A DNA stretch of 64,000 nucleotides from contig LR778114.1 of NCBI GenBank assembly GCA_902809825.1, positions 496,001-560,000 on the forward strand, given 5' to 3'. Under the pieces are notes generated by a model. That model had not been told where the DNA came from, did no database searches, and was given only the letters and a program-made list of their open reading frames with translations. This DNA comes from Candidatus Hydrogenisulfobacillus filiaventi (GTDB lineage: Bacteria > Bacillota > Sulfobacillia > Sulfobacillales > R501). A program made the position numbers and the translations under genes. Below are positions 1-64,000 of the stretch, in pieces (the stretch's first letter is position 1; each line of letters starts with the position of its first letter).

Positions 1-1177
1 GGAACAGGAGCTGGCGCAGACCATTGACAGCATCCGGGGGGTGCACGCCAGCCGGGTGCTGATCAACGAACCCCCGCCTTCCCTGTTCGGGGAGTCGGGC
101 AACCCGCCCACCGCCTCCGTCTTTGTCGACCTCAATCCGGGGGCGGCGCTCAGCAACGGGCAGGTGCAGGGGATCATGAACCTGGTGGCGCATGCGGTGC
201 CGGGGCTGAAGCCCGACCAGGTGAGCGTGGTCGACCAGTACGGGACCTTGCTTTCCGCCCGCGCCGGGCTCAGCGGGCCGGCGGCGGCGCTGGCGGGGCT
301 GTCCGGCAGCGAGTTGAAGGCGACCGAGGCCACCGATGCCGCCATCGCCAGCCAGGTGCAGAGCATGCTGAACCAGGTGCTGGGACCGGGCCAGGCGGTG
401 GTACGGGTGCAGGCGCAGCTGAACTTTGCCAGCGGCACCCAGACCTCCACCACCTACGGCACGGGGGTGGTCTCCCGGACCTCGGTCAGCAAGCAGACCT
501 CCACCTCCCAGGGCGGGACCGTGATCCCGGCCGGGGCCACCGGCAATACCCCCACCTATCCGGCGGCGGGAACCACCGGTCCCTCCAGCAGCAGCAGCTC
601 CACCACCACCACCCAGTACCTGGTGCCGTCCACTCGCACCACCACCTCCACCCCGGCGGGCAGCATCAGCCGCCTCACGGTGGCGGTGGCGGTCAACCGC
701 CGCCTGAGCCCGGCCCAGGTGCGCAACCTCACCAGCCTGGTCAGCCAGGCGGCCGGCTTGAACCCCGCCCGGGGTGACAAGGTGACGGTCATGGGCCTGC
801 CGTTCAATCAGACCGCCCTCAAGCAGGCCCTGGCTGCCATGCACGCCGCCCAGGTCGCCCGGCGCGACCGGCGCTATGCGGAGGCGGGGGCCGCGGTGCT
901 GGCCGCCCTGGGGCTCCTGCTGTGGGTGCGGTCCTTGAGCCGGCGTTGGGGCGGCCGCCTAGCCCTCAAGGCCAATCCCCCCGCCGCCCTGGCGGGGGCA
1001 GGCGGGGAGGGGGCCCTTTCCCCGGCCTCGGTGGCGGCCCTGCTGAAGACCCTGGAGAAACCGGCACCGGCCACCCCCGCCGATGCCGCTCGTCAGCAGA
1101 TCAGCGAGTGGGCGGCGCGTGATCCTGAGGCGGTGGCCCGGGTGCTGCGGGCCTGGGTCTCGGAGGATGAACGATGA
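1..1177 (+). CDS. fliF: Flagellar MS-ring protein FliF, C-terminal part (5' truncated)
   Basis: The reading frame is open from base 2, so the gene starts upstream of the window and about 391 residues are present. FliF forms the membrane-embedded MS ring on which the export gate and C ring assemble. Visible are the periplasmic ring-building part (EQELAQTIDSIRGVHASRV, then VFVDLNPGAAL), a long Ser/Thr-rich linker (about 460-660) typical of the variable periplasmic loop, a single membrane segment near 875-935 (AGAAVLAALGLLLWV), and a cytoplasmic tail that normally binds FliG. The end is complete (TGA at 1175-1177). fliG follows 24 bases downstream, as in most bacterial fliF-fliG operons. Confidence 0.93.
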   Translation, partial: EQELAQTIDSIRGVHASRVLINEPPPSLFGESGNPPTASVFVDLNPGAALSNGQVQGIMNLVAHAVPGLKPDQVSVVDQYGTLLSARAGLSGPAAALAGLSGSELKATEATDAAIASQVQSMLNQVLGPGQAVVRVQAQLNFASGTQTSTTYGTGVVSRTSVSKQTSTSQGGTVIPAGATGNTPTYPAAGTTGPSSSSSSTTTTQYLVPSTRTTTSTPAGSISRLTVAVAVNRRLSPAQVRNLTSLVSQAAGLNPARGDKVTVMGLPFNQTALKQALAAMHAAQVARRDRRYAEAGAAVLAALGLLLWVRSLSRRWGGRLALKANPPAALAGAGGEGALSPASVAALLKTLEKPAPATPADAARQQISEWAARDPEAVARVLRAWVSEDER

Positions 1178-1201
1178 GCGCCTACCAGGGAGCGGACGGG
1201 C

Positions 1202-2212
1202 ATGGTTAGCGGGGAGCGTTTGAGCGGGACCAGGAAGGCAGCCATCTTGCTGATGGCAGTGGGGCCAGATGTAGCTTCCCAGATCCTCCGCCGGTTGCCG
1301 CGGGAGGAGGTGGACGCCATCATGCTGGAAGTGGCCAACATGAAGCGGGTCGATCCCAAGCTGCAGGACGAGGTGCTGCTGGAGTTCGGGCAGATGCAGA
1401 AGGCGGCCACCGAGATCACCGAGGGCGGGATCGAAGTGGCCCGGGAGATTCTGGAGCGGGCGTTCGATGCCCCCCGCGCCTCCGAGATCCTGCACCGGCT
1501 CACCAGCTTCCTGCAGTCGCGCCCGCTGGAGGTGCTGCGCAAGACCGATCCCGCCCAGATCACCCAATTCCTTCAGGGGGAGCATCCCCAGACCGTGGCG
1601 GTGCTGCTGGCGCACATGGACCCGGTGCAGGCCTCCCAGGTGCTGTCCGCCCTGCCACCGGAGGAGCAGAGCGACGTGGCCCGCCGCATCGCCCTCCTGG
1701 AACGGGTGCCGCCCGAGGTCCTCCACGACCTCGAGGACCTGCTGGAGAAGAAGTTCTCCAATCTGGCGGTCTCGGAGATGAACGCGGTGGGCGGCCTCAA
1801 CGCCATCGTGCCCATCCTTAACAATACCGACCGCAGCTCGGAGCGGGCCATTCTGACCCGCCTGGGGGAGGTGGACCCCGACCTGGCCGAGGAAATCAAG
1901 AGCCGCATGTTCGTATTCGAGAACATCGTGCTCCTGGACGACCGCGCTGTGCAGAAGGTGCTACGCAAGGTGGACAACAAGACCCTGGCCATGGCCCTGA
2001 AGGGGACCCCGCCGGACGTGGCGGACAAGATCTTCCGCAACCTGTCCCAGAAAGCTCAGGAGCTGCTCAAGGACGACATCGAGGTCCTGGGACCGGTGCG
2101 CATCCGGGATGTGGAAAAGGCGCAGCGCGAGATTGTGGGCATCATCCGCGCCCTGGAGGATCAGGGCGAGATCGTGATCTCGCGGGGGGAGCGGGACGAA
2201 TTTGTCTCCTAA
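1202..2212 (+). CDS. fliG: Flagellar motor switch protein FliG
   Basis: C-ring rotor protein, 336 residues, the usual length. FliG links the MS ring to FliM and carries the torque-generating face that meets the stator. The middle-domain EHPQTVAVLLAHM signature lies near residue 130. The C-terminal domain has the charged torque helix with LLDDRAVQKVLRKVD, which keeps the conserved Asp-Asp-Arg and Arg pattern. The ATG at 1202 follows a GGGAGCGG stretch. The stop overlaps the start of fliH, so translation is probably coupled. Cytoplasmic. Confidence 0.97.
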   Translation: MVSGERLSGTRKAAILLMAVGPDVASQILRRLPREEVDAIMLEVANMKRVDPKLQDEVLLEFGQMQKAATEITEGGIEVAREILERAFDAPRASEILHRLTSFLQSRPLEVLRKTDPAQITQFLQGEHPQTVAVLLAHMDPVQASQVLSALPPEEQSDVARRIALLERVPPEVLHDLEDLLEKKFSNLAVSEMNAVGGLNAIVPILNNTDRSSERAILTRLGEVDPDLAEEIKSRMFVFENIVLLDDRAVQKVLRKVDNKTLAMALKGTPPDVADKIFRNLSQKAQELLKDDIEVLGPVRIRDVEKAQREIVGIIRALEDQGEIVISRGERDEFVS

Positions 2213-2912
2213 AGCCGTGATTAAGCTGGAGGCGCAGCGCCGGTCGGAGGAGCCGCTGGCACTGGAGGCGGCCGGACCCGGGCCCGACTGGGGGCCGGTG
2301 GAGGTGGAGGCACGGCGGGTGGCGGCCGAGGTGCTGGCCCAGGCGCGCTCGGAGGCCGAGCGCCTGCTGGAGGAAGCCCGGGTTCGGGCCGGCGACCTGG
2401 AGGTGGAGGCCCGCCGCCGGGGGGAGGAGGCAGGACGGGCGGCGGCGTACGCCGAGGCGGCGGCCACGGCTGCCGGCCTGCTGGAGAGCCTGCGTGCCCG
2501 GGTGGCGGAGGCGGAGGCGGCCCTGGGCCAGGTGCTCGGCTGGCTTAAGGCGCGGGAGGATCCGCTGGTGCTGGGTCTGGCGGCGGCGCTGGCAGAAGCC
2601 GCCTGGGGCCGGGCCGTGGCCGAGGACCCCGGCCGGCTCCTGCAGTTTATCCGGGAGGCCGCGGCCGCCCTGGAGGAGGAGGCGGTGACCGTCTACCTGC
2701 CGCCCGGCACCCTGGCCCGCCTGCGGGCATTGGGCGACGCCCTCGCCACCGCTCCGGCGTTGCGCTGGCAGGCGCGGCCCGGCCTGGATCCCGGAGCCGT
2801 GCTGCTGCGGTTTGCGGGCGGAGGCCGCGACGCCTCGCCGGTGGCGGTCCTGACCACCCTTCTCCGCCGCGCCCTCGAGGGTGAGGCCGGCGGGGAGGAG
2901 GCCGGTCCGTGA
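2202..2912 (+). CDS. fliH: Flagellar export apparatus protein FliH
   Basis: A 236-residue protein with a long Ala/Glu/Arg-rich coiled coil (about residues 35-110) and a C-terminal globular part, the layout of FliH, the stator-like partner of the export ATPase FliI. Sequence conservation is low in this family, so the call rests on the coiled coil, the length and the position between fliG and fliI. The start chosen is TTG at 2202, overlapping the fliG stop and preceded by GGGGGAG at 2184-2190; an in-frame GTG at 2217 is the alternative. The stop overlaps the fliI GTG start. Confidence 0.85.
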   Translation: MSPKAVIKLEAQRRSEEPLALEAAGPGPDWGPVEVEARRVAAEVLAQARSEAERLLEEARVRAGDLEVEARRRGEEAGRAAAYAEAAATAAGLLESLRARVAEAEAALGQVLGWLKAREDPLVLGLAAALAEAAWGRAVAEDPGRLLQFIREAAAALEEEAVTVYLPPGTLARLRALGDALATAPALRWQARPGLDPGAVLLRFAGGGRDASPVAVLTTLLRRALEGEAGGEEAGP

Positions 2913-4243
2913 TCACCGTGGATGCGCTCCGCCGCCGGCTGGCGGGGGTGGACCCGCTGCCTCCCATCGGCTGGGTGGAGGAGGTAGTGGGATTGGGGGT
3001 GGTCAGCGAAGGACCCCGCCGCGCAATTGGGGATGCGGTCCGCATCCGCCCGGCCGGGGGCGGCGAACTGCCGGCAGAGGTGATCGGCTTCCGGCCCGGC
3101 GGCCGGCTCCTGCTGCTTCCGTTGGGGGAGGCGGCCGGACTGGAGGCGGGAGACGTGGTCCGGGCCGATGGTCCCTTGCGGGTGCCGGTGGGGTCCGGCA
3201 TCCGGGGACGTCTGCTGGACGGTCTTGGCCGCCCCCTGGATGGGGGTCCGCCGTGGGGGGCGCGGGTGCCGCTGGCGGGGCGGCCGCCGGCCCCCCTGGA
3301 GCGGCGGCCTATCCGGGAGCCGTTGTGGACGGGCGTGGCGGCCATTGATGCCCTGCTTACGCTGGGGCGGGGCCAGCGTATCGGCATCTTTGCCGGCGCC
3401 GGCGTCGGGAAGACCACCCTCATGCATCAGATCCTGGAGGGTACCGCCGCCGACCTGGCGGTGGTGGCGCTGGTGGGGGAGCGCGGGCGCGAGGTGGCGG
3501 AGTTCTACCAGAGCCTGGATGCCTCCCGCCGCGACCGCATTGTGGTGGTGGCCACCACCGCCGCCGAGCCGCCCCTGCTGCGCCTGAAGGCGGTGGAAAC
3601 CGCCACCCGCATGGCGGAGGCGGCACGTGACCAGGGGCTTCAGGTGCTGCTGCTGGTGGATTCGCTCACCCGGGTGGCGATGGCGGCGCGGGAGGTGGGG
3701 CTGGCGGCGGGGGAGCCGCCCAGCGCCCGCGGCTATCCGCCCTCGGTGTTCGCCATGCTGCCCCGCCTGTTCGAGCGGGCGGGGGCGACGGCCCGCGGGT
3801 CCATCACCGCCGTCTACACCGTGCTGCTGGATGGCGACGATCCTGACGATCCGGTGAGCGATGCCGTGCGGGGTCTGCTTGATGGGGGCATCTACCTGGC
3901 CCGGGAGCTGGCCGAACGCCATCAGTTCCCGGCCATCGACCTTACCCGCTCGCTTTCGCGGGTGATGCCGGCGGTGGTGCCGGCGGCGCAATGGGAGGTA
4001 GCGGGGGAGGTGCGCCGGTTGCTGAGCCGGTTCGAGCGGGCGCGGGACCTGGTGGAGTTGGGCGCCTACCGCCCGGGGCGGGATGCGGAGCTGGACCGGG
4101 CCCTGGCGGTGGTGCCCGCGGTCTGGGAGGCGTTGCGCCAGGCGCCCGGGGAGCATGTGGACCCCGTGCAGGCCCTGGCGCGGGTGGAGGCGGCGCTCAG
4201 AACCCCGCCCTTGACGGCGGAGCTGGAGGAGGCGGAGGCATGA
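2909..4243 (+). CDS. fliI: Flagellum-specific type III export ATPase FliI
   Basis: F1-beta-like ATPase, 444 residues, that energises delivery of flagellar export substrates at the inner membrane. Walker A is GAGVGKTT (residues 163-170). ERGREVAEF lies near 191-199. The Walker B strand is LLLVDSLTR with Asp 251. The C-terminal part has the helical domain typical of FliI/YscN. The GTG start at 2909 overlaps the fliH stop (GTGA), and the stop overlaps the first candidate ATG of fliJ. This places fliH, fliI and fliJ as one coupled export module. Confidence 0.97.
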   Translation: MITVDALRRRLAGVDPLPPIGWVEEVVGLGVVSEGPRRAIGDAVRIRPAGGGELPAEVIGFRPGGRLLLLPLGEAAGLEAGDVVRADGPLRVPVGSGIRGRLLDGLGRPLDGGPPWGARVPLAGRPPAPLERRPIREPLWTGVAAIDALLTLGRGQRIGIFAGAGVGKTTLMHQILEGTAADLAVVALVGERGREVAEFYQSLDASRRDRIVVVATTAAEPPLLRLKAVETATRMAEAARDQGLQVLLLVDSLTRVAMAAREVGLAAGEPPSARGYPPSVFAMLPRLFERAGATARGSITAVYTVLLDGDDPDDPVSDAVRGLLDGGIYLARELAERHQFPAIDLTRSLSRVMPAVVPAAQWEVAGEVRRLLSRFERARDLVELGAYRPGRDAELDRALAVVPAVWEALRQAPGEHVDPVQALARVEAALRTPPLTAELEEAEA

Positions 4244-4665
4244 TGGGTCCCAAGGGGAAGGCGGCGGCGCTGGCGGCCCTCTGGGACGCGCGGGTGGCAG
4301 AGGCCGAGGCGGCCCTGGTGGCGGCCCGGGCCGAGCAGCAACGGCTGCAGGCGGAGGTGGCCCGTCTGGTCCGGCAGTTGCCGGGCGGCCCCCAAGCGGG
4401 GGGGTTGACCACGGTGGAGGCCTTGTGGGGGGCCGTGCGCTGGGCGGGGCGGATCCATACAGAAGTTTCCCGTCGTGAAATGGAGGAATTGGAAATTTCC
4501 CGTCGTATTAGGGAATTACAGGGCAAGCTTGTCGAAGCCCGGCGCCGGCGCGAAGTGCTGCAACGCTGGCTGGACCGGCAGGCACGGCAGACCCTGCGGG
4601 CCCGGCAACGGCTGCTGGCCCGGAACCAGGAGGAAACGGCCGCCGCGCGCTTCCGCCGGGGCTGA
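4240..4665 (+). CDS. fliJ: Flagellar export chaperone FliJ-like
   Basis: A 141-residue, almost wholly helical coiled-coil protein (typical FliJ is about 145), rich in Ala/Glu/Arg/Gln. FliJ is the gamma-subunit-like stalk that couples FliI to the export gate. Two ATGs (4240 and 4243) overlap the fliI stop, so either start gives nearly the same protein. The family is weakly conserved. The assignment depends on length, coiled coil and position directly after fliI. The stretch 4455-4515 is visibly more AT-rich than its surroundings. Confidence 0.78.
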   Translation: MMGPKGKAAALAALWDARVAEAEAALVAARAEQQRLQAEVARLVRQLPGGPQAGGLTTVEALWGAVRWAGRIHTEVSRREMEELEISRRIRELQGKLVEARRRREVLQRWLDRQARQTLRARQRLLARNQEETAAARFRRG

Positions 4666-4681
4666 GCAAGGAGGGAAGGCC

Positions 4682-5377
4682 GTGGAAATCCTGCCGGAGG
4701 CCGGGGATGCGGTGCAGCTGGTGAGCGGCGCCCGCGGATTTGCCACCCGCGTCATCCGCCGGCTGCGCGGGGACATCTACGTGGACGGATTGGGACTGCC
4801 GTCCCTGACGGCGGTGGCCCCGGGCAGCCTGCTGGGTTTGCGCTGGGAGCGCGAGGACCGCTGGTGGGTGGCCCCGGTCCGGGTCCTCGACATCCTGGAT
4901 CCCCTGACCATCGTGGTGGTGCGGGCGGAGGGGCCGGCCCATCCCGTCGAGCAGCGGCGGTCGCCCCGTATCACCGTTAGCCTGCCCATGGAGTATCGGC
5001 TGCTGCGGCCGGACAGCCGGCCGGTACTGGCCTCCACGCTGGACATTTCCGCGGTGGGGTTGCGGTTTCCGGCGGAGCGGCAGCTCTGGCGGGGGGTGTC
5101 CCTGCGCATCACCCTCCAGATCGGGGGGCGGACCCTGGCGCTCCTGGGCCGGGTGACGCGGGTGGATGCCCAGCCCCGCCTGATCCGCGGCCGGCAGCTG
5201 TGGGAGACGGCGGTGGAGTTCTATCAGGTGCCGGCGGCCACCCGCCAGACCCTGGAGACCTACATCCGGGAGGTCACCCGCTACCGGGAAGCCCGGGCTG
5301 CCGGGACCGCCGCCCCGATTGACCCCGGGAAGGAAGGGGGAAAGGCGGATGCACGTCCAGCTTCCGCCGGGGCCTGA
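4682..5377 (+). CDS. PilZ-domain protein (putative c-di-GMP receptor, YcgR-like)
   Basis: A 231-residue protein. Residues 1-85 form a beta-rich N-terminal domain like the YcgR N-domain. A PilZ domain follows with the two c-di-GMP-binding signatures RRSPR (92-96) and DISAVG (121-126, matching D/N-x-S-x-x-G). Proteins of this build bind c-di-GMP and slow or bias the flagellar motor through FliG/FliM or MotA. The GTG start at 4682 is chosen because AAGGAGGG sits just upstream at 4668-4675; the longer open frame runs back into fliJ. It lies between fliJ and fliK and overlaps fliK by 29 bases, so it is co-translated with the basal-body genes. The effect on motility is inferred. Confidence 0.85.
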   Translation: MEILPEAGDAVQLVSGARGFATRVIRRLRGDIYVDGLGLPSLTAVAPGSLLGLRWEREDRWWVAPVRVLDILDPLTIVVVRAEGPAHPVEQRRSPRITVSLPMEYRLLRPDSRPVLASTLDISAVGLRFPAERQLWRGVSLRITLQIGGRTLALLGRVTRVDAQPRLIRGRQLWETAVEFYQVPAATRQTLETYIREVTRYREARAAGTAAPIDPGKEGGKADARPASAGA

Positions 5378-6557
5378 GACCGCGAAACGGGGGCGGGTCC
5401 CGGTGCGGGTTCGTCCGGGTCCGGCGGTATCCCGTCGCGGCTCTGGCGACCGGGAGGACTTCCGGCAGGCGCTGGCCGCTGCCCGCGTGCCGAAGGGCCG
5501 CCGGCGCCGGACTCCGGAGGCCCGTCATCCCGGCGCCCCGCCGGGGACGGCCGCCCCGGCGGCCGCGGCGTTGCCGGTCCTCCTGCCGGCCGTCCGGGCG
5601 GGGCCGGAACGCGGAACGCCCCGGGGACCGGCGCGTCCACCGGGGACGGTCTCCGGCTCCCGCCGGCAGCGGCTGTCCCGCCCCGCCGGGCGCGTCCGGC
5701 CGCCGGCCCCGGCATCGTCAGCAGGTCGGCCGGCCCGGGCGGGCGCCGCCCCGCCACCGGATCCGGCCCTCCCACCCGCAGGGGAGGCGGCCCGGCCCCC
5801 GGCCGGCCATCCCGGACGGTTGCGGGCCGTTAGAAGGGCCCCGCCGCCCGGGCGGCCCCGGCGTCCGCAGACGGTCGTTCCTTCCGCCGGCCGCCCGGCC
5901 CCCCGCCGGCCGGCAGCGGTTCCAGCGCCCCGCCGGCCCGGTCCTGCGGCGGCAGCACCGCCGGCCGCCCGGGCCTCCGCCGGGCGGAGGCATCCGGCCC
6001 CGGCGCCGCCCCCCCTGGCAGGGCCGGTGAGCGGCGTCCGTCCCGGCCCCAGCCCTGGTCCGGGACCGGTCCCGTCCCCGGAGTCCGCGGCGCCGGCGGC
6101 TTCCGCAGCCGGTCCCCGCTGGCGGGTGCAGCCGGTGCGGGAATCCGGCGCCGGGACGCCGGCGCTCTATCGGGTCCGCCCCCCGGCCGCGCCGCCGCTG
6201 GAGGTGCGGCTGCAGCCGGTGGGTGCGGACACCGGGGTGGCGGTGGTGTTTCCGGCGGCGCTGGGCGATTGGCACGCCGCCCTGCTTCCCCATCGCGGCG
6301 AACTGACGGCGCTGCTGGCGGCGTGGGGGGTGAGCCCCGGTCCCGTGCACCTGATGCAGGCGTCCCCGCCCGCAGGCGGGGGCAGCGGGATGGCCGGCTT
6401 CGTCGGCGGATTCGGGGGCGGCGGGCCGCCCGGAGGGGAGGGGGGCCGGGGAGATGGTAGTTTGCCGTTGCCCTACCGGCCGCGGACCGGACCGCCGCCG
6501 GGGCCGGTCCCGGCGGCGGCCGCGCCCGGTGGCGGAGGCGTCGACCTCCGCCTCTAA
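5349..6557 (+). CDS. fliK: Hook-length control protein FliK-like, Pro/Arg-rich
   Basis: A 402-residue protein whose first 260 residues are extremely Pro/Arg/Ala-rich and probably disordered. Residues about 280-345 fold like the Flg_hook domain of FliK: LEVRLQPVGADTG, a Val/Phe strand, then a helix ending in LAAWGVSPGPVHL. FliK is exported and switches export specificity from hook to filament subunits. The ATG at 5349 is chosen over an upstream TTG because of the purine-rich AAGGAAGGGGGAAAGG just before it. The order fliK-flgD-flgE supports the call. The composition of the N-terminal half makes exact homology impossible to judge by eye. Confidence 0.75.
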   Translation: MHVQLPPGPETAKRGRVPVRVRPGPAVSRRGSGDREDFRQALAAARVPKGRRRRTPEARHPGAPPGTAAPAAAALPVLLPAVRAGPERGTPRGPARPPGTVSGSRRQRLSRPAGRVRPPAPASSAGRPARAGAAPPPDPALPPAGEAARPPAGHPGRLRAVRRAPPPGRPRRPQTVVPSAGRPAPRRPAAVPAPRRPGPAAAAPPAARASAGRRHPAPAPPPLAGPVSGVRPGPSPGPGPVPSPESAAPAASAAGPRWRVQPVRESGAGTPALYRVRPPAAPPLEVRLQPVGADTGVAVVFPAALGDWHAALLPHRGELTALLAAWGVSPGPVHLMQASPPAGGGSGMAGFVGGFGGGGPPGGEGGRGDGSLPLPYRPRTGPPPGPVPAAAAPGGGGVDLRL

Positions 6558-6596
6558 ACAGAAGCGGGGAGGATGGCCCCGGTGGGAGGTGAGGCG

Positions 6597-7001
6597 ATGA
6601 GCGTGAACCCGGTCCCTACCCTGGGAACTGCTCCGGCGGGCAGCAGCCTGGCTGGGGGGCAGGTCACGGAGCAGGACTTCCTGACCCTGCTGGGGGCGGA
6701 GCTGAAGTACCAGGACCCGCTGCAGCCGTTGTCCAACACCGACTTCCTGGCGCAGCTGGCCCAGTTCTCGACCCTGGGCGGCATCACCGATATCGAACAG
6801 ACCCTGAAGACCCTGGCCGGAGCCTGGGATGGCGCTGCCGGCCTGGTGGGGGCGGCGGCCCTGATCGGGAAGACCGTGACCACCAGCGACGGCCGCAACG
6901 GGACGGTCAGTGCCGTGCTCAATGCCGGCGGTTCCCTGTCCCTGGAGGTGTCCGGGGTGGGAACGGTGCCGGTCTCCTCCGTCACCCGGGTGGAGGGCTG
7001 A
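6597..7001 (+). CDS. flgD: Hook assembly scaffold protein FlgD
   Basis: A 134-residue short FlgD of the Firmicutes type. The family hallmark FLTLLGAELKYQDPLQPLSN is present, followed by a helix on FLAQLAQFSTL and a small beta C-terminal part. FlgD caps the growing hook and is needed for FlgE polymerisation. The ATG at 6597 follows GGGAGGTGAGGCG, an excellent ribosome site; an earlier in-frame start at 6573 has no such site. The Gram-negative C-terminal Ig-like extension is absent, as in Bacillus. Confidence 0.95.
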   Translation: MSVNPVPTLGTAPAGSSLAGGQVTEQDFLTLLGAELKYQDPLQPLSNTDFLAQLAQFSTLGGITDIEQTLKTLAGAWDGAAGLVGAAALIGKTVTTSDGRNGTVSAVLNAGGSLSLEVSGVGTVPVSSVTRVEG

Positions 7002-7003
7002 GC

Positions 7004-7453
7004 ATGCGCACGGACGGGCTGCCGCCCGCCGGGTCCGCACCGGCAGTGGCCGGGATGGGGAGAGGGACGGGATTCCGCACCGCGCTCAACGAGGCCCTGA
7101 CCCTATCCCGCCATGCGGCCGCCCGTTTGCAGGGCCGCCTGCCCGGTCTCGACCCGGGCGAGGCAGGGGGGGTGCCGGCGGTGGTGGACCAGCTGCGCCG
7201 CGCGGGGGCGCGCAAGGCGGCCCTGGTGCTGCCGGCGTCGGGGGCGATCCTGATCGTGGCGCCGCAGTCGCGCACCCTGATCACGGCGCTGGACCTGCCC
7301 GGCGGGCAGGCCGTGGTGACAGCTATTGATGCCATGGCGGTAGTGGGCCGGACCCCGGCCCCGTCCGCGCCCGGCGCGGACGGGGCCCCGGAAGCCCCGC
7401 ATCCCCGAACGACGGACGGGATGCCCGCCCCGGTGCACTGGCGTTTGCTGTAA
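7004..7453 (+). CDS. Flagellar operon protein of the TIGR02530 type
   Basis: A 149-residue protein that resembles the small flagellar operon protein (TIGR02530) usually found between flgD and flgE in Firmicutes. It has an N-terminal FRTALNEAL helix, a SRHAAARLQGR segment, then VVDQLRRAGARKAALVLP and the strand pair ILIVAPQSRTLITALDL ending in AIDAMAVV. The biochemical role of the family is not established; it is associated with hook assembly. The ATG at 7004 starts 2 bases after the flgD stop. The last 30 residues are a variable Pro/Ala tail. Confidence 0.8.
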   Translation: MRTDGLPPAGSAPAVAGMGRGTGFRTALNEALTLSRHAAARLQGRLPGLDPGEAGGVPAVVDQLRRAGARKAALVLPASGAILIVAPQSRTLITALDLPGGQAVVTAIDAMAVVGRTPAPSAPGADGAPEAPHPRTTDGMPAPVHWRLL

Positions 7454-7485
7454 CAGCCGGCGCCGGCAAGGAAGGAGCGGATGCT

Positions 7486-8823
7486 ATGGGAGCGCTGTAT
7501 GCCGCCATCTCCGGGCTCAATGCGGAGCAGACGGCGCTCAACGTGGTGGCGGAGAATATCGCCAACACCAATACAGTAGGGTACAAATCGAGCTCGGTGC
7601 GGTTCGCGGAAGCCCTGCTGCAGACCCTTTCCGCAGGCTCAGCGCCCAGCGCCACCCTCGGGGGAACCAACCCCATCCAGGTGGCGGCAGGGTCCGCGGT
7701 CAACCCGGCGGCGGTGGCGGTCAACATGGCGCAGGGCAGCCTGCAGGCCACCGGCAGCAACACCGATATGGCCATTCAGGGGGCCGGCTTCTTCGTGGTC
7801 AAGACCCCCAACGGCTATGCCTATACCCGCGCCGGCAACTTCCACCTGGATGCCAACGGGGAACTGGTGACGGCCCAGGGGGATCCCGTACTGGGCTGGA
7901 CTGCCGGGGAGGTGCAGAACGGGCTGCTGACCCCGCAGAACCTGGGGCCGTTAACTATTCCCATCGGTACGACCCTGCATGCTACCGCAACCAGCGGCGC
8001 CACCCTGACCGGCAACCTGAACAGTACCAACACGGGTACGGCCAATGCGGCCAGCACGTCCTATAGCGTGCCGATGACCCTCTATGATCAGGCCGGCAAT
8101 TCAATCACTGTGACGCTGGTTTTTTCCGATCCCACAGCGGTTTCCGGCACCACCTCCTCCGGGGCAGCTTGGCAGGGCATCCAATGGACCGCGAAGCTGG
8201 AGGACGCCAGCGGCAATCAGATCGGTAATACCCAGTACCTGAACATCCCCACCAACGCCGGCGGCCCCGCGCCGTTCTGGGCTTCGGGAGCCGGATCCGG
8301 CACCGCGGCAACCAGCGGTGCGGCCAGCTGGACGATTCCCGCCTCGGGCCCCTTTCCCGATGGGTCGCCGCCCATCACCTTGACCATCACCAACAACCAG
8401 GTCAGTACCATGACCTCCTACGCCAGCAGCACCACCGCCCAGGCGAGTCCCAACGGCAACGGGGCCGGGGTGCTGGTGAACTTCAGCGTGCAGGCGGACG
8501 GCACCATTGAAGGCACCTTCTCCAACGGCCAGACCGCCACCCTGGGCATGGTCGCCCTGGCGGGGTTCAACAACCCGGCGGGCCTGCTCAACATCGGCAA
8601 CAACCTCTGGCAGCAGTCCAACGACTCCGGGGTGCCGGTATATGGCGCGGGCGGCAAAGGCGGCCGCGGCACCATCGTGGACGGATCCCTGGAGGAGTCC
8701 AACGTCAACCTGTCCAACCAGTTTGTCGACATGATCGTGGCCCAGCAGGGATACCAGGCCAACGCCAAGGTCATCACTGTGGACCAGGTGTTGAAGAACA
8801 CCCTCATCCAGGCCATCCAGTAG
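7486..8823 (+). CDS. flgE: Flagellar hook protein FlgE
   Basis: A 445-residue rod/hook family protein. The N-terminal rod motif is SGLNAEQTALNVVAENIANT. The D1 region with GAGFFVV and YTRAGNFHLDANGEL follows, then a long Ser/Thr/Gly-rich outer domain (residues 150-330). The C-terminal helix has LSNQFVDMIVAQQGYQANAK. Length and large central domain fit the hook subunit rather than a rod protein. GGAAGGAGC upstream fits a ribosome site. It is the last gene of the first plus-strand block and is followed by a hairpin at 8841-8869. Confidence 0.94.
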   Translation: MGALYAAISGLNAEQTALNVVAENIANTNTVGYKSSSVRFAEALLQTLSAGSAPSATLGGTNPIQVAAGSAVNPAAVAVNMAQGSLQATGSNTDMAIQGAGFFVVKTPNGYAYTRAGNFHLDANGELVTAQGDPVLGWTAGEVQNGLLTPQNLGPLTIPIGTTLHATATSGATLTGNLNSTNTGTANAASTSYSVPMTLYDQAGNSITVTLVFSDPTAVSGTTSSGAAWQGIQWTAKLEDASGNQIGNTQYLNIPTNAGGPAPFWASGAGSGTAATSGAASWTIPASGPFPDGSPPITLTITNNQVSTMTSYASSTTAQASPNGNGAGVLVNFSVQADGTIEGTFSNGQTATLGMVALAGFNNPAGLLNIGNNLWQQSNDSGVPVYGAGGKGGRGTIVDGSLEESNVNLSNQFVDMIVAQQGYQANAKVITVDQVLKNTLIQAIQ

Positions 8824-8840
8824 GGCAGGGCGGCAGACAA

Positions 8841-8869
8841 AGGCCCGCGGGCGCTCCGCCTGCGGGCCT
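8841..8869. terminator. Hairpin between convergent flgE and dsrE-like gene
   Basis: AGGCCCGC at 8841-8848 pairs with GCGGGCCT at 8862-8869. Inner pairs extend the stem to 12 with one G-T pair, leaving a 5-base loop. It lies between two convergent genes. No strong T run follows on the plus strand; on the minus strand the hairpin is followed by TTTGTCTG. Probably a shared terminator. Confidence 0.65.
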
Positions 8870-8897
8870 GGCTGTGTCCGGGGGCCCTGGCAAGGAC

Positions 8898-9299
8898 TTA
8901 AAAGTTCATCACCGGCTGGCCTTCACTTTGGGCCAGGAAGCCCGCCACGCCCAGGGCGTCATCGAAGATGCCCTCCTGGAAGTCGTCCAGCTTCCAGCCG
9001 TAGAGGTCCATGACCAGCGAGCAGGCGTAGATGTGGACGTCCCCCATCTCCTTGGCTTGGCGCAAGAGGGTCAGGTAGTCGTCGCTCTTCTCCTTGATGC
9101 GGGTGGCCACCGGGCTCATCTGCACCTGGGCGGCCACCTGGGGGTCCTTATGAAACGCCGGCAGGGCGTCCATGGAGACGAAAATGCGTACGGTCTTGCC
9201 GTAGCTGGCCGACATCATGGAGACCAGGGCGGCGGCCTCCAGCTTGCTGAATTCGCCGGACAGCATGAGGATGTTGAGCGCCTCGGTGTTTTCCGCCAT
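8898..9299 (-). CDS. DsrE/DsrF-like family protein
   Basis: A 133-residue cytoplasmic protein of the DsrE/DsrF/DrsH-like fold: LNILMLSGEFSKLEAA, KTVRIFVSMDALPAF, then VHIYACSLVMDLYG with Cys in the position used for persulfide carriage in DsrE-like proteins. Relatives move sulfane sulfur during sulfur oxidation or tRNA thiolation, or are of unknown role. The ATG at 9299 follows GGGGAGGG. It has its own promoter (9410-9438) and runs against the flanking flagellar genes. The substrate cannot be told from sequence. Confidence 0.85.
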   Translation of the reverse strand: MAENTEALNILMLSGEFSKLEAAALVSMMSASYGKTVRIFVSMDALPAFHKDPQVAAQVQMSPVATRIKEKSDDYLTLLRQAKEMGDVHIYACSLVMDLYGWKLDDFQEGIFDDALGVAGFLAQSEGQPVMNF

Positions 9300-9409
9300 C
9301 AGGAACCCTCCCCTTGTCAGGTTGCGACGGGTGGTGGATGCGGACACCGGAGCGGGTGGGATCTCCCGGCCGCTTCCGGACGGCGGGCGCGGGACCTGCC
9401 GTCCGGTCC

Positions 9410-9438
9410 AGTATAGGCTGGTAAATGAGACAGGGCAA
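9410..9438 (-). promoter_or_regulatory. Sigma-A-type promoter of the dsrE-like gene
   Basis: Reading the minus strand: TTGCCC (-35, 9433-9438), 17-base spacer, TATACT (-10, 9410-9415). It lies about 110 bases before the start codon, leaving a GC-rich leader. Confidence 0.7.
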
Positions 9439-9507
9439 TAAGACCGGAGCGGTACAGCCGCCATAGCCCGAAAGCCTCATCCGGCGGACGCCGCGGCGGC
9501 AATTTCC

Positions 9508-9520
9508 CCTAAAAATTAGG
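9508..9520. promoter_or_regulatory. AT-rich palindrome upstream of fliO
   Basis: CCTAA-AAA-TTAGG is a perfect 13-base palindrome in an otherwise GC-rich gap, 45 bases before the fliO start and between divergent dsrE-like and fliO genes. It could be an operator or part of the fliO promoter region; AATAAT at 9540-9545 could act as a -10. No matching regulator is known. Confidence 0.35.
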
Positions 9521-9564
9521 TCCCGGCGGCCCGCTTTCCAATAATGGTGCCGGGGAGGGATTGC

Positions 9565-9954
9565 GTGCACGGGTCGCTGCCCTTGTTGCTCAATTTTCTT
9601 TGGGCCATGGCCCTGGTGGTGGCCCTGGCGGTGGTGGCGGTGCGGCTCCTGAAGCGTCTGGGCTGGGGCCGGTCCAGCCCCGGCCGCCACGTGGAGCAGC
9701 TGGATTACCTGGCCCTGGGGCCCAAGCGGGGGATTGCGGTGGTGCAGGTGTTCGACAAGACCCTCTGCCTGGGCATCACCGACAATCAGGTAACGCTGCT
9801 CACCGAACTAGAGCTCAGTCCCCAGGTGCTGGCTGAGGTCCGCAACGGCGGGCCGGTGCCGGTCTGGAGCGAGACCCGCGCCCCCGGAGTGGAGTTCGGG
9901 GCCGAGATCCTGCGGCAGCTGCGCAAGGGGGCCGGCCATGGGACGGGTCGGTAG
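9565..9954 (+). CDS. fliO: Flagellar biosynthesis protein FliO-like
   Basis: A 129-residue protein with one N-terminal membrane helix (LLLNFLWAMALVVALAVVAV) followed by a basic stretch and the typical FliO beta part (DYLALGPKRGIAVVQVFDKTL, LGITDNQVTLL). FliO helps assemble the FliP export-gate ring. The GTG at 9565 is preferred over an ATG at 9544 because GGGGAGGG lies just before it. It overlaps fliP by 17 bases. Family conservation is low but position before fliP is decisive. Confidence 0.85.
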   Translation: MHGSLPLLLNFLWAMALVVALAVVAVRLLKRLGWGRSSPGRHVEQLDYLALGPKRGIAVVQVFDKTLCLGITDNQVTLLTELELSPQVLAEVRNGGPVPVWSETRAPGVEFGAEILRQLRKGAGHGTGR

Positions 9955-10702
9955 ACGTCTGGGGGTGGCCGCAGGCCTGGGCCTGACCGGCGGTCTGGTG
10001 CTGACGGCCCCGGTGCAGGCGGCGGGCGGGCTGCCCTCCATCACCATCAATCCCGGCAGCGCGGCGGGACCCAGCGCGACCATCGAGGTGCTGGCGCTGC
10101 TGACCCTGCTGTCTTTCCTGCCCGCCATCCTGCTGACCATGACCGCCTTCACGCGGGTGGTCACGGTGCTGGCGTTTGTGCGCAGCGCCCTCGGCCTGCA
10201 GCAGACGCCGCCCAATCAGGTGCTGATCGGGCTGGCCCTGTTCCTGACCCTGTTCATCATGGCGCCCACCCTGTCCGCCATCGACCATCAGGCGCTGGTT
10301 CCCTACCTGCACGGGGAGCTCAGCCTGGGCCAGGCGGGGCTGCGGGCCCTGGGGCCGCTCCGGCTGTTTATGTACCGGCAGACCCGGCCGTCGGACCTGG
10401 CGCTGTTTTTGCGCTTGGACCACGTGCCGCCCCCGCATGGCCTCAGCCAGGTGCCGACGGTGGCCTTGATCCCGGCCTTCATCATTTCCGAGCTCAAGAC
10501 CGCCTTTGAGATCGGGGCGTACATCTACCTGCCCTTTGTGATCGTCGACCTGGTGGTCTCCACCGTGCTGATGTCGATGGGGATGCTGATGGTGCCGCCC
10601 ACCCTCATCTCCCTGCCGCTGAAGCTGCTGCTGTTCGTCCTAGCCAATGGCTGGAACCTGGTGGTGCAGTCGCTGGTGCTGTCCTTCCGTCCCCTGCATT
10701 GA
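9938..10702 (+). CDS. fliP: Flagellar export gate protein FliP
   Basis: A 254-residue inner membrane protein with a cleavable signal (residues 1-29, ending VQA-AGG), as known for FliP. Family signatures are present: LTLLSFLPAILLTMTAFTR, ALGLQQTPPNQVLIGLALFLT, and the C-terminal MSMGMLMVPPTLISLPLK and NGWNLVVQSL. FliP pentamers form the core of the export pore with FliQ and FliR. It is followed 29 bases later by fliQ. Confidence 0.97.
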   Translation: MGRVGRRLGVAAGLGLTGGLVLTAPVQAAGGLPSITINPGSAAGPSATIEVLALLTLLSFLPAILLTMTAFTRVVTVLAFVRSALGLQQTPPNQVLIGLALFLTLFIMAPTLSAIDHQALVPYLHGELSLGQAGLRALGPLRLFMYRQTRPSDLALFLRLDHVPPPHGLSQVPTVALIPAFIISELKTAFEIGAYIYLPFVIVDLVVSTVLMSMGMLMVPPTLISLPLKLLLFVLANGWNLVVQSLVLSFRPLH

Positions 10703-10731
10703 CGGGACGGGACGGGGAAGGAGGGAAAGGC

Positions 10732-11004
10732 ATGCTGGACCAGGCCCTGGCCTTGAGCCAGGAGGCCATGGTGACGGCGGGGGTGGTCATCCTGCCCCTG
10801 CTGCTGGCAGCGCTGCTGGTCGGGCTGCTGGTGGGCCTGTTTCAGGCCACCACCCAGATTCAGGAGCTGACCCTCTCCTTCCTGCCCAAGCTGATTGCCA
10901 TGGGCATCATCCTCTACCTGGCCGGCCCCTGGTTCCTGCGGGTGCTGGTCGGCTTCGCGGCTCACGACCTGGGGGGCTTCTGGCGGGTGGCGTACCTGCC
11001 ATGA
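10732..11004 (+). CDS. fliQ: Flagellar export gate protein FliQ
   Basis: A 90-residue protein with two membrane hairpin helices separated by the conserved loop FQATTQIQELTLSFLPK. The length is exactly that expected for FliQ. The ATG at 10732 is chosen because GGAAGGAGGGAAAGG precedes it. FliQ packs around the FliP/FliR core of the export gate. Confidence 0.96.
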   Translation: MLDQALALSQEAMVTAGVVILPLLLAALLVGLLVGLFQATTQIQELTLSFLPKLIAMGIILYLAGPWFLRVLVGFAAHDLGGFWRVAYLP

Positions 11005-11026
11005 GCGGCGGGAGAGGGGGAGGGAC

Positions 11027-11806
11027 ATGACCCTCACCATCGGGCTAGAGGGCTATGTCAGCAGTTTCCTGCTGGTGTTCGCGCGCCTGTGGGGCTTCCT
11101 GCTGGTGGCCCCTGTGAGCGGTAGCCTGCTCATCACTCAGCCGGTGCGGGTGGCCCTGGCCGCCCTGCTGGCCTTCGCCCTCCTGCCTGCCGCCGCCCCC
11201 CACCTGGTTAACCCCCCCTGGGGGCTGCTGCCGTTGGGGATCGGCCTTCAGTTCGCCCTGGGGGTGATGCTGGGGCTGGTGCTGGCGGTCTTCTGGAGCG
11301 CCTTCGCCATGGCCGGGCAGCTGGTGACCTATCAGCTGGGCATCGGCCTCGTGACCCCCGCCCGGCCCTCCCTGCTGGCGGCGGGGTCGGTGCTGGGCGA
11401 ATTTCAGTCCCTGCTGGCCCTACTGGTGTTTGTAGCCAGCGGAGGGCTGGAGCTGGGCGTGGTGGCCTTGGCGCGCAGCTTCCAGGCGCTGCCGCTCACG
11501 GCCGCCGGCATCCCCGCCCATGCTGTCGGCTTCCTGGAGGGGCTCATGACCACGGCGTTGGCCATGAGCCTCCTGCTGGGCGCGCCGATGCTGCTTGCGG
11601 GGCTGGTGGTGGACCTCTCCACCGGCATCCTGGCCCGGGCCTTCCCCCAGCTCAACGCCTATTTCCTGGCCCTGCCGGTCGGGGTCGGGGTGGTGCTGGC
11701 GGTCTGGATGGCCACCTTGCCCCTCTTCTTCACCGTCAGCGGTAACGTATGGCACCTGGCCTGGACGGCGGTAAGTCGCCTGTTGGCCATCTGGCAGGGG
11801 AGGTGA
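11027..11806 (+). CDS. fliR: Flagellar export gate protein FliR
   Basis: A 259-residue protein with about six membrane segments. FARLWGFLLVAPVSG near the N-terminus and the helices around LGVMLGLVLAVFWSAF and LLGAPMLLAGLVVDL match FliR. The ATG at 11027 is preceded by GGGGGAGGG; the longer open frame upstream overlaps fliQ and is rejected. FliR completes the FliP5-FliQ4-FliR1 gate and contacts FlhB, encoded next. Confidence 0.95.
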   Translation: MTLTIGLEGYVSSFLLVFARLWGFLLVAPVSGSLLITQPVRVALAALLAFALLPAAAPHLVNPPWGLLPLGIGLQFALGVMLGLVLAVFWSAFAMAGQLVTYQLGIGLVTPARPSLLAAGSVLGEFQSLLALLVFVASGGLELGVVALARSFQALPLTAAGIPAHAVGFLEGLMTTALAMSLLLGAPMLLAGLVVDLSTGILARAFPQLNAYFLALPVGVGVVLAVWMATLPLFFTVSGNVWHLAWTAVSRLLAIWQGR

Positions 11807-11810
11807 GGCG

Positions 11811-12887
11811 GTGGCGACCGGAGGGGAACGCACCCAGCAGCCCACCCGGCGGCGCCTGGAGCGGGCGCGCCGGGAGGGACGGGCGGGATGGCGCAGTCCC
11901 GACCTGCAGGGGGCGGCGGGGCTGCTGGCCGCCTTTGCCGGCCTGGGCCTCTACGGCGCTTACGCCGGGCCCCGCTTGGCGGCCCTCTTCCGCCTCGAGC
12001 TGGTCGGGGCGGCCTCCCCGGCCCGGGGGGCGGACTGGGGCACGGCCATCCGGGAGGCGGGACAGGTCCTGGCGGCGGTTGCGGCCCCCTTCGTCCTGGC
12101 CCTGCTGGTGCTGGGGGTGGGTTTGGCGGCGGCGCAGGGGGGACTTCGCTTCAGCCTCAAGGCGGCCGCCCCCGACTGGAGTCGGGTCGATCCCGTCCGC
12201 GGCCTGGCGCGGCTCTTTTCCCTGGCCACCCTATGGGAGCTGGGCAAGGGCCTGCTCAAGCTGGGGGCAGTGGGGGCGGTGGTGGGCATCACCATCGCGC
12301 GCCAGCTGGCGGCCTACCCGGCCCTGGTGGCGATGCCGGTGGGGCAGGCGCTGGCTCAGGGCGCCATCTGGCTCAAGACGGTCCTGGTACGGGGTGCGGC
12401 CGCCTACCTGGCGGTGGCCCTGGTCGACGCCGGGGTACAGTACCGCCGCCACCGCCAGAGCCTGATGATGACAGTCCAGGAAGTGCGGGAGGAGTTCAAG
12501 GAGACGGAGGGCGACCCCCGCCTCAAAAGCCGGCGCCGGGAGCTGGCGCGCCGCTTTCTGAAGGCCGGCCTGCACCGGGTGGCGGACGCCAGCGTGGTCA
12601 TCACCAACCCCACCCATCTGGCGGTGGCCCTGCAATGGGATGCTGCGGTCATGGTGGCGCCCACCGTGGTGGCCAAAGGGCAGGATGAGATGGCGCTCCT
12701 CATCCGCCGGGAGGCGGTGGCGCACGGGGTGCCGGTGGTGGAGGACCCGCCCCTGGCCCGGGCCCTCTATCCCGTGCCGCTGGGGATGCCCATCCCGGCC
12801 GAGCATTACCGGGCGGTGGCGGCGGTGCTGGCCTTCCTGATCCGCCGGGGGCGGCCTGAAGCGGAAGGAGGATCGGCATGGACCTGA
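11811..12887 (+). CDS. flhB: Flagellar export switch protein FlhB
   Basis: A 358-residue protein with four membrane helices and a cytoplasmic domain carrying the autocleavage motif NPTH (266-269). Cleavage there lets FlhB switch from rod/hook to filament export with FliK. The conserved VKEEFKETEGDP-like segment is present as VREEFKETEGDP (225-236). The GTG at 11811 follows GGGGAGGTGAG. It overlaps flhA by 10 bases. Confidence 0.97.
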   Translation: MATGGERTQQPTRRRLERARREGRAGWRSPDLQGAAGLLAAFAGLGLYGAYAGPRLAALFRLELVGAASPARGADWGTAIREAGQVLAAVAAPFVLALLVLGVGLAAAQGGLRFSLKAAAPDWSRVDPVRGLARLFSLATLWELGKGLLKLGAVGAVVGITIARQLAAYPALVAMPVGQALAQGAIWLKTVLVRGAAAYLAVALVDAGVQYRRHRQSLMMTVQEVREEFKETEGDPRLKSRRRELARRFLKAGLHRVADASVVITNPTHLAVALQWDAAVMVAPTVVAKGQDEMALLIRREAVAHGVPVVEDPPLARALYPVPLGMPIPAEHYRAVAAVLAFLIRRGRPEAEGGSAWT

Positions 12888-14914
12888 GCCGGGCCATGTT
12901 CCGCGAGGCCATGATCCCCATGGCCGCAGTGGTGGCGGTGCTGATGCTGGTCATCCCGGTACCGGCCGGGGTGCTCGACTTCTTCCTGGTGGCCAACATC
13001 GGGCTGGCCATCGGCGTGCTGGTCACCACCCTGTTCATCCGGCAGGTGCTGGACTTCTCCGCCTTCCCCTCCCTGCTGCTGCTGGCCACCCTCTTCCGCC
13101 TGGCGCTGGAGGTGACCGCCACCCGCCTCATCCTGGTCCAGGCGGACGCGGGGGCGGTCATCGCCCGCTTCGGGCAGCTGGTGGTGGGGTCTAATGTGGT
13201 GGTGGGCATCATCATCTTCACCATCCTGGTCGTCATCCAGTACCTGGTGATTACCCGGGGTGCAGAGCGGGTGTCGGAGGTGGCGGCGCGCTTCACCCTG
13301 GACGCCATGCCCGGCAAGCAGATGGCCATCGACCAGGAGCTCAACGCCGGCCTCATCCGCGAGGAGGAAGCCCGGCGCCGCCGGCAGGAGGTGGAGCGGG
13401 AGGCGGACTTCTACGGGGCCATGGACGGGGCCTCCAAGTTCGTGCGCGGCGACGCGGTGGCCGGCATCATCATCGTGCTGGTCAACATCATCGGCGGCCT
13501 CATCATCGGCCTGGCCGAACGCCACATGAGCCTGGGCCAGGCCGCCAGCACCTACACCATCCTGACGGTGGGCGAGGGGCTGACCACCCAGATCCCCGCC
13601 CTGCTGCTCTCCACCGCCACCGGGCTGGTGGTCACCCGCTCCGGCCTGGCCGGCCCGCTGGGCCAGGACCTGTGGACCCAGATGACCGGTATCCCCCGTG
13701 TGCTCTACATCGTGGCCATCGTCCTCTTCCTGATGGCCCTGCTGGGCCTGCCGCCCCTGGTGCCCATCCTGCTGGGGGCGGGGGCCTGGTACGGGGGCTG
13801 GCGCCTGGAACAGGCCCAGAAGGCGGAGGCGGAGCGCCAGGCCCGCCAGGAGGCGCAGCAGCGGGCGGACGCGGTCCGCAGCCCGGAGGCGGCCCTCAAC
13901 CTACTGGGGGTCGACACCATCGAACTGGAGGTGGGCGTGGGCCTGGTGCCGCTGGTGGGGGGCCAGGCCGGCAAGGAGCTGCGCGACCGCATCGCCGCCC
14001 TGCGCCAGAAGATGGTCGCGGAACTGGGGCTGGTCATCCCCGCGGTGCGGGTGCGGGACAACGTCGACCTCGGCCTCAACGCCTACCGCATCCGCATCCG
14101 GGGGGCGGAGGTGGCGGCGGGGGAGGTGCGGCCCGACCGCCTCCTGGCCATGGGATCCCATGACCCCGGCATCGAGGGGGAGCAGCCCACCCGCGACCCG
14201 GTGTTCGGGGTGACCGCGTGGTGGATCCGGCCGGATGCGCGGGACCGCGCCGAGCTGGCAGGGGCCACCGTCATCGACCCCGGCACGGTCCTGGTCACGC
14301 ACCTGGCCGAGGTGGTCCGGCGCCATGCCTGGGAGATCCTGGGCCGGCAGGATGTCAAGCAGCTCATCGACCACGTGCGGCGCACCCACCCGGTGGTGGT
14401 ACAAGAGCTCATCCCTGACCTGCTCAGCCTGGGCGAAGTGCAGCGGGTGCTGGCCAACCTCTTGCGGGAGCGGGTCTCCATCCGCGACCTGCCCAGCATC
14501 CTGGAGGCGCTGGCCGACCGTGCCCGCCAGACCCGGGACGTGGAGGCCCTGACCGAGGCGGTGCGCCAGGCCATCGGCCGCAGCATCGCCCGCCCCTTCG
14601 TGCGCGGGGGGACCCTGACCGCCCTGGTGCTGGGGCCGGAGGCGGAGCGGGTGATCGCGGCCGGCATCGAGCACACCGACGCCGGCAGTTACCTCAACCT
14701 CGACCCCGCTGCCGCCCAACGCCTGCTGAGCCAGCTGCAGGCCGGCCTGGCCAAGCTGCCGCCGGGCCTGCCGCCGGTGGTGTTGTGTTCCCCTACGGTA
14801 CGGTTCTACCTGAAGCGGCTCACCGAACGGGTGGCCCCGGATCTCACGGTGTTGTCCTACGCCGAACTCAGTCCGGACATCGCGGTCAAGACCATTGGGG
14901 TGATTGAGGGATGA
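12878..14914 (+). CDS. flhA: Flagellar export apparatus protein FlhA
   Basis: A 678-residue protein with eight N-terminal membrane segments and a large cytoplasmic domain that forms the nonameric export ring. The FHIPEP signature is intact (SEVAARFTLDAMPGKQMAID near residues 130-150), as are MDGASKFVRGDA and TVGEGLTTQIPALLLS. The ATG follows GGAAGGAGG. It overlaps flhB upstream and flhF downstream (ATGA), so translation of the three is coupled. Confidence 0.98.
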   Translation: MDLSRAMFREAMIPMAAVVAVLMLVIPVPAGVLDFFLVANIGLAIGVLVTTLFIRQVLDFSAFPSLLLLATLFRLALEVTATRLILVQADAGAVIARFGQLVVGSNVVVGIIIFTILVVIQYLVITRGAERVSEVAARFTLDAMPGKQMAIDQELNAGLIREEEARRRRQEVEREADFYGAMDGASKFVRGDAVAGIIIVLVNIIGGLIIGLAERHMSLGQAASTYTILTVGEGLTTQIPALLLSTATGLVVTRSGLAGPLGQDLWTQMTGIPRVLYIVAIVLFLMALLGLPPLVPILLGAGAWYGGWRLEQAQKAEAERQARQEAQQRADAVRSPEAALNLLGVDTIELEVGVGLVPLVGGQAGKELRDRIAALRQKMVAELGLVIPAVRVRDNVDLGLNAYRIRIRGAEVAAGEVRPDRLLAMGSHDPGIEGEQPTRDPVFGVTAWWIRPDARDRAELAGATVIDPGTVLVTHLAEVVRRHAWEILGRQDVKQLIDHVRRTHPVVVQELIPDLLSLGEVQRVLANLLRERVSIRDLPSILEALADRARQTRDVEALTEAVRQAIGRSIARPFVRGGTLTALVLGPEAERVIAAGIEHTDAGSYLNLDPAAAQRLLSQLQAGLAKLPPGLPPVVLCSPTVRFYLKRLTERVAPDLTVLSYAELSPDIAVKTIGVIEG

Positions 14915-16029
14915 TCGTCAAGCGTTTCGTGGGCCGGGACGCCCGGGAGGCCCTGGCCCTGGCCAAGTTGGAGCTGGGGGAGGACGCCATCGTCATCTCC
15001 TCCGGCACCGCGCGTCAGACCTGGTGGCGGTTCTGGGAGACCGGTTACCAGGTGCTGGTGGCAGTGGACGACCAACGCCCACCGGCTCCGGCCGAGGCGG
15101 CCGCCACCGCGGCGCCCGTGGTGTCCCCGCCCGCGCCGGCGGGCCCCCCGCCGCCGGCGGAGGCGCCACCCCTGCCCTGGGACGAGATGCTGCGCCTGCT
15201 GCGAGGCCTGGACGGGCGCCTCGCGGGCCTGGAGGGGCAGCCGCGGGGGGCACGGGGGGAGGGCTACCGCCTTCTGCGCGCGCGGGGCCTGGAGGAGGAT
15301 TGGGCGCGGACCCTGGCCGCGGTCCTGCCGGAAGACCGCGAGCTGGCTCCGGGCGTGGTCCGGCGCCAGCTGGAGCAGGAACTGGCCCGCCGCCTGGGCC
15401 CGCCCCAGCTGCTGCCGGCCCAGGGCCCGGTGGTGGCCGTCTTCGTGGGACCCACCGGGGCGGGCAAAACCACCACCATCGCCAAGCTGGCCGCCTACTT
15501 CCGCCTCACCCAGCAGAAGGAGGTGCTGCTGGTGACCGCAGATACCTTCCGGGCCGGGGCCACCGAGCAACTCAAGACCTTCGGCAGCCTGCTGGCGGTA
15601 CCGGTGGAGGTGGTGATGCGGCCGCAGGAGCTGGCCGCCCGCCTGGCGCAGGGGGTGCCGGAGGTGGTGCTGGTAGATACCGCCGGCCACTCCCCCCGCC
15701 ATGCCATGCACATGGCCGAGACCCGGGCCTGGCTAGAGGCGGCCCGTCCCACCCATCTGCTCCTGACCGTGCCTGCCACCATGCGCAGCGAGGAAGTGGT
15801 GGCGGCGGGCCGGGCCTTCACCGGCGGACGGCCGGCGGCGGTGGTGCTGACCAAGGTGGACGAGGCCGCCAGCCTGGGGGCCGCCCTGGGCGGGGTGCTG
15901 GAGCTGGGCTGGCCGTTGGCCTACCTGACCGACGGGCAGCAGGTGCCGGAGGACATCGAGGCGGCGCTGGCCGACACCGTGGCCGGGCGCCTGTTCGCCG
16001 AAGAAGGGGAGAGCCGCCATGACGGCTAA
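14911..16029 (+). CDS. flhF: SRP-type GTPase FlhF
   Basis: A 372-residue SRP-family GTPase that sets flagellar position and number with FlhG. The N-terminal B domain (MIVKRFVGRDAREALALAK) is joined by a Pro/Ala-rich linker (55-90) to the NG domain. P-loop GPTGAGKTT is at 180-188, DTFRAGATEQLK at 211-222, DTAG at 256-259, and TKVDEA near 315. It overlaps flhA and flhG. Confidence 0.97.
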   Translation: MIVKRFVGRDAREALALAKLELGEDAIVISSGTARQTWWRFWETGYQVLVAVDDQRPPAPAEAAATAAPVVSPPAPAGPPPPAEAPPLPWDEMLRLLRGLDGRLAGLEGQPRGARGEGYRLLRARGLEEDWARTLAAVLPEDRELAPGVVRRQLEQELARRLGPPQLLPAQGPVVAVFVGPTGAGKTTTIAKLAAYFRLTQQKEVLLVTADTFRAGATEQLKTFGSLLAVPVEVVMRPQELAARLAQGVPEVVLVDTAGHSPRHAMHMAETRAWLEAARPTHLLLTVPATMRSEEVVAAGRAFTGGRPAAVVLTKVDEAASLGAALGGVLELGWPLAYLTDGQQVPEDIEAALADTVAGRLFAEEGESRHDG

Positions 16030-16951
16030 ACAGGCCGATCACCTCCGGGGCTGGATCGAGGCCCAAGGGGGACGCATCCGCGAGCAGATCCGGCAGGGCG
16101 GGTCCAGCGGGGCCCGGGTCCTGGCCATCACCTCCGGCAAGGGGGGCGTGGGCAAGACCACCCTGGCCGTGAACCTGGCCCTCGACCTGGTGCTGAAGGG
16201 CGAACGGGTGATCCTGCTGGACGCCGACCTCGGGCTGGCCAACGTTAACATCCTGCTCGGGATCGAGCCCCGCCATACCCTGTGGGACGTGGTGGAGGGC
16301 AGCCGGGGGCTGGCGGACATCGTGGAGCCGGGGCCCTACGGGCTCAAGCTGGTGCCCGGCGCCTCCGGCTTGGCGGCCTTGGCCCGCCTGGATCCCCCGA
16401 CGCTGGATGCCCTGGTCTCGGGTTTCCGGGAGCTCGATCGGGCCTGCGATTGGCTGATCGCCGACACCGGAGCGGGCATCGCCCCCGGCGTGCTGGCCTT
16501 CTCCCTGGCCGCCGATGCGGTGCTGGTGGTTACCCAGCCGGAGCCCACCGCCCTCACCGACGCTTATGGCCTCATCAAGGCGTTGTGGGCGGAAGGGTAC
16601 ACCGGTGCCGTGCAGCTGGTGGTCAACCGGGTGCGCAACGAGCGGCAGGGCCTGGAGGTGGCGGGGCGGCTCAAGGAGCTGGCGCGGCGGGCCCTGGGGG
16701 TGGAGGTGACCCCGGTGGGGGTGGTGCGCGATGACCCGGCGGTGCATCACGCCCTCATGCGGCAGGCCGCCTTCATCGACCATCAGCCACCCGGCCCGGC
16801 CGCCCAGGACATCCACCGGCTGGGGGATCAGCTGTTGGGCCGTGCCCGCCCGGCCGGCGGCGGGGGGATCCGGGGGTTTATGGCCCGCATGTTCGACCGT
16901 TATCGCGCCCTGGCAGCGGAGGACGTGCCATCGTCCGGCGAGGGCGGCTAA
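16019..16951 (+). CDS. flhG: MinD-like ATPase FlhG (YlxH)
   Basis: A 310-residue MinD/ParA-family ATPase. The deviant Walker A is SGKGGVGKTT (39-48), followed by LLDADLGLANVNILLG. The N-terminal helix has an FlhF-activating segment (residues 1-20, including Gln 16). The C-terminal amphipathic region (GIRGFMARMFDRYRAL) fits a membrane-targeting helix. FlhG stimulates FlhF GTPase and limits flagellar number. The ATG at 16019 overlaps the flhF end. Confidence 0.95.
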   Translation: MTAKQADHLRGWIEAQGGRIREQIRQGGSSGARVLAITSGKGGVGKTTLAVNLALDLVLKGERVILLDADLGLANVNILLGIEPRHTLWDVVEGSRGLADIVEPGPYGLKLVPGASGLAALARLDPPTLDALVSGFRELDRACDWLIADTGAGIAPGVLAFSLAADAVLVVTQPEPTALTDAYGLIKALWAEGYTGAVQLVVNRVRNERQGLEVAGRLKELARRALGVEVTPVGVVRDDPAVHHALMRQAAFIDHQPPGPAAQDIHRLGDQLLGRARPAGGGGIRGFMARMFDRYRALAAEDVPSSGEGG

Positions 16952-16973
16952 CAGGCCCGGAGGGAGGTCATCC

Positions 16974-17696
16974 ATGGACGCCTTGTATACGGCGGCGGCG
17001 GGACTGAAGGCCCAGACTGCCAACCTCAATCTGGCGGCGGCGGACCTGGCCGATCGCGCCAGCCTCGGCTATCTGGCGGCGGTGCCGGAGGACATCGCCT
17101 ATCCGGTCGTCACCATCGTGCGCGCGGGACGGCAGCCGGCAGTGGTGGGCACGGCCGTGGCCACGGGGGTGGCGGCCGCCACTCGTTATAGCCTCGCCCC
17201 TTCGGCAGTGGAGAGCACCGGCGTGGCCACCGACTTGGCGGTGAGCGGCCCCGGCTTCTTTGCCGTGCGAACCCCCCAGGGGGTGGCCTGGACCCGGGAC
17301 GGCCGGTTCCATCGCACCCCGGCCGGCTGGCTGGCCGACGCTCAGGGCTACCCGGTCCTCACCACCGCCGGCACGCCCCTGGTGGTCGGCCAGGCGCCGT
17401 TCACGGTGAGCGCCGACGGCACAGTGGAGGCCGGCGGCCAGATCCTGGGCCGGTTGGCGTTGGCCGACCTCGCCCCCCAGGGGCTGACCAGCCTGGGCCA
17501 GGGGCTCTACCGGGGCACCCCGCTGCCCTTCACCGGTGAGGTGCTGCAGGGGGCGGTGGACGGCTCCAATGTCCCCGTGACCGCCACCATCAGCCGCCTC
17601 CTCAGCGCCCAGGCGGCCTATCAGGCGCTGGCCGGACTGGTGAATGAGGAGTCGCAGCGCCTGGGGGAGGCGGCCGGCCTGGCGGTGCTGCCCTAA
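16974..17696 (+). CDS. flhO: Flagellar basal-body rod protein FlhO (FlgF/FlgG family)
   Basis: A 240-residue rod-family protein: MDALYTAAAGLKAQTANLN at the N-terminus, VSGPGFFAVRTPQG and WTRDGRFHRTPAGWL in the middle, and the C-terminal LLSAQAAYQALAGLVNEES helix. The usual N-terminal NIANxxTPG motif is divergent (DLADRASLGYL). Two rod genes after flhG correspond to flhO/flhP of Bacillus. The ATG at 16974 follows GGAGGGAGG. Which of the two is distal rod and which proximal is inferred only from order. Confidence 0.85.
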   Translation: MDALYTAAAGLKAQTANLNLAAADLADRASLGYLAAVPEDIAYPVVTIVRAGRQPAVVGTAVATGVAAATRYSLAPSAVESTGVATDLAVSGPGFFAVRTPQGVAWTRDGRFHRTPAGWLADAQGYPVLTTAGTPLVVGQAPFTVSADGTVEAGGQILGRLALADLAPQGLTSLGQGLYRGTPLPFTGEVLQGAVDGSNVPVTATISRLLSAQAAYQALAGLVNEESQRLGEAAGLAVLP

Positions 17697-17724
17697 GATG
17701 GGCCCGGAACAGGAGGAATCGGAG

Positions 17725-18501
17725 ATGTTCTCTACCTTGGGTATTGCGGCCTCCGGCCTGGCTACCGCCGGGGTGCAGCTCAATGCGGACGCGGTCAACC
17801 TGGCGAATCTCCAAACCCCTGGTTTTGGCCGGCAGTCGGTGGCGGTAACGGCAGGGGCCGAGCAGCTGGTCCGGCCCGGGACCACCGTGCTGGCGGGCCA
17901 GGTGCTGGTCCCGGACCTGGGCTGGCCGCAGGGTTCGGTAGTCGCCGGGACGGCCCCGCTGTTCGGGGACAGCATCCGGCCGACCGGGGTGCCCACCAAC
18001 CTGGCCATTGCCGGGGCGGGATTCTTTGCCGTCCAGGCTCCCGACGGCGGGGTGGCCTACACCCGGGCGGGTGACTTCGCCCCGGATGCCGCCGGGCAGC
18101 TGGTGCTGCCGGACGGGTCGCGGCTGCTGCCGCCGGTCACGGTACCGCCGGGGGCCACAGTCGCCATTTCGTCCCAGGGGGTGGTAACCGCCACCTTGCC
18201 CTCCGGCACCACCCGCACCCTGGGGCGCATCACCCTGGTGCAGTTCCCCAACCCGCAGGGGCTGGAGGCCATCGGCGGCAACCTTTACCGGCCCGGACCC
18301 GACGCCGGGGCACCGCAGCCGGGCCGGCCGGGTACCGGCGGCCTCGGCACCCTGCAGGCGGGCGCCCTCAACCAGTCGGGGGTCAGCCTGACCGCCACCC
18401 TCGGTAACCTGCTGGAGGCGCAGGAAACCTACCTCCTCACCGCCCGGGTACTGGGCGTAGCGGGGAGCCTGGAACGGCTCACGGCCGGGCTGCGCGCCTA
18501 G
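17725..18501 (+). CDS. flhP: Flagellar basal-body rod protein FlhP (FlgG family)
   Basis: A 258-residue rod protein with N-terminal IAASGLATAGVQLNADAVNL and LQTPGFGRQ, central IAGAGFFAVQAPDGG and YTRAGDFAPDAAGQL, and a C-terminal LLEAQETYLLTARVL helix. The ATG at 17725 has an AGGAGGAATCGGAG ribosome site; the frame upstream overlaps flhO and is not used. With flhO it builds the rod beneath the hook. Confidence 0.88.
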   Translation: MFSTLGIAASGLATAGVQLNADAVNLANLQTPGFGRQSVAVTAGAEQLVRPGTTVLAGQVLVPDLGWPQGSVVAGTAPLFGDSIRPTGVPTNLAIAGAGFFAVQAPDGGVAYTRAGDFAPDAAGQLVLPDGSRLLPPVTVPPGATVAISSQGVVTATLPSGTTRTLGRITLVQFPNPQGLEAIGGNLYRPGPDAGAPQPGRPGTGGLGTLQAGALNQSGVSLTATLGNLLEAQETYLLTARVLGVAGSLERLTAGLRA

Positions 18502-18535
18502 CCCAACTTACGTCAGGACAAGGGGTGCCGATGGC

Positions 18536-19033
18536 ATGTTGCGGCGGATGGTGGGTTTCCTGGTGGCGTTTCTGGTGGGGGCGGCCGCGGGCGCGGCCGG
18601 GCTCTGGTTCGGGTTTCCGCATCTGTTGACGTCCCGGCCGGCCCCGGCCGTAACGGCCGCCTTTAATCCCGCCCAGGCGGTGGGGGTGACGGAAGGCGAT
18701 ATCGAGAGCAACCTGCGCCAGAACGGGCATTACATCCGCTTTACCGTCAGCTTTGCGGTAATGCCCCAGGCTCTCAAGGCGGCGGAGGCGGCGGCCGGGC
18801 AAACCGACCCTGCCAGTTCCTCCGGCGGCGGGTCCGGTGGCACCGGGTCGGCGGCTCTGGACGCGCGCATCCGCAACGCCCTCATCGACCTCTGCCGGTC
18901 CACCTCCTACAATGCCCTGCAAAGTCCGGGGGGGCTCTCCGCTTTCAAGGCGGCGGTCAAGGTGCAGCTGGAGGCCATCTTTGGGCCGGGGCAGGTGGGG
19001 GCCGTTTACTTCCCCACCCTATTGACGCAGTGA
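18536..19033 (+). CDS. fliL: Flagellar basal-body protein FliL-like
   Basis: A 165-residue single-pass inner membrane protein. A short basic N-terminus and membrane helix (residues 6-30) are followed by an extracytoplasmic domain with YIRFTVSFAV and the C-terminal LEAIFGPGQVGAVYF segment, as in FliL, which surrounds and stabilises stator units. Its place just before flagellin is unusual, since fliL normally precedes fliM. The residue 90-100 Ser/Gly linker is variable. Confidence 0.75.
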   Translation: MLRRMVGFLVAFLVGAAAGAAGLWFGFPHLLTSRPAPAVTAAFNPAQAVGVTEGDIESNLRQNGHYIRFTVSFAVMPQALKAAEAAAGQTDPASSSGGGSGGTGSAALDARIRNALIDLCRSTSYNALQSPGGLSAFKAAVKVQLEAIFGPGQVGAVYFPTLLTQ

Positions 19034-19050
19034 GTGAGGATAAATGGGGC

Positions 19051-19079
19051 TAAAAGTTCGCCCCCGGACTGGCCGGGGA
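19051..19079 (+). promoter_or_regulatory. Possible SigD-type (sigma-28) promoter before flagellin
   Basis: AAAAGTTC (19052-19059), 12-base spacer, GCCGGGGA (19072-19079). The flagellar sigma consensus is TAAAGTTT-N11-GCCGATAA, so the -35 is good and the -10 keeps only GCCG and the final A. It lies about 90 bases before the flagellin start, where such a promoter is expected. Confidence 0.45.
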
Positions 19080-19168
19080 GGACAATAAGCGTGGACGGCC
19101 GGGCGGCGGCCGCCCGCACCGGGGCCCAGGACGGGCACCCGCTACCACTCATGGAGGAGTGATCCGGG

Positions 19169-20338
19169 ATGATCATCAACACCAATGTTCCCGCCTTGTT
19201 CGCGGAGAACGCCCTGCAGCAGACCGCCACCACTATGCAGACCCTGCAGGAGGAGCTGTCCACCGGCTACCAGATCAATTCGCCGGCCGACAACCCTGCG
19301 GGGCTGGCTATTGCCACCCTCATGCAGGGCGAGCTGGGCGGCCTCAACGAGGCCACCAACAACGCCAACCAGGCGACCAACCTTTTGACCACCGCCAACG
19401 GCGGGATCCAGAACGACGTCCAGATCGTGCAGCAGATCCAGCAGCTGGCGGTGCAGGCCTCCAGCACCACCAACAGCACCCAGGACCTGAACGACATCCA
19501 AGCCCAGATCAACCAGCTCATCAGCCAGCTCAACTCGAACGCCAAGAGCATCAACTACAACGGCTTGACCCTCATGGACGGCGCCTACTCCGGCGCGGCC
19601 TCGGTGGTGTCCAATATCGGGGGCACCAACGCCATCCAGGCCGTCTACCTGGGGGCGGACTCCGCCGACCTGTCCGTCTCCTCCGCCACCATCACCATCC
19701 AGGTCGCCACCTCGGCCACGGTGGACACGGCCACGGTGTCCCTGCAGGCGGTGGAAAACGGGGTGACGGTGGCTGCTACGGTGTCCCTCACCTTCGCCTC
19801 TTCGGCCTCCATGATCACCGCCCAGCTGGTGAACGGCACGCCGGGGGACAGCAACGCCGGTTCCTTCTCGGTGGAGTTCAACCCGGCCTCGGTGGCCGCG
19901 GCCGGCAGCAGCGGGGTGTCGGGCGAGTTTACCGTCAATGTCGGCAGCCCCCTGCAGTTCCAGGTGGGTCCCACGCAAGGGACCGAGAACGTGGTCAACG
20001 CCTACCTCGGCAAGGTGACGGCCAATACCCTGGGCCTCAGCAACATCAACGTGGTCAACAACGCCCAGTACGCCATCACCCAGGCCCAGCAGGCCCTCTC
20101 GATGCTCACCAACGCCCAGGGCCAGATCGGGGCCCAGATGGACCAGCTCAACTACACCATCCAGAACCTGCAGACGGAGAATACCAACCTGCAGGCGGCC
20201 CGGGCCACCATCATGGACGCCAACATGGCCCAGGTCACCAGCCAGTTTGCCCAGGAGCAGATCCTGGAGCAGACCGGCCTGCAGGCGTTGGCGGGCGCCA
20301 ACGCCCTGCCCCAGCTGGTGCTGAAGCTGCTCGGCTAA
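19169..20338 (+). CDS. hag: Flagellin
   Basis: A 389-residue filament subunit. The N-terminal D0/D1 (MIINTNVPALFAEN, then LSTGYQINSPADNPAGLAIA) and C-terminal D1/D0 (MDANMAQVTSQFAQEQILEQ and TGLQALAGANALPQLVLKLL) are typical. The 140-280 region is a Ser/Thr/Val-rich surface domain that could carry glycans. The ATG at 19169 follows GGAGGAGTGA. The CsrA/FliW pair encoded at 25.0-25.9 kb probably controls its translation; a CsrA-site (GGA in a hairpin) should overlap this leader but I did not model it. Confidence 0.97.
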   Translation: MIINTNVPALFAENALQQTATTMQTLQEELSTGYQINSPADNPAGLAIATLMQGELGGLNEATNNANQATNLLTTANGGIQNDVQIVQQIQQLAVQASSTTNSTQDLNDIQAQINQLISQLNSNAKSINYNGLTLMDGAYSGAASVVSNIGGTNAIQAVYLGADSADLSVSSATITIQVATSATVDTATVSLQAVENGVTVAATVSLTFASSASMITAQLVNGTPGDSNAGSFSVEFNPASVAAAGSSGVSGEFTVNVGSPLQFQVGPTQGTENVVNAYLGKVTANTLGLSNINVVNNAQYAITQAQQALSMLTNAQGQIGAQMDQLNYTIQNLQTENTNLQAARATIMDANMAQVTSQFAQEQILEQTGLQALAGANALPQLVLKLLG

Positions 20339-20355
20339 GCCGCTTCCCGCGGCGG

Positions 20356-20378
20356 GGGGAGGGGGCCTCCCCCTCCCC
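20356..20378 (+). terminator. Strong hairpin after flagellin
   Basis: GGGGAGGGGG (20356-20365) pairs perfectly with CCCCCTCCCC (20369-20378) across a 3-base loop. No T run follows, so it may reduce read-through into fliD or protect the flagellin mRNA 3' end rather than act as a full terminator. Confidence 0.55.
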
Positions 20379-20419
20379 GCGCGCCGGGAGGCAGGACCGC
20401 AGGGAGGGAGGCATCCGGC

Positions 20420-21892
20420 ATGAGCGGCATCAACCTCAACTGGGCAGCCGTGTACGGTACCAACAACGTGGCAGCACAGATGATGGGGGACATCAGCTTT
20501 TCCCAGTTTGTGGGCCTGCTGGAGGAGCCCTTGGCGGAGCAGATCGGGCAGATTCAGGCCCAGCTCCAGCAGCTGAACGCCCAGACGGGGGCCTGGACCA
20601 CCCTGCAGGGCGATGCCCAGACCCTGCTCAACGACTTGAACAACCTTTCCGCCACCGGCACCGCCTTTCAGGCGGTGACGGTGACCTCTTCAGATCCGGC
20701 CGCCGTGCAGGCGGCGGCCGACCAAAGCGCGGTGCAGGGCAGCTACACGGTGGAGGTGCTGCAGCTGGCTCAGGCGGAGCTGGACGGCAGTGCCAGCGCC
20801 GCCATCACCGTCACCAGCCCCACCGTGGCCCTTAATCTGCCGGCGGGGACGGTCTCCATCAGCGTGGGCGGCAGCACGGTGTCCATCGCCGTCAGCAGTA
20901 CCGCCAGCCTAGACTCCCTGGAGCAGGCCATCAATCAGAGCGGGGCGGGGGTGAAGGCCACGGTGGAGGAGGACGCCTCGGGCGACTACTTCCTCCAGAT
21001 CCAGGCCCTGCAGACCGATGCCCCCATCACCTACGGGGGGGATACCAACGCCCTGGTCAGTCTGGGGATCATGGTCTCCACCTCCAGCGGGGTGACCAAC
21101 AACGCGGTCTATCAGGCCCAACCGGCCCTGATTCAACTGGGCACCGCCGGCAGCCAGTTCGCCTCCTCCACCGACACCTTTACTGGCGTCATTCCGGGGC
21201 TTACCCTCACTGTGAGCCAGGCGTCCGCCTCGGCGGTGCTGACGGTGGGTCCCAACGTCTCCGGGATCGCGGCCACCATCCAGCAGTTTGTCAACGACTG
21301 GAACACCTTCGTGCAGGACACGGAGAACCTGGCCTTGGGCACCCAGGCCGGCCCACCCACCTCCACCACCGCGGCCAACGGGCAGACCACGGCCAGTTTC
21401 GCCGCCAACCCCAACCAGGTGATCTTCTCGCCGGTGCCGATGGCCACCATGAACCAGATTGAAAGCGTGATGCTGGGCTTCTACCAGCCGGGCAATCCCT
21501 ACGGCATGCTGGCCGCCCTGGGCATCACCCCCTCGGGGGATCAGAAAGGGACCTTGAGCGTCAACCCCGGCACCTTGGAGAATGCCTTGGCCACTAATTT
21601 GGGGGCGGTGCAGCAGTTCTTTGCCGCCCTCTCCGCTCAGGTGACCCCCTTATTGGCCGGGTATGCGCAGGGGCCTCAGAGCGTCACCGGGGTTAACCTG
21701 AGCGAGAATGACCAGCTGACCCAGCACCTGGACCAGGAAAAGACCCAGATCCAGGAGGAGGCGGCCGCCCTGCAGACGCAGGCAGCAGGGGAGTATCAGT
21801 CCTGGCTGAACGCCTTGAGCCAGCTGGCGCAGGAGGAGCAGCTGTTCCAGGCCCTGCAGCAGGGGCAGGGGTCGGGCGGCAATGGCGGCTAA
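20420..21892 (+). CDS. fliD: Flagellar filament cap protein FliD
   Basis: A 490-residue filament cap. The N-terminal coiled-coil segment (residues 30-75) and FQAVTVTSSDPAAVQAAADQ are FliD-like, and the central beta domain and C-terminal coiled coil with LTQHLDQEKTQIQEEAAALQ complete the family layout. It caps the filament and folds incoming flagellin. The ATG follows GGAGGGAGGC. The stop overlaps fliS. Confidence 0.92.
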   Translation: MSGINLNWAAVYGTNNVAAQMMGDISFSQFVGLLEEPLAEQIGQIQAQLQQLNAQTGAWTTLQGDAQTLLNDLNNLSATGTAFQAVTVTSSDPAAVQAAADQSAVQGSYTVEVLQLAQAELDGSASAAITVTSPTVALNLPAGTVSISVGGSTVSIAVSSTASLDSLEQAINQSGAGVKATVEEDASGDYFLQIQALQTDAPITYGGDTNALVSLGIMVSTSSGVTNNAVYQAQPALIQLGTAGSQFASSTDTFTGVIPGLTLTVSQASASAVLTVGPNVSGIAATIQQFVNDWNTFVQDTENLALGTQAGPPTSTTAANGQTTASFAANPNQVIFSPVPMATMNQIESVMLGFYQPGNPYGMLAALGITPSGDQKGTLSVNPGTLENALATNLGAVQQFFAALSAQVTPLLAGYAQGPQSVTGVNLSENDQLTQHLDQEKTQIQEEAAALQTQAAGEYQSWLNALSQLAQEEQLFQALQQGQGSGGNGG

Positions 21893-22328
21893 GGGGGCGC
21901 AGGCGATGGAGCAGGCGGATCGGGAGCAGGCCGCGGTCAACCGGTACCTGGTAGAGCGCATCCAGACTGCGGGGCCGGATGAGCTGGGCCTCATGCTGCT
22001 GCGGGCGGCAGACCAGGCGGCGGTGCAGTGTCAGGAGGCCATCCGGGCGGCCCGCTGGGACCAGGTGGTGCGCCACGGGGGGCTGCTGCAGAACATCATG
22101 GCCGGCCTGACCGAGGTGACCGACAAGGAGAGCCGGGAGGGGCAGACGCTTAGGGCCCTCTATCTCTACTGCTGGCAGCAGGCGGTGGCCGCTCAGCAGC
22201 AGCACGACCCCGGGGTGCTGGATCCGGTGCGTGCGGTGCTGGCCCGGCTCATCGCCGGATTGGAGGCGCACGCCCGGCGGCAGGCGGAGCCGGCCATGGC
22301 GGGGGGGCACGTGGACTTCAGCGGGTGA
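21882..22328 (+). CDS. fliS: Flagellin export chaperone FliS
   Basis: A 148-residue helical protein; VNRYLVERIQTAGPDELGLMLL and ALYLYCWQQAVAAQQQHD correspond to FliS helices. FliS binds the flagellin C-terminus and stops premature polymerisation. It overlaps fliD by 11 bases. ATG 21882 is used; ATG 21906 with AAGGGGGCG upstream is an equal alternative. The 3' end overlaps the convergent glycosyltransferase by 11 bases. FliS also interacts with FliW in the CsrA circuit, and fliW is nearby. Confidence 0.87.
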   Translation: MAAKGAQAMEQADREQAAVNRYLVERIQTAGPDELGLMLLRAADQAAVQCQEAIRAARWDQVVRHGGLLQNIMAGLTEVTDKESREGQTLRALYLYCWQQAVAAQQQHDPGVLDPVRAVLARLIAGLEAHARRQAEPAMAGGHVDFSG

Positions 22329-23568
22329 CGCCGGCAGTGTCGCCGGGTAGCTGCTCCCGGGCCCAGTCCACCAGCCGGGCCTCGGCCGGGGTCAGCTCGG
22401 GCCAGATGGCGAAGGCCTCCAGGATGCGGTCGGGCGGCAGCACCAGGGCTACGCTGCGGCCGACGACCTCGGGCGGGTTGTCGGCCAGCAGCCGTAGCAG
22501 GAGCTGCCAGGCATCGCGGAAATAGGGCTGCACCTGTACGCACTTCAGCAGGGTGGCGGTGGCCTTGCGGCTGTCCCCCTGCAGGAGGGCAATCTGCGCC
22601 AGCCGGAAGAGGGCCTTGAAGGTACCGATGCCGGTTTCGGTCTGGAGAAAGCCCTTGGGTTCCCCCATCTGCACCGCCTTCAGGAAGGCCGCCTCGGCCC
22701 GGGCATAGTCGTGCTCATCCATGGCGATGAGGCCGTCGGTGTAGACGAAGTCGGTGTAGGCGGGGAAGAAGGTCAGGCCTTCGCGCAGCACCTGGTGGGC
22801 CCGGCGGTGATTCTTCAGCATCCAGTAGGCCTTGGCCCGGGTGAGGATGAAGAGGGGCTGCAGGGGCTCGGTGGGGCCGATGAGGCGCATGGCCTGCTGT
22901 ACCTCGCGCAGGGCGGTGTCGTACTCCCCGGCCTGCAGGTACGTCTGGGCCAGCTGCCAGCGGGCGTAGGCGTCCCCAGGCTGCCGGCGGACCAGGGCCT
23001 TCAGCAGGCTCAGATTGCGCTGCACCTTGTCGCGGGCCCGGACCACCTGGGTGAGGTAGCCGTAATGGAGGATGCGCACGTTCAGCACATCCAGCCGCAA
23101 CCCCGCGGCGGTGACACTGGGGATGATCTGCTCATGGATGGCTCCGGTGTAACGGATCCGCGGGTCCGCCCGGAACAGGCGGCTGACCAGCGCCTCGCTG
23201 ATATTCTCGGAACGGTCGGCCAGGGAGACCACGCGCAGGTTGTAGGCGTCGGCGTAGGGGGTTTCCACCGCAGCCCGCAGGCGGGGGAGGTCATCCCGCA
23301 CCAGTTCCTCGTCGGCGTCCAAGACCAGCACCCAGGGTGTCCGCACCGCCTCCAGGGCCACGTTGCGGGCTTCGGCGAAGTCCTGGTGCCAGGGGTGGTG
23401 CAGCACGGTAGCCCCGAAACGGCGGGCGATGGCGGGGCTGTCGTCCCGGGAGCCGGTGTCGACTACCACCATCGCATCCACCACCGCGGCCGCCGAGGCC
23501 AGGCAGCGGGGCAGGAACGCCGCCTCGTCCCGCACAATCATGGCCAAGGTGATGCCGGAGGATCCCAT
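22318..23568 (-). CDS. Family 2 glycosyltransferase with TPR repeats
   Basis: A 416-residue protein. Residues 1-200 are a GT-A domain: ITLAMIVRDEAAFLPRCLAS, VVVDTGSRDDS, WVLVLDADEEL (DxD metal site) and GAIHEQI. Residues about 215-370 form tetratricopeptide repeats (ARWQLAQTYLQAGEYDTALR, and others), a build seen in protein O-glycosyltransferases such as flagellin-modifying enzymes. Its position between fliS and fliM suggests flagellin as substrate, which is inference. The ATG at 23568 has AGGAGG 10 bases upstream. It is cytoplasmic with no membrane segment. Confidence 0.82.
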   Translation of the reverse strand: MGSSGITLAMIVRDEAAFLPRCLASAAAVVDAMVVVDTGSRDDSPAIARRFGATVLHHPWHQDFAEARNVALEAVRTPWVLVLDADEELVRDDLPRLRAAVETPYADAYNLRVVSLADRSENISEALVSRLFRADPRIRYTGAIHEQIIPSVTAAGLRLDVLNVRILHYGYLTQVVRARDKVQRNLSLLKALVRRQPGDAYARWQLAQTYLQAGEYDTALREVQQAMRLIGPTEPLQPLFILTRAKAYWMLKNHRRAHQVLREGLTFFPAYTDFVYTDGLIAMDEHDYARAEAAFLKAVQMGEPKGFLQTETGIGTFKALFRLAQIALLQGDSRKATATLLKCVQVQPYFRDAWQLLLRLLADNPPEVVGRSVALVLPPDRILEAFAIWPELTPAEARLVDWAREQLPGDTAGVTR

Positions 23569-23759
23569 GCGTCCATCGCCTCCTGTCCAGGGCCGCGGGC
23601 CGGGTGGCCCGGGGGCTTCCGCTCGGGATCCAGCATAGCAGCAGCGGCCCCGGGCCCCCAAACCGTAGGCGGCAGCTGCGGTGGCAGGACTTTAGCCAGG
23701 AGCGGCGAAGTGTCCAGGGGGCAAGATCGAACAGGGGCAATGGAGGCCGGACGACGGGC

Positions 23760-24662
23760 ATGGTGAGGACAGGGACCGAAGGGGTCCGGGACTACGATTT
23801 TCAACGCCCGCACCAGTTAAGCCGCCTCGAGCTGGACGCGCTCACGCTCCTGTTCGAGTCCTGGGGACGGGTGACGGCGAACTTTCTCTCCAACTACCTG
23901 CGCACGGTGGTGAGCCTGCACGAGGTCAGCGGGCAGCAGCTGCCGTATGAGGAATATTTGGACCGCGTGCGGGTGCCCACCGTGCTGGCGGTCTGGGACC
24001 TCAACCGGGAGGCGGGGGGGACGGCGCTACTGCAGCTGGACCCGGCCATCGCCCTCAATATCGTCGACCGCGCCCTGGGCGGACCGGGCTACGGGCCGTT
24101 CCCGGTGCGGGAGCTGACGGAGATTGAGCAGGCCATCCTGCGCCGCATCCTCCGCCGGATGGGCGACCTGTTCGTGCAGACCTGGGCGCCCACCGCGCCC
24201 CTGAGCCTGGAGCTCACCCAGCTGGAGTTCAACCCCGCTTTTGCCCCGGTGGCGGCCGAGGGCGACCTGGTGGTGGCCTTCAGTCATGCCATCAGTCTGG
24301 ACGGGCAGGAGGGCCGCCTCACCTGGGTGTGGCCGTTCGGGGTCATGCGCCCGCTGGCCGAGCTGCTCACCCGGCACAGCCTGGGCCGGGAGGAGGGTCG
24401 CCGGGTGGAGCCCCGCCCGCGGGAGATGGAGCGCCACCTGAAGGCGGTGCCGGTGCACTGCACGGTGGTGCTGGGGCGGGCGCGGATTACGCTGGGGGAT
24501 TTCGACCGCCTGCGGGCAGGGGACGTGCTGCTGCTGGACCGCCGGTATGACGAAAGCCTGGAACTCCGGGTGGCGGGCCTGCCGAAGTTTGATGTAGTGG
24601 CGGGCCGGTCGCACGGGCACTTTGCGGTGCGGGTGATCGGACGCCGGCCGCTGGATGAGTGA
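23760..24662 (+). CDS. fliM: Flagellar motor switch protein FliM
   Basis: A 300-residue C-ring protein: YDFQRPHQLSRLELDALTLL near the start, LDPAIALNIVDRALGG, LTEIEQAILRRILRRMGDLF, and a C-terminal SpoA (FliN-like) domain. The N-terminal CheY-binding peptide (LSQDEIDALL in most FliM) is lacking, as the protein begins directly with the linker. The ATG at 23760 is used because the frame before it does not resemble FliM. It overlaps fliN signals downstream. Confidence 0.93.
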   Translation: MVRTGTEGVRDYDFQRPHQLSRLELDALTLLFESWGRVTANFLSNYLRTVVSLHEVSGQQLPYEEYLDRVRVPTVLAVWDLNREAGGTALLQLDPAIALNIVDRALGGPGYGPFPVRELTEIEQAILRRILRRMGDLFVQTWAPTAPLSLELTQLEFNPAFAPVAAEGDLVVAFSHAISLDGQEGRLTWVWPFGVMRPLAELLTRHSLGREEGRRVEPRPREMERHLKAVPVHCTVVLGRARITLGDFDRLRAGDVLLLDRRYDESLELRVAGLPKFDVVAGRSHGHFAVRVIGRRPLDE

Positions 24663-24675
24663 GGAGGGTGAGCAG

Positions 24676-25152
24676 ATGGCCAAGAAGGCGGTGCGGCTGA
24701 CCGCAGAGGAAGTGGCGGCGCTGGCGGGGCAGGGGGATCCGGCCCCCGACCCCGGCGGGGTAGAGATCCGGCCCGTATCCTTCGCTGAGCTGGAGGAGGG
24801 GCCACCCCGGCGGGAAGAGGAGGCCGGGCCGGTGGCCTTCCTGTGGGACGTGCCCATGACGGTAGAGGTGGAGCTGGGCGCAGCCGACTTGGCCGTGCGC
24901 GACGTGCTGGCCCTAGGACCGGGTTCGGTGGTGGAGCTTGACCGCTCCTACGGCGAACCCCTCGACATCCGCATCAACGGCCGGCTGGTGGCGCGGGGCG
25001 AGGTGGTGATTGCGGGCGAGAACTTCGGGGTCCGGATCACCGAGATCCTGGTTTCCCCGGCGGAACTGGCGGGGACGTCCTCCGACGGGGAGCCGTCGGC
25101 ACCAGGGGGTGAGGCGCCGCCGGCCGCGAACCCGGCGCCGGAGGCAGGGTAG
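24676..25152 (+). CDS. fliN: Flagellar motor switch protein FliN
   Basis: A 158-residue protein with an acidic N-terminal half and a SpoA/FliN domain (about residues 60-130: VPMTVEVELGAADLAVRDVL, LGPGSVVELDRSYGEPLDI, GEVVIAGENFGVRITEIL). It forms the base of the C ring with FliM. ATG 24676 has GGAGGGTGAGCAG before it; the earlier ATG 24655 overlaps fliM. There is no CheC-type phosphatase region, so it is FliN rather than FliY. The last 26 residues are a Pro/Ala tail that lies opposite csrA. Confidence 0.93.
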   Translation: MAKKAVRLTAEEVAALAGQGDPAPDPGGVEIRPVSFAELEEGPPRREEEAGPVAFLWDVPMTVEVELGAADLAVRDVLALGPGSVVELDRSYGEPLDIRINGRLVARGEVVIAGENFGVRITEILVSPAELAGTSSDGEPSAPGGEAPPAANPAPEAG

Positions 25153-25375
25153 CCGGGGGCGGGCTGTCGGCGGCGGCCTGGTTGGCCTGGGTCGCCAGCC
25201 AGACCTCCTCCCGCAGCACGCGCACCTGGGCCGGGGCTTCGATGCCCAGCCGGACGGTCTCCCCGCTCACCTCGAGCACCCGGATGTGGATGGGGGGCGG
25301 GGCGTCGCCGGCGCCGGGGCCGGGCTCCCAAAACAGCACGATGGCGTCGCTGGCCTTGCGCGTCAGCACCAGCAT
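25037..25375 (-). CDS. csrA: Carbon storage regulator CsrA with C-terminal tail
   Basis: A 112-residue RNA-binding translational repressor. The CsrA core is residues 1-68: MLVLTRKASDAIVL, IHIRVLEVSGETVRLGIEAP and VRVLREEVWL, with an extra Pro/Gly-rich loop (16-28) between the first two strands. The remaining 44 residues are Pro/Ser/Arg-rich and not part of the fold. They are encoded opposite the fliN 3' end (116 bases of overlap). ATG 25375 is preferred to an upstream GTG at 25381. CsrA represses flagellin translation and is held by FliW, encoded just before it. Confidence 0.92.
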   Translation of the reverse strand: MLVLTRKASDAIVLFWEPGPGAGDAPPPIHIRVLEVSGETVRLGIEAPAQVRVLREEVWLATQANQAAADSPPPATLPPAPGSRPAAPHPLVPTAPRRRTSPPVPPGKPGSR

Positions 25376-25417
25376 GGGCACCGTTCCCTTCTCCGTAGGC
25401 TGGGATCCGGTGCTCCA

Positions 25418-25873
25418 TTATGGCGTCGGGCGAGGCGCGGAATCAACCGGGGCCGGCAGCGGCGGCAGCGGCACCTGATAGCCCCAGGGGGTGGAGAGGA
25501 TGAACTGCCCGCCCCGGCGGGTCCAGCGGTTAAACACCAGGGGGCTGCGCAGATTGGCGGCCGGCTGGTTGCGGCCGGCCTCGAAGGTGAGGAGGACCAG
25601 CACCGCCCAATCGTCCGGCGGGCCGGCCACGGCCAGGTCCACATCGCCGGGGGCGACGGCATAATCCGGGAAGAACACCAGGGGATCGATGACCACGAAG
25701 GCCAGCGCCGGCTCGTCGGCCGACTGCAGGTACAGGAAGGGGTTGTCCGGCTGCACCGGCAGCAGCACGTAGCGCCGGTAGGCTTCAAACCCCAGGATGG
25801 GCCGCTCGCAGGTCAGGAGGTCCTCCTCCCGCACCTGCAGCCTTCCGAAGAAACGGGTGGCAATCTCCGGCAC
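25418..25873 (-). CDS. fliW: Flagellar assembly factor FliW
   Basis: A 151-residue protein matching FliW: TRFFGRLQVREEDLLTCERPI near the N-terminus, FLYLQSADEPALAFVVIDPL, and the SPLVFN strand. FliW binds CsrA non-competitively and relieves repression of flagellin mRNA; free flagellin sequesters FliW. The GTG start at 25873 follows AAGGGGGGAGCCC. It lies between flgL and csrA in the same direction, as in Bacillus. Confidence 0.95.
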   Translation of the reverse strand: MPEIATRFFGRLQVREEDLLTCERPILGFEAYRRYVLLPVQPDNPFLYLQSADEPALAFVVIDPLVFFPDYAVAPGDVDLAVAGPPDDWAVLVLLTFEAGRNQPAANLRSPLVFNRWTRRGGQFILSTPWGYQVPLPPLPAPVDSAPRPTP

Positions 25874-25895
25874 CGGGCTCCCCCCTTGGTGCCCC

Positions 25896-26801
25896 TCAGG
25901 GCTGAATGAAATTGAGCAGGCTCAAGGGTAGCACCTGGGCCCCGCTTTCCAGGGCCGCCTTCAAGGCCTGTTCCTCCAGAGCCAGGTTGGTGGTCACCCG
26001 GGCCATGTTCGCCCCGCTCACCGTGGCCACGCTCTGCTCGAGGTCGGTCTTCAAGGTCCCCAGCCGGCTGGCCTGGGCGGTCAGGCGCTCCAGCCGGGCC
26101 CCGACGATGGTCGACTCCTCGGTCACCTCCGGGATGATGGCCTGGAGGCTGCTGACGGCGGTGGTGATGGAGCTGGGATTCCCCGAGACCACCGCTTGCT
26201 GCAGACTTTCCACCGCGTTGAGGGCGGCAGCCAGCACGCTGGTGCCTCCCAGCTCGTAGCCGTTGATGTTCTCCGTCACCGAGGCCTGATGGCCAATGGG
26301 CAGCGTGTCCTTGACTGCTGTGGCGGCGGAGGCGGCCAAGTTCTGGTCGGCGGGCGGCGAGCCCGTTGCCACGGTCGTTTGGGGGTTGGCGGCGGCAAAA
26401 ATGTAGACGCCCTGGTACTGGGTATTCAGGATGGTGGCGATCTCGGTCGACAGCTGCTGGAGCTGTTCGCCGATGGCGGAAAGGTCCTGGGGGCTGTTGG
26501 TGCCCGACTGGGCCTGGATGCCTAGCGCCAGGGCCCGGTTGAGATTGGTGGTCATCTGCTGCAGGGCCCCGGCGGTGGTGTTGAGGAAGTTCTGCGCCGC
26601 AGTGATGTTGGACAGGTAGCGCCGGATGTCGGCCAGCGCCTGGTTGAGGTTCATGGTGGCGGTGACCGCTTCCGGGTTGTCGGCTGGGTACTGGAAGCGC
26701 TGGCCGGTGGCGGCCTCCTCCTGCAGCTGCTGCAGGCGGGCCTGGCCGGCATCGAGGTTGGCGATGAGGCTGTTGGCCAGCATGGTGGCGGTAACCCGCA
26801 C
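25896..26801 (-). CDS. flgL: Hook-filament junction protein FlgL
   Basis: A 301-residue flagellin-like protein: MLANSLIANLDAGQARLQQL and EEAATGQRFQYPADNPEAV at the N-terminus and GANMARVTTNLALEEQALKA at the C-terminus. The GTG at 26801 is the start dictated by AAAGGAGG eight bases before it; a longer frame reaches 26825 but has no ribosome site. With FlgK it forms the adaptor between hook and filament. Confidence 0.93.
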   Translation of the reverse strand: MRVTATMLANSLIANLDAGQARLQQLQEEAATGQRFQYPADNPEAVTATMNLNQALADIRRYLSNITAAQNFLNTTAGALQQMTTNLNRALALGIQAQSGTNSPQDLSAIGEQLQQLSTEIATILNTQYQGVYIFAAANPQTTVATGSPPADQNLAASAATAVKDTLPIGHQASVTENINGYELGGTSVLAAALNAVESLQQAVVSGNPSSITTAVSSLQAIIPEVTEESTIVGARLERLTAQASRLGTLKTDLEQSVATVSGANMARVTTNLALEEQALKAALESGAQVLPLSLLNFIQP

Positions 26802-26828
26802 AGGAAGGACCTCCTTTCTGGCCACCCG

Positions 26829-28217
26829 TTAGCCTAAGGCGGCCAGCAGGCTGTTAAAGGTGGCCTGCTCCGACTGCACCAGACGGGCGGCGGCCAGGTA
26901 ACTCTGCTGCTCCTGGATGAGGTTGGCGGACTCCTGGTTGAGGTCCACCCCTACCGCTGACTGCAGGCTGTTCTGCAGCTGGGTGAGGACCGCGGACGCG
27001 TTGTCGGCTGTCTGGACCGCAGTCTGCCCGTCCACGCCCACCTGGCCCACCAGGGCCGTGTACTGGCTTACAAAGGTGTCGGCCAGGGCGGCCATGTTCT
27101 GGGCGTTGGCGTTGGCGGCGCTGATGGTACCCGGGGAGACCGCCACGGCCAGGGTGGTGCCGTTGAAGGGCTGGAAGAAGGCCACCGGGCCGCTGCTGCT
27201 GGTGTTGGACGCCAGCACCTGGTCGGGGTTGGGGCTGCCGTTGACGGTGGCGTCGGCCAGGGTGGCGCCAAGCGTGGCCAGCGCCTGCCCATACTGCTCC
27301 AGGCGGCTTAACGCCGTCAGGTCCCCGTCCAGCTTGCCCCCGGCGAGGGCGGTCAGGGGGGCGCCGTCCGCCCAGGTGAAGCTGAGGGTGGTCTGGTACC
27401 AGGCGGCACCGGGCGAGGAGGTCATGGTCAGCAGGGCCGGCGGTGCCTGACCCGGACGCCAGGCCGGATCCAGCGGCAGGCGGTTGCCGGTGACCACGGC
27501 CTGGCCGCCAATGTAGACGTCCACGGTGTGGTTGGGGTTGACGGTGTACTGGATATCAGCCACCTCCGCCAGCTGGTTGAGCAGGGTCCCCAGCTGGTCC
27601 TGCAGCGCGTTGGCCGACCCCCCGGCCGCCTGGACATCCGCGATCTGGCCGTTCAAGGTGGCAATCTGGGCGGCCAGGCTATCGAGGGTGCTAAGGCGTT
27701 GCGCGATGGTTTGCTGAACGTTGGCGGCGGTGGCCGCCAGCTGACTCATGAGCCCGTTGTAGGTCTGGGCCAGCGACTGCCCCTGTTCATAGACCTCCAT
27801 CTGAGCGGCCCCCGAATAGGGATCCTGGGCCAGCTGATTCCAGGCGTTAAAAAAGGCATTCAAAGCTTCCTGCAGGCCGCCGGGGGACGGCTCCTGGAAC
27901 AGGCCCTGGATCTGGTTGAGCACGGCCGACTGGGTCTGCCAGCGGCCGCGGAAGGCGAGCTGGTTGCGGACCGCGCGGGCCAGGAAGGCGTTCTGGAAAC
28001 GGGTGACGGAGGTCACGTCCACACCCTCGCCCAGGGGTCCCGCCTGGTTGGCGCTGCCGAAGCTGCCCGTCCCCACCGGCGGGGCCTCGCTGAGGTTGGC
28101 CACCTCCTCGTGGTAGCCGGGGGTGGTGGCGTTGGCCATGTTGTTGGCCGTTACCTCCAGCGCAATCTGCTGCGCCGCCAGCGCGCGCTGGGCGATGTTC
28201 AGCATCAGAAACGACAC
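26829..28217 (-). CDS. flgK: Hook-associated protein FlgK
   Basis: A 462-residue protein. The N-terminal rod-like motif is ALAAQQIALEVTANNMANAT, then TPGYHEEVANLSEAP; the C-terminus has QQSYLAAARLVQSEQATFNS. The GTG at 28217 is chosen since AAAGGAGG lies nine bases upstream. It precedes flgL by 27 bases and is the first structural gene of the late minus-strand operon. Confidence 0.95.
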   Translation of the reverse strand: MSFLMLNIAQRALAAQQIALEVTANNMANATTPGYHEEVANLSEAPPVGTGSFGSANQAGPLGEGVDVTSVTRFQNAFLARAVRNQLAFRGRWQTQSAVLNQIQGLFQEPSPGGLQEALNAFFNAWNQLAQDPYSGAAQMEVYEQGQSLAQTYNGLMSQLAATAANVQQTIAQRLSTLDSLAAQIATLNGQIADVQAAGGSANALQDQLGTLLNQLAEVADIQYTVNPNHTVDVYIGGQAVVTGNRLPLDPAWRPGQAPPALLTMTSSPGAAWYQTTLSFTWADGAPLTALAGGKLDGDLTALSRLEQYGQALATLGATLADATVNGSPNPDQVLASNTSSSGPVAFFQPFNGTTLAVAVSPGTISAANANAQNMAALADTFVSQYTALVGQVGVDGQTAVQTADNASAVLTQLQNSLQSAVGVDLNQESANLIQEQQSYLAAARLVQSEQATFNSLLAALG

Positions 28218-28277
28218 GACGACGGGCCTCCTTTCCCGTTCCCGCACCGGGGGCCGTCCCTGGCCCCCCTTGCCCGC

Positions 28278-28610
28278 CTACCAGCTGGTGTCCAGGCCGC
28301 CGGTGCGGTCGATGCCGAGCACCGCGCGGGCGAAATCGATGTAGCCCAGCTGGGTTTCCAGCAGGGTGCCCAGATAGGTGGTCCGCCCCATCCAGGCCTC
28401 GATCAGGTCCCGCAGCTCCGCCCGTTCCCCCGGGGAAAGGGGCGGGAAGCTGTAGAGGATGCGCTGGACCTCCGCCAGGGGGTCCATCTCCTCCTGCAAC
28501 AGGTTCAGCAGCCGGTCGCTGTCCCGGGCGATGGCCGCCTGGATCTTGGCCTCCGTAAGGGCGGCCAGGCGCATGATGAGCCGGCGCAGATCCTGCGCCG
28601 CCTGCGACAT
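28278..28610 (-). CDS. flgN: FlgN-like flagellar chaperone
   Basis: A 110-residue helical protein (LRRLIMRLAALTEAKIQAA, LLNLLQEEMDPLAEVQRIL) with no membrane segment. FlgN proteins guide FlgK and FlgL to the export gate and are poorly conserved. The assignment rests on size, helical content with a conserved-looking middle (LLQEE) and position immediately before flgK. GGAGGGG precedes the ATG. Confidence 0.65.
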   Translation of the reverse strand: MSQAAQDLRRLIMRLAALTEAKIQAAIARDSDRLLNLLQEEMDPLAEVQRILYSFPPLSPGERAELRDLIEAWMGRTTYLGTLLETQLGYIDFARAVLGIDRTGGLDTSW

Positions 28611-28634
28611 CGTGCATGCCCCCTCCGCCGGGTC

Positions 28635-29036
28635 TCAGACCCACAGGTCCACCAGCAGGCCCTTGAGCGCATCCAGATGCCCCAGCAGGGCCGTACCGGG
28701 ATGGGCCGTCAGGGCCTGGCGCCCGATCTCCGCCAGCTCCCAGTCGATGCGGGCCACCACAAATAACTGCCGAAAGCGGCCGCGCGCGGACAGGGGGGGC
28801 AGGCGGGCCGCGGTAGCCCGTTCCAGCAGGCGGTTCAGGAGCGTACGCACGTGCTGGCGGTAGCGCTGCACCGTGTCGGGCCCGGGCACAGCCACCAGTT
28901 CGGCCTCCAGCTGCAGGAGGCGGCGCCACGCCGGGCTGGCGGTCAAGTCCCGGACCGGGGTCCGGGCGCGTCCCGGAGCGGCTAGGACGCCATCCTCCTC
29001 CCGCACGCGCGCCGGACCGGTAGCGTCGATGCGCAC
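28635..29036 (-). CDS. YaaR-like (DUF327) protein
   Basis: A 133-residue protein. The C-terminal 95 residues resemble the YaaR/DUF327 family of Firmicutes: YRQHVRTLLNRLLERATAAR, RFRQLFVVARIDWELAEIG, and LKGLLVDLWV at the end. No function is established for the family, though members often lie near flagellar genes. The GTG at 29036 is chosen because AGGAGGAGGGGAAGG is directly before it; ATG 29057 lies upstream of that site. Confidence 0.7.
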   Translation of the reverse strand: MRIDATGPARVREEDGVLAAPGRARTPVRDLTASPAWRRLLQLEAELVAVPGPDTVQRYRQHVRTLLNRLLERATAARLPPLSARGRFRQLFVVARIDWELAEIGRQALTAHPGTALLGHLDALKGLLVDLWV

Positions 29037-29121
29037 GACCTTCCCCTCCTCCTGCATTCTAGGCGGAGGCGGGGACCGGTCCCAAACTTTAGCGGGGATT
29101 AAAACGGAGCCGGGGGCCGCA

Positions 29122-29328
29122 TCACGCGGAGGGGGACGCAGCCCAGTCCGGTCCGGAGAAGTAGGAGGCCTGGATGATGACGATGTAGCGGTCGATTTCC
29201 TGGGAAATGGCCAGCACTTCCGGGTCCAGGTTACCGCGGGTTTCCGCCAGCGCAGCCAGGCGCGCCTGCAAGGTGCGCACCCGTTCCCACGCCTCCTCGC
29301 AGGGGAGGCTTGTCCCTTCGTGAGCCAT
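29122..29328 (-). CDS. Spo0E-like aspartyl-phosphate phosphatase
   Basis: A 68-residue two-helix protein with the Spo0E signature: LDPEVLAISQEIDRYIV (residues 34-50), where SQEID (42-46) is the catalytic loop motif SQELD. Such proteins dephosphorylate phospho-Spo0A and delay sporulation; some relatives act on other response regulators. ATG 29328 follows AAAGGAG. It is the first gene after a strong promoter and heads the yaaR-flgN-flgK-flgL-fliW-csrA run. This is the best hint that the host forms spores. Confidence 0.83.
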   Translation of the reverse strand: MAHEGTSLPCEEAWERVRTLQARLAALAETRGNLDPEVLAISQEIDRYIVIIQASYFSGPDWAASPSA

Positions 29329-29357
29329 GGCGCAAGCTCCTTTGTTGAGATGCACCC

Positions 29358-29386
29358 GTTATAGTGGATCCGGGGGTGCAAGTCAA
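29358..29386 (-). promoter_or_regulatory. Sigma-A-type promoter of the spo0E-flgK-csrA operon
   Basis: On the minus strand: TTGACT (29381-29386), exactly 17 bases, TATAAC (29358-29363). It lies 30 bases before the spo0E-like start. One of the best promoter matches in the window. Confidence 0.8.
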
Positions 29387-29420
29387 TCCGTGGGATTTGT
29401 GGTAAAAAAAGTAACCGCCA

Positions 29421-29657
29421 TCACTTGCGCCGGGGCATGGCGTTAAAGGCTTCCCACTGGCGCTTCATGGCGTGGAGCGCCAGCTCCAGCGGGCTGACGC
29501 CGTTGCGCCGCGCCTCGGTGCGCAGGCGGTCGAACAGGTCGAAGACTTCATGGCGGGCTTCGACATACTCCGGATCCCGCGTCCACTCGACATGCAATCC
29601 CGCCTGGTCGGCCTTCACGTGCAGGTCGAATCCTCCGAACCGCGAGCGACGCTCCAT
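29421..29657 (-). CDS. Small hypothetical protein
   Basis: A 78-residue soluble, charged protein (RFGGFDLHVKADQAGLHVEW, then helical YVEARHEVFDLFDRLRTEAR) with no recognised family. ATG 29657 follows GGAGGGGG. It ends 34 bases before the promoter of the spo0E operon, in the same direction, so it is transcribed separately or reads into it. It is not FlgM: the acidic helical C-terminus and MKI-type start are absent. Confidence 0.6.
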   Translation of the reverse strand: MERRSRFGGFDLHVKADQAGLHVEWTRDPEYVEARHEVFDLFDRLRTEARRNGVSPLELALHAMKRQWEAFNAMPRRK

Positions 29658-30539
29658 CGTGGTGACCCCCTCCTGCAACGCCCGGCTTGCACCCCGAAAA
29701 CGGCCCAGCCCGAATCCACTATAGCGTCAGTCTACCATGGACCTGAGGGCCGGACGGGCCCAATTTCCGGCAGGTTTCTAACGCAAGTGTAGTGAAACCC
29801 GGGTTCAGGAAAAATGCTCCAGGCGGGCCGGCCGGAAACGGTGGCCGCCGGCCGCGGCTGCAGGCCAGATCCGCGGCAGGGTAAGCGGCATCCGGCGGGG
29901 GGATCCTGATCAGGTTATGCGCGGCACCGCGGGCGTCATCGGCCGTCCGCCCTGGCCGGGCCCGGCGCGGCAACGGCGCGGCCCCCATCCTTTCGCCATC
30001 GCGGGTACCATGGAGGCTCTTTTGCCCGGATGCAGTCTTCCGGGAACCCCCCGCCCGCCATCCGGACGACCTGGTCTCCCGCGGGATGTGGTGGCAGCCC
30101 GGCTCCACAACTGCCCGGCGGCGGTGAGAGGGACCGGGGCGTGACGGGCAACCGGGTAGGGCTGGTGCGGCAGGGCGAGCGCGGTCTGCGGCAGTGGACC
30201 CGGCTCGCCGCGGTTCCGTGGCTTTTCCGCCTCGGCCGGGGAGGTGCCGGCGGCCGGCGGGCCGCGGTTGGCCAAAAAGGCAGGTGCTTTCCCCGGAGGA
30301 CGAGGTGAAAGCGGGGCCCCGCTCCCGGCTCGAAGGCCCTGGCATTGGAGACCGGAGTGCGCCTGGGTTGGCTTTGCAACGTCGCCAGGCTCTCCTCGCC
30401 CCCAGGGCCCATGCCGCCCGGATCGCATTGCCGGTGGGGCGGGCATCCGGTTAGAGCCCGAGAGGCCTGCCGCAGGGACCTGTCCCAACCCACGGGACCA
30501 CATGCAAACGGCGGCACCCCTGGCGCCGCCGATCGGGGA
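29658..30539. other. Non-coding interval of about 880 bases
   Basis: No convincing gene. Open frames on both strands are Pro/Arg/His-rich, overlap each other and lack ribosome sites. TATAGT on the minus strand near 29720 could be a -10 for the 78-residue gene. The tract could hold decayed mobile DNA, but I found no motif that proves it. Confidence 0.5.
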
Positions 30540-33419
30540 TTAGCCGGGCGGATTGGACGAGAGGGAGGGGGAGGGTCCATCGCCGGGCGCTGTCGGCATC
30601 CTCTGGCCGGCAAATCGGAACAGTGCCGCAATCCCCACCACCAGGAGCATCAGGCCCACGGCTGCAGGGACGGAGTATGGCAGGCCGACCGGATGTACGG
30701 GCAGCGGAGCCGGCACCCATGGCAGATGGCGCAGGTGATGCCAGACCAGCTCGGGGAGGGCGAGCGCCAGCCAGGCCATGAGGAGCAACGCCAGCCAGCT
30801 GTCGTAGCGCACCTGCCAGTGGGGAACCTGACCGGCCGCAATCGCGGTGGTCGTCGGCATGAGCCAGCTCCGGACCACCAGTGTATCGACCAAGACGTTG
30901 GTGCCCAGCAGAAATCCGGCGGCGCGTAGGAACGGTAAGGGGGTTACCAGCAGCACCCAAAAACTGGCTGCCATAACCAGTCCGGCGGTCGTAATGCTGC
31001 CGCCTGTCCGGGCCACTGCATCCGCGATACGGACATGGGTGGGATCCCGGCCGATGGCGTAAGTGAAGAGCACCTGATAGTCGAGGGCCAGGGCCAGCAT
31101 CAGGTTGATGCTTAACAGCAGGATGGGCACCGGTAACGTCCGGGGTAGGAGCGCGGGCCATTGCTGAGCGGCCAGCGGATACAGAGCCAAGGTGGTGAGC
31201 AGCGGCACCACCTCGAACAGGATGGCGAGGAGGCCGAACCGGAGGCGGCCGGTCAGGACCCAACGGACGCCGGCGCTAGCCAGGAGCCCAGCGGTCACAA
31301 GGACCCCGAGCGCCCAGGCGAACCATCCGTTTGTGACCGCCGCCAGGGCGTCGGCTCCGCCGGTGAGGCTCCACCGCCAGCTGGCGGGCAGCTGCAAGGC
31401 TTTGCCTAAGGCGGTGCGCGGCAGGGGCCCGGCGGCGGTGGAGCGCACCGGCAGGAACAGCAGCCGCCGGCCCGGATTCCAAGCCGTGTTCCAGACTGGG
31501 GGAGCGGTGGCCGGTTGAGCGGCCCATTGCACCATCTGCGACGGCGGGACGGTGGCGAACGGATTGGTGAGGATGACGCCGGCAGGCGGGTGTGCCACCC
31601 GCCGGTCCAGCGTGCTCCAGATGGCGGGGCGGGTCAGCGTCGGGGGTTGGATGACCAGGATGGCTTGGGAAGAGGGGCGGGCGGTGTGACGGGTGGCGGC
31701 CCAGGCGGCATGCCAGCGGCTGGAGGCCGGAAGGAGGGCGGCAGGATGCGTCGGCGTTGCGAGTTTTATTCCCAAGGGCTGGCGTAGAGCCGGGAGCAGG
31801 ACCAGTGTGGCCGCTGCTAGGAGCAGTCCGGGCCAGCGGGTGGTCCAGCGCCCGATCGGCTGGTAGACCCGGTCCAGAATCTCGCCCAGACTCCGGGGCA
31901 GGCCGGCGAGCCAAAACCGGGGGGCGGTTGCGACCACCGGGAGGATGAGGAGATGAGAAAGCGTAAGCGCGGCGGCCACGGCTGCGAAGCCGGCTAACGC
32001 GAAGCCCAGCCCCAGTTGGAACGGCAGGGCAAGGGGGTAGGCTAAAAAGGCGACGGCAAATGCGCCGGCTGACCAGGGCAGGGCGTGGGTGGCCTGGGTA
32101 TGCGCCGCCCCCAGGGCGCGGCGGGCCCGGATCCCTGGGTCCTCCTCCCCTCCGCCGGTGCGCCAGGCCGTCCGGAAGGCGTGCAGTTGGAAGACCGCAT
32201 AATCCACTGACAAGCCCATCGCCAGGAGGGCCGTGACGTTAAGGGCATAAGGAGACACTGGGACCAGTCGCTCCGCCAGCCGCATTCCGGCAGTGGCCAG
32301 GATGGTAGAGGCAAGGCCGACCCATAACGCCAGGCCGGCCGCGGGCAGTGAGCCGAGACCGAGCACGAGAAGGACAGCCGAGGCCGCCAGTGCCAGGAGC
32401 GCGGTCCGGTTGAGACTGGACCCCAAAAGGGCGTTCAGGCGGCGCAAAGCGGGGCCGTCAGTATCGCGGACCGGATCCCAGGTGGCCGGCGGGTGAACAG
32501 TCCCAGGGACAAGGCTGACGCCCGCAGTGACCGGTGTCGCCGGAACATGCAGCTGGGCAGCGGCCACGGCCGCCGGACGGGCAACCATCCAGGGAGCCGG
32601 GGCAGGTTTGGGTAACAAGGCGGTCGCCTGGCGGTCTGCCCAGACGGTGCCCGTGAAGCGGGGCGGGAAGGCCGGGGTGCGGGCGTGGGTGGCGGCCCCA
32701 CCTGCCAGGGGGAGCGCTAAGATCACCAAAATCGCGACGATGCCGAGCGCCTGCCCTGTATCCATACGGCGGACCCAGGGTTCGGGGATACCGGGCCACT
32801 GGTGCAGGGCCGTATAGCCGGCTCCCAGGAGCCAGGCGAGCACCAGAAACCAGGCCGGTAAGGCTAGCCAATGCAGCAGGTGCGGGGTCCAGGGTGCAAA
32901 CGCCAGCAGCAGACTCAACAGGAGGCCACTACCTGCCCAAAGTCCTAACGGTTGCGTCCGGCTCTGGGCGGTCAGGCGGGCACCCAGGGTGAAAATCCCT
33001 GCCAGCGCCACCAGCCCGAGAACGACCACCCAGGCGGGACTGGTCAGGATATCCCGGTGGGTCGCGGCGAACAGTTGCGGGATCCGGTGCCGCAGCCAGG
33101 TGTTCCAGGTGGCATCCGGGGCCGGCGTGCCCGATAATGCCAGGGGGAGGCTGGCGAACCAGAGCCATAGTCCAATGGTTCGCCTGCGACGGGAGTGGAA
33201 AAGGGTCCATAAAGGACCGACCAGGGCGAAGCTGGCGAGGCCCCAGATCAGGAGGAGCCAGCCAGCCTGGCGGGCATGGGTCCATAACGCCGGCAGCCGG
33301 GCCAGCCAGAAGATGGCAGCAATGGCGCCTAAGGCCGGCACGGCGCGGATGCTGGCGCCCAGTAAGGCCAGCCAGCCCAGGGCAGTGCCGATGGCCAGCA
33401 GGGTCCCGGCAAAGGACAT
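30540..33419 (-). CDS. MMPL-family RND-type transporter
   Basis: A 959-residue membrane protein with about 17-18 predicted helices. It begins with a block of helices (residues 1-240), then two MMPL modules: ALLAMGLSVDYAVFQLHAFR and LMLALALDYQVLFTYAIGRD are the paired membrane Asp-Tyr signatures of proton-driven MmpL/RND proteins. The extracytoplasmic domains lie around 250-330 and 560-680. ATG 33419 follows GGGAGGAGG. Substrate unknown; relatives export lipids or hydrophobic compounds. It is alone, with a perfect palindrome 41 bases before the start. Confidence 0.8.
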   Translation of the reverse strand: MSFAGTLLAIGTALGWLALLGASIRAVPALGAIAAIFWLARLPALWTHARQAGWLLLIWGLASFALVGPLWTLFHSRRRRTIGLWLWFASLPLALSGTPAPDATWNTWLRHRIPQLFAATHRDILTSPAWVVVLGLVALAGIFTLGARLTAQSRTQPLGLWAGSGLLLSLLLAFAPWTPHLLHWLALPAWFLVLAWLLGAGYTALHQWPGIPEPWVRRMDTGQALGIVAILVILALPLAGGAATHARTPAFPPRFTGTVWADRQATALLPKPAPAPWMVARPAAVAAAQLHVPATPVTAGVSLVPGTVHPPATWDPVRDTDGPALRRLNALLGSSLNRTALLALAASAVLLVLGLGSLPAAGLALWVGLASTILATAGMRLAERLVPVSPYALNVTALLAMGLSVDYAVFQLHAFRTAWRTGGGEEDPGIRARRALGAAHTQATHALPWSAGAFAVAFLAYPLALPFQLGLGFALAGFAAVAAALTLSHLLILPVVATAPRFWLAGLPRSLGEILDRVYQPIGRWTTRWPGLLLAAATLVLLPALRQPLGIKLATPTHPAALLPASSRWHAAWAATRHTARPSSQAILVIQPPTLTRPAIWSTLDRRVAHPPAGVILTNPFATVPPSQMVQWAAQPATAPPVWNTAWNPGRRLLFLPVRSTAAGPLPRTALGKALQLPASWRWSLTGGADALAAVTNGWFAWALGVLVTAGLLASAGVRWVLTGRLRFGLLAILFEVVPLLTTLALYPLAAQQWPALLPRTLPVPILLLSINLMLALALDYQVLFTYAIGRDPTHVRIADAVARTGGSITTAGLVMAASFWVLLVTPLPFLRAAGFLLGTNVLVDTLVVRSWLMPTTTAIAAGQVPHWQVRYDSWLALLLMAWLALALPELVWHHLRHLPWVPAPLPVHPVGLPYSVPAAVGLMLLVVGIAALFRFAGQRMPTAPGDGPSPSLSSNPPG

Positions 33420-33460
33420 ACCCGAATCCTCCTCCCATGAACGGGCGTACAACTTTTACC

Positions 33461-33474
33461 ATAGCGTACGCTAT
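33461..33474. promoter_or_regulatory. Perfect palindrome in the MMPL gene promoter region
   Basis: ATAGCGTACGCTAT is a perfect 14-base palindrome in the MMPL gene leader. CTATGGT on the minus strand could be a -10 overlapping it. The size fits a TetR or MarR-type operator. No regulator gene of that type adjoins it. Confidence 0.5.
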
Positions 33475-33932
33475 CCCGGAGGACCAAGCCGGATGGCCCA
33501 GGGATGGGGGGCAAAGGACGGCCGGTTTTCGGAAGGGGGCACGAAGGGGCGGCCGTCGTTGTCGGGCAAGGATGGATTGGCCGCTGTTGGGACTCTGGCT
33601 ACAGGCGAAGGCCGGGTCTCTCAGTAAAATGGGGAGTTGGTGGAACGGGTCCGGCGCCGGCATTGCCCGCAAGGCTCCCGGAGACGGACCTCAAGCCCCG
33701 GGCCGCTACCCCCATAGCAGAGAGGGCGATGGGCTCAAACGCCTATCCCCAGGGTTCGGATGGGGACGGAACCGGGTGCGGCGAAACGCGACCTTATGGA
33801 ACGAGGTGTCACGCTGGTGCCCCGGCTACCCGCCGCCGGCCCCATCCCCGGCGCTCCCGTCCCGCTGCAAATTCCCCACCGCGGCGCCGTTGCATACGCC
33901 CTGCCCGCATAGCTGGCCTTTGAAATCGGGTG
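33475..33932. other. Non-coding interval of about 460 bases
   Basis: Overlapping long frames here have shifted composition (Gly/Arg/Pro/Trp) and no ribosome sites, so no gene is called. The tract around 33650-33800 resembles the variable 3' tails of transposon TnpB genes only in a general way. Confidence 0.4.
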
Positions 33933-34355
33933 TCACGCGTGATGGGCTTCGGTCCATAACGCCACTCCTTCATCTTTGGCGGCATGGACCAGGGATGCAT
34001 CCTTGGTTACTAACGCGAGCCCCTTTTTTAGGGCGAGGCGGAGATAGGACGCATCATAGGCCGATAACTGGTGACGCCGGGCCAAATCCATCAAATCAGT
34101 TTCAAAGTGTAGACACGGTTCCGGTTCAACATGGATAGCTAAATCTCCTAAGAGGTCGATAAACTGCGCGGTTTCCGCGCGAGTAATCCGGCCCCGCCGC
34201 TCAGCGACGAGCAATACGTTGGCGATCTCGAGCGGCCAGATGCTGGGGACCAAAAATGTCGTCGCGACGGCCTGATCGAGGACCGCCAGGCTGTATTCAT
34301 CCTCTTCGTCCTCGAAGCACCAGGACAAGGCCACTGACGCGTCTAAGACCAGCAT
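33933..34355 (-). CDS. vapC: PIN-domain ribonuclease toxin, VapC family
   Basis: A 140-residue PIN-domain protein. The acidic metal-binding residues are in place: Asp 5 (MLVLDAS), Glu 43 (PLEIANVL), Asp 101 (SAYDASYLRLA) and Asp 119 (TKDASL). VapC toxins cleave tRNA or rRNA. Its ATG overlaps the last base of the antitoxin stop (TAATG), the usual coupling in toxin-antitoxin pairs. Base composition is clearly less GC-rich than neighbours, which suggests acquisition. Confidence 0.92.
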   Translation of the reverse strand: MLVLDASVALSWCFEDEEDEYSLAVLDQAVATTFLVPSIWPLEIANVLLVAERRGRITRAETAQFIDLLGDLAIHVEPEPCLHFETDLMDLARRHQLSAYDASYLRLALKKGLALVTKDASLVHAAKDEGVALWTEAHHA

Positions 34356-34594
34356 TAATGCCGCCGCCCTTCTTCGATGGCCTCCTTGAGGGGCATCTCC
34401 AGCCGTCGCCCCTTGGCAAACTTCTTCAGGGCTTCAGCGGCTTCGGCAACGGTACGGGTTCGTCCCTGGGGGGGAGGTGTCAGGTATGCCATAGGCTTCC
34501 CGTTTTTTGTGATTAAGATGGTTTCGCCCTGAGCGACGCGGTTGAGAAGCTCCGCCAACCGAACCTTGGCGTCATAAGCTCCGATCTGTTCCAT
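34355..34594 (-). CDS. Phd/YefM-type antitoxin of the VapC pair
   Basis: A 79-residue antitoxin: YDAKVRLAELLNRVAQGETI and LITKNGKPMAYLTPP form the Phd/YefM DNA-binding fold, and the C-terminal 30 residues (AEALKKFAKG...) should wrap the toxin. ATG 34594 follows TAGGGGGTGATAAC. The operator palindrome sits 14 bases upstream. Confidence 0.9.
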   Translation of the reverse strand: MEQIGAYDAKVRLAELLNRVAQGETILITKNGKPMAYLTPPPQGRTRTVAEAAEALKKFAKGRRLEMPLKEAIEEGRRH

Positions 34595-34607
34595 GTTATC
34601 ACCCCCT

Positions 34608-34645
34608 ACTAGTCTTAGACTAGTCTGATTGGCATCTGAATGCAA
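34608..34645 (-). promoter_or_regulatory. Promoter and autoregulatory operator of the toxin-antitoxin pair
   Basis: ACTAGTC-TTA-GACTAGT (34608-34624) is a perfect inverted repeat with 7-base arms. Minus-strand TTGCAT (34640-34645), a 17-base spacer and TAGTCT (34617-34622) form a promoter whose -10 lies inside it. Binding by the antitoxin would block transcription. Confidence 0.65.
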
Positions 34646-35311
34646 CGCGGATTGCATCCTGGTGGGTGGTCCGGGTGGCTGCCCCGAATAGTGCGAATCC
34701 TTTCGGCCGGGGTGCGCAAGAGAGTCGGAAGGCGCGTGGGGGAATAAAACCGGTAAACGGGGGGCAGCAGGCGGGCGCATCGGATCCCGGTGGGTGAAGA
34801 AGACGCTGGGCAGGGGCGGTCGGTGCCACACGGCCGGGGTGCGACGCCGATGTTCCGTCCATCCGGCGCGAGAGGCATTCAGCTGGGGGAGGGGATTGGT
34901 CCCGGGAGCGTGATGAGCCAGGATGGGGATTCACCCGGCAAAACCTACCAAAATAGCGGTTGCAGCCGGGCAAACCTGCCGCTTGCAGCCGTTGATGTCG
35001 GTGTCAGTGGGGGGCTTCAGGTACATGGCGCCAGGACAGGGTGGGGGAGGGTCCGGTCGAGCGCCCGCAAGCCAGCCCGGAGAAAAAGCTCCGGTGCATT
35101 AGGAGGGGTCGCAGGCTAGCGGGGAAAGAACGTGTGGTCCGCACCAGGGGGACGACTCCACCAGGGATGGTGTCCTATCCGAAATTTCCGGTCGAGTCAG
35201 GCCTTCCGGTTCCAGGCAGGGGCCCAGGCGGCATGTTGCCGCCGCCGGCCCATCTCGGTGTCCAAAGTGGGCTTATGGAAGCCTCGACAGCGGCACGGAT
35301 GGAAACGGCGA
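34646..35311. other. Non-coding interval of about 670 bases
   Basis: Frames in all six readings are short, mutually overlapping and unlike any family I recognise. A 'GCAGCCG' sequence recurs near 34960 and 34986 in a small repeat-like patch (TTGCAGCCGG / TTGCAGCCGT). Nothing else is visible before the tRNA hairpin. Confidence 0.4.
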
Positions 35312-35339
35312 ACCCCGCATCCCTTACCGGATGCGGGGT
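35312..35339 (-). terminator. Hairpin at the end of the tRNA cluster
   Basis: ACCCCGCATCC (35312-35322) pairs perfectly with GGATGCGGGGT (35329-35339) around a 6-base loop, directly after the tRNA-Lys 3' end on the minus strand. The following minus-strand bases are TTCGCCGTTTCC, so the T tract is weak. Confidence 0.7.
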
Positions 35340-35344
35340 CCCTA

Positions 35345-35420
35345 TGGTGGGCGTGGAAGGCCTCGAACCCTCGACCCGCTGATTAAGAGTCAGCTGCTCT
35401 TCCAACTGAGCTACACGCCC
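35345..35420 (-). tRNA. tRNA-Lys (anticodon CTT)
   Basis: A 76-base cloverleaf. Acceptor GGGCGTG pairs with CACGCCC; the D arm contains TAGCTCAGTTGG; the anticodon loop is CTCTTAA; the T arm is GAGGGTTCGAGGCCTTC-like with a standard TTCGA loop. CCA is encoded. Last of three tRNAs transcribed on the minus strand. Confidence 0.95.
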
Positions 35421-35428
35421 GACTATCA

Positions 35429-35505
35429 TGGTAGCGGCGGGTGGATTCGAACCACCGACATTACGGGTATGAACCGTATGCTCTAACCAACTGAGCTACG
35501 CCGCC
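35429..35505 (-). tRNA. tRNA-Met, elongator (anticodon CAT)
   Basis: A 77-base cloverleaf. Acceptor GGCGGCG pairs with CGCCGCT (one G-U at 1-72). The anticodon arm is TACGG-TTCATAC-CCGTA; the T loop is TTCGAAT. CCA is encoded. The anticodon stem lacks the GGG/CCC run and there is no 1-72 mismatch, so it is the elongator form; a tRNA-Ile2 with modified CAT cannot be excluded by eye. Confidence 0.9.
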
Positions 35506-35507
35506 AT

Positions 35508-35584
<77 letters not shown>

Positions 35585-35608
35585 ATGTCCGTTCTGCGGA
35601 CAGCAATT

Positions 35609-35637
35609 ACTATACCCCGGCCATGCGTGCCCGTCAA
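35609..35637 (-). promoter_or_regulatory. Promoter of the tRNA operon
   Basis: Minus strand TTGACG (35632-35637), 17-base spacer, TATAGT (35609-35614). Near-consensus sigma-A type, as expected for stable RNA. It drives fMet-Met-Lys tRNA genes. Confidence 0.85.
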
Positions 35638-35695
35638 CCGGTTTCCGGCTGGCCCCGGCCGGCAACCCGTGCCGCCCGGGACGTGCGGCCCGGTG

Positions 35696-36493
35696 TCAGG
35701 GGCGGAGCGTGCCTTGCGGGCAAGCCAGCACGGGCTGCCCGGCGTCCCGGGCGGTCTCGGGGTCCTGCATGGGCCGGGTGTCGGGGAAGAAGGCGTGCCG
35801 GGTGCCGGGATAGCTGTGGTATTCGAAGGATTTGCCGGCGGCCTGCATAGCCCGCACCAGGTCGGGGACGGTGCCGGTGGCGCGGGGATCCTCCCCGCCG
35901 TAGAGGTCCAGCATGGGTCCCGGGATGGCCCCTTCGTCTCCAGGGACGGGCTTTCCCCGTCAAAACCACACTGGCCGCCGGATGCGGCGGCAGGCTGGCC
36001 AGACGGGTACCGATGCCGCTCCCCATGCAGAAGCCGAGGCTGGCGACGTGGTCCGGCTGCACGTCGGATTGGGCGCGCAGGTACCCCACCGCTTCCACTA
36101 GGTCATGTGTAAAAGCGGCCCGGGGTTCCGGGCGCATGACCCGGATGAGGGTGCGGAGGCCCGGGCAACCGGTTCCGGGCATCCCCCAGAGGGGCGGGAT
36201 CCCGCTGGCGGTCAGGCGGGGCGGTCCGCGGGATCGCCATCCCGGCCGGGATGCGGTCGGGGGCCATGGCCTCCCGGCGTGCGCCTGTGTAGAGGGCGGC
36301 GGCCAGGGCCAGGTAGCCTTCCCTGGCTAACCCACCGGGCCACATCCCGGATGTTGGCGTCCACCCCCGGATTTCATGAGTGACGAGGATGGCGGGAAAA
36401 GGGTCGTCGCCCTCCGGGCGGGCCGGGTAACCGTCCAGCGTGCGGTCGTAATCGGGGAAGCGGTTTGCATGGGCCGGAAAGCCCTTCCTTCAT
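35696..36493 (-). pseudogene. Dienelactone hydrolase family pseudogene, multiple frameshifts
   Basis: Pieces of an alpha/beta hydrolase of the dienelactone hydrolase family occur in order but in different frames. N-terminal DGYPARPEGDDPFPAILVTHEI is near 36435-36370; LAREGYLALAAALYTGARRE near 36335-36275; LVEAVGYLRAQSDVQPDHV and the nucleophile GFCMGSG near 36100-36010; then GEDPR (acid) and YPGTRHAFFPDTRP (His) near 35900-35760. The catalytic Cys, Asp and His codons all survive, so decay is recent, or the assembly has indel errors. Frame changes are needed at least near 36490, 36360, between 36280 and 36110, and near 35930. Confidence 0.8.
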
Positions 36494-36510
36494 GGGGGCG
36501 GCAGCGGCAA

Positions 36511-38268
36511 CTAACGCCGGCCGGCAGCCGGGCCGGCCTGGTCCGGCCGGTCTTGTTCTGGGGCCCCTGCCGGCAGGGGCCCGACCTCCTCCTCATAGAT
36601 GAAGCGCCCGCCCCGCATCCAGGATGCCCCCGCCGCGATCAGGCTCATCGCAATCGAGAAGGTGAACACCACCACCAAGCCGTGCCGGAAGGGGCCGGCG
36701 ATGAGGGAAGGGAAGAAGGTGCGGCCGGTGAGGCGGGCCGCCGACTCCGGGGGAAGGGCCGCCAGCACCCGCGGCCCCAGCAGGGTGCCTAGGGGGTTAT
36801 AGCCCAGGAAGGCGGCGAAGAGGTAGCTGACGGGCGGCAGGCGAGAGAGGGCGGCCGCCACCGGTGCCGGGACCCCGTTGGCGGTCAGACCCTTGAACAA
36901 AGTGGGGGGCACGCTGGCGGAGAGGCCGGCGATCATCAGGGAGAAAAAGATGCCGATGGAAAGGGGCATCCCGGTGTTCTGAAAGGTGGAGCGCATGCCG
37001 GAGGCGGCGCCCCGGTGCCGCGGCGGGACACTGTTCATGATGGCAGTGGTGTTGGGGGCGCCGAAAAGCCCGAAGGCGATGCCGTTGAGAAAGAGGACCA
37101 GCGCGAAGACGGGGTAGGAGAAATCCACCGGCAACAGCAGGAAAAGGCCGAAGGTCAAGGCGGCCAGCAGCATGCCGCCGGTGGCAAAGGGCCGGGCCCC
37201 GTACCGGTCCGACAGCCAGCCCGAGGTGGGGCCGGCCAGGATGAAGCCGGCGGTGAGGGGCAGGAGGTAGATGCCGGCCCAGAGCGGGGTCTGGGTGTAG
37301 TTGTAGCCGTGCATGGGCAGCCAGATGCCCTGCAGCCAGATGATGAGCATGAACTGCAGCCCGCCCCGCCCGATGGCGGAGATGAGCCCGGCCAGGCTGC
37401 CGGCGGTGAAGGCCCGGATGCGGAAGAGCCCCATGTGGAACATCGGTTCCGGCACCCGGTATTCGACCCAGACGAACAAGCCCAGGATGATCAGGCCGGC
37501 GGCCAGCCCCGCCAGCACCCAGGGGTTGCCCCAACCCATCTGAGCGTGACCGTAGGGCTTAATGCCGTAGGTGATGGCCACCAGCAGCACGGTCAGCCCT
37601 ACGGCAAAGGTGAGGTTGCCCGCCCAGTCGATGCGGGCGGGATGGCGCTCCCCCACCTCGCGCAGCTGCAGGTAGGCCCACACCGTCCCGAAGAGGCCGA
37701 CCGGGACATTGACCAGGAACACCCAGCGCCAGTCGACGGCAGCCAGCAGTCCGCCCAGGATGAGGCCGGCAAATTGTCCCACCAAGGCCGCAATCTGATT
37801 GATGCCCATGGCCATGCCCCGCTGGCGGGGCGGGAAGGCGTCGGTCAGGATGGCGGCGGAGTTGGCCATCAGGAGGGCGCCGCCCACCGCCTGCAGCATG
37901 CGGAAGGCGATGAGCTCCACCGCCCCGGCCGGGCCGGTGCTCCAGGTGAGGGAGAGGAGGATGGAGCCGGCGGTGAAAACGGCAAAGCCCAGGTTGTACA
38001 TCCGTACCCGGCCGTACAGGTCCCCGATGCGCCCGAAGGTCACCACCAGTACCGCTGTCACCAGCATATAGCCCATCAGGATCCACAGCAGGTAGCTGAA
38101 ATTGACGGGGTCGAGGGGGTTGAGGCGGATGCCCCGGAACACCGCCGGCAGGGCGATGAGCAGGCTGGACATGTTGAGCATGGCCATGAGCATGCCCAGG
38201 GTGGTGTTGGAGAGGGCAATCCATTTGTAGGCCGGAGCCGGGCGGGACGGGGAGGTCAGGGTTGCCAT
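36511..38268 (-). CDS. MFS multidrug exporter, DHA2 (EmrB/QacA) type
   Basis: A 585-residue transporter with 14 predicted membrane helices. Motif A is present ([14 protein letters not shown]), with [20 protein letters not shown] and the DHA2-type motif at helix 5 ([19 protein letters not shown]). It exports drugs or toxic metabolites in exchange for protons. ATG 38268 follows GAGGAGGTGCCCT; a longer upstream frame overlaps the marR gene and is rejected. Located 29 bases after marR in the same direction, so expression is probably derepressed by a MarR ligand. The C-terminal 30 residues are charged and variable. Confidence 0.92.
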
Positions 38269-38297
38269 AGGGCACCTCCTCTCGGTGGGGAGTAGGA

Positions 38298-38759
38298 TTA
38301 CCCGAGCGGGCCGGAGGCGGCGGGTACCTCCGGCTCCCGGGCCAGGCGTTGCGCCTGGTCCAGCACCCGGGCCAGCAGCTCCTGCAGGCGGGTCTGCTCC
38401 TCCGGGCTCAGGGTGCTCAGGATGCGGGCGGCGGTTGCGTGGCGCAGGGCCGCCCAGCTGGCCACACACTGCTGGCCTTGCTCGGTGAGGATGACCCGGA
38501 CCACCCGCTCATCCGCCGTATCCCGGGCCCGCCGGACCAGGCCCTGCCGTTCCAGGCGCTTACAGGCGGTGGTAACGGAACTCTGCCCGATGCCGAGGGC
38601 CGCCGCCAGCTGGCCGACCCGCAAGGGGCCCGCCTTTTCAAGCAGGCGCAGGAGCCAGTACTGCTCGGCGGTAATCTCCCCCCGCCGCACGGGATGGGTG
38701 AACCACCGGAAGACCCGCATCAATTCCAGCAGTTCGCCGACTAGCGCCTCCGGCACCAT
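38298..38759 (-). CDS. MarR-family transcriptional regulator
   Basis: A 153-residue winged-helix regulator: [40 protein letters not shown] (recognition helix) and [20 protein letters not shown] (wing with the conserved D-x-R-D/E motif). First gene of a two-gene operon with the MFS exporter and very likely its repressor. A dyad overlaps its promoter. Confidence 0.93.
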
Positions 38760-38789
38760 GGGCCATCCCTCCAGGTGTTTGCACCCTGC

Positions 38790-38817
38790 ATTGTATCGAT
38801 CCTCAATGTAAATGCAA
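38790..38817 (-). promoter_or_regulatory. marR-MFS promoter with dyad operator
   Basis: Minus strand TTGCAT (38812-38817), 16-base spacer, TACAAT (38790-38795). The two elements form a dyad with arms TGCATT and AATGCA, and an inner CATTG/CAATG pair, so MarR bound here would cover both promoter elements. Confidence 0.65.
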
Positions 38818-38915
38818 GGCGGTGAAGGCGCTGTGGCCCGGCCCTGGCCTGGCCGCGGCGGCCCGGCTGTCCTACAATGCGGTTACCAGGCGCGGGGCAG
38901 AGGAGGCGATGCGGG

Positions 38916-39422
38916 ATGGCGGATGGGGGCGGGCAGCCCCGCTATCTGGTGAGCGCCTGCCTGGCGGGCATGCGCGTGCGCTACGACGGGCGCGATTCGG
39001 CGGCGGTTGCCTGGTTGACGGCGGTGAGCCGGGGCCAGGCCATCCCCCTATGCCCGGAAGTGCTGGGTGGCCTCGATATTCCCCGTGAGCCGGCGGAGAT
39101 TGTAGGGGGCACCGGCGAGGACGTACTGGAGGGGCGGGCCCGGGTGCAGACTCAAAGCGGCCGGGATGTGACCGGCGCCTTCCTGGAAGGGGCGTTCCGG
39201 GTGTTGGGGGCGGCCCGGGCCTTGGGGGTGACGGCGGCGGTGCTCAAAAGCCGCAGCCCCTCCTGCGGTTGCACGGCCATCTACGACGGCAGCTTCAGCG
39301 GCCGCCTGCGCCCGGGCGCCGGGGTGCTGGCCGCCCTGCTTCAGCGGGAGGGCATTGTAGTCCAGGAAGGGGAGGCGGACCCGCCGTCGGCAACTGCATC
39401 CGAACCCCGGCCGGAGGCGTAA
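38916..39422 (+). CDS. DUF523 / TudS-like thiouracil desulfidase family protein
   Basis: A 168-residue protein with the DUF523 signatures: YLVSACLAGMRVRYDG (Cys 15), PLCPEVLGGLDIPREPAEI (Cys 46) and SPSCGCTAIYDGSF (Cys 117, Cys 119). Three of these cysteines bind a 4Fe-4S cluster in TudS, which removes sulfur from 2-thiouracil; many homologues are uncharacterised. ATG 38916 follows GAGGAGG. TACAAT at 38873-38878 may be its -10. It is followed by a DUF302 gene 38 bases later. Confidence 0.88.
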   Translation: MADGGGQPRYLVSACLAGMRVRYDGRDSAAVAWLTAVSRGQAIPLCPEVLGGLDIPREPAEIVGGTGEDVLEGRARVQTQSGRDVTGAFLEGAFRVLGAARALGVTAAVLKSRSPSCGCTAIYDGSFSGRLRPGAGVLAALLQREGIVVQEGEADPPSATASEPRPEA

Positions 39423-39460
39423 CGTTCCCCGGGGACAAGGTCCTGGAGGGAGGAACCGCT

Positions 39461-39883
39461 ATGGGGACGGAACGGTTATGGAGCTATGCCAGCCGCCGGC
39501 CGGTGGGCGAGATGAAGGCCGCCCTGGAGGCGGCGCTGGCGCGGCGGCCGGTGATCCTGTACGCCCTGGTCGACCACGCCCGCGATATGCGCGCCCGCGG
39601 GGTGGAGGGGGTGCCGGAGACCTACACCTTCATTTTCGGTAATCCCCGCCTGGGAGCCGGCTTGGTGGCCGTCAGCCCGGCGGCGGTGGCGGACATGCCC
39701 CTGCGCCTGGGGCTCATCCCGGACGGACCCGGCAGCCGGGTCGTCTACCGCCGGCTGGCGGAGGCCCTCGCCGACCACGCCCCCGCGCTGGCCGCACCCG
39801 GACAGGCGGCGGATGAGCTGGTGGCCGCCATCGTCCAGGAGGCGGACGCTTCAGGCCCGGCCCCAGGCGGGGAAGAGGCGTAA
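39461..39883 (+). CDS. DUF302-family protein
   Basis: A 140-residue soluble protein: LEAALARRPVILYALVDHARDMRA, TYTFIFGNPRLGAGLV, PLRLGLIPDGPGSRVVY. This is the DUF302 fold, function unknown (relatives occur near heavy-metal and sulfur genes). ATG 39461 follows GGAGGGAGG. Co-directional with the TudS-like gene. The 3' end overlaps the convergent marC gene by 33 bases. Confidence 0.85.
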   Translation: MGTERLWSYASRRPVGEMKAALEAALARRPVILYALVDHARDMRARGVEGVPETYTFIFGNPRLGAGLVAVSPAAVADMPLRLGLIPDGPGSRVVYRRLAEALADHAPALAAPGQAADELVAAIVQEADASGPAPGGEEA

Positions 39884-40474
39884 CAGCCCGGCGGCCGCCA
39901 TCTGCACGGCGATGACCGCCAGCAGCAGCCCCATCATCCGGGTGATGAGGTTGAGGCTGGAACGGGACAGGCGGTTGCCCACCCGCTCTGCATTGACCAG
40001 GATGGCATAGGTGGCGGCCATGACCGCCAGGAAGGCCAGCAGTACCGCCGCCAGCGCAGGGAGGGGCCCGTCGCTGGCGCCCTGGCCCAGGACCAGCAGG
40101 GTGGCCAGGGTGCCGGGACCGGCCAGGATGGGCACCGCCAGGGGCGCCACGGCGATGTCAGGCCACGGCCGCGGGGCCCCGGGGTCGTGTTCCTCAGCCC
40201 GGGGCGTGTGCAAGGGCGACCCCTGGGCATGCAGCAGGCTGGCGGCGATCCCGAACAGGATGATGCCCCCCGCCACCCGGAAGGCGGCCAGGGTGATGCC
40301 GAAGAAGGCCAGCAGGAAGGGGCCCGCCACCGCGAACACCATCCCCGCCCCCAGGGCCACCAGGCTGGCCCGGCGGGCCACCAGCAGGCGGTCGGCAGGC
40401 CCCGCCCCTTCGGTCAGCGCCAGGAAGACGGGGACGTTCCCGAAGGGGTTGACCACGGCAAATAGGGCGGCCAC
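39851..40474 (-). CDS. MarC-family integral membrane protein
   Basis: A 207-residue protein with six membrane helices: AALFAVVNPFGNVPVFLALT (family signature), LAVPILAGPGTLATLLVLG, and RMMGLLLAVIAVQMAAAGL. MarC proteins have no proven substrate. The first standard start is GTG 40474, which cuts the first helix short. A CTG at 40495 directly after GGGAGGGATAG would restore the usual N-terminus (LLTWLHDV...). It follows the 123-residue membrane gene, whose stop lies 3 bases before that CTG. Confidence 0.85.
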   Translation of the reverse strand: MAALFAVVNPFGNVPVFLALTEGAGPADRLLVARRASLVALGAGMVFAVAGPFLLAFFGITLAAFRVAGGIILFGIAASLLHAQGSPLHTPRAEEHDPGAPRPWPDIAVAPLAVPILAGPGTLATLLVLGQGASDGPLPALAAVLLAFLAVMAATYAILVNAERVGNRLSRSSLNLITRMMGLLLAVIAVQMAAAGLLRLFPAWGRA

Positions 40475-40498
40475 ATCGTGCAGCCAGGTGAGCAGCGG

Positions 40499-40870
40499 CT
40501 ATCCCTCCCTGCCCAGGGGGCTGCCGCCCTGGGGGCGCTCCGCCCCCGGCCCGCTGAAGAGGCCCAGCATGGCGGCCAGGAAGAGCAGGGAACCGGGAAT
40601 GACCCAGAAGGTGCCCGCGGTGAGGATGCCGGCGGCCGCGGTCAGCAGCAGGAGGATGCCGCCCGCCAGCCGCAGGGGCCGGATGAGCAGCGCCACCGCC
40701 GCCAGCAGGGCCAGCCCCGCCACCACATCCGTATACCCTCCGAACTGAAACGGGATCGGGCGCATGTAGCCGTGCCCGGGGGCGAAGTGGCTGACGTAAA
40801 TCTCCGCCCGCGCTGTATACAGCCCCCAGCCGCCGCCGGCCAGCCCCAGCAGGAATGCCCCCCACCGCAT
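40499..40870 (-). CDS. Small integral membrane protein
   Basis: A 123-residue protein with about four membrane helices (residues 4-20, 47-63, 67-85, 88-106) and an extracytoplasmic loop YVSHFAPGHGYMRPIPFQFG. No family recognised. GACAGGAGGC precedes the ATG. Minus-strand TATAGT at 40913-40918 may be its -10, with a poor -35 (CTGCAG). It runs into marC and is probably co-translated with it. Confidence 0.65.
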   Translation of the reverse strand: MRWGAFLLGLAGGGWGLYTARAEIYVSHFAPGHGYMRPIPFQFGGYTDVVAGLALLAAVALLIRPLRLAGGILLLLTAAAGILTAGTFWVIPGSLLFLAAMLGLFSGPGAERPQGGSPLGREG

Positions 40871-41064
40871 CTCGTCTGCCTCCTGTCCCCGGCTTGGTGC
40901 CGTCGTGTCTCCACTATAGCGGTTTTGCGGCCCCGCTGCAGATGGGGCCGGGCATACACGACTTCTGTACGCCCCTGTGGGAACGCTGTAAGCTGGACCG
41001 AATGGCCCATGATAAGGTTGGCCTAACGGACCATTGCGGGTTGAGGAGGATGGAGGGATCGGGC

Positions 41065-43965
41065 ATGGAAAATAGTGAGTTAGAACTAGCCAACGTGAAC
41101 GATCCCGTTGTAGCTCCTGCCCCCCGCCGTCCCCAGCCGGGGGCGCCCCCCGGGGAACGGCGGGTGCACACCACCTGCTACATGTGTGCCTGCCGCTGCG
41201 GCATCGAGGTCACGGTGCGCAACGGCCAGGTGCGGTTCATCCGCGGGACCCCCGGGCACCCCGTCAACCGCGGCGTCTGGTGTGCCAAGGGCGGCTCCGG
41301 CATCATGACCCAGTACAGCCCGGCGCGGTTGAGCACGCCCCTCATGCGCGAACCGGGAGCCCCCCGCGGCCAGGGCCGGCTGGTGCCGGTGGACTGGGAG
41401 ACCGCCCTCACCACCCTCGAAGGCTGGCTGCGGGAGATCCGGCGCACCGACCCGGCCCGCCTGGCCTTCTTCACCGGCCGGGACCAGATGCAGGCCTTCA
41501 CCGGCTACTGGGCCCAGCAGTTCGGCACCCCCAACTGGGCGGCCCACGGCGGCTTCTGCTCGGTCAATATGGCGGCGGCCGGCATGTATTCCGTCGGCGG
41601 GAGCTTCTGGGAATTCGGGTGGCCGGACCTGGAGCGGGCCCGCTGGTTCATGCTGCTGGGGGTGGCGGAGGACCATCCGTCCAACCCCCTCAAGCTGGGT
41701 CTGGGCGCCCTCAAGGAGCGCGGTGGCCGCCTGGTGGTGGTCAACCCCATCAAGAGCGGCTACGGGGCGCTGGCCGATGAATGGGTGCCCATCCGGCCCG
41801 GTACTGACGGGGCACTGTTGATGGCCTTCATGCAGGTCCTGGTCCGGGAGGGCCTCTACGACGCCGAGTACCTCCGGCGCTACACCAATGCCCCGGCCCT
41901 GGTCTACCAGGCGCCGGGCACCCCTTACGACGGCCGGCTGGCCGTGGCGGACGACGGGGAATGGCTGGTGGCGCTGCCTTCCGGGCGGGTGGTGCCGTTC
42001 ATGGAGGCCCGCGGCCACGGCATGCTGGAGGCCGAGGCGGTGGTCAACGGGCGGCGGGCGGTATCGGCCTTCAGCCTGTTCCGGCGGCGGCTGCAGGAGG
42101 CGGATCCGGCCTGGGCGGCCGGCATCACCGGCATCCCGGCCGCCACCATCGAGCGCTTGGCCCGCGAGATGGGGGAGACCGCGCTGCATCATCCGGTCGT
42201 GCTACCCATCCCCTGGACCGATGGGTACGGGGACCATCATCGGGAGACGGTGGGCCGGCCGGTGGCGTTCCACGCCATGCGGGGGCTGGCGGCGCACACC
42301 AACGGCTTTCAGACCATCCGGGCCCTGTTCGACCTCATGATGATGCTGGGCACCATCGACACCCCCGGCGGCTTCCGGTACAAGAGCCCCTATCCCAAGC
42401 CCATCCCGCCGCGGGTGAAGCCGGCCGCGGACCCGGCCGCCTACGGGCCCGGCCGGCCGGCCCCGGCGCCCCTCCTGGGGTATCCCACGTCGCCCGACGA
42501 CCTGCTGGTGGATGGGGACCGGCCCCTGCGCCTGGACGAGGCCTATTCCTGGCGGTATCCCCTGGCGGCCCATGGGGCCATCCAGAACGTCATCCGCAAT
42601 GCCTACCACGGTTGGCCGTACCCCATCGACACCCTGCTCATCTACATGGCCAACCTGGCCTGGAACTCGTCCTGGAACACCATGGCCACCCGGGCCATGC
42701 TGACCGCCACCGACCCCGCCACCGGCGCCTACCGCATCCCCCACGTGGTGGTGATCGACGCCTACGACTCGGAGACGGTGGCCTTTGCCGACCTGGTGCT
42801 GCCGGACACCACCTACCTGGAACGCTGGGATGCCGCCTCCCTGCGCGATCGGCCCATCTCGGAGCCGGACGGGCCGGCCGACTCCATCCGGCAGCCGGTG
42901 CTGAACCCGCCTCCCGGGGTGCGGCCGGCGGGGGACGTGCTGGTGGAACTGGCCAACCGGCTGGGGCTGCCCGGCTTTACCGACGAGGCGGGGCGCCCGC
43001 GCTTTAAGACCTACGCCGATTTCCTGACCCGTTGGGAGACCGCGCCCGGCTCCGGGGTCGGGATCCTGGCCGGCTGGCGGGGGGAGGGGGACCGCCAGCT
43101 GACGGGACCGCCCAACCCGCACCAGTTGCGGGCCTACGCCCAGCACCAGGCCTACTGGTACCATCCTCTGCCGGAGGGGCTGCGCTTCTACCGCCACGTC
43201 AACCACGCCTACCTGAAATGGGCGCGCGAGGTGCGCTTCCTGGCCGACGACGACCCCATCATCCTGCACTTCTATTCAGATGTGCTGCAGACCTTCCGCC
43301 TGGCCGGACAGGGGCTCTGGCCGGGCAAGCAGCCCCGCGATCCGGCCCTGCGCCGGCGGCTGCTGGAGGCCTTCGATCCCCTGCCCGGTTTCCGGCCGCC
43401 GCTGGAGGACGCGCGCGAGGATGCGGTCGCCTATCCGCTGCGGCTGCTCACCCAGCGGCCCATGACCCACTACCACTCCTGGGGTTCCCAGAACGCCTGG
43501 CTACGCCAATTGCTGCATGAGGCGCCCCTGTTCATGAACCCGGCTGCCGCCCGGGCCCTGGGCCTGGAGGACGGGCAATGGGTGTGGGTGGAGTCGCGGG
43601 TGGGGCGGGCGTGTGCCCGGCTGCGCTTGTCGGAGGCGGTGGAGCCGGGCACGGTCTGGACCTGGAACGCCATCGCCAAGGGACCGGGATCCTGGGGGCT
43701 CCATCCGGAGGCCCCGGAGGCGCGGCGGGCCCTGCTGGTCAATTTCCTGGTCCCCGACCTGCTGGGGAATCCGGGGCCGGGGGCCCCGTTCAACAACGAC
43801 CCGGTGACCGCCCAGGCCGGCTGGTACGACGCCCGGGTACGGGTCTACCCGGCCGAGCGGCCCGGCCCCTGGCCGCAGGTGGAGGCGCGGGAGCCCTGCC
43901 GTCCGGAGGCGGTGCGCTGGCGCCGGCTGGCCTACACCGCCGGGCGGCGCGCGCCGGTGCGGTAA
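41065..43965 (+). CDS. Molybdopterin oxidoreductase catalytic subunit, SoeA/PsrA-like
   Basis: A 966-residue DMSO-reductase-family enzyme. A 4Fe-4S site Cx2Cx3Cx27C is formed by Cys 38, 41, 45 and 73 (CYMCACRC, WCAKG). The likely Mo ligand is Cys 165 (AAHGGFCSVN). The C-terminal Mopterin-binding domain starts near residue 790 and contains QRPMTHYHSWGSQNAWLR. The N-terminus (MENSELELANVND) has no twin-arginine signal, so the enzyme should stay in the cytoplasm, like SoeA and unlike PsrA or PhsA. Substrate is inferred only; sulfite is favoured from complex type, with polysulfide, tetrathionate or arsenate as alternatives. ATG 41065 follows GGAGGG. Confidence 0.82.
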   Translation: MENSELELANVNDPVVAPAPRRPQPGAPPGERRVHTTCYMCACRCGIEVTVRNGQVRFIRGTPGHPVNRGVWCAKGGSGIMTQYSPARLSTPLMREPGAPRGQGRLVPVDWETALTTLEGWLREIRRTDPARLAFFTGRDQMQAFTGYWAQQFGTPNWAAHGGFCSVNMAAAGMYSVGGSFWEFGWPDLERARWFMLLGVAEDHPSNPLKLGLGALKERGGRLVVVNPIKSGYGALADEWVPIRPGTDGALLMAFMQVLVREGLYDAEYLRRYTNAPALVYQAPGTPYDGRLAVADDGEWLVALPSGRVVPFMEARGHGMLEAEAVVNGRRAVSAFSLFRRRLQEADPAWAAGITGIPAATIERLAREMGETALHHPVVLPIPWTDGYGDHHRETVGRPVAFHAMRGLAAHTNGFQTIRALFDLMMMLGTIDTPGGFRYKSPYPKPIPPRVKPAADPAAYGPGRPAPAPLLGYPTSPDDLLVDGDRPLRLDEAYSWRYPLAAHGAIQNVIRNAYHGWPYPIDTLLIYMANLAWNSSWNTMATRAMLTATDPATGAYRIPHVVVIDAYDSETVAFADLVLPDTTYLERWDAASLRDRPISEPDGPADSIRQPVLNPPPGVRPAGDVLVELANRLGLPGFTDEAGRPRFKTYADFLTRWETAPGSGVGILAGWRGEGDRQLTGPPNPHQLRAYAQHQAYWYHPLPEGLRFYRHVNHAYLKWAREVRFLADDDPIILHFYSDVLQTFRLAGQGLWPGKQPRDPALRRRLLEAFDPLPGFRPPLEDAREDAVAYPLRLLTQRPMTHYHSWGSQNAWLRQLLHEAPLFMNPAAARALGLEDGQWVWVESRVGRACARLRLSEAVEPGTVWTWNAIAKGPGSWGLHPEAPEARRALLVNFLVPDLLGNPGPGAPFNNDPVTAQAGWYDARVRVYPAERPGPWPQVEAREPCRPEAVRWRRLAYTAGRRAPVR

Positions 43966-43991
43966 GGGCGGGGACGGGAAGGGGGAAGGGC

Positions 43992-44663
43992 ATGCAGTGG
44001 ACCATCATCACCGACCTCAATAAGTGCGTAGGCTGCAAAAGCTGCCAGGTGTCCTGCAAGGAGCACAACACCGCCGGGGCCTTCGGGCCGCTGCCCGACC
44101 TGGATCCCTACCAGGAGCCAGACGGAATGTGGTGGAATCGGGTGCTGACCATCGAGGCCGGCACCTTCCCCCATACCGGGGTGTTGTACCTGCCCAAGGC
44201 CTGCATGCACTGCTATGACGCCCCCTGCGTGCCGGTGTGCCCCACCGGGGCCTCCTTCAAACGCGAGGATAACGGGGTAGTGCTGGTGGACTACGACACC
44301 TGCGTCGGCTGCCAGCTGTGCCTGTGGGCCTGCCCCTACGGGGTGCGGGAATTCGACCCCCATGAAGGGGTGGTGAAGAAGTGCACCCTGTGCATCGACC
44401 GGTTGGAGGATGAGCGCCTGCCGGCGGCGGAACGCATCCCTGCCTGCGTGGAGAGCTGCCCCACCCGCGCCCGGGTGTTCGGGGACCTGGACGACCCCGA
44501 CTCCGAGGTCTCCCATCTGGTGCAGGCCCGGCAGGGCTTCACCCTGTTTCCCGAGCTTGGCGCGCGGCCGGCGGTGCACTACCTGCCCCGGCGGCCGGTG
44601 CCGGGATCCGGCGCAGGGCGGGTGCCGGACGCGCCCGAGGTTCCGGAAGGGAGGCGGGCCTGA
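43992..44663 (+). CDS. 4Fe-4S electron-transfer subunit (DmsB/SoeB/NrfC type)
   Basis: A 223-residue ferredoxin-like subunit with four Cys clusters: CVGCKSCQVSCKEHN, CMHCYDAPCVPVCPTGA, CVGCQLCLWACPYG, and CTLCIDR with a later CVESCPT. It links the molybdenum subunit to the membrane anchor. No export signal. ATG 43992 follows GAAGGGGGAAGGG. The stop overlaps the anchor-subunit start (TGATG). Confidence 0.92.
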   Translation: MQWTIITDLNKCVGCKSCQVSCKEHNTAGAFGPLPDLDPYQEPDGMWWNRVLTIEAGTFPHTGVLYLPKACMHCYDAPCVPVCPTGASFKREDNGVVLVDYDTCVGCQLCLWACPYGVREFDPHEGVVKKCTLCIDRLEDERLPAAERIPACVESCPTRARVFGDLDDPDSEVSHLVQARQGFTLFPELGARPAVHYLPRRPVPGSGAGRVPDAPEVPEGRRA

Positions 44664-45661
44664 TGCGGCCGCCGTGGTCCCTGTTGGGCATGACCGTGTT
44701 GGGGGGCGCGGCCGGCGGGGTGGTGCTCGGCCTCTTTACCGACGCTTGGCGGGGGTTGGTGGTGCCCTACTCCCTGCTGGACCTCCTGGCCCTGCTGTTG
44801 ACCGCGGCAGGGGGCGCCGCCGCCTTCACCCATCTTCACCATCCCCGCCGCGCTCGCTATGTGCTGCGCCGGCTGTCCAGCTCCTGGCTGAGCCGGGAGG
44901 TGCTCACCACCGGCCTGCTGGGGGTGGCCCTTACCGCCGCCGCCGTGGCCTCCTGGGGGGATGCCGCCCCGGCCTTCCAGCGCGCGCTCGACAGCGGGCT
45001 GCTGGTGCTGGCGCTGGTGGCGCTGTGGGTGACGGCCATGATCTACGCCAGCCTGCCCGCCATGCGCAGCTGGTATGGCCCCCTCACGGTGGTCAGCATG
45101 GTGGGGATCGGCCTGTATACAGGCTGGGTCTGGCACCTGGCGGCGCTGGCGCTGGCCGGGGTGCCGGCACGGGCGCTGGCCCCCCTGCGGGATGCCACCT
45201 GGGTGGGGGCGGCGGCCCTGGCGGGGGTGAAGGCCCTGCAGGTGCGCCACTTTGCTGACGCCCGGCGCCGCCTCACCCTGGGCCTGGGGTCCGGCTTGCC
45301 CCTGGGTCCCTACCGCCTGCAGGACCCCGGCACTGGGCGGCCGCCCTACCGTACCCAGACCCAGGCCTGGCCGGACCTGGACCCGGGCTGCCGGCGCAGC
45401 GGGTACGCCGTGAGCTTCGCCCTGCTCTTCCTGGTGCCCGCCCTCCTGGCCGGCACCCTTTTGGCCTATCCGGCCGCCGGCATCGCCCTGGCCGTGGTGG
45501 CGCTGGCGGGGGCCACCGGGGAGCGCTGGCTGTTCTTCGCCGATGCCACCCACAGCTCCAAGTTGTGGCTGATCGGCGGGGATGAGGAACGGGCCCCTTC
45601 CCGGGTGGCAGCGCCGGCGCGGGTGCTCGCCTTCCTGGAGCGCTACCGGGAGGGGGGCTAG
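44663..45661 (+). CDS. DmsC-type membrane anchor subunit
   Basis: A 332-residue protein with eight or so membrane helices and DmsC-family motifs: SSWLSREVLTTGLLGV, MIYASLPAMRSWYGPLT and GERWLFFADATHSSKLW. It should bind quinone and pass electrons to or from the catalytic dimer. With the two upstream genes it completes a DmsABC/SoeABC-type complex. The ATG overlaps the previous stop and has GGAAGGGAGG upstream. Confidence 0.88.
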   Translation: MRPPWSLLGMTVLGGAAGGVVLGLFTDAWRGLVVPYSLLDLLALLLTAAGGAAAFTHLHHPRRARYVLRRLSSSWLSREVLTTGLLGVALTAAAVASWGDAAPAFQRALDSGLLVLALVALWVTAMIYASLPAMRSWYGPLTVVSMVGIGLYTGWVWHLAALALAGVPARALAPLRDATWVGAAALAGVKALQVRHFADARRRLTLGLGSGLPLGPYRLQDPGTGRPPYRTQTQAWPDLDPGCRRSGYAVSFALLFLVPALLAGTLLAYPAAGIALAVVALAGATGERWLFFADATHSSKLWLIGGDEERAPSRVAAPARVLAFLERYREGG

Positions 45662-45662
45662 G

Positions 45663-46568
45663 ATGCGGAGCCTGGCCTGGCAGACCGCGGGCAACGCCCG
45701 CGAGAGCGAGCGGGTCTGGAGCCGGCTGCTGGTGCCGGCGTTGGAGGCCCGCGGTCTCAACTTCCGGCGGCGGGCTGCCCCCGCCTGGGCGCCTTGTCTA
45801 CAGGTGGGCGGACCGCTGCCGCGGGCGGGGGTGCTGGTGACGGCCCTGCTGGGCCCGGAAGCCCGGCGGGCGCTCAGCCGGCATCCGCGGGTGGAGGTGG
45901 TGCTGCCCGACGACAGCGGCATCCCCCCGGGACCCGGACGGGTGCATGGCCTACCCTACCCGGTGCCGGCGGAGGCGTTTGCGCCGGCCACCGGTCCGGC
46001 AATGTTCCGGGTGGCCCTGCGCTATCACCTAGAGGCCCGGCCGCGGGTGCTGGCCGCAAGGCTGCGCAGCGGGGCGGGGGCGACCCGCCTGCTCGCGGCC
46101 GCCCGGGCCCTGGAGGGCCGGGGCGAGCTGGTGCTGCTGGACGGGCTCACCTGGCGGCCTCGGTTGGCGCCGCTGGCGGCGCGCCTGGGCTTGGCCGGCA
46201 GCCTGGTCTTCCTGCCGGAACTGGACGTGGAGGAGATGGCCGCCCTCCTGCAGGGCGCCGATGCCCTGGTGTATCCGGAGGAGGACCTGGGCGACTATCC
46301 TTATCTGGCCCTGTGGGCGGGAGCGGCAGGGGTGCCGGTGCTGGCGCCGGACCGGCCGGCCTACCGGATGGCGGCGGGGGGTGTCTGGCTGGTGGACCCC
46401 GCCGCCGACTGGGCCCGGGCCCTGTGGCTCCTCTTGCATCACGCCCCGCTGCGCGAGCGCCTGCTGGAGGCCGGGATGCTCAAGGCTCACCCCCGGCGCC
46501 TGGATCGGGTGGTGCCGGTGTGGGAGCGCTGGCTGGCGGAACGGGGGATAACCGGGGCCGCCCTTTAG
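45663..46568 (+). CDS. Glycosyltransferase, GT4-like
   Basis: A 301-residue protein that starts 1 base after the anchor-subunit stop. The C-terminal half has GT-B features: LVFLPELDVEEMAALLQGAD, DALVYPEEDLGDYPYLALWA with the Glu-x7-Glu type pattern, and AAGVPVLAPDRP. The N-terminal half is shortened relative to usual GT4 enzymes (350-400 residues). Why it follows a molybdoenzyme operon is unclear. The end overlaps a convergent membrane gene by 89 bases. Confidence 0.65.
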   Translation: MRSLAWQTAGNARESERVWSRLLVPALEARGLNFRRRAAPAWAPCLQVGGPLPRAGVLVTALLGPEARRALSRHPRVEVVLPDDSGIPPGPGRVHGLPYPVPAEAFAPATGPAMFRVALRYHLEARPRVLAARLRSGAGATRLLAAARALEGRGELVLLDGLTWRPRLAPLAARLGLAGSLVFLPELDVEEMAALLQGADALVYPEEDLGDYPYLALWAGAAGVPVLAPDRPAYRMAAGGVWLVDPAADWARALWLLLHHAPLRERLLEAGMLKAHPRRLDRVVPVWERWLAERGITGAAL

Positions 46569-47418
46569 CCGGCCGGGGCGTTGTCTGCGTCAGCCAGCGG
46601 TCGGGCAGCAGTAGCAGGGCCACCAGGGGGGCGGTGCCCAGGTTGGGGGCCATGCCCGCCAGCAGCATGTTGAACCCCTGCCCGGCCGCCCAGACCCAGG
46701 CCAGCCAGATCCAGGCCAGCGCATAGACGGCGCGCGCAGGCCGGTCGGCGGTGAGACCCCAGGCGAGGGCACCCATGATGGCGGCGCTGGCGGCATTCAC
46801 GGCCGCCGGGTAGCGGGCGGCCAGGGTGATGACCGGCGAGAGGCCGGCGGCGAACCAGGCTGGCTCCATCATGGCGTTGCCCTGGTAGAGACCCGCCGCC
46901 CCCAGGCTGGTCCAGAAGACCGGCACCACCTGTTGCACCGCGCCGTAGGCGAACAGAGCCGCCGCCATCCAGCGGGCGGCCTGCAGGGTGTCGCGCCAGA
47001 GCAGGAGGGAGAGCAGGAGGGCCACCAGGGCGGGTCCGGGGGCGCCGGTCACGAAGCTGGCGGCCCCGGTCAGCACCTGCCCGAAGGCTTCCCCCAGCAC
47101 CCACACCACCGCGCTCCAGACCGCGGAGACCGCGGGCCCTCCCGGCAGGTCGAGCAGGATGAGGCCGCCCACTACCGCCTCGACGAGAGCGGTCACCACG
47201 TTGGCCCACCACAGGTGCGGATTGACCACGGCTCCTACCCGGTTGAGGAGGGCGGTGACCCAGGCCGGTTCGGCCAAGGGGGCCGGTTGCATGCTGGTGC
47301 CGATCATATCCATCTGGAACATGCCGGGCTGCAGCTGCAGACCGGCCGCTGAGAGCCACCACAGGCCCAGCCCCCAGCGCAGGACGCGGCGGGCGGGGCG
47401 AAGCGGGGACGGAAACAC
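46480..47418 (-). CDS. Polytopic membrane protein of unknown family
   Basis: A 312-residue protein with about eight membrane helices (for example LRWGLGLWWLSAAGLQLQPG, NVVTALVEAVVGGLILLDLP, ALAWIWLAWVWAAGQGFN) and a Pro-rich C-terminal tail. It somewhat resembles DoxX/DoxD-like quinone proteins but no diagnostic motif is visible. GTG 47418 follows AAGGAGG; the longer frame overlaps the polyferredoxin gene and is rejected. It follows that gene by 29 bases, so the two probably work together. Confidence 0.72.
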   Translation of the reverse strand: MFPSPLRPARRVLRWGLGLWWLSAAGLQLQPGMFQMDMIGTSMQPAPLAEPAWVTALLNRVGAVVNPHLWWANVVTALVEAVVGGLILLDLPGGPAVSAVWSAVVWVLGEAFGQVLTGAASFVTGAPGPALVALLLSLLLWRDTLQAARWMAAALFAYGAVQQVVPVFWTSLGAAGLYQGNAMMEPAWFAAGLSPVITLAARYPAAVNAASAAIMGALAWGLTADRPARAVYALAWIWLAWVWAAGQGFNMLLAGMAPNLGTAPLVALLLLPDRWLTQTTPRPAKGRPRLSPVPPASAPTPAPPDPGAGGEP

Positions 47419-47447
47419 GGGAGGGCCTCCTTCCTGGCCGGCTGCGG

Positions 47448-48533
47448 CTACTGCGGCAGGCCGGGCGCCACCGGCGCCGGCTGGCGGGTGCTCCGGGGCA
47501 GGACCCAATCCAGTGCCGTCCGGTAGTGGATGTTCTGCGATGGGCAGGCCGCCTGGCAGTTGCCGCAGCCGACGCAGGCGGCGGAGCGGTAGCGCCCGGC
47601 TTCCGCCAAGTGGCGGCCCACCGGCAGGCTGACCTCGCAGGAGCGCGTGCAGGCCTGGTCGGTGCAGCTGGCGCAGACGGCCGGGTCGATGGCCTGGATT
47701 TCCCAGACCCCGTGTTGGGCCACCCAGCCCATGGTGGCGCCCATGGGGCACAGGAAGCGGGTGAAGGCGCGGTTGCCCAGGAAGGGGACCACCAGCAGCA
47801 TCAGGAACCAGATGACCATCCAGGTGACGCCCGAGAAGAACACGGCCGGGTCGGTGCCGTACACGCTTACGTGCCAGTGCAGCAGGGTGTCGGCGATGGA
47901 CAGCAGGGCGGTGAGCACGAACAGGCCCACCATCAGCGCCCGCAGCCCCGCCGCCAGCCGGCGCGCGCGGGGGGTGTTGATGTTGGCGGGGATGAAGTGC
48001 TGGCCCAGGCCGCCCCAGTAGGTGGCAGCGGGGCAGATGACCCCGCAATAGCTCCCGCGCCCGAAGAGCAGCGCCAGGAGGACGAAGCCTAGCATGGAGA
48101 GGCCGGTGGGCCAGTTCCAGGTGGGCAGGCCGGTGCCGCCCGGGTTGGGCACCACCGGGAAGGACGAGCCCACGAAGGGAATGGCGGCGGTAAGGCCGAA
48201 GTAGGCCAGCACCGCCAGGCCCAGCCGGATGCGCAGGTAGCGGGTGCGTTCCTTACGCCAGCGCAGGAAGACCAGGGTACCCATGGACAGCCCGGCGAAG
48301 AGGAGCGGCCAGGCCATCCCGGTCAGCATGCCGAAGGCGTTGATCCACGTGACCAGGTCGGCGGCGGGCTGTCCCCAGCCGCCGACCGCCGGCGGCTTGA
48401 GCGCGGGGGCGAAGCCCTTCCAGCCGCCCATTTCCCAGATGCCGAGACCGAGGTCGATGAGGAGCCACACCAGCAGGGCACCCGCCTGCCACCAGCGGCG
48501 GTCACGGCGCACTGCGGTGGAAACTATCGCCAT
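47448..48533 (-). CDS. NapH/CcoG-like membrane polyferredoxin
   Basis: A 361-residue protein with five membrane helices and cytoplasmic Cys motifs: YCGVICPAATYWGG, FLCPMGATMG, CASCTDQACTRSC and CVGCGNCQAACPSQN. The paired CxxxCP motifs and terminal 4Fe-4S clusters are those of NapH/NosR/CcoG proteins, which move electrons from quinol to periplasmic or assembly partners. ATG 48533 follows GGAGGGAAGAGC. No Nap or Nos catalytic gene lies nearby, so its partner may be the molybdoenzyme at 41-45.7 kb or the 312-residue membrane protein. Confidence 0.82.
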   Translation of the reverse strand: MAIVSTAVRRDRRWWQAGALLVWLLIDLGLGIWEMGGWKGFAPALKPPAVGGWGQPAADLVTWINAFGMLTGMAWPLLFAGLSMGTLVFLRWRKERTRYLRIRLGLAVLAYFGLTAAIPFVGSSFPVVPNPGGTGLPTWNWPTGLSMLGFVLLALLFGRGSYCGVICPAATYWGGLGQHFIPANINTPRARRLAAGLRALMVGLFVLTALLSIADTLLHWHVSVYGTDPAVFFSGVTWMVIWFLMLLVVPFLGNRAFTRFLCPMGATMGWVAQHGVWEIQAIDPAVCASCTDQACTRSCEVSLPVGRHLAEAGRYRSAACVGCGNCQAACPSQNIHYRTALDWVLPRSTRQPAPVAPGLPQ

Positions 48534-48855
48534 GCTCTTCCCTCCCGGAAACGAGGCGGGGACCGGGGTCCCGCCCGCATGAGTGCACAGGATTCCTCGG
48601 TCATTATGGGCCCTGGCGGCGGAGGCCGGAAGGGTCAAAAGCCGGAAGCCGGACCCGCATTCCGGGGCCGTTCGGGACGCGAACGGCCCCGCCCGGCCCC
48701 GGCCGGACTAGTCCCCGCGGAGGGTCCCGGCCCCACTCCTGCCCCGGCAGCGGGGCCCGCCCTGCCGGCGGGGCCGGGCCATCGGCCCCCGCCCGCGCGC
48801 CGCGGCCGGCGGTACAATCGGGGTACAGGGCATGCGGGAAAGGCAGGGAGCAGGG
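48534..48855. other. Intergenic region between divergent polyferredoxin and kinase genes
   Basis: About 320 bases, extremely GC-rich, no gene seen. TACAAT (48813-48818) is a likely -10 for the FGGY kinase, with no clear -35. Small inverted repeats around GCCGGAAG occur near 48625-48655. Confidence 0.4.
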
Positions 48856-50271
48856 ATGGTCGTCATCGGGGTGGACCTCGGTACCAGCGGTCTGCGCATG
48901 GTGGCGCTGGGCCAGGATGGCACGCCGGCAGGGCAGGTGGCCATCCGGTTTGCGGATACCGAACAAGGGGCGGAACAGGATCCCCGGCGCTGGTGGCAGG
49001 CGTTTACCGCCGCCGGCCGCCTGCTGGCGGAATCCCTGCAGGCGCGCGGGGAGGAGGTGGCGGCCCTGGCTGTGGCCTCCACCTCCGGCAGCGTGGTGGG
49101 GCTGGACGCGGCCGGGGAGCCGCTGGCCCCCGCCCTGCTGTACTTCGACCCGCGGGCGGACGCGGAGGCGGAGGCGGCCGGGGTGGCGCTGGCCGCCGAG
49201 GCGGAGGCCCTCGGCTACCGCCTCGATGCCAGCTTCGGCCTGCCCAAGGTCCTCTACCTCCGGCGCACCCGTCCCGCCTGGCGGGCGCGGCTGCACCGGG
49301 TGACCACCCCCTCCGGCTACCTGGAGGCCCGGCTGCTGGGGCACGCCGGGCCGCTGGACTGGACTAACGCCTTGAAGCTGGGGTACGACCTGCTGCGGGG
49401 GGAATGGCCCGCCACCATCGAATCGGTGCTGGGCCTGCCCCTGGACCAGCTGCCGCCGGTGGTGGCCCCGGGTACCTTGCTGGGGCCGCTGGACCGGCGG
49501 GCGGCGGCGGAACTGGGATGGCCGGCGGGAACGCCGGTCGTGGCGGGCATGACCGACGGCTGCGCCAGCCAGTTGGGGTCGGGTGCGGCCCGGCCCGGCC
49601 AGAAGAACACCTCCCTCGGCACCACCCTGGTGGTGAAGGCCATCACGCGGGAGCTGCCGCACGACCCGGACGGCGTGGTCTACTCCCACCGCCACCCCCT
49701 GGGCTACTGGATGCCGGGCGGGGCCAGCAACACCGGCGGAGGCATCCTGCGCAGCGCCTTTCCGGGGGCGGACTTGGCCGAACTGGACGCCACCGTGGAC
49801 CCGGACCGGCCCAGCCCGCACGTGCTCTATCCCCTGCCCGGCACCGGCGAGCGCTTCCCCTTCCGGCGCCCGCAGGCCACCGCCTTCCGGCTTGGTCCCC
49901 CCGGTCAACCCGCCTACCAGAGCTACCTGGAGGGGGTGGCGTTTGTGGAGCGGCTGGCCTATGAACGGCTGGCCGCCCTCGGCATCGAGACGGAACCGGT
50001 CATCTACGCCACCGGCGGCGGGTCGGAAAGCGCGGCCTGGAACCAGCTGCGGGCCAACATCACCGGGCAGGAGCTGGTGCGGCCTGCCCTCACCGGGGCG
50101 GACGTGGGCGCCGCGCTGCTGGCAGCGGGGCATGCCTGGCACGGGGACGTGGTGCAGGCGGCCGCGGCCATGGTCCGCCCTGCCGCCCGCTACCGGCCGC
50201 GCACCGACGCCTTCGAGGCGGCCTACGCCCGCTTCCGCGAGGAGCTGGTGCGGCGGGGCTGGTGGCCCTAA
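48856..50271 (+). CDS. FGGY-family carbohydrate kinase
   Basis: A 471-residue sugar kinase. The phosphate-1 motif is GVDLGTSGLRMVAL; AGMTDGCASQLGSG is the central domain-closure segment, and YATGGGSESAAWNQLRANI with GADVGAALLAAG forms the C-terminal adenosine and FGGY-like part. Substrate is unclear; xylulokinase-like enzymes are nearest in feel. ATG 48856 is preferred (AGGCAGGGAGCAGG upstream); ATG 48832 is the alternative. No sugar transporter or isomerase is adjacent. The stop overlaps the convergent cheR stop. Confidence 0.88.
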   Translation: MVVIGVDLGTSGLRMVALGQDGTPAGQVAIRFADTEQGAEQDPRRWWQAFTAAGRLLAESLQARGEEVAALAVASTSGSVVGLDAAGEPLAPALLYFDPRADAEAEAAGVALAAEAEALGYRLDASFGLPKVLYLRRTRPAWRARLHRVTTPSGYLEARLLGHAGPLDWTNALKLGYDLLRGEWPATIESVLGLPLDQLPPVVAPGTLLGPLDRRAAAELGWPAGTPVVAGMTDGCASQLGSGAARPGQKNTSLGTTLVVKAITRELPHDPDGVVYSHRHPLGYWMPGGASNTGGGILRSAFPGADLAELDATVDPDRPSPHVLYPLPGTGERFPFRRPQATAFRLGPPGQPAYQSYLEGVAFVERLAYERLAALGIETEPVIYATGGGSESAAWNQLRANITGQELVRPALTGADVGAALLAAGHAWHGDVVQAAAAMVRPAARYRPRTDAFEAAYARFREELVRRGWWP

Positions 50272-51065
50272 GCCGGCGGCCGCGCCCGGTAGAGGGCGGG
50301 TGCCACCCATTCCAGGCCATGGGCCTCGGGGCGCCCGATGAGTTCGGTGGCGCCCAGGAAGAGCAGGCCGTCCGGCCCCAGGCGGCTGGCCAGGCGGCCC
50401 AGAACCCGCTCCCGGTCGGGGGCCCGGAAATAGATGAGCACGTTGCGGCAGAGGATGAGGTCGAAGGGGCCGGGCGGGTAGGGGTCGTGAAGCAGGTCGA
50501 GCCGGCGTACGACCATGCGCGCTGCCACCTCCGGCCGCACCCGCCAGACCGGGGCGCGGGGGGCGGGCGGTTCCAGGATGCGCCGGCGCCGGTCGGGGGA
50601 GAGGTGGCGGAGTTCGCTTTCCCGGTATTCCCCCTGCCGGGCGGCCTCCAGCATGACGGGGTCGATGTCGGTCAGCAGGAGGCGGGCGGACAGGCCCGCC
50701 TCCTCCAGCACCAGGGCGGCGGTCAGGGCCTCGGCCCCGTTGGCGGCCGCCGCGCTCCACACCCGCCAGAGGGGCCGGGCGGGCATGGCCGCCACCACCG
50801 CCGCCAGCCGCTCCCAGTAGGCGGGGTCGCGCAGAAACTCAGTGACGTGGATGGTGAGGTGGCTGCGCAGCCGTTCCACCTCCTCGGGCCGGGCGGCCAA
50901 GGCCGCCAGCAGGGCGGCGGCATCGGCATAGCCGTGCAGGCGCATGTAGGCGGACAGGCGGCGGGCCAGCTGGTCCCGGCGGTAGGCGTCCAGCGGCAGG
51001 CCTAGGCGGGCGCCGAGAATGTCCCAGGCAGCGGCGTCGACGGATGCGGCGGGATCGGGATGCAC
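50268..51065 (-). CDS. cheR: Chemotaxis methyltransferase CheR
   Basis: A 265-residue enzyme that adds methyl groups from AdoMet to chemoreceptor Glu residues. N-terminal helical domain (residues 1-70), HLTIHVTEFLRDPAYWERL, the AdoMet-binding VWSAAAANGAEALTAALVLE (normally WSAGCSSGEE: two Cys/Ser positions replaced by Ala), LLTDIDPVMLEAARQGEY and CRNVLIYF. GTG 51065 follows AAGGAGG. It lies 18 bases after cheB. Receptors and CheA are not in the window. Confidence 0.92.
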   Translation of the reverse strand: MHPDPAASVDAAAWDILGARLGLPLDAYRRDQLARRLSAYMRLHGYADAAALLAALAARPEEVERLRSHLTIHVTEFLRDPAYWERLAAVVAAMPARPLWRVWSAAAANGAEALTAALVLEEAGLSARLLLTDIDPVMLEAARQGEYRESELRHLSPDRRRRILEPPAPRAPVWRVRPEVAARMVVRRLDLLHDPYPPGPFDLILCRNVLIYFRAPDRERVLGRLASRLGPDGLLFLGATELIGRPEAHGLEWVAPALYRARPPA

Positions 51066-51083
51066 GGTGCTCCTCCTTGCCGG

Positions 51084-52115
51084 TCAGGCGTGGATGGGGC
51101 CGGCGGCGGCAAAGACCGCCCCCAGCCAGCGATGAATTTCCGGCAGCGGCCAGACGGCGTCGGCCGCCCCCCGGCGGACCACCGCCTGGGGCATGCCCCA
51201 GACGGTGGCGGTGGCGGCGGACTCCACCACCACGGTGCAGCCCAGGCGGCGGGCATTGGCGGCGGCGCGGGCCCCGTCCTCGCCCATCCCGGTGAGGATG
51301 ACCACCGCCAAGTCGGGGGCCCAGGCGCGCACCGCCTCCCCCACGGTAATGTCGGCGGCGGGAGCCACGCCGTGCAGGCGGGGGCCGGGCTGGGCCCAGG
51401 CCCGGTGGCGGTTGAGGTGCAGGTGCAGGCCCCCTTGGGCCAGCACCGCCCGGCCCGGCTGCCAGCAGACGGCGCCCGGGGCGGCCGGCGCCTCCTCCAC
51501 CGGCCACCCGCTGAGGCGGGTCAGCCGCTCCGCCAGGGCAGCCGTGAACCCGGGCGGCATGTGCTGCACCAGGACCAGCGGCACCGGCGGCGGCGGCAGG
51601 CCCGGCAGCAGGCGGGCCAGGGCGGACGGCCCGCCGGTGGAACTGGCCACCGTGACCGCCCGGAAGCCGCGGGTGCGCACTGTCCGGCCGCCGGGCGTCC
51701 CCTCCGGGACCGCCTCCGGGCGCCGGGCGGCGGTCAGGGCCCGGTAGCGCGCCTCCAGCACCCCCACCGCCTCCGCCACCTCCCGGGGATTCTGGGGCTT
51801 CAGCACGAAATCGTCGGCGCCTGCCTCCAGGGCCTCGAGGGTGATGTGGGCCCCCCGGGCGGTGAGGGCGGACAACATCAGCACCGGGCCACGGAAGCCG
51901 GCTTGGCGGATGGCCCGGGCGGTCTCGATCCCGTCCGGGCCCGGCATGGCCACGTCCAGGGTGATGAGGTCGGGCCGCTGGCTGTGGAGGGCGGCCAGGG
52001 CCCGGGCGCCGTCGGCGGCCTCGGCCGTCTCCCAGCCGGCCTCCTGCCAGGCCCGGGCCAGGCGGGCCCGGACGAAGGCGGAATCGTCCACAATCAGCAC
52101 CCGCGGGATGCGGAT
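51084..52115 (-). CDS. cheB: Chemotaxis response regulator methylesterase CheB
   Basis: A 343-residue protein. Receiver domain: IVDDS with phosphoacceptor Asp 54 (ITLDVAMPG) and Lys in LKPQNP. Esterase domain: catalytic Ser 158/159 (ASSTGGPS), His 185 (QHMPPGF) and Asp 280 (TGMGEDG). It removes receptor methyl groups when phosphorylated. The start is unclear. The ribosome site GGAGGAAGGGGGG points to an ATC at 52115, giving MRIPRVLIVDDS; the first standard codon is GTG at 52100, which would clip the first strand. It lies 34 bases after the etfBA stop. Confidence 0.9.
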   Translation of the reverse strand: MRIPRVLIVDDSAFVRARLARAWQEAGWETAEAADGARALAALHSQRPDLITLDVAMPGPDGIETARAIRQAGFRGPVLMLSALTARGAHITLEALEAGADDFVLKPQNPREVAEAVGVLEARYRALTAARRPEAVPEGTPGGRTVRTRGFRAVTVASSTGGPSALARLLPGLPPPPVPLVLVQHMPPGFTAALAERLTRLSGWPVEEAPAAPGAVCWQPGRAVLAQGGLHLHLNRHRAWAQPGPRLHGVAPAADITVGEAVRAWAPDLAVVILTGMGEDGARAAANARRLGCTVVVESAATATVWGMPQAVVRRGAADAVWPLPEIHRWLGAVFAAAGPIHA

Positions 52116-52149
52116 CCCCCCTTCCTCCTGCCGGCGGGCGGCGCCGGAC

Positions 52150-53949
52150 CTAGGCCAGGCCCAGCACCTGCAGCAGCTGCTGCCAGCGGGGCTCCAGCGC
52201 CTGCCAGAATGCCTGCCAGTCCAGGACCACCCCGACATCGGCGTGCCGGAACACGGGCGCGGACGGGTCGCGGTTGACCGCCACCAGCCGTCCCGCCCCC
52301 TGCACCCCCAGCAGGTGGTCCAGGTGGCCGCTGATGCCCAGGGCCAGGTACAGTCGGGGGGCGACGGCCCGGCCGGTCACCCCCACCTGAAAGGCCTTGG
52401 GCAGCCACCCGGCATCGGTGACCATGCGGCTGGCCCCCACCCCGGCGCCGAGGCGGGCGGCTACGGCGGCTAGCGCGGCCGTACCGGCCTCCCCCACCCC
52501 GTAGCCGATGCCCAGGATGACCGGACGGGGATCCAGGAGGCCACCCGCGGGGCTCCGGCTGTCCAGAGCCTCCAGGTCGCGGCCCCGGGCTGGCAGCAGG
52601 TCCGGGTAGGCCACCCAGGACTCAACGCCGGCCGCCGCGTCCGCCGGCCTGGGCACTGTGGCCCATACCCCCGGGCGGACGCTGGCCAGCACCGGGGCAG
52701 TGCGGGTGACGATGTCCACCAGGTCGGAGGAGGAGGGGGCCGGCTTGGTCTGAATGATGCCGGCCCGGGCGTCGAACCGGATGCCGACGATGTCGCCGGT
52801 CATCCCGAGGCCGGTCAGGCCGGCCAGGTAGGCGCCCGTCTCCCGCCCCTGGAGGGTGGAGGGGAAGAGGCAGAGGGCGGGTGGCACCGCCGCCTCCTCC
52901 AGGCGGCGGGCCAGGCCCCGTGCCTGGTTGGCGGCGGAGGCGCCGGGCAGGGCCAGGTATTCGATGCGGTCGGCCCCCTCCGCCGCCAGCGTCGCGCCGG
53001 TGCCGGGGGCCGGGACCCCGGTCAGCACCGCCACCAGCCGGCCGGGCGGGGTCAGGGCGGGGCGCACCGCCCGCAGGAGCTCGCGGGCGGCCTCGGTGAC
53101 GGTCCCGGTAGCGGGGTCGGTCTCCGCCCACACCCAGACGTCCTGGGTGGTGACCCCCTGTACCGGGGGCGGAGGCTGGGGCGGCTCCCCCAACCCGGCC
53201 AGGGTTTCCAGCAGGCGCTCCACCGCCGTGGCGGCATCCAGCCCCTGGAGGACGACCCCCGCCCGCTGCCCGCTGCCGGAGGCATACACCCGCAGCACGG
53301 CGGTGGGGGAGTCCTGGCCGGAGGGCAGGGGCAGGTCACCCGCCGACCAGGTGGTCACCCGGGCGCGCGCCTCCTCCCCGGGCGGGTCGGTCCAGTGTTC
53401 CTCCGCCAGGCTCTCCTCGATGGTCAGGACCGCCGGCAGCCGGAGCAGGAAGCGCTCCAGCGCCGCGGTCCCGGCCCGTTCCACCACCAGGGCGGTGTCC
53501 CCCAGGCGGGAGAGGGCGCGCACCCGCGTGACCACCGGCCAGCCCAGCAGGGCCGCCACCATGGGCGGGACCTGGCCGGTGTCGGAGTCCAGGGAATGCA
53601 CCCCGGCCAGCACCAGGTCCAGTTCCAGCCGGCGCACCGCGGCCGCCAGGGCGCGGGCGGTGATGAGGGTGTCGGCGCCGGCCAGGACGCGGTCGCTGAC
53701 CAGGATGCCCCGGTCCAGACCGGTCTGGACCACCGCTGCCAGGCTGTCCACGGCCTGGGGCGGTCCCATGGAGAGGGCGACGGTGCGGTCCCCCGGCTGT
53801 CGGAGGTGGTCCAGCAGGGCGGCCAAGGCGACCAGGTCGGTGGGGTTGGGCTCGCGGGCCACCCCCGTCCGCACCAGGCGGCCGCTGGCCGGGTCGAGGC
53901 GGATCTGGTCCTGGACCGGAACATCCTTCACCAAGAGCCCGATATGCAT
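52150..53949 (-). CDS. Fused electron-transfer flavoprotein, EtfB-EtfA
   Basis: A single 599-residue frame. Residues 1-250 are EtfB: MHIGLLVKDVP, LVRTGVAREPNPTDLVALAA, LSMGPPQAVDSLAA, and LVLAGVHSLDSDTGQVPPMV. Residues 270-599 are EtfA with its FAD domain: ALGISGHLDHLLGVQGAGRL, DAGWLPKAFQVGVTGRAVAP, and VNRDPSAPVFRHADVGVV. ETF passes electrons from dehydrogenases to quinone. It normally has two chains; fused forms are known in some archaea. ATG 53949 overlaps the stop of the methyltransferase-like gene (TGATG). Confidence 0.92.
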   Translation of the reverse strand: MHIGLLVKDVPVQDQIRLDPASGRLVRTGVAREPNPTDLVALAALLDHLRQPGDRTVALSMGPPQAVDSLAAVVQTGLDRGILVSDRVLAGADTLITARALAAAVRRLELDLVLAGVHSLDSDTGQVPPMVAALLGWPVVTRVRALSRLGDTALVVERAGTAALERFLLRLPAVLTIEESLAEEHWTDPPGEEARARVTTWSAGDLPLPSGQDSPTAVLRVYASGSGQRAGVVLQGLDAATAVERLLETLAGLGEPPQPPPPVQGVTTQDVWVWAETDPATGTVTEAARELLRAVRPALTPPGRLVAVLTGVPAPGTGATLAAEGADRIEYLALPGASAANQARGLARRLEEAAVPPALCLFPSTLQGRETGAYLAGLTGLGMTGDIVGIRFDARAGIIQTKPAPSSSDLVDIVTRTAPVLASVRPGVWATVPRPADAAAGVESWVAYPDLLPARGRDLEALDSRSPAGGLLDPRPVILGIGYGVGEAGTAALAAVAARLGAGVGASRMVTDAGWLPKAFQVGVTGRAVAPRLYLALGISGHLDHLLGVQGAGRLVAVNRDPSAPVFRHADVGVVLDWQAFWQALEPRWQQLLQVLGLA

Positions 53950-54581
53950 CACGCACCCTGCCTTTCCGCAGAATGGGGCGAATCCGGCGCGGCTTCCCAC
54001 CGGAGCCCGCCCATCAGTCCTTCCACCACCGGCCGGGCCCGGGAATGCCAGGCGGCCGGCAGGTCGGCCCAATAGGCCACCACCACCAGCTGCCCCTCCG
54101 GCGCCAGCCGCCGGCGGGCCGTTGCGATCCAGGCCGGGTCCACCGCCTCCGGGGCTAGGGCCAGGATGAGGGGCCAGGCCGGCCCCGGGTCCGCCAGATA
54201 CGCCCGGTAATCCGCGGTGACGAGGCTGTCCGGCGGCAGCAGCCCCGTGTCCCGGCCGGCCGCGGCCAGCTCGGGCCGCTGCTCGAGGCCCACGGCCTCG
54301 AAGCCGAAGTCCCGCAGCATCCGCACCTCCAGCCCGGCGTGCGCACCGAGGGTGAGCACCCGGGTGCGCAGCCGGTCCCCGCGGGTGAGGCCAGCCAGGC
54401 CCAGGGCGGCGGCCAGGCGGGCTTGCAGCAGGCCCGGCACCAGGGCGGGACCCGGCCAGTGGCCCGGGGCCCGCTCCCGGAGGGCGGCTTCGGCCCGGCG
54501 GGCGAAGGTGCGCCAGGCCTCCCGTTCCTCCGGCCGTCCCGGCCAGGCTTCCAGCAGCCCTTGCAGGCTCCAGAGGTCCAC
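53949..54581 (-). CDS. Methyltransferase-like protein (class I AdoMet fold)
   Basis: A 210-residue protein. The middle shows a class I AdoMet pattern: VLTLGAHAGLEVRMLRDFGF (glycine loop degenerate), AVGLEQRPELAAAG (acidic end of strand 2), SLVTADYRAYLAD and [20 protein letters not shown]. No family is identified. GTG 54581 follows GGGAGGAGG. It is first in a tight minus-strand run with etfBA, cheB and cheR. Substrate unknown; ETF is a conceivable target because ETF-beta methyltransferases exist, but nothing in this sequence proves it. Confidence 0.6.
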   Translation of the reverse strand: MDLWSLQGLLEAWPGRPEEREAWRTFARRAEAALRERAPGHWPGPALVPGLLQARLAAALGLAGLTRGDRLRTRVLTLGAHAGLEVRMLRDFGFEAVGLEQRPELAAAGRDTGLLPPDSLVTADYRAYLADPGPAWPLILALAPEAVDPAWIATARRRLAPEGQLVVVAYWADLPAAWHSRARPVVEGLMGGLRWEAAPDSPHSAERQGA

Positions 54582-54733
54582 GGCCGGTCCTCCTCCCGCG
54601 ACGGTATGGCCTCAGGAACTTATCCCCAGTATAGCAAGAGCGGAGGAACGCGCCGATGCCCGGCCCCGGTCCGGGATTTGCTACCATAGGGCCACGCGGC
54701 CCCGCCGCGGCGCAGCCGGAAGGGGGTGGCAGG

Positions 54734-57568
54734 ATGGCAGAGGAGCCCGTACCGGAGTGGTTGCAGGCGGCCTTTCCGGGACCCAACTTGGCGTGGGCGG
54801 TGGAGCGCTGGCAGGCCTTCCGGGAGCATCCGGAGGCGGTGGACCCCGCCTGGCGGGCCTTTTTCGCCGCCCGGGCCCAGGAGCCGGCGGAGCCGTCCCG
54901 GCTGGAGGGCGGGGCGGGATGGGCGCCGGGCGTGCGGGAGCTGGCCCAGCACATCCGGGCCTACGGGTACCTGCAGGCGGCGGTGGACCCCCTGGAGCCG
55001 CCGCCGGAGCCGGACCCGGACCCGGCCGGTTTGAGCCCGCAACAGCTGGCGGCGATCCCCGCCCGCACCGTGTGGCCCGACCTGCCGGTTACGGACGCCC
55101 GCAGCGCCTGGGATGTGATCACCCGACTCAAAGGCATTTACTGCGGGCATACCGGCTACGATTTCAGCCATGTGCACGACCCGGAGGAGCGGCGCTGGTT
55201 GCAGCAGGCGGTGGAGGAGGGACCCGGGCGCTGGCAGTGGCAGCCGGCCGACCAGCTGGCCCTGTTGTGGCGTCTGGTGGAGGTGGAGGAGTTCGAGCGC
55301 TTCCTGCACCGCACCTTCCCGGGCCAGAAGCGCTTTTCGATTGAGGGCCTGGACATGCTGGTCCCCATGCTGGAGCTGCTGGCCCGGGATGCCGCAGCCG
55401 CCGGCATCGGCACCGTGGTCATCGGCATGGCGCACCGCGGCCGGCTGAATGTGCTGGCCCACATCCTGGGGAAGCCCTACGAGGCTATCCTGGCCGAGTT
55501 CCACCAGGCCCCCAACAAGGACCTGGTGCCCTCGGAGGGCTCCCGCGGCCTCAGTCACGGCTGGATGGGGGATGTGCGTTACCACCTGGGGGCGGAGTCG
55601 GTGTTCCGGGCCCGCCTGGACGGGGAGGCCCCCGGCCAGCCGGTGGCGGCGGTGCGCCTCATCCTGGCGCACAACCCCAGCCACCTGGAGTTCGTCAACC
55701 CCGTGGTGCAGGGGATGACGCGGGCTTTGCAGGAGGCGGCCGGGCGCGGGGAGCCGGGCTGGCCCCGGCAGGATCCGGGCGCCGCCCTGGCGGTGGCGGT
55801 GCATGGGGACGCCGCCTTCCCCGGTGAGGGCATTGTGGCCGAGACCCTCAACCTGGCCCGGCTGGCCGGATACCGCACCGGCGGCACCGTGCACCTTATT
55901 GCCAACAACGGCCTCGGCTTCACCGCCGGTCCGGCGGAGAGCCGGTCCACGCCTTACGCCAGCGACCTGGCCAAGGGCTTTGCCATCCCGGTGGTGCACG
56001 TAAACGCCGACGACCCCACCGCCTGCCTGGCGGCGGTCCGCCTGGCCCTGGCCTATCGCGCCCGGTTCGGCCACGACTTTGTCATTGACCTGGTCGGTTA
56101 CCGGCGCTGGGGGCACAACGAGGGGGACGACCCGACCATCACCCAGCCCCTGCGCTATGCCCGCATCGCCCGCCACCCCCCCGTGGCTGAACTCTGGGCC
56201 CGCACCCTGACCGAAGCGGGGGTGGTGGACCCGCAACAGGTGGCGGCCGAGCGCGCCCGGGTGGGGGCGCGCCTGGCGGCTGCCTACCAACGGGTGCGGG
56301 AACGGGGGCCGGAGCCGCCGCCGGACCCGCCGCCCGCGCCGGAACCGGCAGCGGCCCCCGCCACCGGCGCGGACCGCCTGCGCCGGGCGGTGGCCAGCCT
56401 GTCCGCCCGCCTGCCCGGTTTTCATGTCCATCCCCGGGTGGCGCGCATGCTGGACCGCCGCTTTGCCGATGCCCTGACCGGCGAGGGACGGGTGGACTGG
56501 GGGCTGGCCGAGCTGCTGGCCTTTGCCACCCTCCTGCAGGACGGGGTACCGGTGCGGTTGTCGGGCCAGGACTCGGAGCGGGGCACCTTCAGCCAGCGGC
56601 ACCAAGTCCTGCACGATGTGGAGGACGGCAGCCGCTATCTGCCCCTGCACCACCTGGCGGACGGGCGGGCGGCCTATGCGGTGTACAACAGCCCTCTCTC
56701 CGAAGCGGCGGTGCTGGGGTTCGAATACGGCTACAGCGTGGAGGCGCCGGAGGCCCTGGTCCTCTGGGAGGCCCAGTACGGCGACTTTGCCAACGCTGCG
56801 CAGGTGCACCTGGACCAGTTTGTGGCCGCGGGCGCAGTCAAGTGGCGGCAGACCAGCGGGCTGGTGCTGCTGCTGCCCCACGGCTACGAAGGGCAGGGAC
56901 CCGAGCACTCCAGCGCGCGCATGGAACGCTTCCTGGCCCTGTCCGCCGACGGCAACTGGCAGGTGGCCATCCCCACCACCGCCGCCCAGTATTTCCATCT
57001 CCTGCGGGAGCAGGGGCTGACCCCCCGGGAGGGCCGGCGTCCGCTGGTGGTGTTCACTCCCAAAAGCCTCCTGCGTAACCCCCGCAGCGCTAGTCCCCTG
57101 GCTGAGCTGGCCGGGGGCGGTTTCCGGCCCCTGCTGGACCCCAGTTCGGGCCTGGAACCCCGGCCGCAGGTGGAACGCGTCCTGCTGGCGGCGGGCAAGG
57201 TGGCAGTGGAGCTGGAGGAGGAGGGCACCCGGCGGGGACCGGACCCGGCGGTGGACATCCTCCGCCTGGAACGGCTGTATCCGTTTCCGGCCGAGGAACT
57301 GGCCGCGGCCCTGATCCGCCGGCCCCAGGCCCGGGAGGTGGTCTGGGTCCAGGAGGAGCCGGCCAATATGGGCGCCTGGAGTTATATCGAGCCCCGCCTG
57401 CGCGGGCTGCTGGCGGACCACCTGCCTCGGGCGGTTCTCCGGTATGTGGGGCGGCCTCCCCATGCCAGCCCGGCGGAAGGCAGTGCCGAGCAGCACCTGG
57501 CGGCGCAGGCGGCCATCCTGGCGGCGGCCTGGACCCCGCTGGAGGCGCGGGCAGGGGAACCCCGCTAA
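54734..57568 (+). CDS. sucA: 2-oxoglutarate dehydrogenase E1 component
   Basis: A 944-residue thiamine diphosphate enzyme of the TCA cycle that decarboxylates 2-oxoglutarate and passes succinyl to E2. The N-terminal E2-binding helix is [39 protein letters not shown] and [17 protein letters not shown] are OGDH-specific. The TPP motif GDAAFPGEG (about residue 357) is followed by IANNGLGFT. The C-terminal transketolase domain is complete. ATG 54734 follows GGAAGGGGG; a longer frame has no ribosome site. sucB follows 29 bases downstream. Confidence 0.97.
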
Positions 57569-57597
57569 GCGGACAAGCGGCAGAGGAGGCGGTTGGC

Positions 57598-58779
57598 ATG
57601 GCGGCGGACCGGGTTCCGGTGGTGGTGCCGGAACTGGGGGAATCGGTGACGGAGGCGGTGGTGGGCAACTGGCTCAAGGCGGTGGGCGAACCGGTGGCCG
57701 CCGGCGAGGAGCTGGTGGAGCTGGAGACCGATAAGGTTAACCTGACCGTGACGGCGGAGACGGCGGGGGTCCTGGCCGCGGTGCTGCGCCAGCCCGGGGA
57801 GACGGTGCCGGTGGGGGCGGTCTTGGGGGAGATTGCCGTCGCGGGGACGGGAACGCCGCCCGAGGCTATCCCCCCGGCACCGTCCGCGGCCCCGGCGTCG
57901 CCCGCCCCCCCGCTGGAGGAGACCGGACCCGCGGCCGGGCGGCGGGCGTCCCCGGCGGTGCGCCGGCTGGCGGAGGAACGGGGAGTGGACTGGCGGGCGG
58001 TGACCCCCAGCGGGCCTGAAGGCCGGGTGCGACGGGCCGACATCCCTCCGGCCCCGGCTGGCCCGCCGCGACCAGCCCGTCCTGACGAGGAACGGGTGCC
58101 TCTGAGCCGCCGGCGCCTGACCATCGCCCGCCGGCTGGTGGAGGCCCGCAACACCGCCGCCATGCTGACCACCTTCAACGAAGTGGACCTGGCGGCGGTC
58201 ACCGCGTTACGCCAGCGGCACCGGGAGGCCTTCCGCGAGCGCTACGGGGTCAGCCTGGGCTTCATGTCCTTTTTCACGCGGGCGGTGGTGAGCGCCCTGA
58301 AGCGCTTTCCCCGCCTCAATGCCGAGCTAGACGGCAACGACCTTATCCTGAAGCGGCACTACGACATCGGCATCGCTGTCGCCACCGACGAAGGGCTGGT
58401 GGTGCCGGTGGTGCGGGATGCGGACCGCCTCAGCTTTTGGGAGGTGGAGGGCCGCATCGCTGACCTGGCGGCCCGCGCCCGCAACGGGAGCCTGCGGCCG
58501 GACGACCTCGAGGGCGGCACCTTCACCATCACCAACGGGGGGGTGTTCGGGTCCCTCTTCTCCACCCCCATCCTGAACGGCCCGCAGGTGGGCATCCTGG
58601 GCATGCACCGCATCCAAGAGCGGCCGGTGGCGGTGGAAGGGCAGGTGGTGATCCGGCCCATGATGTACGTGGCCCTCACCTACGACCACCGCGTGGTGGA
58701 CGGGCAGGAGGCGGTTTCGTTCCTGGTGCATGTCAAGACGTTGCTGGAGGACCCGGAACGCCTGCTGGTGGAGGGCTAG
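57598..58779 (+). CDS. sucB: Dihydrolipoamide succinyltransferase (E2)
   Basis: A 393-residue E2. The lipoyl domain has the modified Lys 46 in ETDKVNL. A Pro/Ala linker follows, then the peripheral-subunit-binding domain ([18 protein letters not shown], residues about 119-150). The catalytic domain contains [20 protein letters not shown] and [10 protein letters not shown] (active-site His and Asp near 361-365). It forms the core of the 2-oxoglutarate dehydrogenase complex. ATG 57598 follows AGAGGAGGCGG. Confidence 0.97.
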
Positions 58780-58840
58780 GCCCGGGGGCCGTTCCCACAG
58801 GGGAACCGGATGGCCACGATGTCCTGGGGGGAATGATGGT

Positions 58841-58878
58841 GGGCGCAGCGGGTTTCGGCGTCGACGCTGCGCCCTTTT
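58841..58878 (+). terminator. Intrinsic terminator after sucAB
   Basis: GGGCGCAGCG (58841-58850) pairs perfectly with CGCTGCGCCC (58865-58874), followed by TTTTA. Ends the sucAB unit. Confidence 0.85.
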
Positions 58879-58933
58879 ACCTCCACTGCGTGGACCAGCA
58901 TTCCGCCCGCCTCCGCCCTGCCCCGAATCCCAT

Positions 58934-58962
58934 TTTTACCAGATGCTAACATAGTCTTAAAC
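58934..58962 (+). promoter_or_regulatory. Possible Pho box before the phosphoesterase gene
   Basis: Three TT(A/T)ACA-like hexamers on one face: TTTTAC (58934-58939), CTAACA (58946-58951), TTAAAC (58957-58962), spaced 12 and 11 bases. PhoP boxes of Firmicutes are TTAACA-type repeats every 11 bases. The tract is the most AT-rich part of the leader, 73 bases before the start. Confidence 0.4.
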
Positions 58963-59034
58963 GGCCGGTAAGGCTGCCTTAACCCCGCCGATCCAGGATG
59001 GGCCGGGACCCATCCTGAGAGGAGGCGTACACCC

Positions 59035-60672
59035 ATGCCAAAGACGCGGCAGCGGCGGTTCAGGGCGCCGGCGCCCGTGTTTGGAGCGCTGGTGGCGGCG
59101 GGACTCCCGCTGTTGCCGGGGGTCCCGGCCTGGAGCCGGGCCGCTGTCCCCCAGCCGGCCCGGGCTTCCCGGCCCCCGGCCGGGCATCCGCCCATCCGCC
59201 ACGTGATCGAGATCATGCTGGAGAACCACACGTTTGACAACCTCTTCGGCCGTTTCCCGGGGGCCGACGGGGTTCCTGCTGGCGTCAAACTGCCCAACCC
59301 CGACACCAACTACGTGGCGCCGCCTGTGAGCCCGGCCCCGGCCCCCGCCAACGAAGGGGACACCGTGGACATCAACCACAACCGCGCGGCCGAGATAATG
59401 ATGATGGACTACCGGCCTCCGCTCCTGGCCGGGGGGCGGGGCTACTTCAGGGGGTTCGGCCCCGGCAACGCCTTTCAGCCGGGAGCACCGGGCTGGAAGA
59501 TGAACTACTATACGACCGATCCCCAGAACAGCCTCGCCAGCATCACCCTCTTCGGCCCCCACAATCTGCCGGATGAATGGTTCCTGGCCCGGCATTTTGT
59601 GCTGGCGGACCGCAACTTTCAGCCCGCCATCGGCCCCACTCAGCCCAACCGCATCTACGCCGTGGCTGCCGCCGCCGACGGCTGGATCTCGGACAGCCCT
59701 CCCTCCCAGACCCTGCGCATCCGCACCATCTTCGACCAGCTGAGCGCGCGCGGGCTGTCCTGGCGCATCTACCAGGGGGATTACAATGGGCCCCCGCCAG
59801 CACCTGAGGGCCAGGGGTTTGTGACCCACTGGAACCCGGCCTGGTACACGCCCATCCTCCGGAACCGGCACCTCTGGAACCATGTCCGCAACACCGCGGC
59901 TTTATTGCCGGCGATTGAAGGCGGGCACCTGCCCAATTTCTCCTTTGTGGTGCCCACCTGGCTCTACAGCGAGCATCCCCCGACCGACATCCGGCTGGGG
60001 GACGCCTGGTTGGGGCAGGTGGTGGAGGCGGTCATGCACAGCCGCTACTGGGATTCCACCGCCATCTTCGTGACCTACGACGAGGGCGGCGGCTACTGGG
60101 ATCACGTGCCGCCGCCGCTGGCCTTCCGCTACGGCTACGGTACCCGCACCCCCCTGGTCATCATCTCGCCCTATGTTCGGCCGGGGGTCTATTCCCGCAC
60201 CACGACCAACATCTCCATCCTGGCCTTCATGCAGCATCTCTGGGGTCTGCCGCCCTTAAACGCCCTAAATGCCCGCTCCAATGACCTCATGTCGGCCTTT
60301 GACTTCCGCCAGCGGCCTCTCCCGCCCGTGAGCCTGCCGTCCGTGCCGCCCGTGACCCTGGAGATGGCGGGGCCGGGGGAGAATGTGGTGGCGGTTCCCG
60401 GGGTGCCCTTCACCCTGACCATGAAGGCTAAGACCCCGGGGCTCGTCACCGACACCACCCTGACCGGGCCTGTCATCCTAACGGTGACGGGGCCGGCGGG
60501 CCTCAAAGCCCCGGTCAGCGTCCCGACGTCGGTGGGGTTGCAGGCAGGAAAGGGGGCTTTCACGGCGGTGTTTCCGGTAGCCGGCTACTACCGGATAACC
60601 GCCCAGGGTCCCCGTGGCAGCCGGGGGTGGGTGACGGTGGACGTGGGGGTCGGTGCCGGGACCGCGCCTTAA
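59035..60672 (+). CDS. Secreted phosphoesterase (phospholipase C / acid phosphatase family)
   Basis: A 545-residue exported enzyme. The signal region is residues 1-45 (basic start, FGALVAAGLPLLPGV). The phosphoesterase domain begins at HVIEIMLENHTFDNLFGRFP (metal-binding Glu-Asn and Thr), and contains ENRSF-like, ADRNFQPAIGPTQPNR and YDEGGGYWDHVPPP, all typical of bacterial phospholipase C/AcpA proteins. Residues 430-545 are an Ig-like or beta-sandwich tail. It would hydrolyse phosphate esters outside the cell. GAGGAGGCG precedes the ATG. A possible Pho box suggests phosphate control. Confidence 0.9.
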   Translation: MPKTRQRRFRAPAPVFGALVAAGLPLLPGVPAWSRAAVPQPARASRPPAGHPPIRHVIEIMLENHTFDNLFGRFPGADGVPAGVKLPNPDTNYVAPPVSPAPAPANEGDTVDINHNRAAEIMMMDYRPPLLAGGRGYFRGFGPGNAFQPGAPGWKMNYYTTDPQNSLASITLFGPHNLPDEWFLARHFVLADRNFQPAIGPTQPNRIYAVAAAADGWISDSPPSQTLRIRTIFDQLSARGLSWRIYQGDYNGPPPAPEGQGFVTHWNPAWYTPILRNRHLWNHVRNTAALLPAIEGGHLPNFSFVVPTWLYSEHPPTDIRLGDAWLGQVVEAVMHSRYWDSTAIFVTYDEGGGYWDHVPPPLAFRYGYGTRTPLVIISPYVRPGVYSRTTTNISILAFMQHLWGLPPLNALNARSNDLMSAFDFRQRPLPPVSLPSVPPVTLEMAGPGENVVAVPGVPFTLTMKAKTPGLVTDTTLTGPVILTVTGPAGLKAPVSVPTSVGLQAGKGAFTAVFPVAGYYRITAQGPRGSRGWVTVDVGVGAGTAP

Positions 60673-60697
60673 GCGAACGCCCTGCCGGCGGACGGCC

Positions 60698-60728
60698 GGG
60701 CCGGGGACGGCACCGCCCCGGCCCTTTT
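60698..60728. terminator. Terminator between convergent phosphoesterase and lpd
   Basis: GGGCCGGGG (60698-60706) pairs with CCCCGGCCC (60716-60724) with TTTT after it on the plus strand. On the minus strand AAAA precedes the hairpin and the following bases are not T-rich, so it serves mainly the plus-strand gene. Confidence 0.8.
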
Positions 60729-60753
60729 CGGCTGCAACTGCCAGCCTGCCCGC

Positions 60754-62166
60754 CTAGTCCCTCTGCCGGGCCAGGCGGTCGATGACCTCGAACTGGGTGG
60801 GGTGGGGGAAAGTCAGGCGGGCCACATCCGCCACCGTCAGGCGGTTCTGTACGAGGATGTGGGATACGGCGGCCAGATTGGCAGCGTCGGCGCCCACAGC
60901 GTGCACCCCCAGGATGACCCCGGTGTCATCTTCCACCACCATCTTGATGAAGCCTTCGGTCTCCTCCTCGATCTGCGCCCGCGCCTCCACCCCCATGGGG
61001 CGCCGGATCTCATGGGCCCGCAAATTGCGGGCGGTGGCCTGGGCCAGGGTGAGGCCGACGGTGTGGGCCTCCGGGCTGGCGAAAACAGTCGCCGGCATGG
61101 TGAGGGGGTCGAAGGTGTCGGCGAGGGCCGGGTCGGCCAGGATATTGGCCGCCGCCACCTCGCTCATGCGCACCGCGGAATGGAAGAGCATAGAAAGGCC
61201 GGTGACATCGCCGGCGGCGAAGATGTGGGGCATGGAGGTGCGGAGGGCGGAATCCACGCGGATACCGTGGCGGTCGAACGCCACCCCCGCCGCCTCCAGG
61301 CCCAGCTCCGGCTCCACGTTCGGTGCCCGGCCGACGGCGGTCAGGACCGCATCCGCCTCCAGGGTTTCCTCGCCGGCCGTCCCTGCCAGGGTCACCGCGA
61401 CCCCCCCGCCCCGGCGGCGGATGGCGGTGACGCGGGCGCCGGTGCGCACGTCGGCTACCGCCCGGAGTGGGGGGGTGAGGGCGGCTGCGATCTCAGGGTC
61501 CATCTGGGGCAGGACGCCCGGGGTAGCCTCCAGCACGGTGACCCGCACCCCGAAGGCCGCCAACATGAAGGCGGCCTCCACCCCGATGTAGCCGCCGCCG
61601 ATGACGATGAGGCGGGCGGGCAGGCCGTCCACCGCCTCCTGCCAGGCGAAGAGGTCATGGCTGGTCCAGGTGTCGGCGCCACCCGGGATGGGGAGGGTCA
61701 CGGCGTGGGAGCCGGTGGCGACGAGAGCATACCGGAACCGCACCGTGAACTGCTCCCCGCGGTTGATGTCGGTGATTTCCGCCGTGTGGGGGTCGAGAAA
61801 GCGGCCCCGCCCCCGCACCAGAGTGAGGCCGCGGGCGGCGGCCACCTCCTCCGCGTGCTGGGCGTAGCGGCGGGTCTGGACCTGCTCCTTATAGGCCCGT
61901 GCCCCTTCCCAGGGGCGGGCGCTGGTGACGGCATAGGCGAGGCCATAGGTGGCGGTGTGCTGGGAACGGGCCAGGAGGCGCGCCGACTCCCGGATGGCCT
62001 TGGACGGGATGCAGCCTTCGTACAGGCAGTGTCCGCCCAGATTGCCTTTCTCGTCCACCATCAGGACCTGCTGCCCGTGGCGGGCCAGGCGGAAGGCCGC
62101 CGGATAACCGCCGCCGCCGGCTCCCAGCACCAGGGTGTCATAGACGCGCATCGCGTCCCCCATCAT
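60754..62166 (-). CDS. lpd: Dihydrolipoamide dehydrogenase-like (E3) flavoprotein
   Basis: A 470-residue pyridine nucleotide-disulfide oxidoreductase. FAD motif LVLGAGGGGYPAAFRLARHG; redox pair Cys 47 and Cys 52 (GGHCLYEGCIPSKA); NAD motif VIGGGYIGVEAAFMLAAFGV; central HIFAAGDVTG; C-terminal His motif FPHPTQFEVID, where the usual HPTxSE has Phe for Ser. It probably re-oxidises lipoyl groups for the 2-oxoglutarate dehydrogenase encoded 2 kb away; mercuric reductase-type alternatives lack the C-terminal Cys pair, as here. ATG 62166 or 62163, with GGGAGGTGGC upstream. Confidence 0.9.
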   Translation of the reverse strand: MMGDAMRVYDTLVLGAGGGGYPAAFRLARHGQQVLMVDEKGNLGGHCLYEGCIPSKAIRESARLLARSQHTATYGLAYAVTSARPWEGARAYKEQVQTRRYAQHAEEVAAARGLTLVRGRGRFLDPHTAEITDINRGEQFTVRFRYALVATGSHAVTLPIPGGADTWTSHDLFAWQEAVDGLPARLIVIGGGYIGVEAAFMLAAFGVRVTVLEATPGVLPQMDPEIAAALTPPLRAVADVRTGARVTAIRRRGGGVAVTLAGTAGEETLEADAVLTAVGRAPNVEPELGLEAAGVAFDRHGIRVDSALRTSMPHIFAAGDVTGLSMLFHSAVRMSEVAAANILADPALADTFDPLTMPATVFASPEAHTVGLTLAQATARNLRAHEIRRPMGVEARAQIEEETEGFIKMVVEDDTGVILGVHAVGADAANLAAVSHILVQNRLTVADVARLTFPHPTQFEVIDRLARQRD

Positions 62167-62364
62167 GCCACCTCCCAGGATCGGTATAGGTTCACCCTAG
62201 CCAGGCCTGCCGCCGCCGGCAAGGGACCGGCGGGCCGCTTTTGCTTGCCCCGGGGTCCGCAGTAGGCCGTTCCCGGGGGCTAGTGGCGGCGGGCCTCCTT
62301 CCACTTCCCCGGCGGAGCGGCGTCCATGGGCGGCCTACCGCCAACCGGCCTAGTCCCGGCCCCG

Positions 62365-62612
62365 GGCGGAACCAGGGCCAGCTGTCGGTGCCCGCTCGCA
62401 GACACCGACGGGCACGATCTCGCTCGAGGTGCCCGGGCGGGAGGAAGCCCGGGGCGGTGCGGTATGCCCGGGTATCCTCGGCGGATCCGCGAGCGGATCG
62501 GGACCGCCCGGTGGCACGGCGGGTGGTGTTCGCAGCGGAAAAGGGGATGCGGGTGGTGAAGCTCGCCACCGAGGCGGGCAGCGGGCTGAACGGCCACCGC
62601 CAGGGCCTGATG
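62365..62612 (+). pseudogene. IS607-family tnpA (serine recombinase) remnant
   Basis: Two frames together spell a decayed IS607 TnpA: QTPTGTISLEVPGREE (about 62390-62445) then, after a frameshift near 62450, AVRYARVSSADPRADRD, VVFAAEKGMRVVKLATEAGS and GLNGHRQGLM (62454-62612). YARVS holds the serine nucleophile of the recombinase, and GSGLN is typical of IS607 TnpA. The rest of the catalytic domain is missing. Confidence 0.75.
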
Positions 62613-62939
62613 GTGGCTCCTCCGTTCCCCGGAATATGGGATCACGGGAAGCTCACGAACCACCGGCTGCCTGCCTGCGACACCGTGGCGGGCAGGATGC
62701 GGGCCGTCCCGGGGGCGATGGCCTCCTTAGCCTGGCGCTACTCCCGGCGGTAAGGCGGACAAGGTCCAGGGCACCACGATCGCTTGGCCCCGGGCGCGGG
62801 CGTCCAGGCACGCTTGGATGAGCGCCACGTGCGACGCCGGCGCCCGTTTCCGCCCGGGGCGGGATCCCCGATGACCCGGAAGGTCTGGATGGTCGTCCGG
62901 GTAATCCCTCTTCCTTTGCGCCCAGGCCCGGGCACCTTC

Positions 62940-63250
62940 CGCCCGGCTCCGGGCCGAGCGGCAGCCGAAGAGCCGGGCCTACCAGCGCGTCATCCCGTGG
63001 ATTAGGTGCTGGCCCCAGTTGTTGTACCCCGCGCCAGGCCCGACACCGCGAGCGGCGCTTCGATGTCCGCTGCGCCAAACCGGGCCAGCCGGGGCTTCCC
63101 CGACCAGCGGGGGGAGCGGACGTTCCACTGCGCCGTCTGCGGGTGCGCCCTTGACCGGGAGCAGAACGCGGGCCGCAACCTCGCGGTGCTGGCTGCCGCC
63201 GCCGGGGGGATCGGAGACGGAAAAACGCCCGGGGACGGGCCGGCAGTCCC
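62940..63250 (+). pseudogene. TnpB remnant of the same element
   Basis: A fragment ending in the C-terminal zinc ribbon and last catalytic motif of TnpB: ERTFHCAVCGCALDREQNAG then RNLAVL (63114-63190). Upstream (62940-63110) bits such as PNRASRGFPDQRG could be the first half of the ribbon. The first Cys pair and the rest of the RuvC domain are absent or frameshifted. IS607 elements carry tnpA followed by tnpB in this order. Confidence 0.7.
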
Positions 63251-63367
63251 ACCGAGCGGCAGGCGTCCCGGAGAAAACGGGAAGCCGGTAGGCCCCTGCC
63301 CGGTAGACCGGTGCCTCGCTGGGCAAGCGGATGTCGGGACCCGCTTCCCTCTTCCTAGCAACGGGTG

Positions 63368-63646
63368 TTACGTGTCCGGTACGGGGCAGCCTGTCTCCAG
63401 GCATGCCTTTACCTCTGCCACCGGTAGAGCCTCCCCGATCAGGCTCACCGTGACGCCGCCGGTAGACTCCTGGATCTCCCAGTCGTTGTCCAGCGGGACG
63501 AGGGGGGTGGAACACTGGCACCCGGAGCTCCCGGTGGCACAGGCGTTGATCATGGCGCGGGCTGCCCCAACGGTCATGGGCGAGGGGAAGGTGATACGGA
63601 TCTGGTTAGGGCCGGCTTCAATACGGGCCTTCGGCGGCTTGGCCAT
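63368..63646 (-). CDS. Small cysteine-containing protein downstream of arsR
   Basis: A 92-residue soluble protein: two beta-like strands (NQIRITFPSPMT, GGVTVSLIGEALP) around a Cys cluster (Cys 36, 43, 45: ACATGSSGCQC) and a C-terminal Cys pair (82, 87). No family recognised. GGAGGG precedes ATG 63646. It sits 62 bases after an ArsR-family gene in the same direction, with a palindrome in the gap, so a metal- or thiol-linked role is a fair guess only. Confidence 0.65.
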   Translation of the reverse strand: MAKPPKARIEAGPNQIRITFPSPMTVGAARAMINACATGSSGCQCSTPLVPLDNDWEIQESTGGVTVSLIGEALPVAEVKACLETGCPVPDT

Positions 63647-63676
63647 GGGAATCCCTCCTGGAGGATTGGGCTATAA

Positions 63677-63692
63677 ATCGATGGACGTCGAT
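63677..63692. promoter_or_regulatory. Palindrome between arsR and the Cys-protein gene
   Basis: ATCGA-TGGACG-TCGAT (63677-63692) is an inverted repeat lying between GCATTC (weak -35) and TATAGC (-10) on the minus strand, 31 bases before the 92-residue gene. Fits an ArsR-type operator. Confidence 0.45.
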
Positions 63693-63708
63693 GAATGCGG
63701 GCAAAAAA

Positions 63709-64000
63709 TTACCCCTCTGGCCAACAGGCAACCGGGGGGCCACTGGCAGAGGTGCGGCAGCTTCGGAGCTGGGCTACATAGGCCTTAAAGGCCTCTAGGG
63801 TCGGCTCGTGCAGCCGGTAGACGGAATAGGGGCCCCGGCTCTCGACGGTGACCAGTCCCGCCGCCACCAGCACCTGCAGGTGATGGGAGATGGTGGACTG
63901 GGCCAGCGGTAGCCGGCGCGTGAAATCGACGACGCAGCAGGCATTTTCCCCTGGCGCTACCGCCTCGCAACACGAGCCCTCGCCGGGGCCCTCCAGTAAC
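63709..64000 (-). CDS. ArsR-family metalloregulator (5' end outside window)
   Basis: The C-terminal 96 residues are present. HTH: PLAQSTISHHLQVLVAAGLV; wing: VESRGPYSVYRLHEPTL. The segment before the recognition helix, NACCVVDF, aligns with the ELCVCDL metal motif of ArsR, keeping one of the two Cys, with another CC pair at residues 10-11 and single Cys at 81 and 92. Likely an As(III), thiol or other soft-metal sensor. The frame runs off the right edge of the window. Confidence 0.9.
   Translation of the reverse strand, partial: LLEGPGEGSCCEAVAPGENACCVVDFTRRLPLAQSTISHHLQVLVAAGLVTVESRGPYSVYRLHEPTLEAFKAYVAQLRSCRTSASGPPVACWPEG

Follow-up and report, generated by a model that had tools for sequence, protein, structure and literature searches.

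A Spo0E-family gene kept next to the hook-filament genes in Sulfobacillus and its relatives, and a candidate promoter within a predicted hairpin at yaaR

The flagellar locus of the B. subtilis type runs flgM-flgN-flgK-flgL-fliW-csrA. The stretch of 64,000 nucleotides analyzed here (the window) has flgN-flgK-flgL-fliW-csrA in the same order, but where that locus has flgM it carries up85-spo0E-yaaR in the FlgM position, in a bacterial order, which we take to be Sulfobacillales, without detected sigma-28. A role of Spo0E in motility and sporulation is already known: in C. difficile and B. subtilis it affects both, and its effects on motility were judged independent of Spo0A (available text of PMC11115286). 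The protein of the window is like those proteins in family, in its SxxxD signature and in its two helices; the difference is that here spo0E is a fixed neighbor of the hook-filament genes across the order, whereas the main text of PMC11115286 contains none of the terms "operon", "flagell-" and "adjacent". Physical linkage of spo0E-like genes to genes affecting motility is also described in C. saccharoperbutylacetonicum, where they lie beside RRNPP quorum-sensing genes (PMC7206700, available text); the partners there are quorum-sensing regulators, whereas here they are flagellar structural genes. The closest parallel for the yaaR leader comes from bacteriophage T4, where the leaders of gene e, soc, 49 and I-TevI have a Shine-Dalgarno sequence (SD) hidden by a hairpin in longer upstream transcripts (PMC3014915, available text). 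As in the gene e type, the candidate promoter at yaaR lies within the DNA of the predicted SD-hiding hairpin; unlike T4 gene e, yaaR heads chromosomal flagellar genes, relatives appear to use a leaderless start, and the translational effect is a prediction. Within the collection of papers searched, none joined Spo0E with Sulfobacillus; searches on Spo0E and FlgM found no such locus, judged from titles and the beginnings of abstracts, and those on Sulfobacillus, FliA and flagellar pointed to Leptospirillum, by title.

The genes of the block and the promoter of spo0E are as follows.

29421-29657, minus strand: up85, 78 aa, directly upstream of spo0E; family unassigned, no Pfam match
29386-29358, minus strand: spo0E promoter TTGACT-N17-TATAAC, then the SD AAAGGAG (read from the sequence)
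29122-29328, minus strand: spo0E-like gene, 68 aa, SQEID; ATG start, SD AAAGGAG; PF09388
28635-29036, minus strand: yaaR (DUF327); PF03885, 5.8e-7
28278-28610, minus strand: flgN-like gene, by its position before flgK and a gene shared by relatives; PF05130, E 0.21
26829-28247, minus strand: flgK; TIGR02492, 8.5e-77, over cut-off; FlgK, 3.1e-37
25896-26825, minus strand: flgL; TIGR02550, 4.1e-48, over cut-off; flagellin N-terminus, 3.8e-19
25418-25873, minus strand: fliW; PF02623, 5.3e-26
25037-25381, minus strand: csrA, with a proline-rich tail; PF02599, 8e-16

The first-pass annotation had placed spo0E, yaaR, flgN, flgK, flgL, fliW and csrA in one direction, and all seven do lie on the minus strand, the flgN call being weak and resting on position and relatives. 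The near-consensus promoter that it saw before the 68-residue SQEID gene is borne out as well: the sigma-A-type site agrees with the consensus at 10 of 12 positions, and was not listed by our promoter scan because the scan demands T at the sixth position of the -10 box. The product is a Spo0E-type protein, as first described (PF09388 SpoOE-like, E = 4.1e-7, 30.3 bits over a cut-off of 23), and its gene is the sole PF09388 match of the 2,570,337-base genome. The SxxxD signature, present as SQEID, is kept in 28/28 Spo0E proteins of the block. The AF2 model is a two-helix hairpin (residues 10-31 and 36-57, mean pLDDT 81.8), with block means of 94-96 in residues 11-50; the top match among solved chains, 2c0s, reaches no more than E = 0.11. 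An inverted repeat, TGCACCC/GGGTGCA, flanks the spo0E -10 box (29351-29380, minus); genus g6 has another repeat, CCACGATC/GATCGTGG, at the same place, and relatives vary likewise. A further sequence, TATAGTGGAT(C/T)CGGG, stands inverted on both sides of up85 (29360-29374, plus; 29709-29723, minus), the first copy overlapping the spo0E -10 box.

We surveyed the genome of the window together with 60 relatives (61 genomes, 42 of them from the same order). A strong FlgK match (E <= 1e-50) was found in 32 of the 42, the window's own genome included, and all 32 regions were examined. Synteny in relatives, proposed earlier as a check, speaks for the linkage: up85-spo0E-yaaR-flgN-flgK-flgL-fliW-csrA occurs in that order in 28/32 genomes, and chance alone is insufficient to explain a block kept to this extent. 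A scan of named genomes shows Sulfobacillus thermotolerans, S. benefaciens, S. acidophilus and S. harzensis among its members. The conserved block begins at up85, one gene earlier than the spo0E start first assigned to it. In genome G038 (L092) the block is present but spo0E is missing from it, and G013, G018 and G026 have a flagellar locus of a different kind; in G001, G009 and G011 the block spo0E does not come up to E 1e-3 with PF09388 and is matched only by an iterated profile built from the block. We also sampled the phylum with 129 genomes, of which 86 have Spo0E and 112 have FlgK; the matches listed, compared by eye and leaving the weakest Spo0E matches outside, include no Spo0E within 38 kb of FlgK on one contig besides that of the window. 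S. acidophilus (L063) appears to carry the whole hook-filament block; the description of its type strain, however, is of a non-motile organism in which flagella were not seen (PMC3558970, available text).

The small gene up85 was matched in 36/42 genomes of the order and in 1/19 of the others (61 searched), and it precedes spo0E in 23/23 loci of the scan of named genomes (L100-L122). Two genomes have the up85-spo0E pair away from this flagellar block: G020, where flgK is absent, and G026 with its other type of flagellar locus. The tight pair is thus up85-spo0E, with the flagellar genes as its frequent neighbor. Together with the genomes in which up85 lacks an adjacent spo0E (G003, G005, G013 and G039), these solitary pairs are what one would expect if an ancestor had acquired up85-spo0E at the position of FlgM and its descendants had kept it there by inertia, without any functional link to motility. 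We consider such neutral neighborhood unlikely, if not negligible, given that 28/32 genomes from many genera keep the block despite a second spo0E gained nearby and despite changed promoters. In 13/28 block genomes this additional spo0E, on the opposite strand, separates spo0E from yaaR. The loci noted to have a second member of the Spo0E family, of a distinct, SRELD-like subtype and convergent to the block spo0E, are L062, L064-L066, L069, L071, L073, L074, L077, L081, L082, L086 and L087.

Three further features lie in the DNA between spo0E and yaaR.

29082-29100, minus strand: conserved element AATCCCCGCTAAAGTTTGG, upstream of the yaaR -10 box (Gibbs motif)
29061-29056, minus strand: -10 box TAGAAT of a candidate second promoter, directly before yaaR; position conserved in relatives
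29037-29081, minus strand: inverted repeat with the -10 box in its loop and its 3' arm over the yaaR SD (centroid fold)

The TAGAAT at 29061-29056 is one of only nine TAnAAT sites on both strands of the 64-kb window. We aligned 25 of the 29 yaaR loci on this -10 box, taking the candidate nearest to yaaR where a locus had several and leaving out L076 (a near copy of L075), L077, L081 and L088; these loci share a second element, 20-40 nt upstream. In 11 genomes, one per genus, the Gibbs score of this upstream element was 75.5, vs. 60.0 in shuffled sets (sd 2.7, maximum 69.3, 60 sets); the version in the window is CTAAAGTTTGG with TAGAAT. Across the 61 genomes the element pattern returned the yaaR site in ten and 17 scattered sites, against 25 in a reversed control, and therefore no wider regulon was seen. 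A sigma-28 promoter was rejected as an identity for the element, its spacing being unlike the consensus and the order being without detected sigma-28. Genera g3, g6 and g7 contribute twelve genomes in which only six bases separate the end of the -10 box from the apparent ATG of yaaR, and the yaaR message therefore looks leaderless; all but one of the twelve carry the spo0E on the opposite strand.

These results bear directly on the claim that spo0E heads a single operon through csrA, against which the first-pass annotation had itself named a terminator or a second promoter between spo0E and yaaR. A scan of 24600-30400 found no terminator-like sites, in keeping with the claim; the promoter-like site at yaaR was found and is conserved, and the single operon fails on that account. 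That the spo0E promoter drives everything from spo0E to csrA, with late flagellar expression and Spo0A-P dephosphorylation rising together, strikes us as improbable: the conserved promoter at yaaR, the intervening opposite-strand gene of 13/28 genomes and a hairpin with matching arms over the yaaR SD weigh against it, even granting the shared strand, the short gap, the lack of a terminator-like site in the scan and the good spo0E promoter.

The likely start of yaaR in the window, picked by reading the sequence, is GTG at 29036, with the SD GGAGGAGGGG at 29052-29043. The centroid fold of the window places TAGAAT in the loop and GGAGGAGGGG in a paired stretch; in the computed fold of an RNA beginning near 29050, the same SD is unpaired. 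Taken from the window sequence alone, the yaaR hairpin is weak evidence, as it is not unusual for DNA this GC-rich (z = -1.0 over 76 nt and -2.8 over 68 nt; arms at 7.9% of positions drawn at random from the window pair as strongly as those at yaaR). The layout with the -10 box in the hairpin loop and the yaaR SD in the 3' arm is found in 13 genomes of seven genera (hereafter SD-type), in two loci of which (L075 and L068) the best yaaR SD may sit just outside the 3' arm. The mean fold z at yaaR is -3.47, with z below -2 in 10/13 SD-type genomes. Summed over the 13 genomes, SD accessibility at yaaR was 0.31, only a little under the 0.35-0.46 of other genes, and we exchanged this gene-averaged measure for an arm-swap test because the choice of start blurred it too much.

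The arm-swap test measures how well the 30 nt preceding the -10 box pair with the following 32 nt, where the yaaR SD lies. The hairpin arms match within genomes and not between genomes: in the 13 SD-type genomes, mean pairing was -26.2 kcal/mol within a genome vs. -17.6 kcal/mol across genera, a value equalled by 0/2000 permutations, and with one genome per genus by 0-3 of 5000 permutations in five draws. The signal was gone when the arms were moved 30 nt downstream (4756/5000). In the 12 leaderless or f2 genomes, arm pairing was -10.4 vs. -10.1 (658/2000 permutations), and for seven other genes of the block no comparable signal emerged (560 to 1941 of 2000). When placed by the start codon, the test showed no signal at spo0E (1277/2000), of whose leaders 4/12 had a fold z < -2.

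Equal arm matching would also result from a DNA dyad, and the arms are symmetric about the -10 box, as an operator bound there by a dimeric repressor would be; insulation would then act at transcription only. This reading appears rather unlikely to us, since the arm sequences vary between genera with pairing kept (G-U and Watson-Crick pairs counted together), the 3' arm holds the yaaR SD in the window and in the majority of SD-type genomes, and genomes with a leaderless yaaR lack the repeat.

We favor instead, at slightly better than even odds (a probability of about 0.55), a reading of the sequence in which up85-spo0E and yaaR-flgN-flgK-flgL-fliW-csrA would be two neighboring insulated units that have stayed adjacent throughout the order. 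Since the flagellar genes seem to have a promoter of their own and the yaaR start looks locked in RNA made from spo0E, expression of spo0E would be controlled separately. Transcription from the spo0E promoter might run on downstream, as no terminator was found; in such read-through RNA the yaaR SD would be hidden in the hairpin, or absent in the leaderless genomes, and yaaR would stay untranslated. RNA from the yaaR promoter would start inside the hairpin, leaving the SD free, and would be translated, as in T4 gene e. With a separate promoter and a hidden start at yaaR, the levels of Spo0E and of the hook-filament proteins could therefore be set independently, despite the touching genes. Counting against this reading are the ordinary strength of the hairpin in the window alone, the modest difference in SD accessibility, the G038 block that lacks spo0E, the non-motile description of S. 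acidophilus and the report that spores were not observed in the organism of the window. If true, the yaaR leader would give a simple system for testing how a gene on a chromosome can be readable from its nearest promoter only.

The genome encodes Spo0A (Spo0A_C, 5.4e-45, with a receiver domain and a SpoIVB peptidase gene upstream), and RpoD, SigE, SigG and SigK are over their cut-offs, which answers in the affirmative the earlier question of whether spo0A and sporulation genes are present; SigF is a best match lying under its equivalog cut-off in this genome. Membership in its family suggests that the Spo0E of the window would act on Spo0A-P, which it would lower while cells invest in motility, and we infer that sporulation and motility may be coordinated through this locus. 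What stands of the motility-sporulation operon first proposed is the Spo0E family, Spo0A and the conserved linkage; the one operon driven from spo0E is not supported. It is possible, if on the unlikely side, that Spo0E acts mainly on a motility regulator and not on Spo0A-P, like C. difficile Spo0E via RstA. The effects on motility described for C. difficile and B. subtilis, which were judged independent of Spo0A (PMC11115286, available text), would fit such a target, as would the report that no spore formation was observed in the organism of the window, "Candidatus Hydrogenisulfobacillus filiaventi" R50 (PMC10080006, available text). It fits less well with a protein that is the sole Spo0E of a genome having Spo0A with a receiver domain, or with an SxxxD signature kept in all 28 block proteins.

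FliA/WhiG (sigma-28) exceeded its cut-off in 0/42 genomes of the order vs. 17/19 other members of the class, and a FlgM profile search of the window's own genome gave no match. FlgM lies directly before flgN in 4/4 outgroup loci tested (L094, L095, L097 and L098); here its slot is filled by up85-spo0E-yaaR. The arrangement may have arisen as the order lost sigma-28 and FlgM, and one may speculate that up85-spo0E-yaaR replaces FlgM functionally. An order with spo0E fixed beside its hook-filament genes, and with sigma-28 not found, raises the question of how its late flagellar genes are timed. A fuller scenario, which we regard as doubtful, is that up85-Spo0E took the checkpoint slot before flgN upon loss of sigma-28 and FlgM and thereby tied the motility/sporulation decision to late flagellar genes, the yaaR operon being insulated by a promoter in a hairpin, T4 gene e-like, on a chromosome.

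Little can be said of the product of up85. Its predicted structure has three strands and two helices at low confidence (pLDDT 63); Pfam family searches returned no match, and a fold search with this low-confidence model returned nothing at E <= 0.001. Matches in the PDB to designed helical repeats were put down to a chance likeness of idealized helices. FlgM was rejected as an identity for up85, there being no PF04316 match in the window's own genome and none among the matches listed for 20 up85 members. SinI, also absent among the matches listed for these 20, matched 1/11 members at E = 0.069; an hhalign comparison gave a probability of 24.5%, and SinI is a lead only. Upstream of up85, Spo0A boxes (TGNCGAA) numbered 7 in 6/29 regions, vs. 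2.5 expected, a count reached by 1/200 shuffle sets; no box was found in the window or in the up85-spo0E gap, yaaR had no excess, and the result was not used.

At the far end of the flagellar genes, csrA overlaps the convergent, opposite-strand fliN by 116 bases (25037-25152), an overlap that links two flagellar units at their ends. Elsewhere in the window, at 33933-34831, two minus-strand ORFs resemble, by reading, a toxin-antitoxin pair with a PIN protein of the VapC type.
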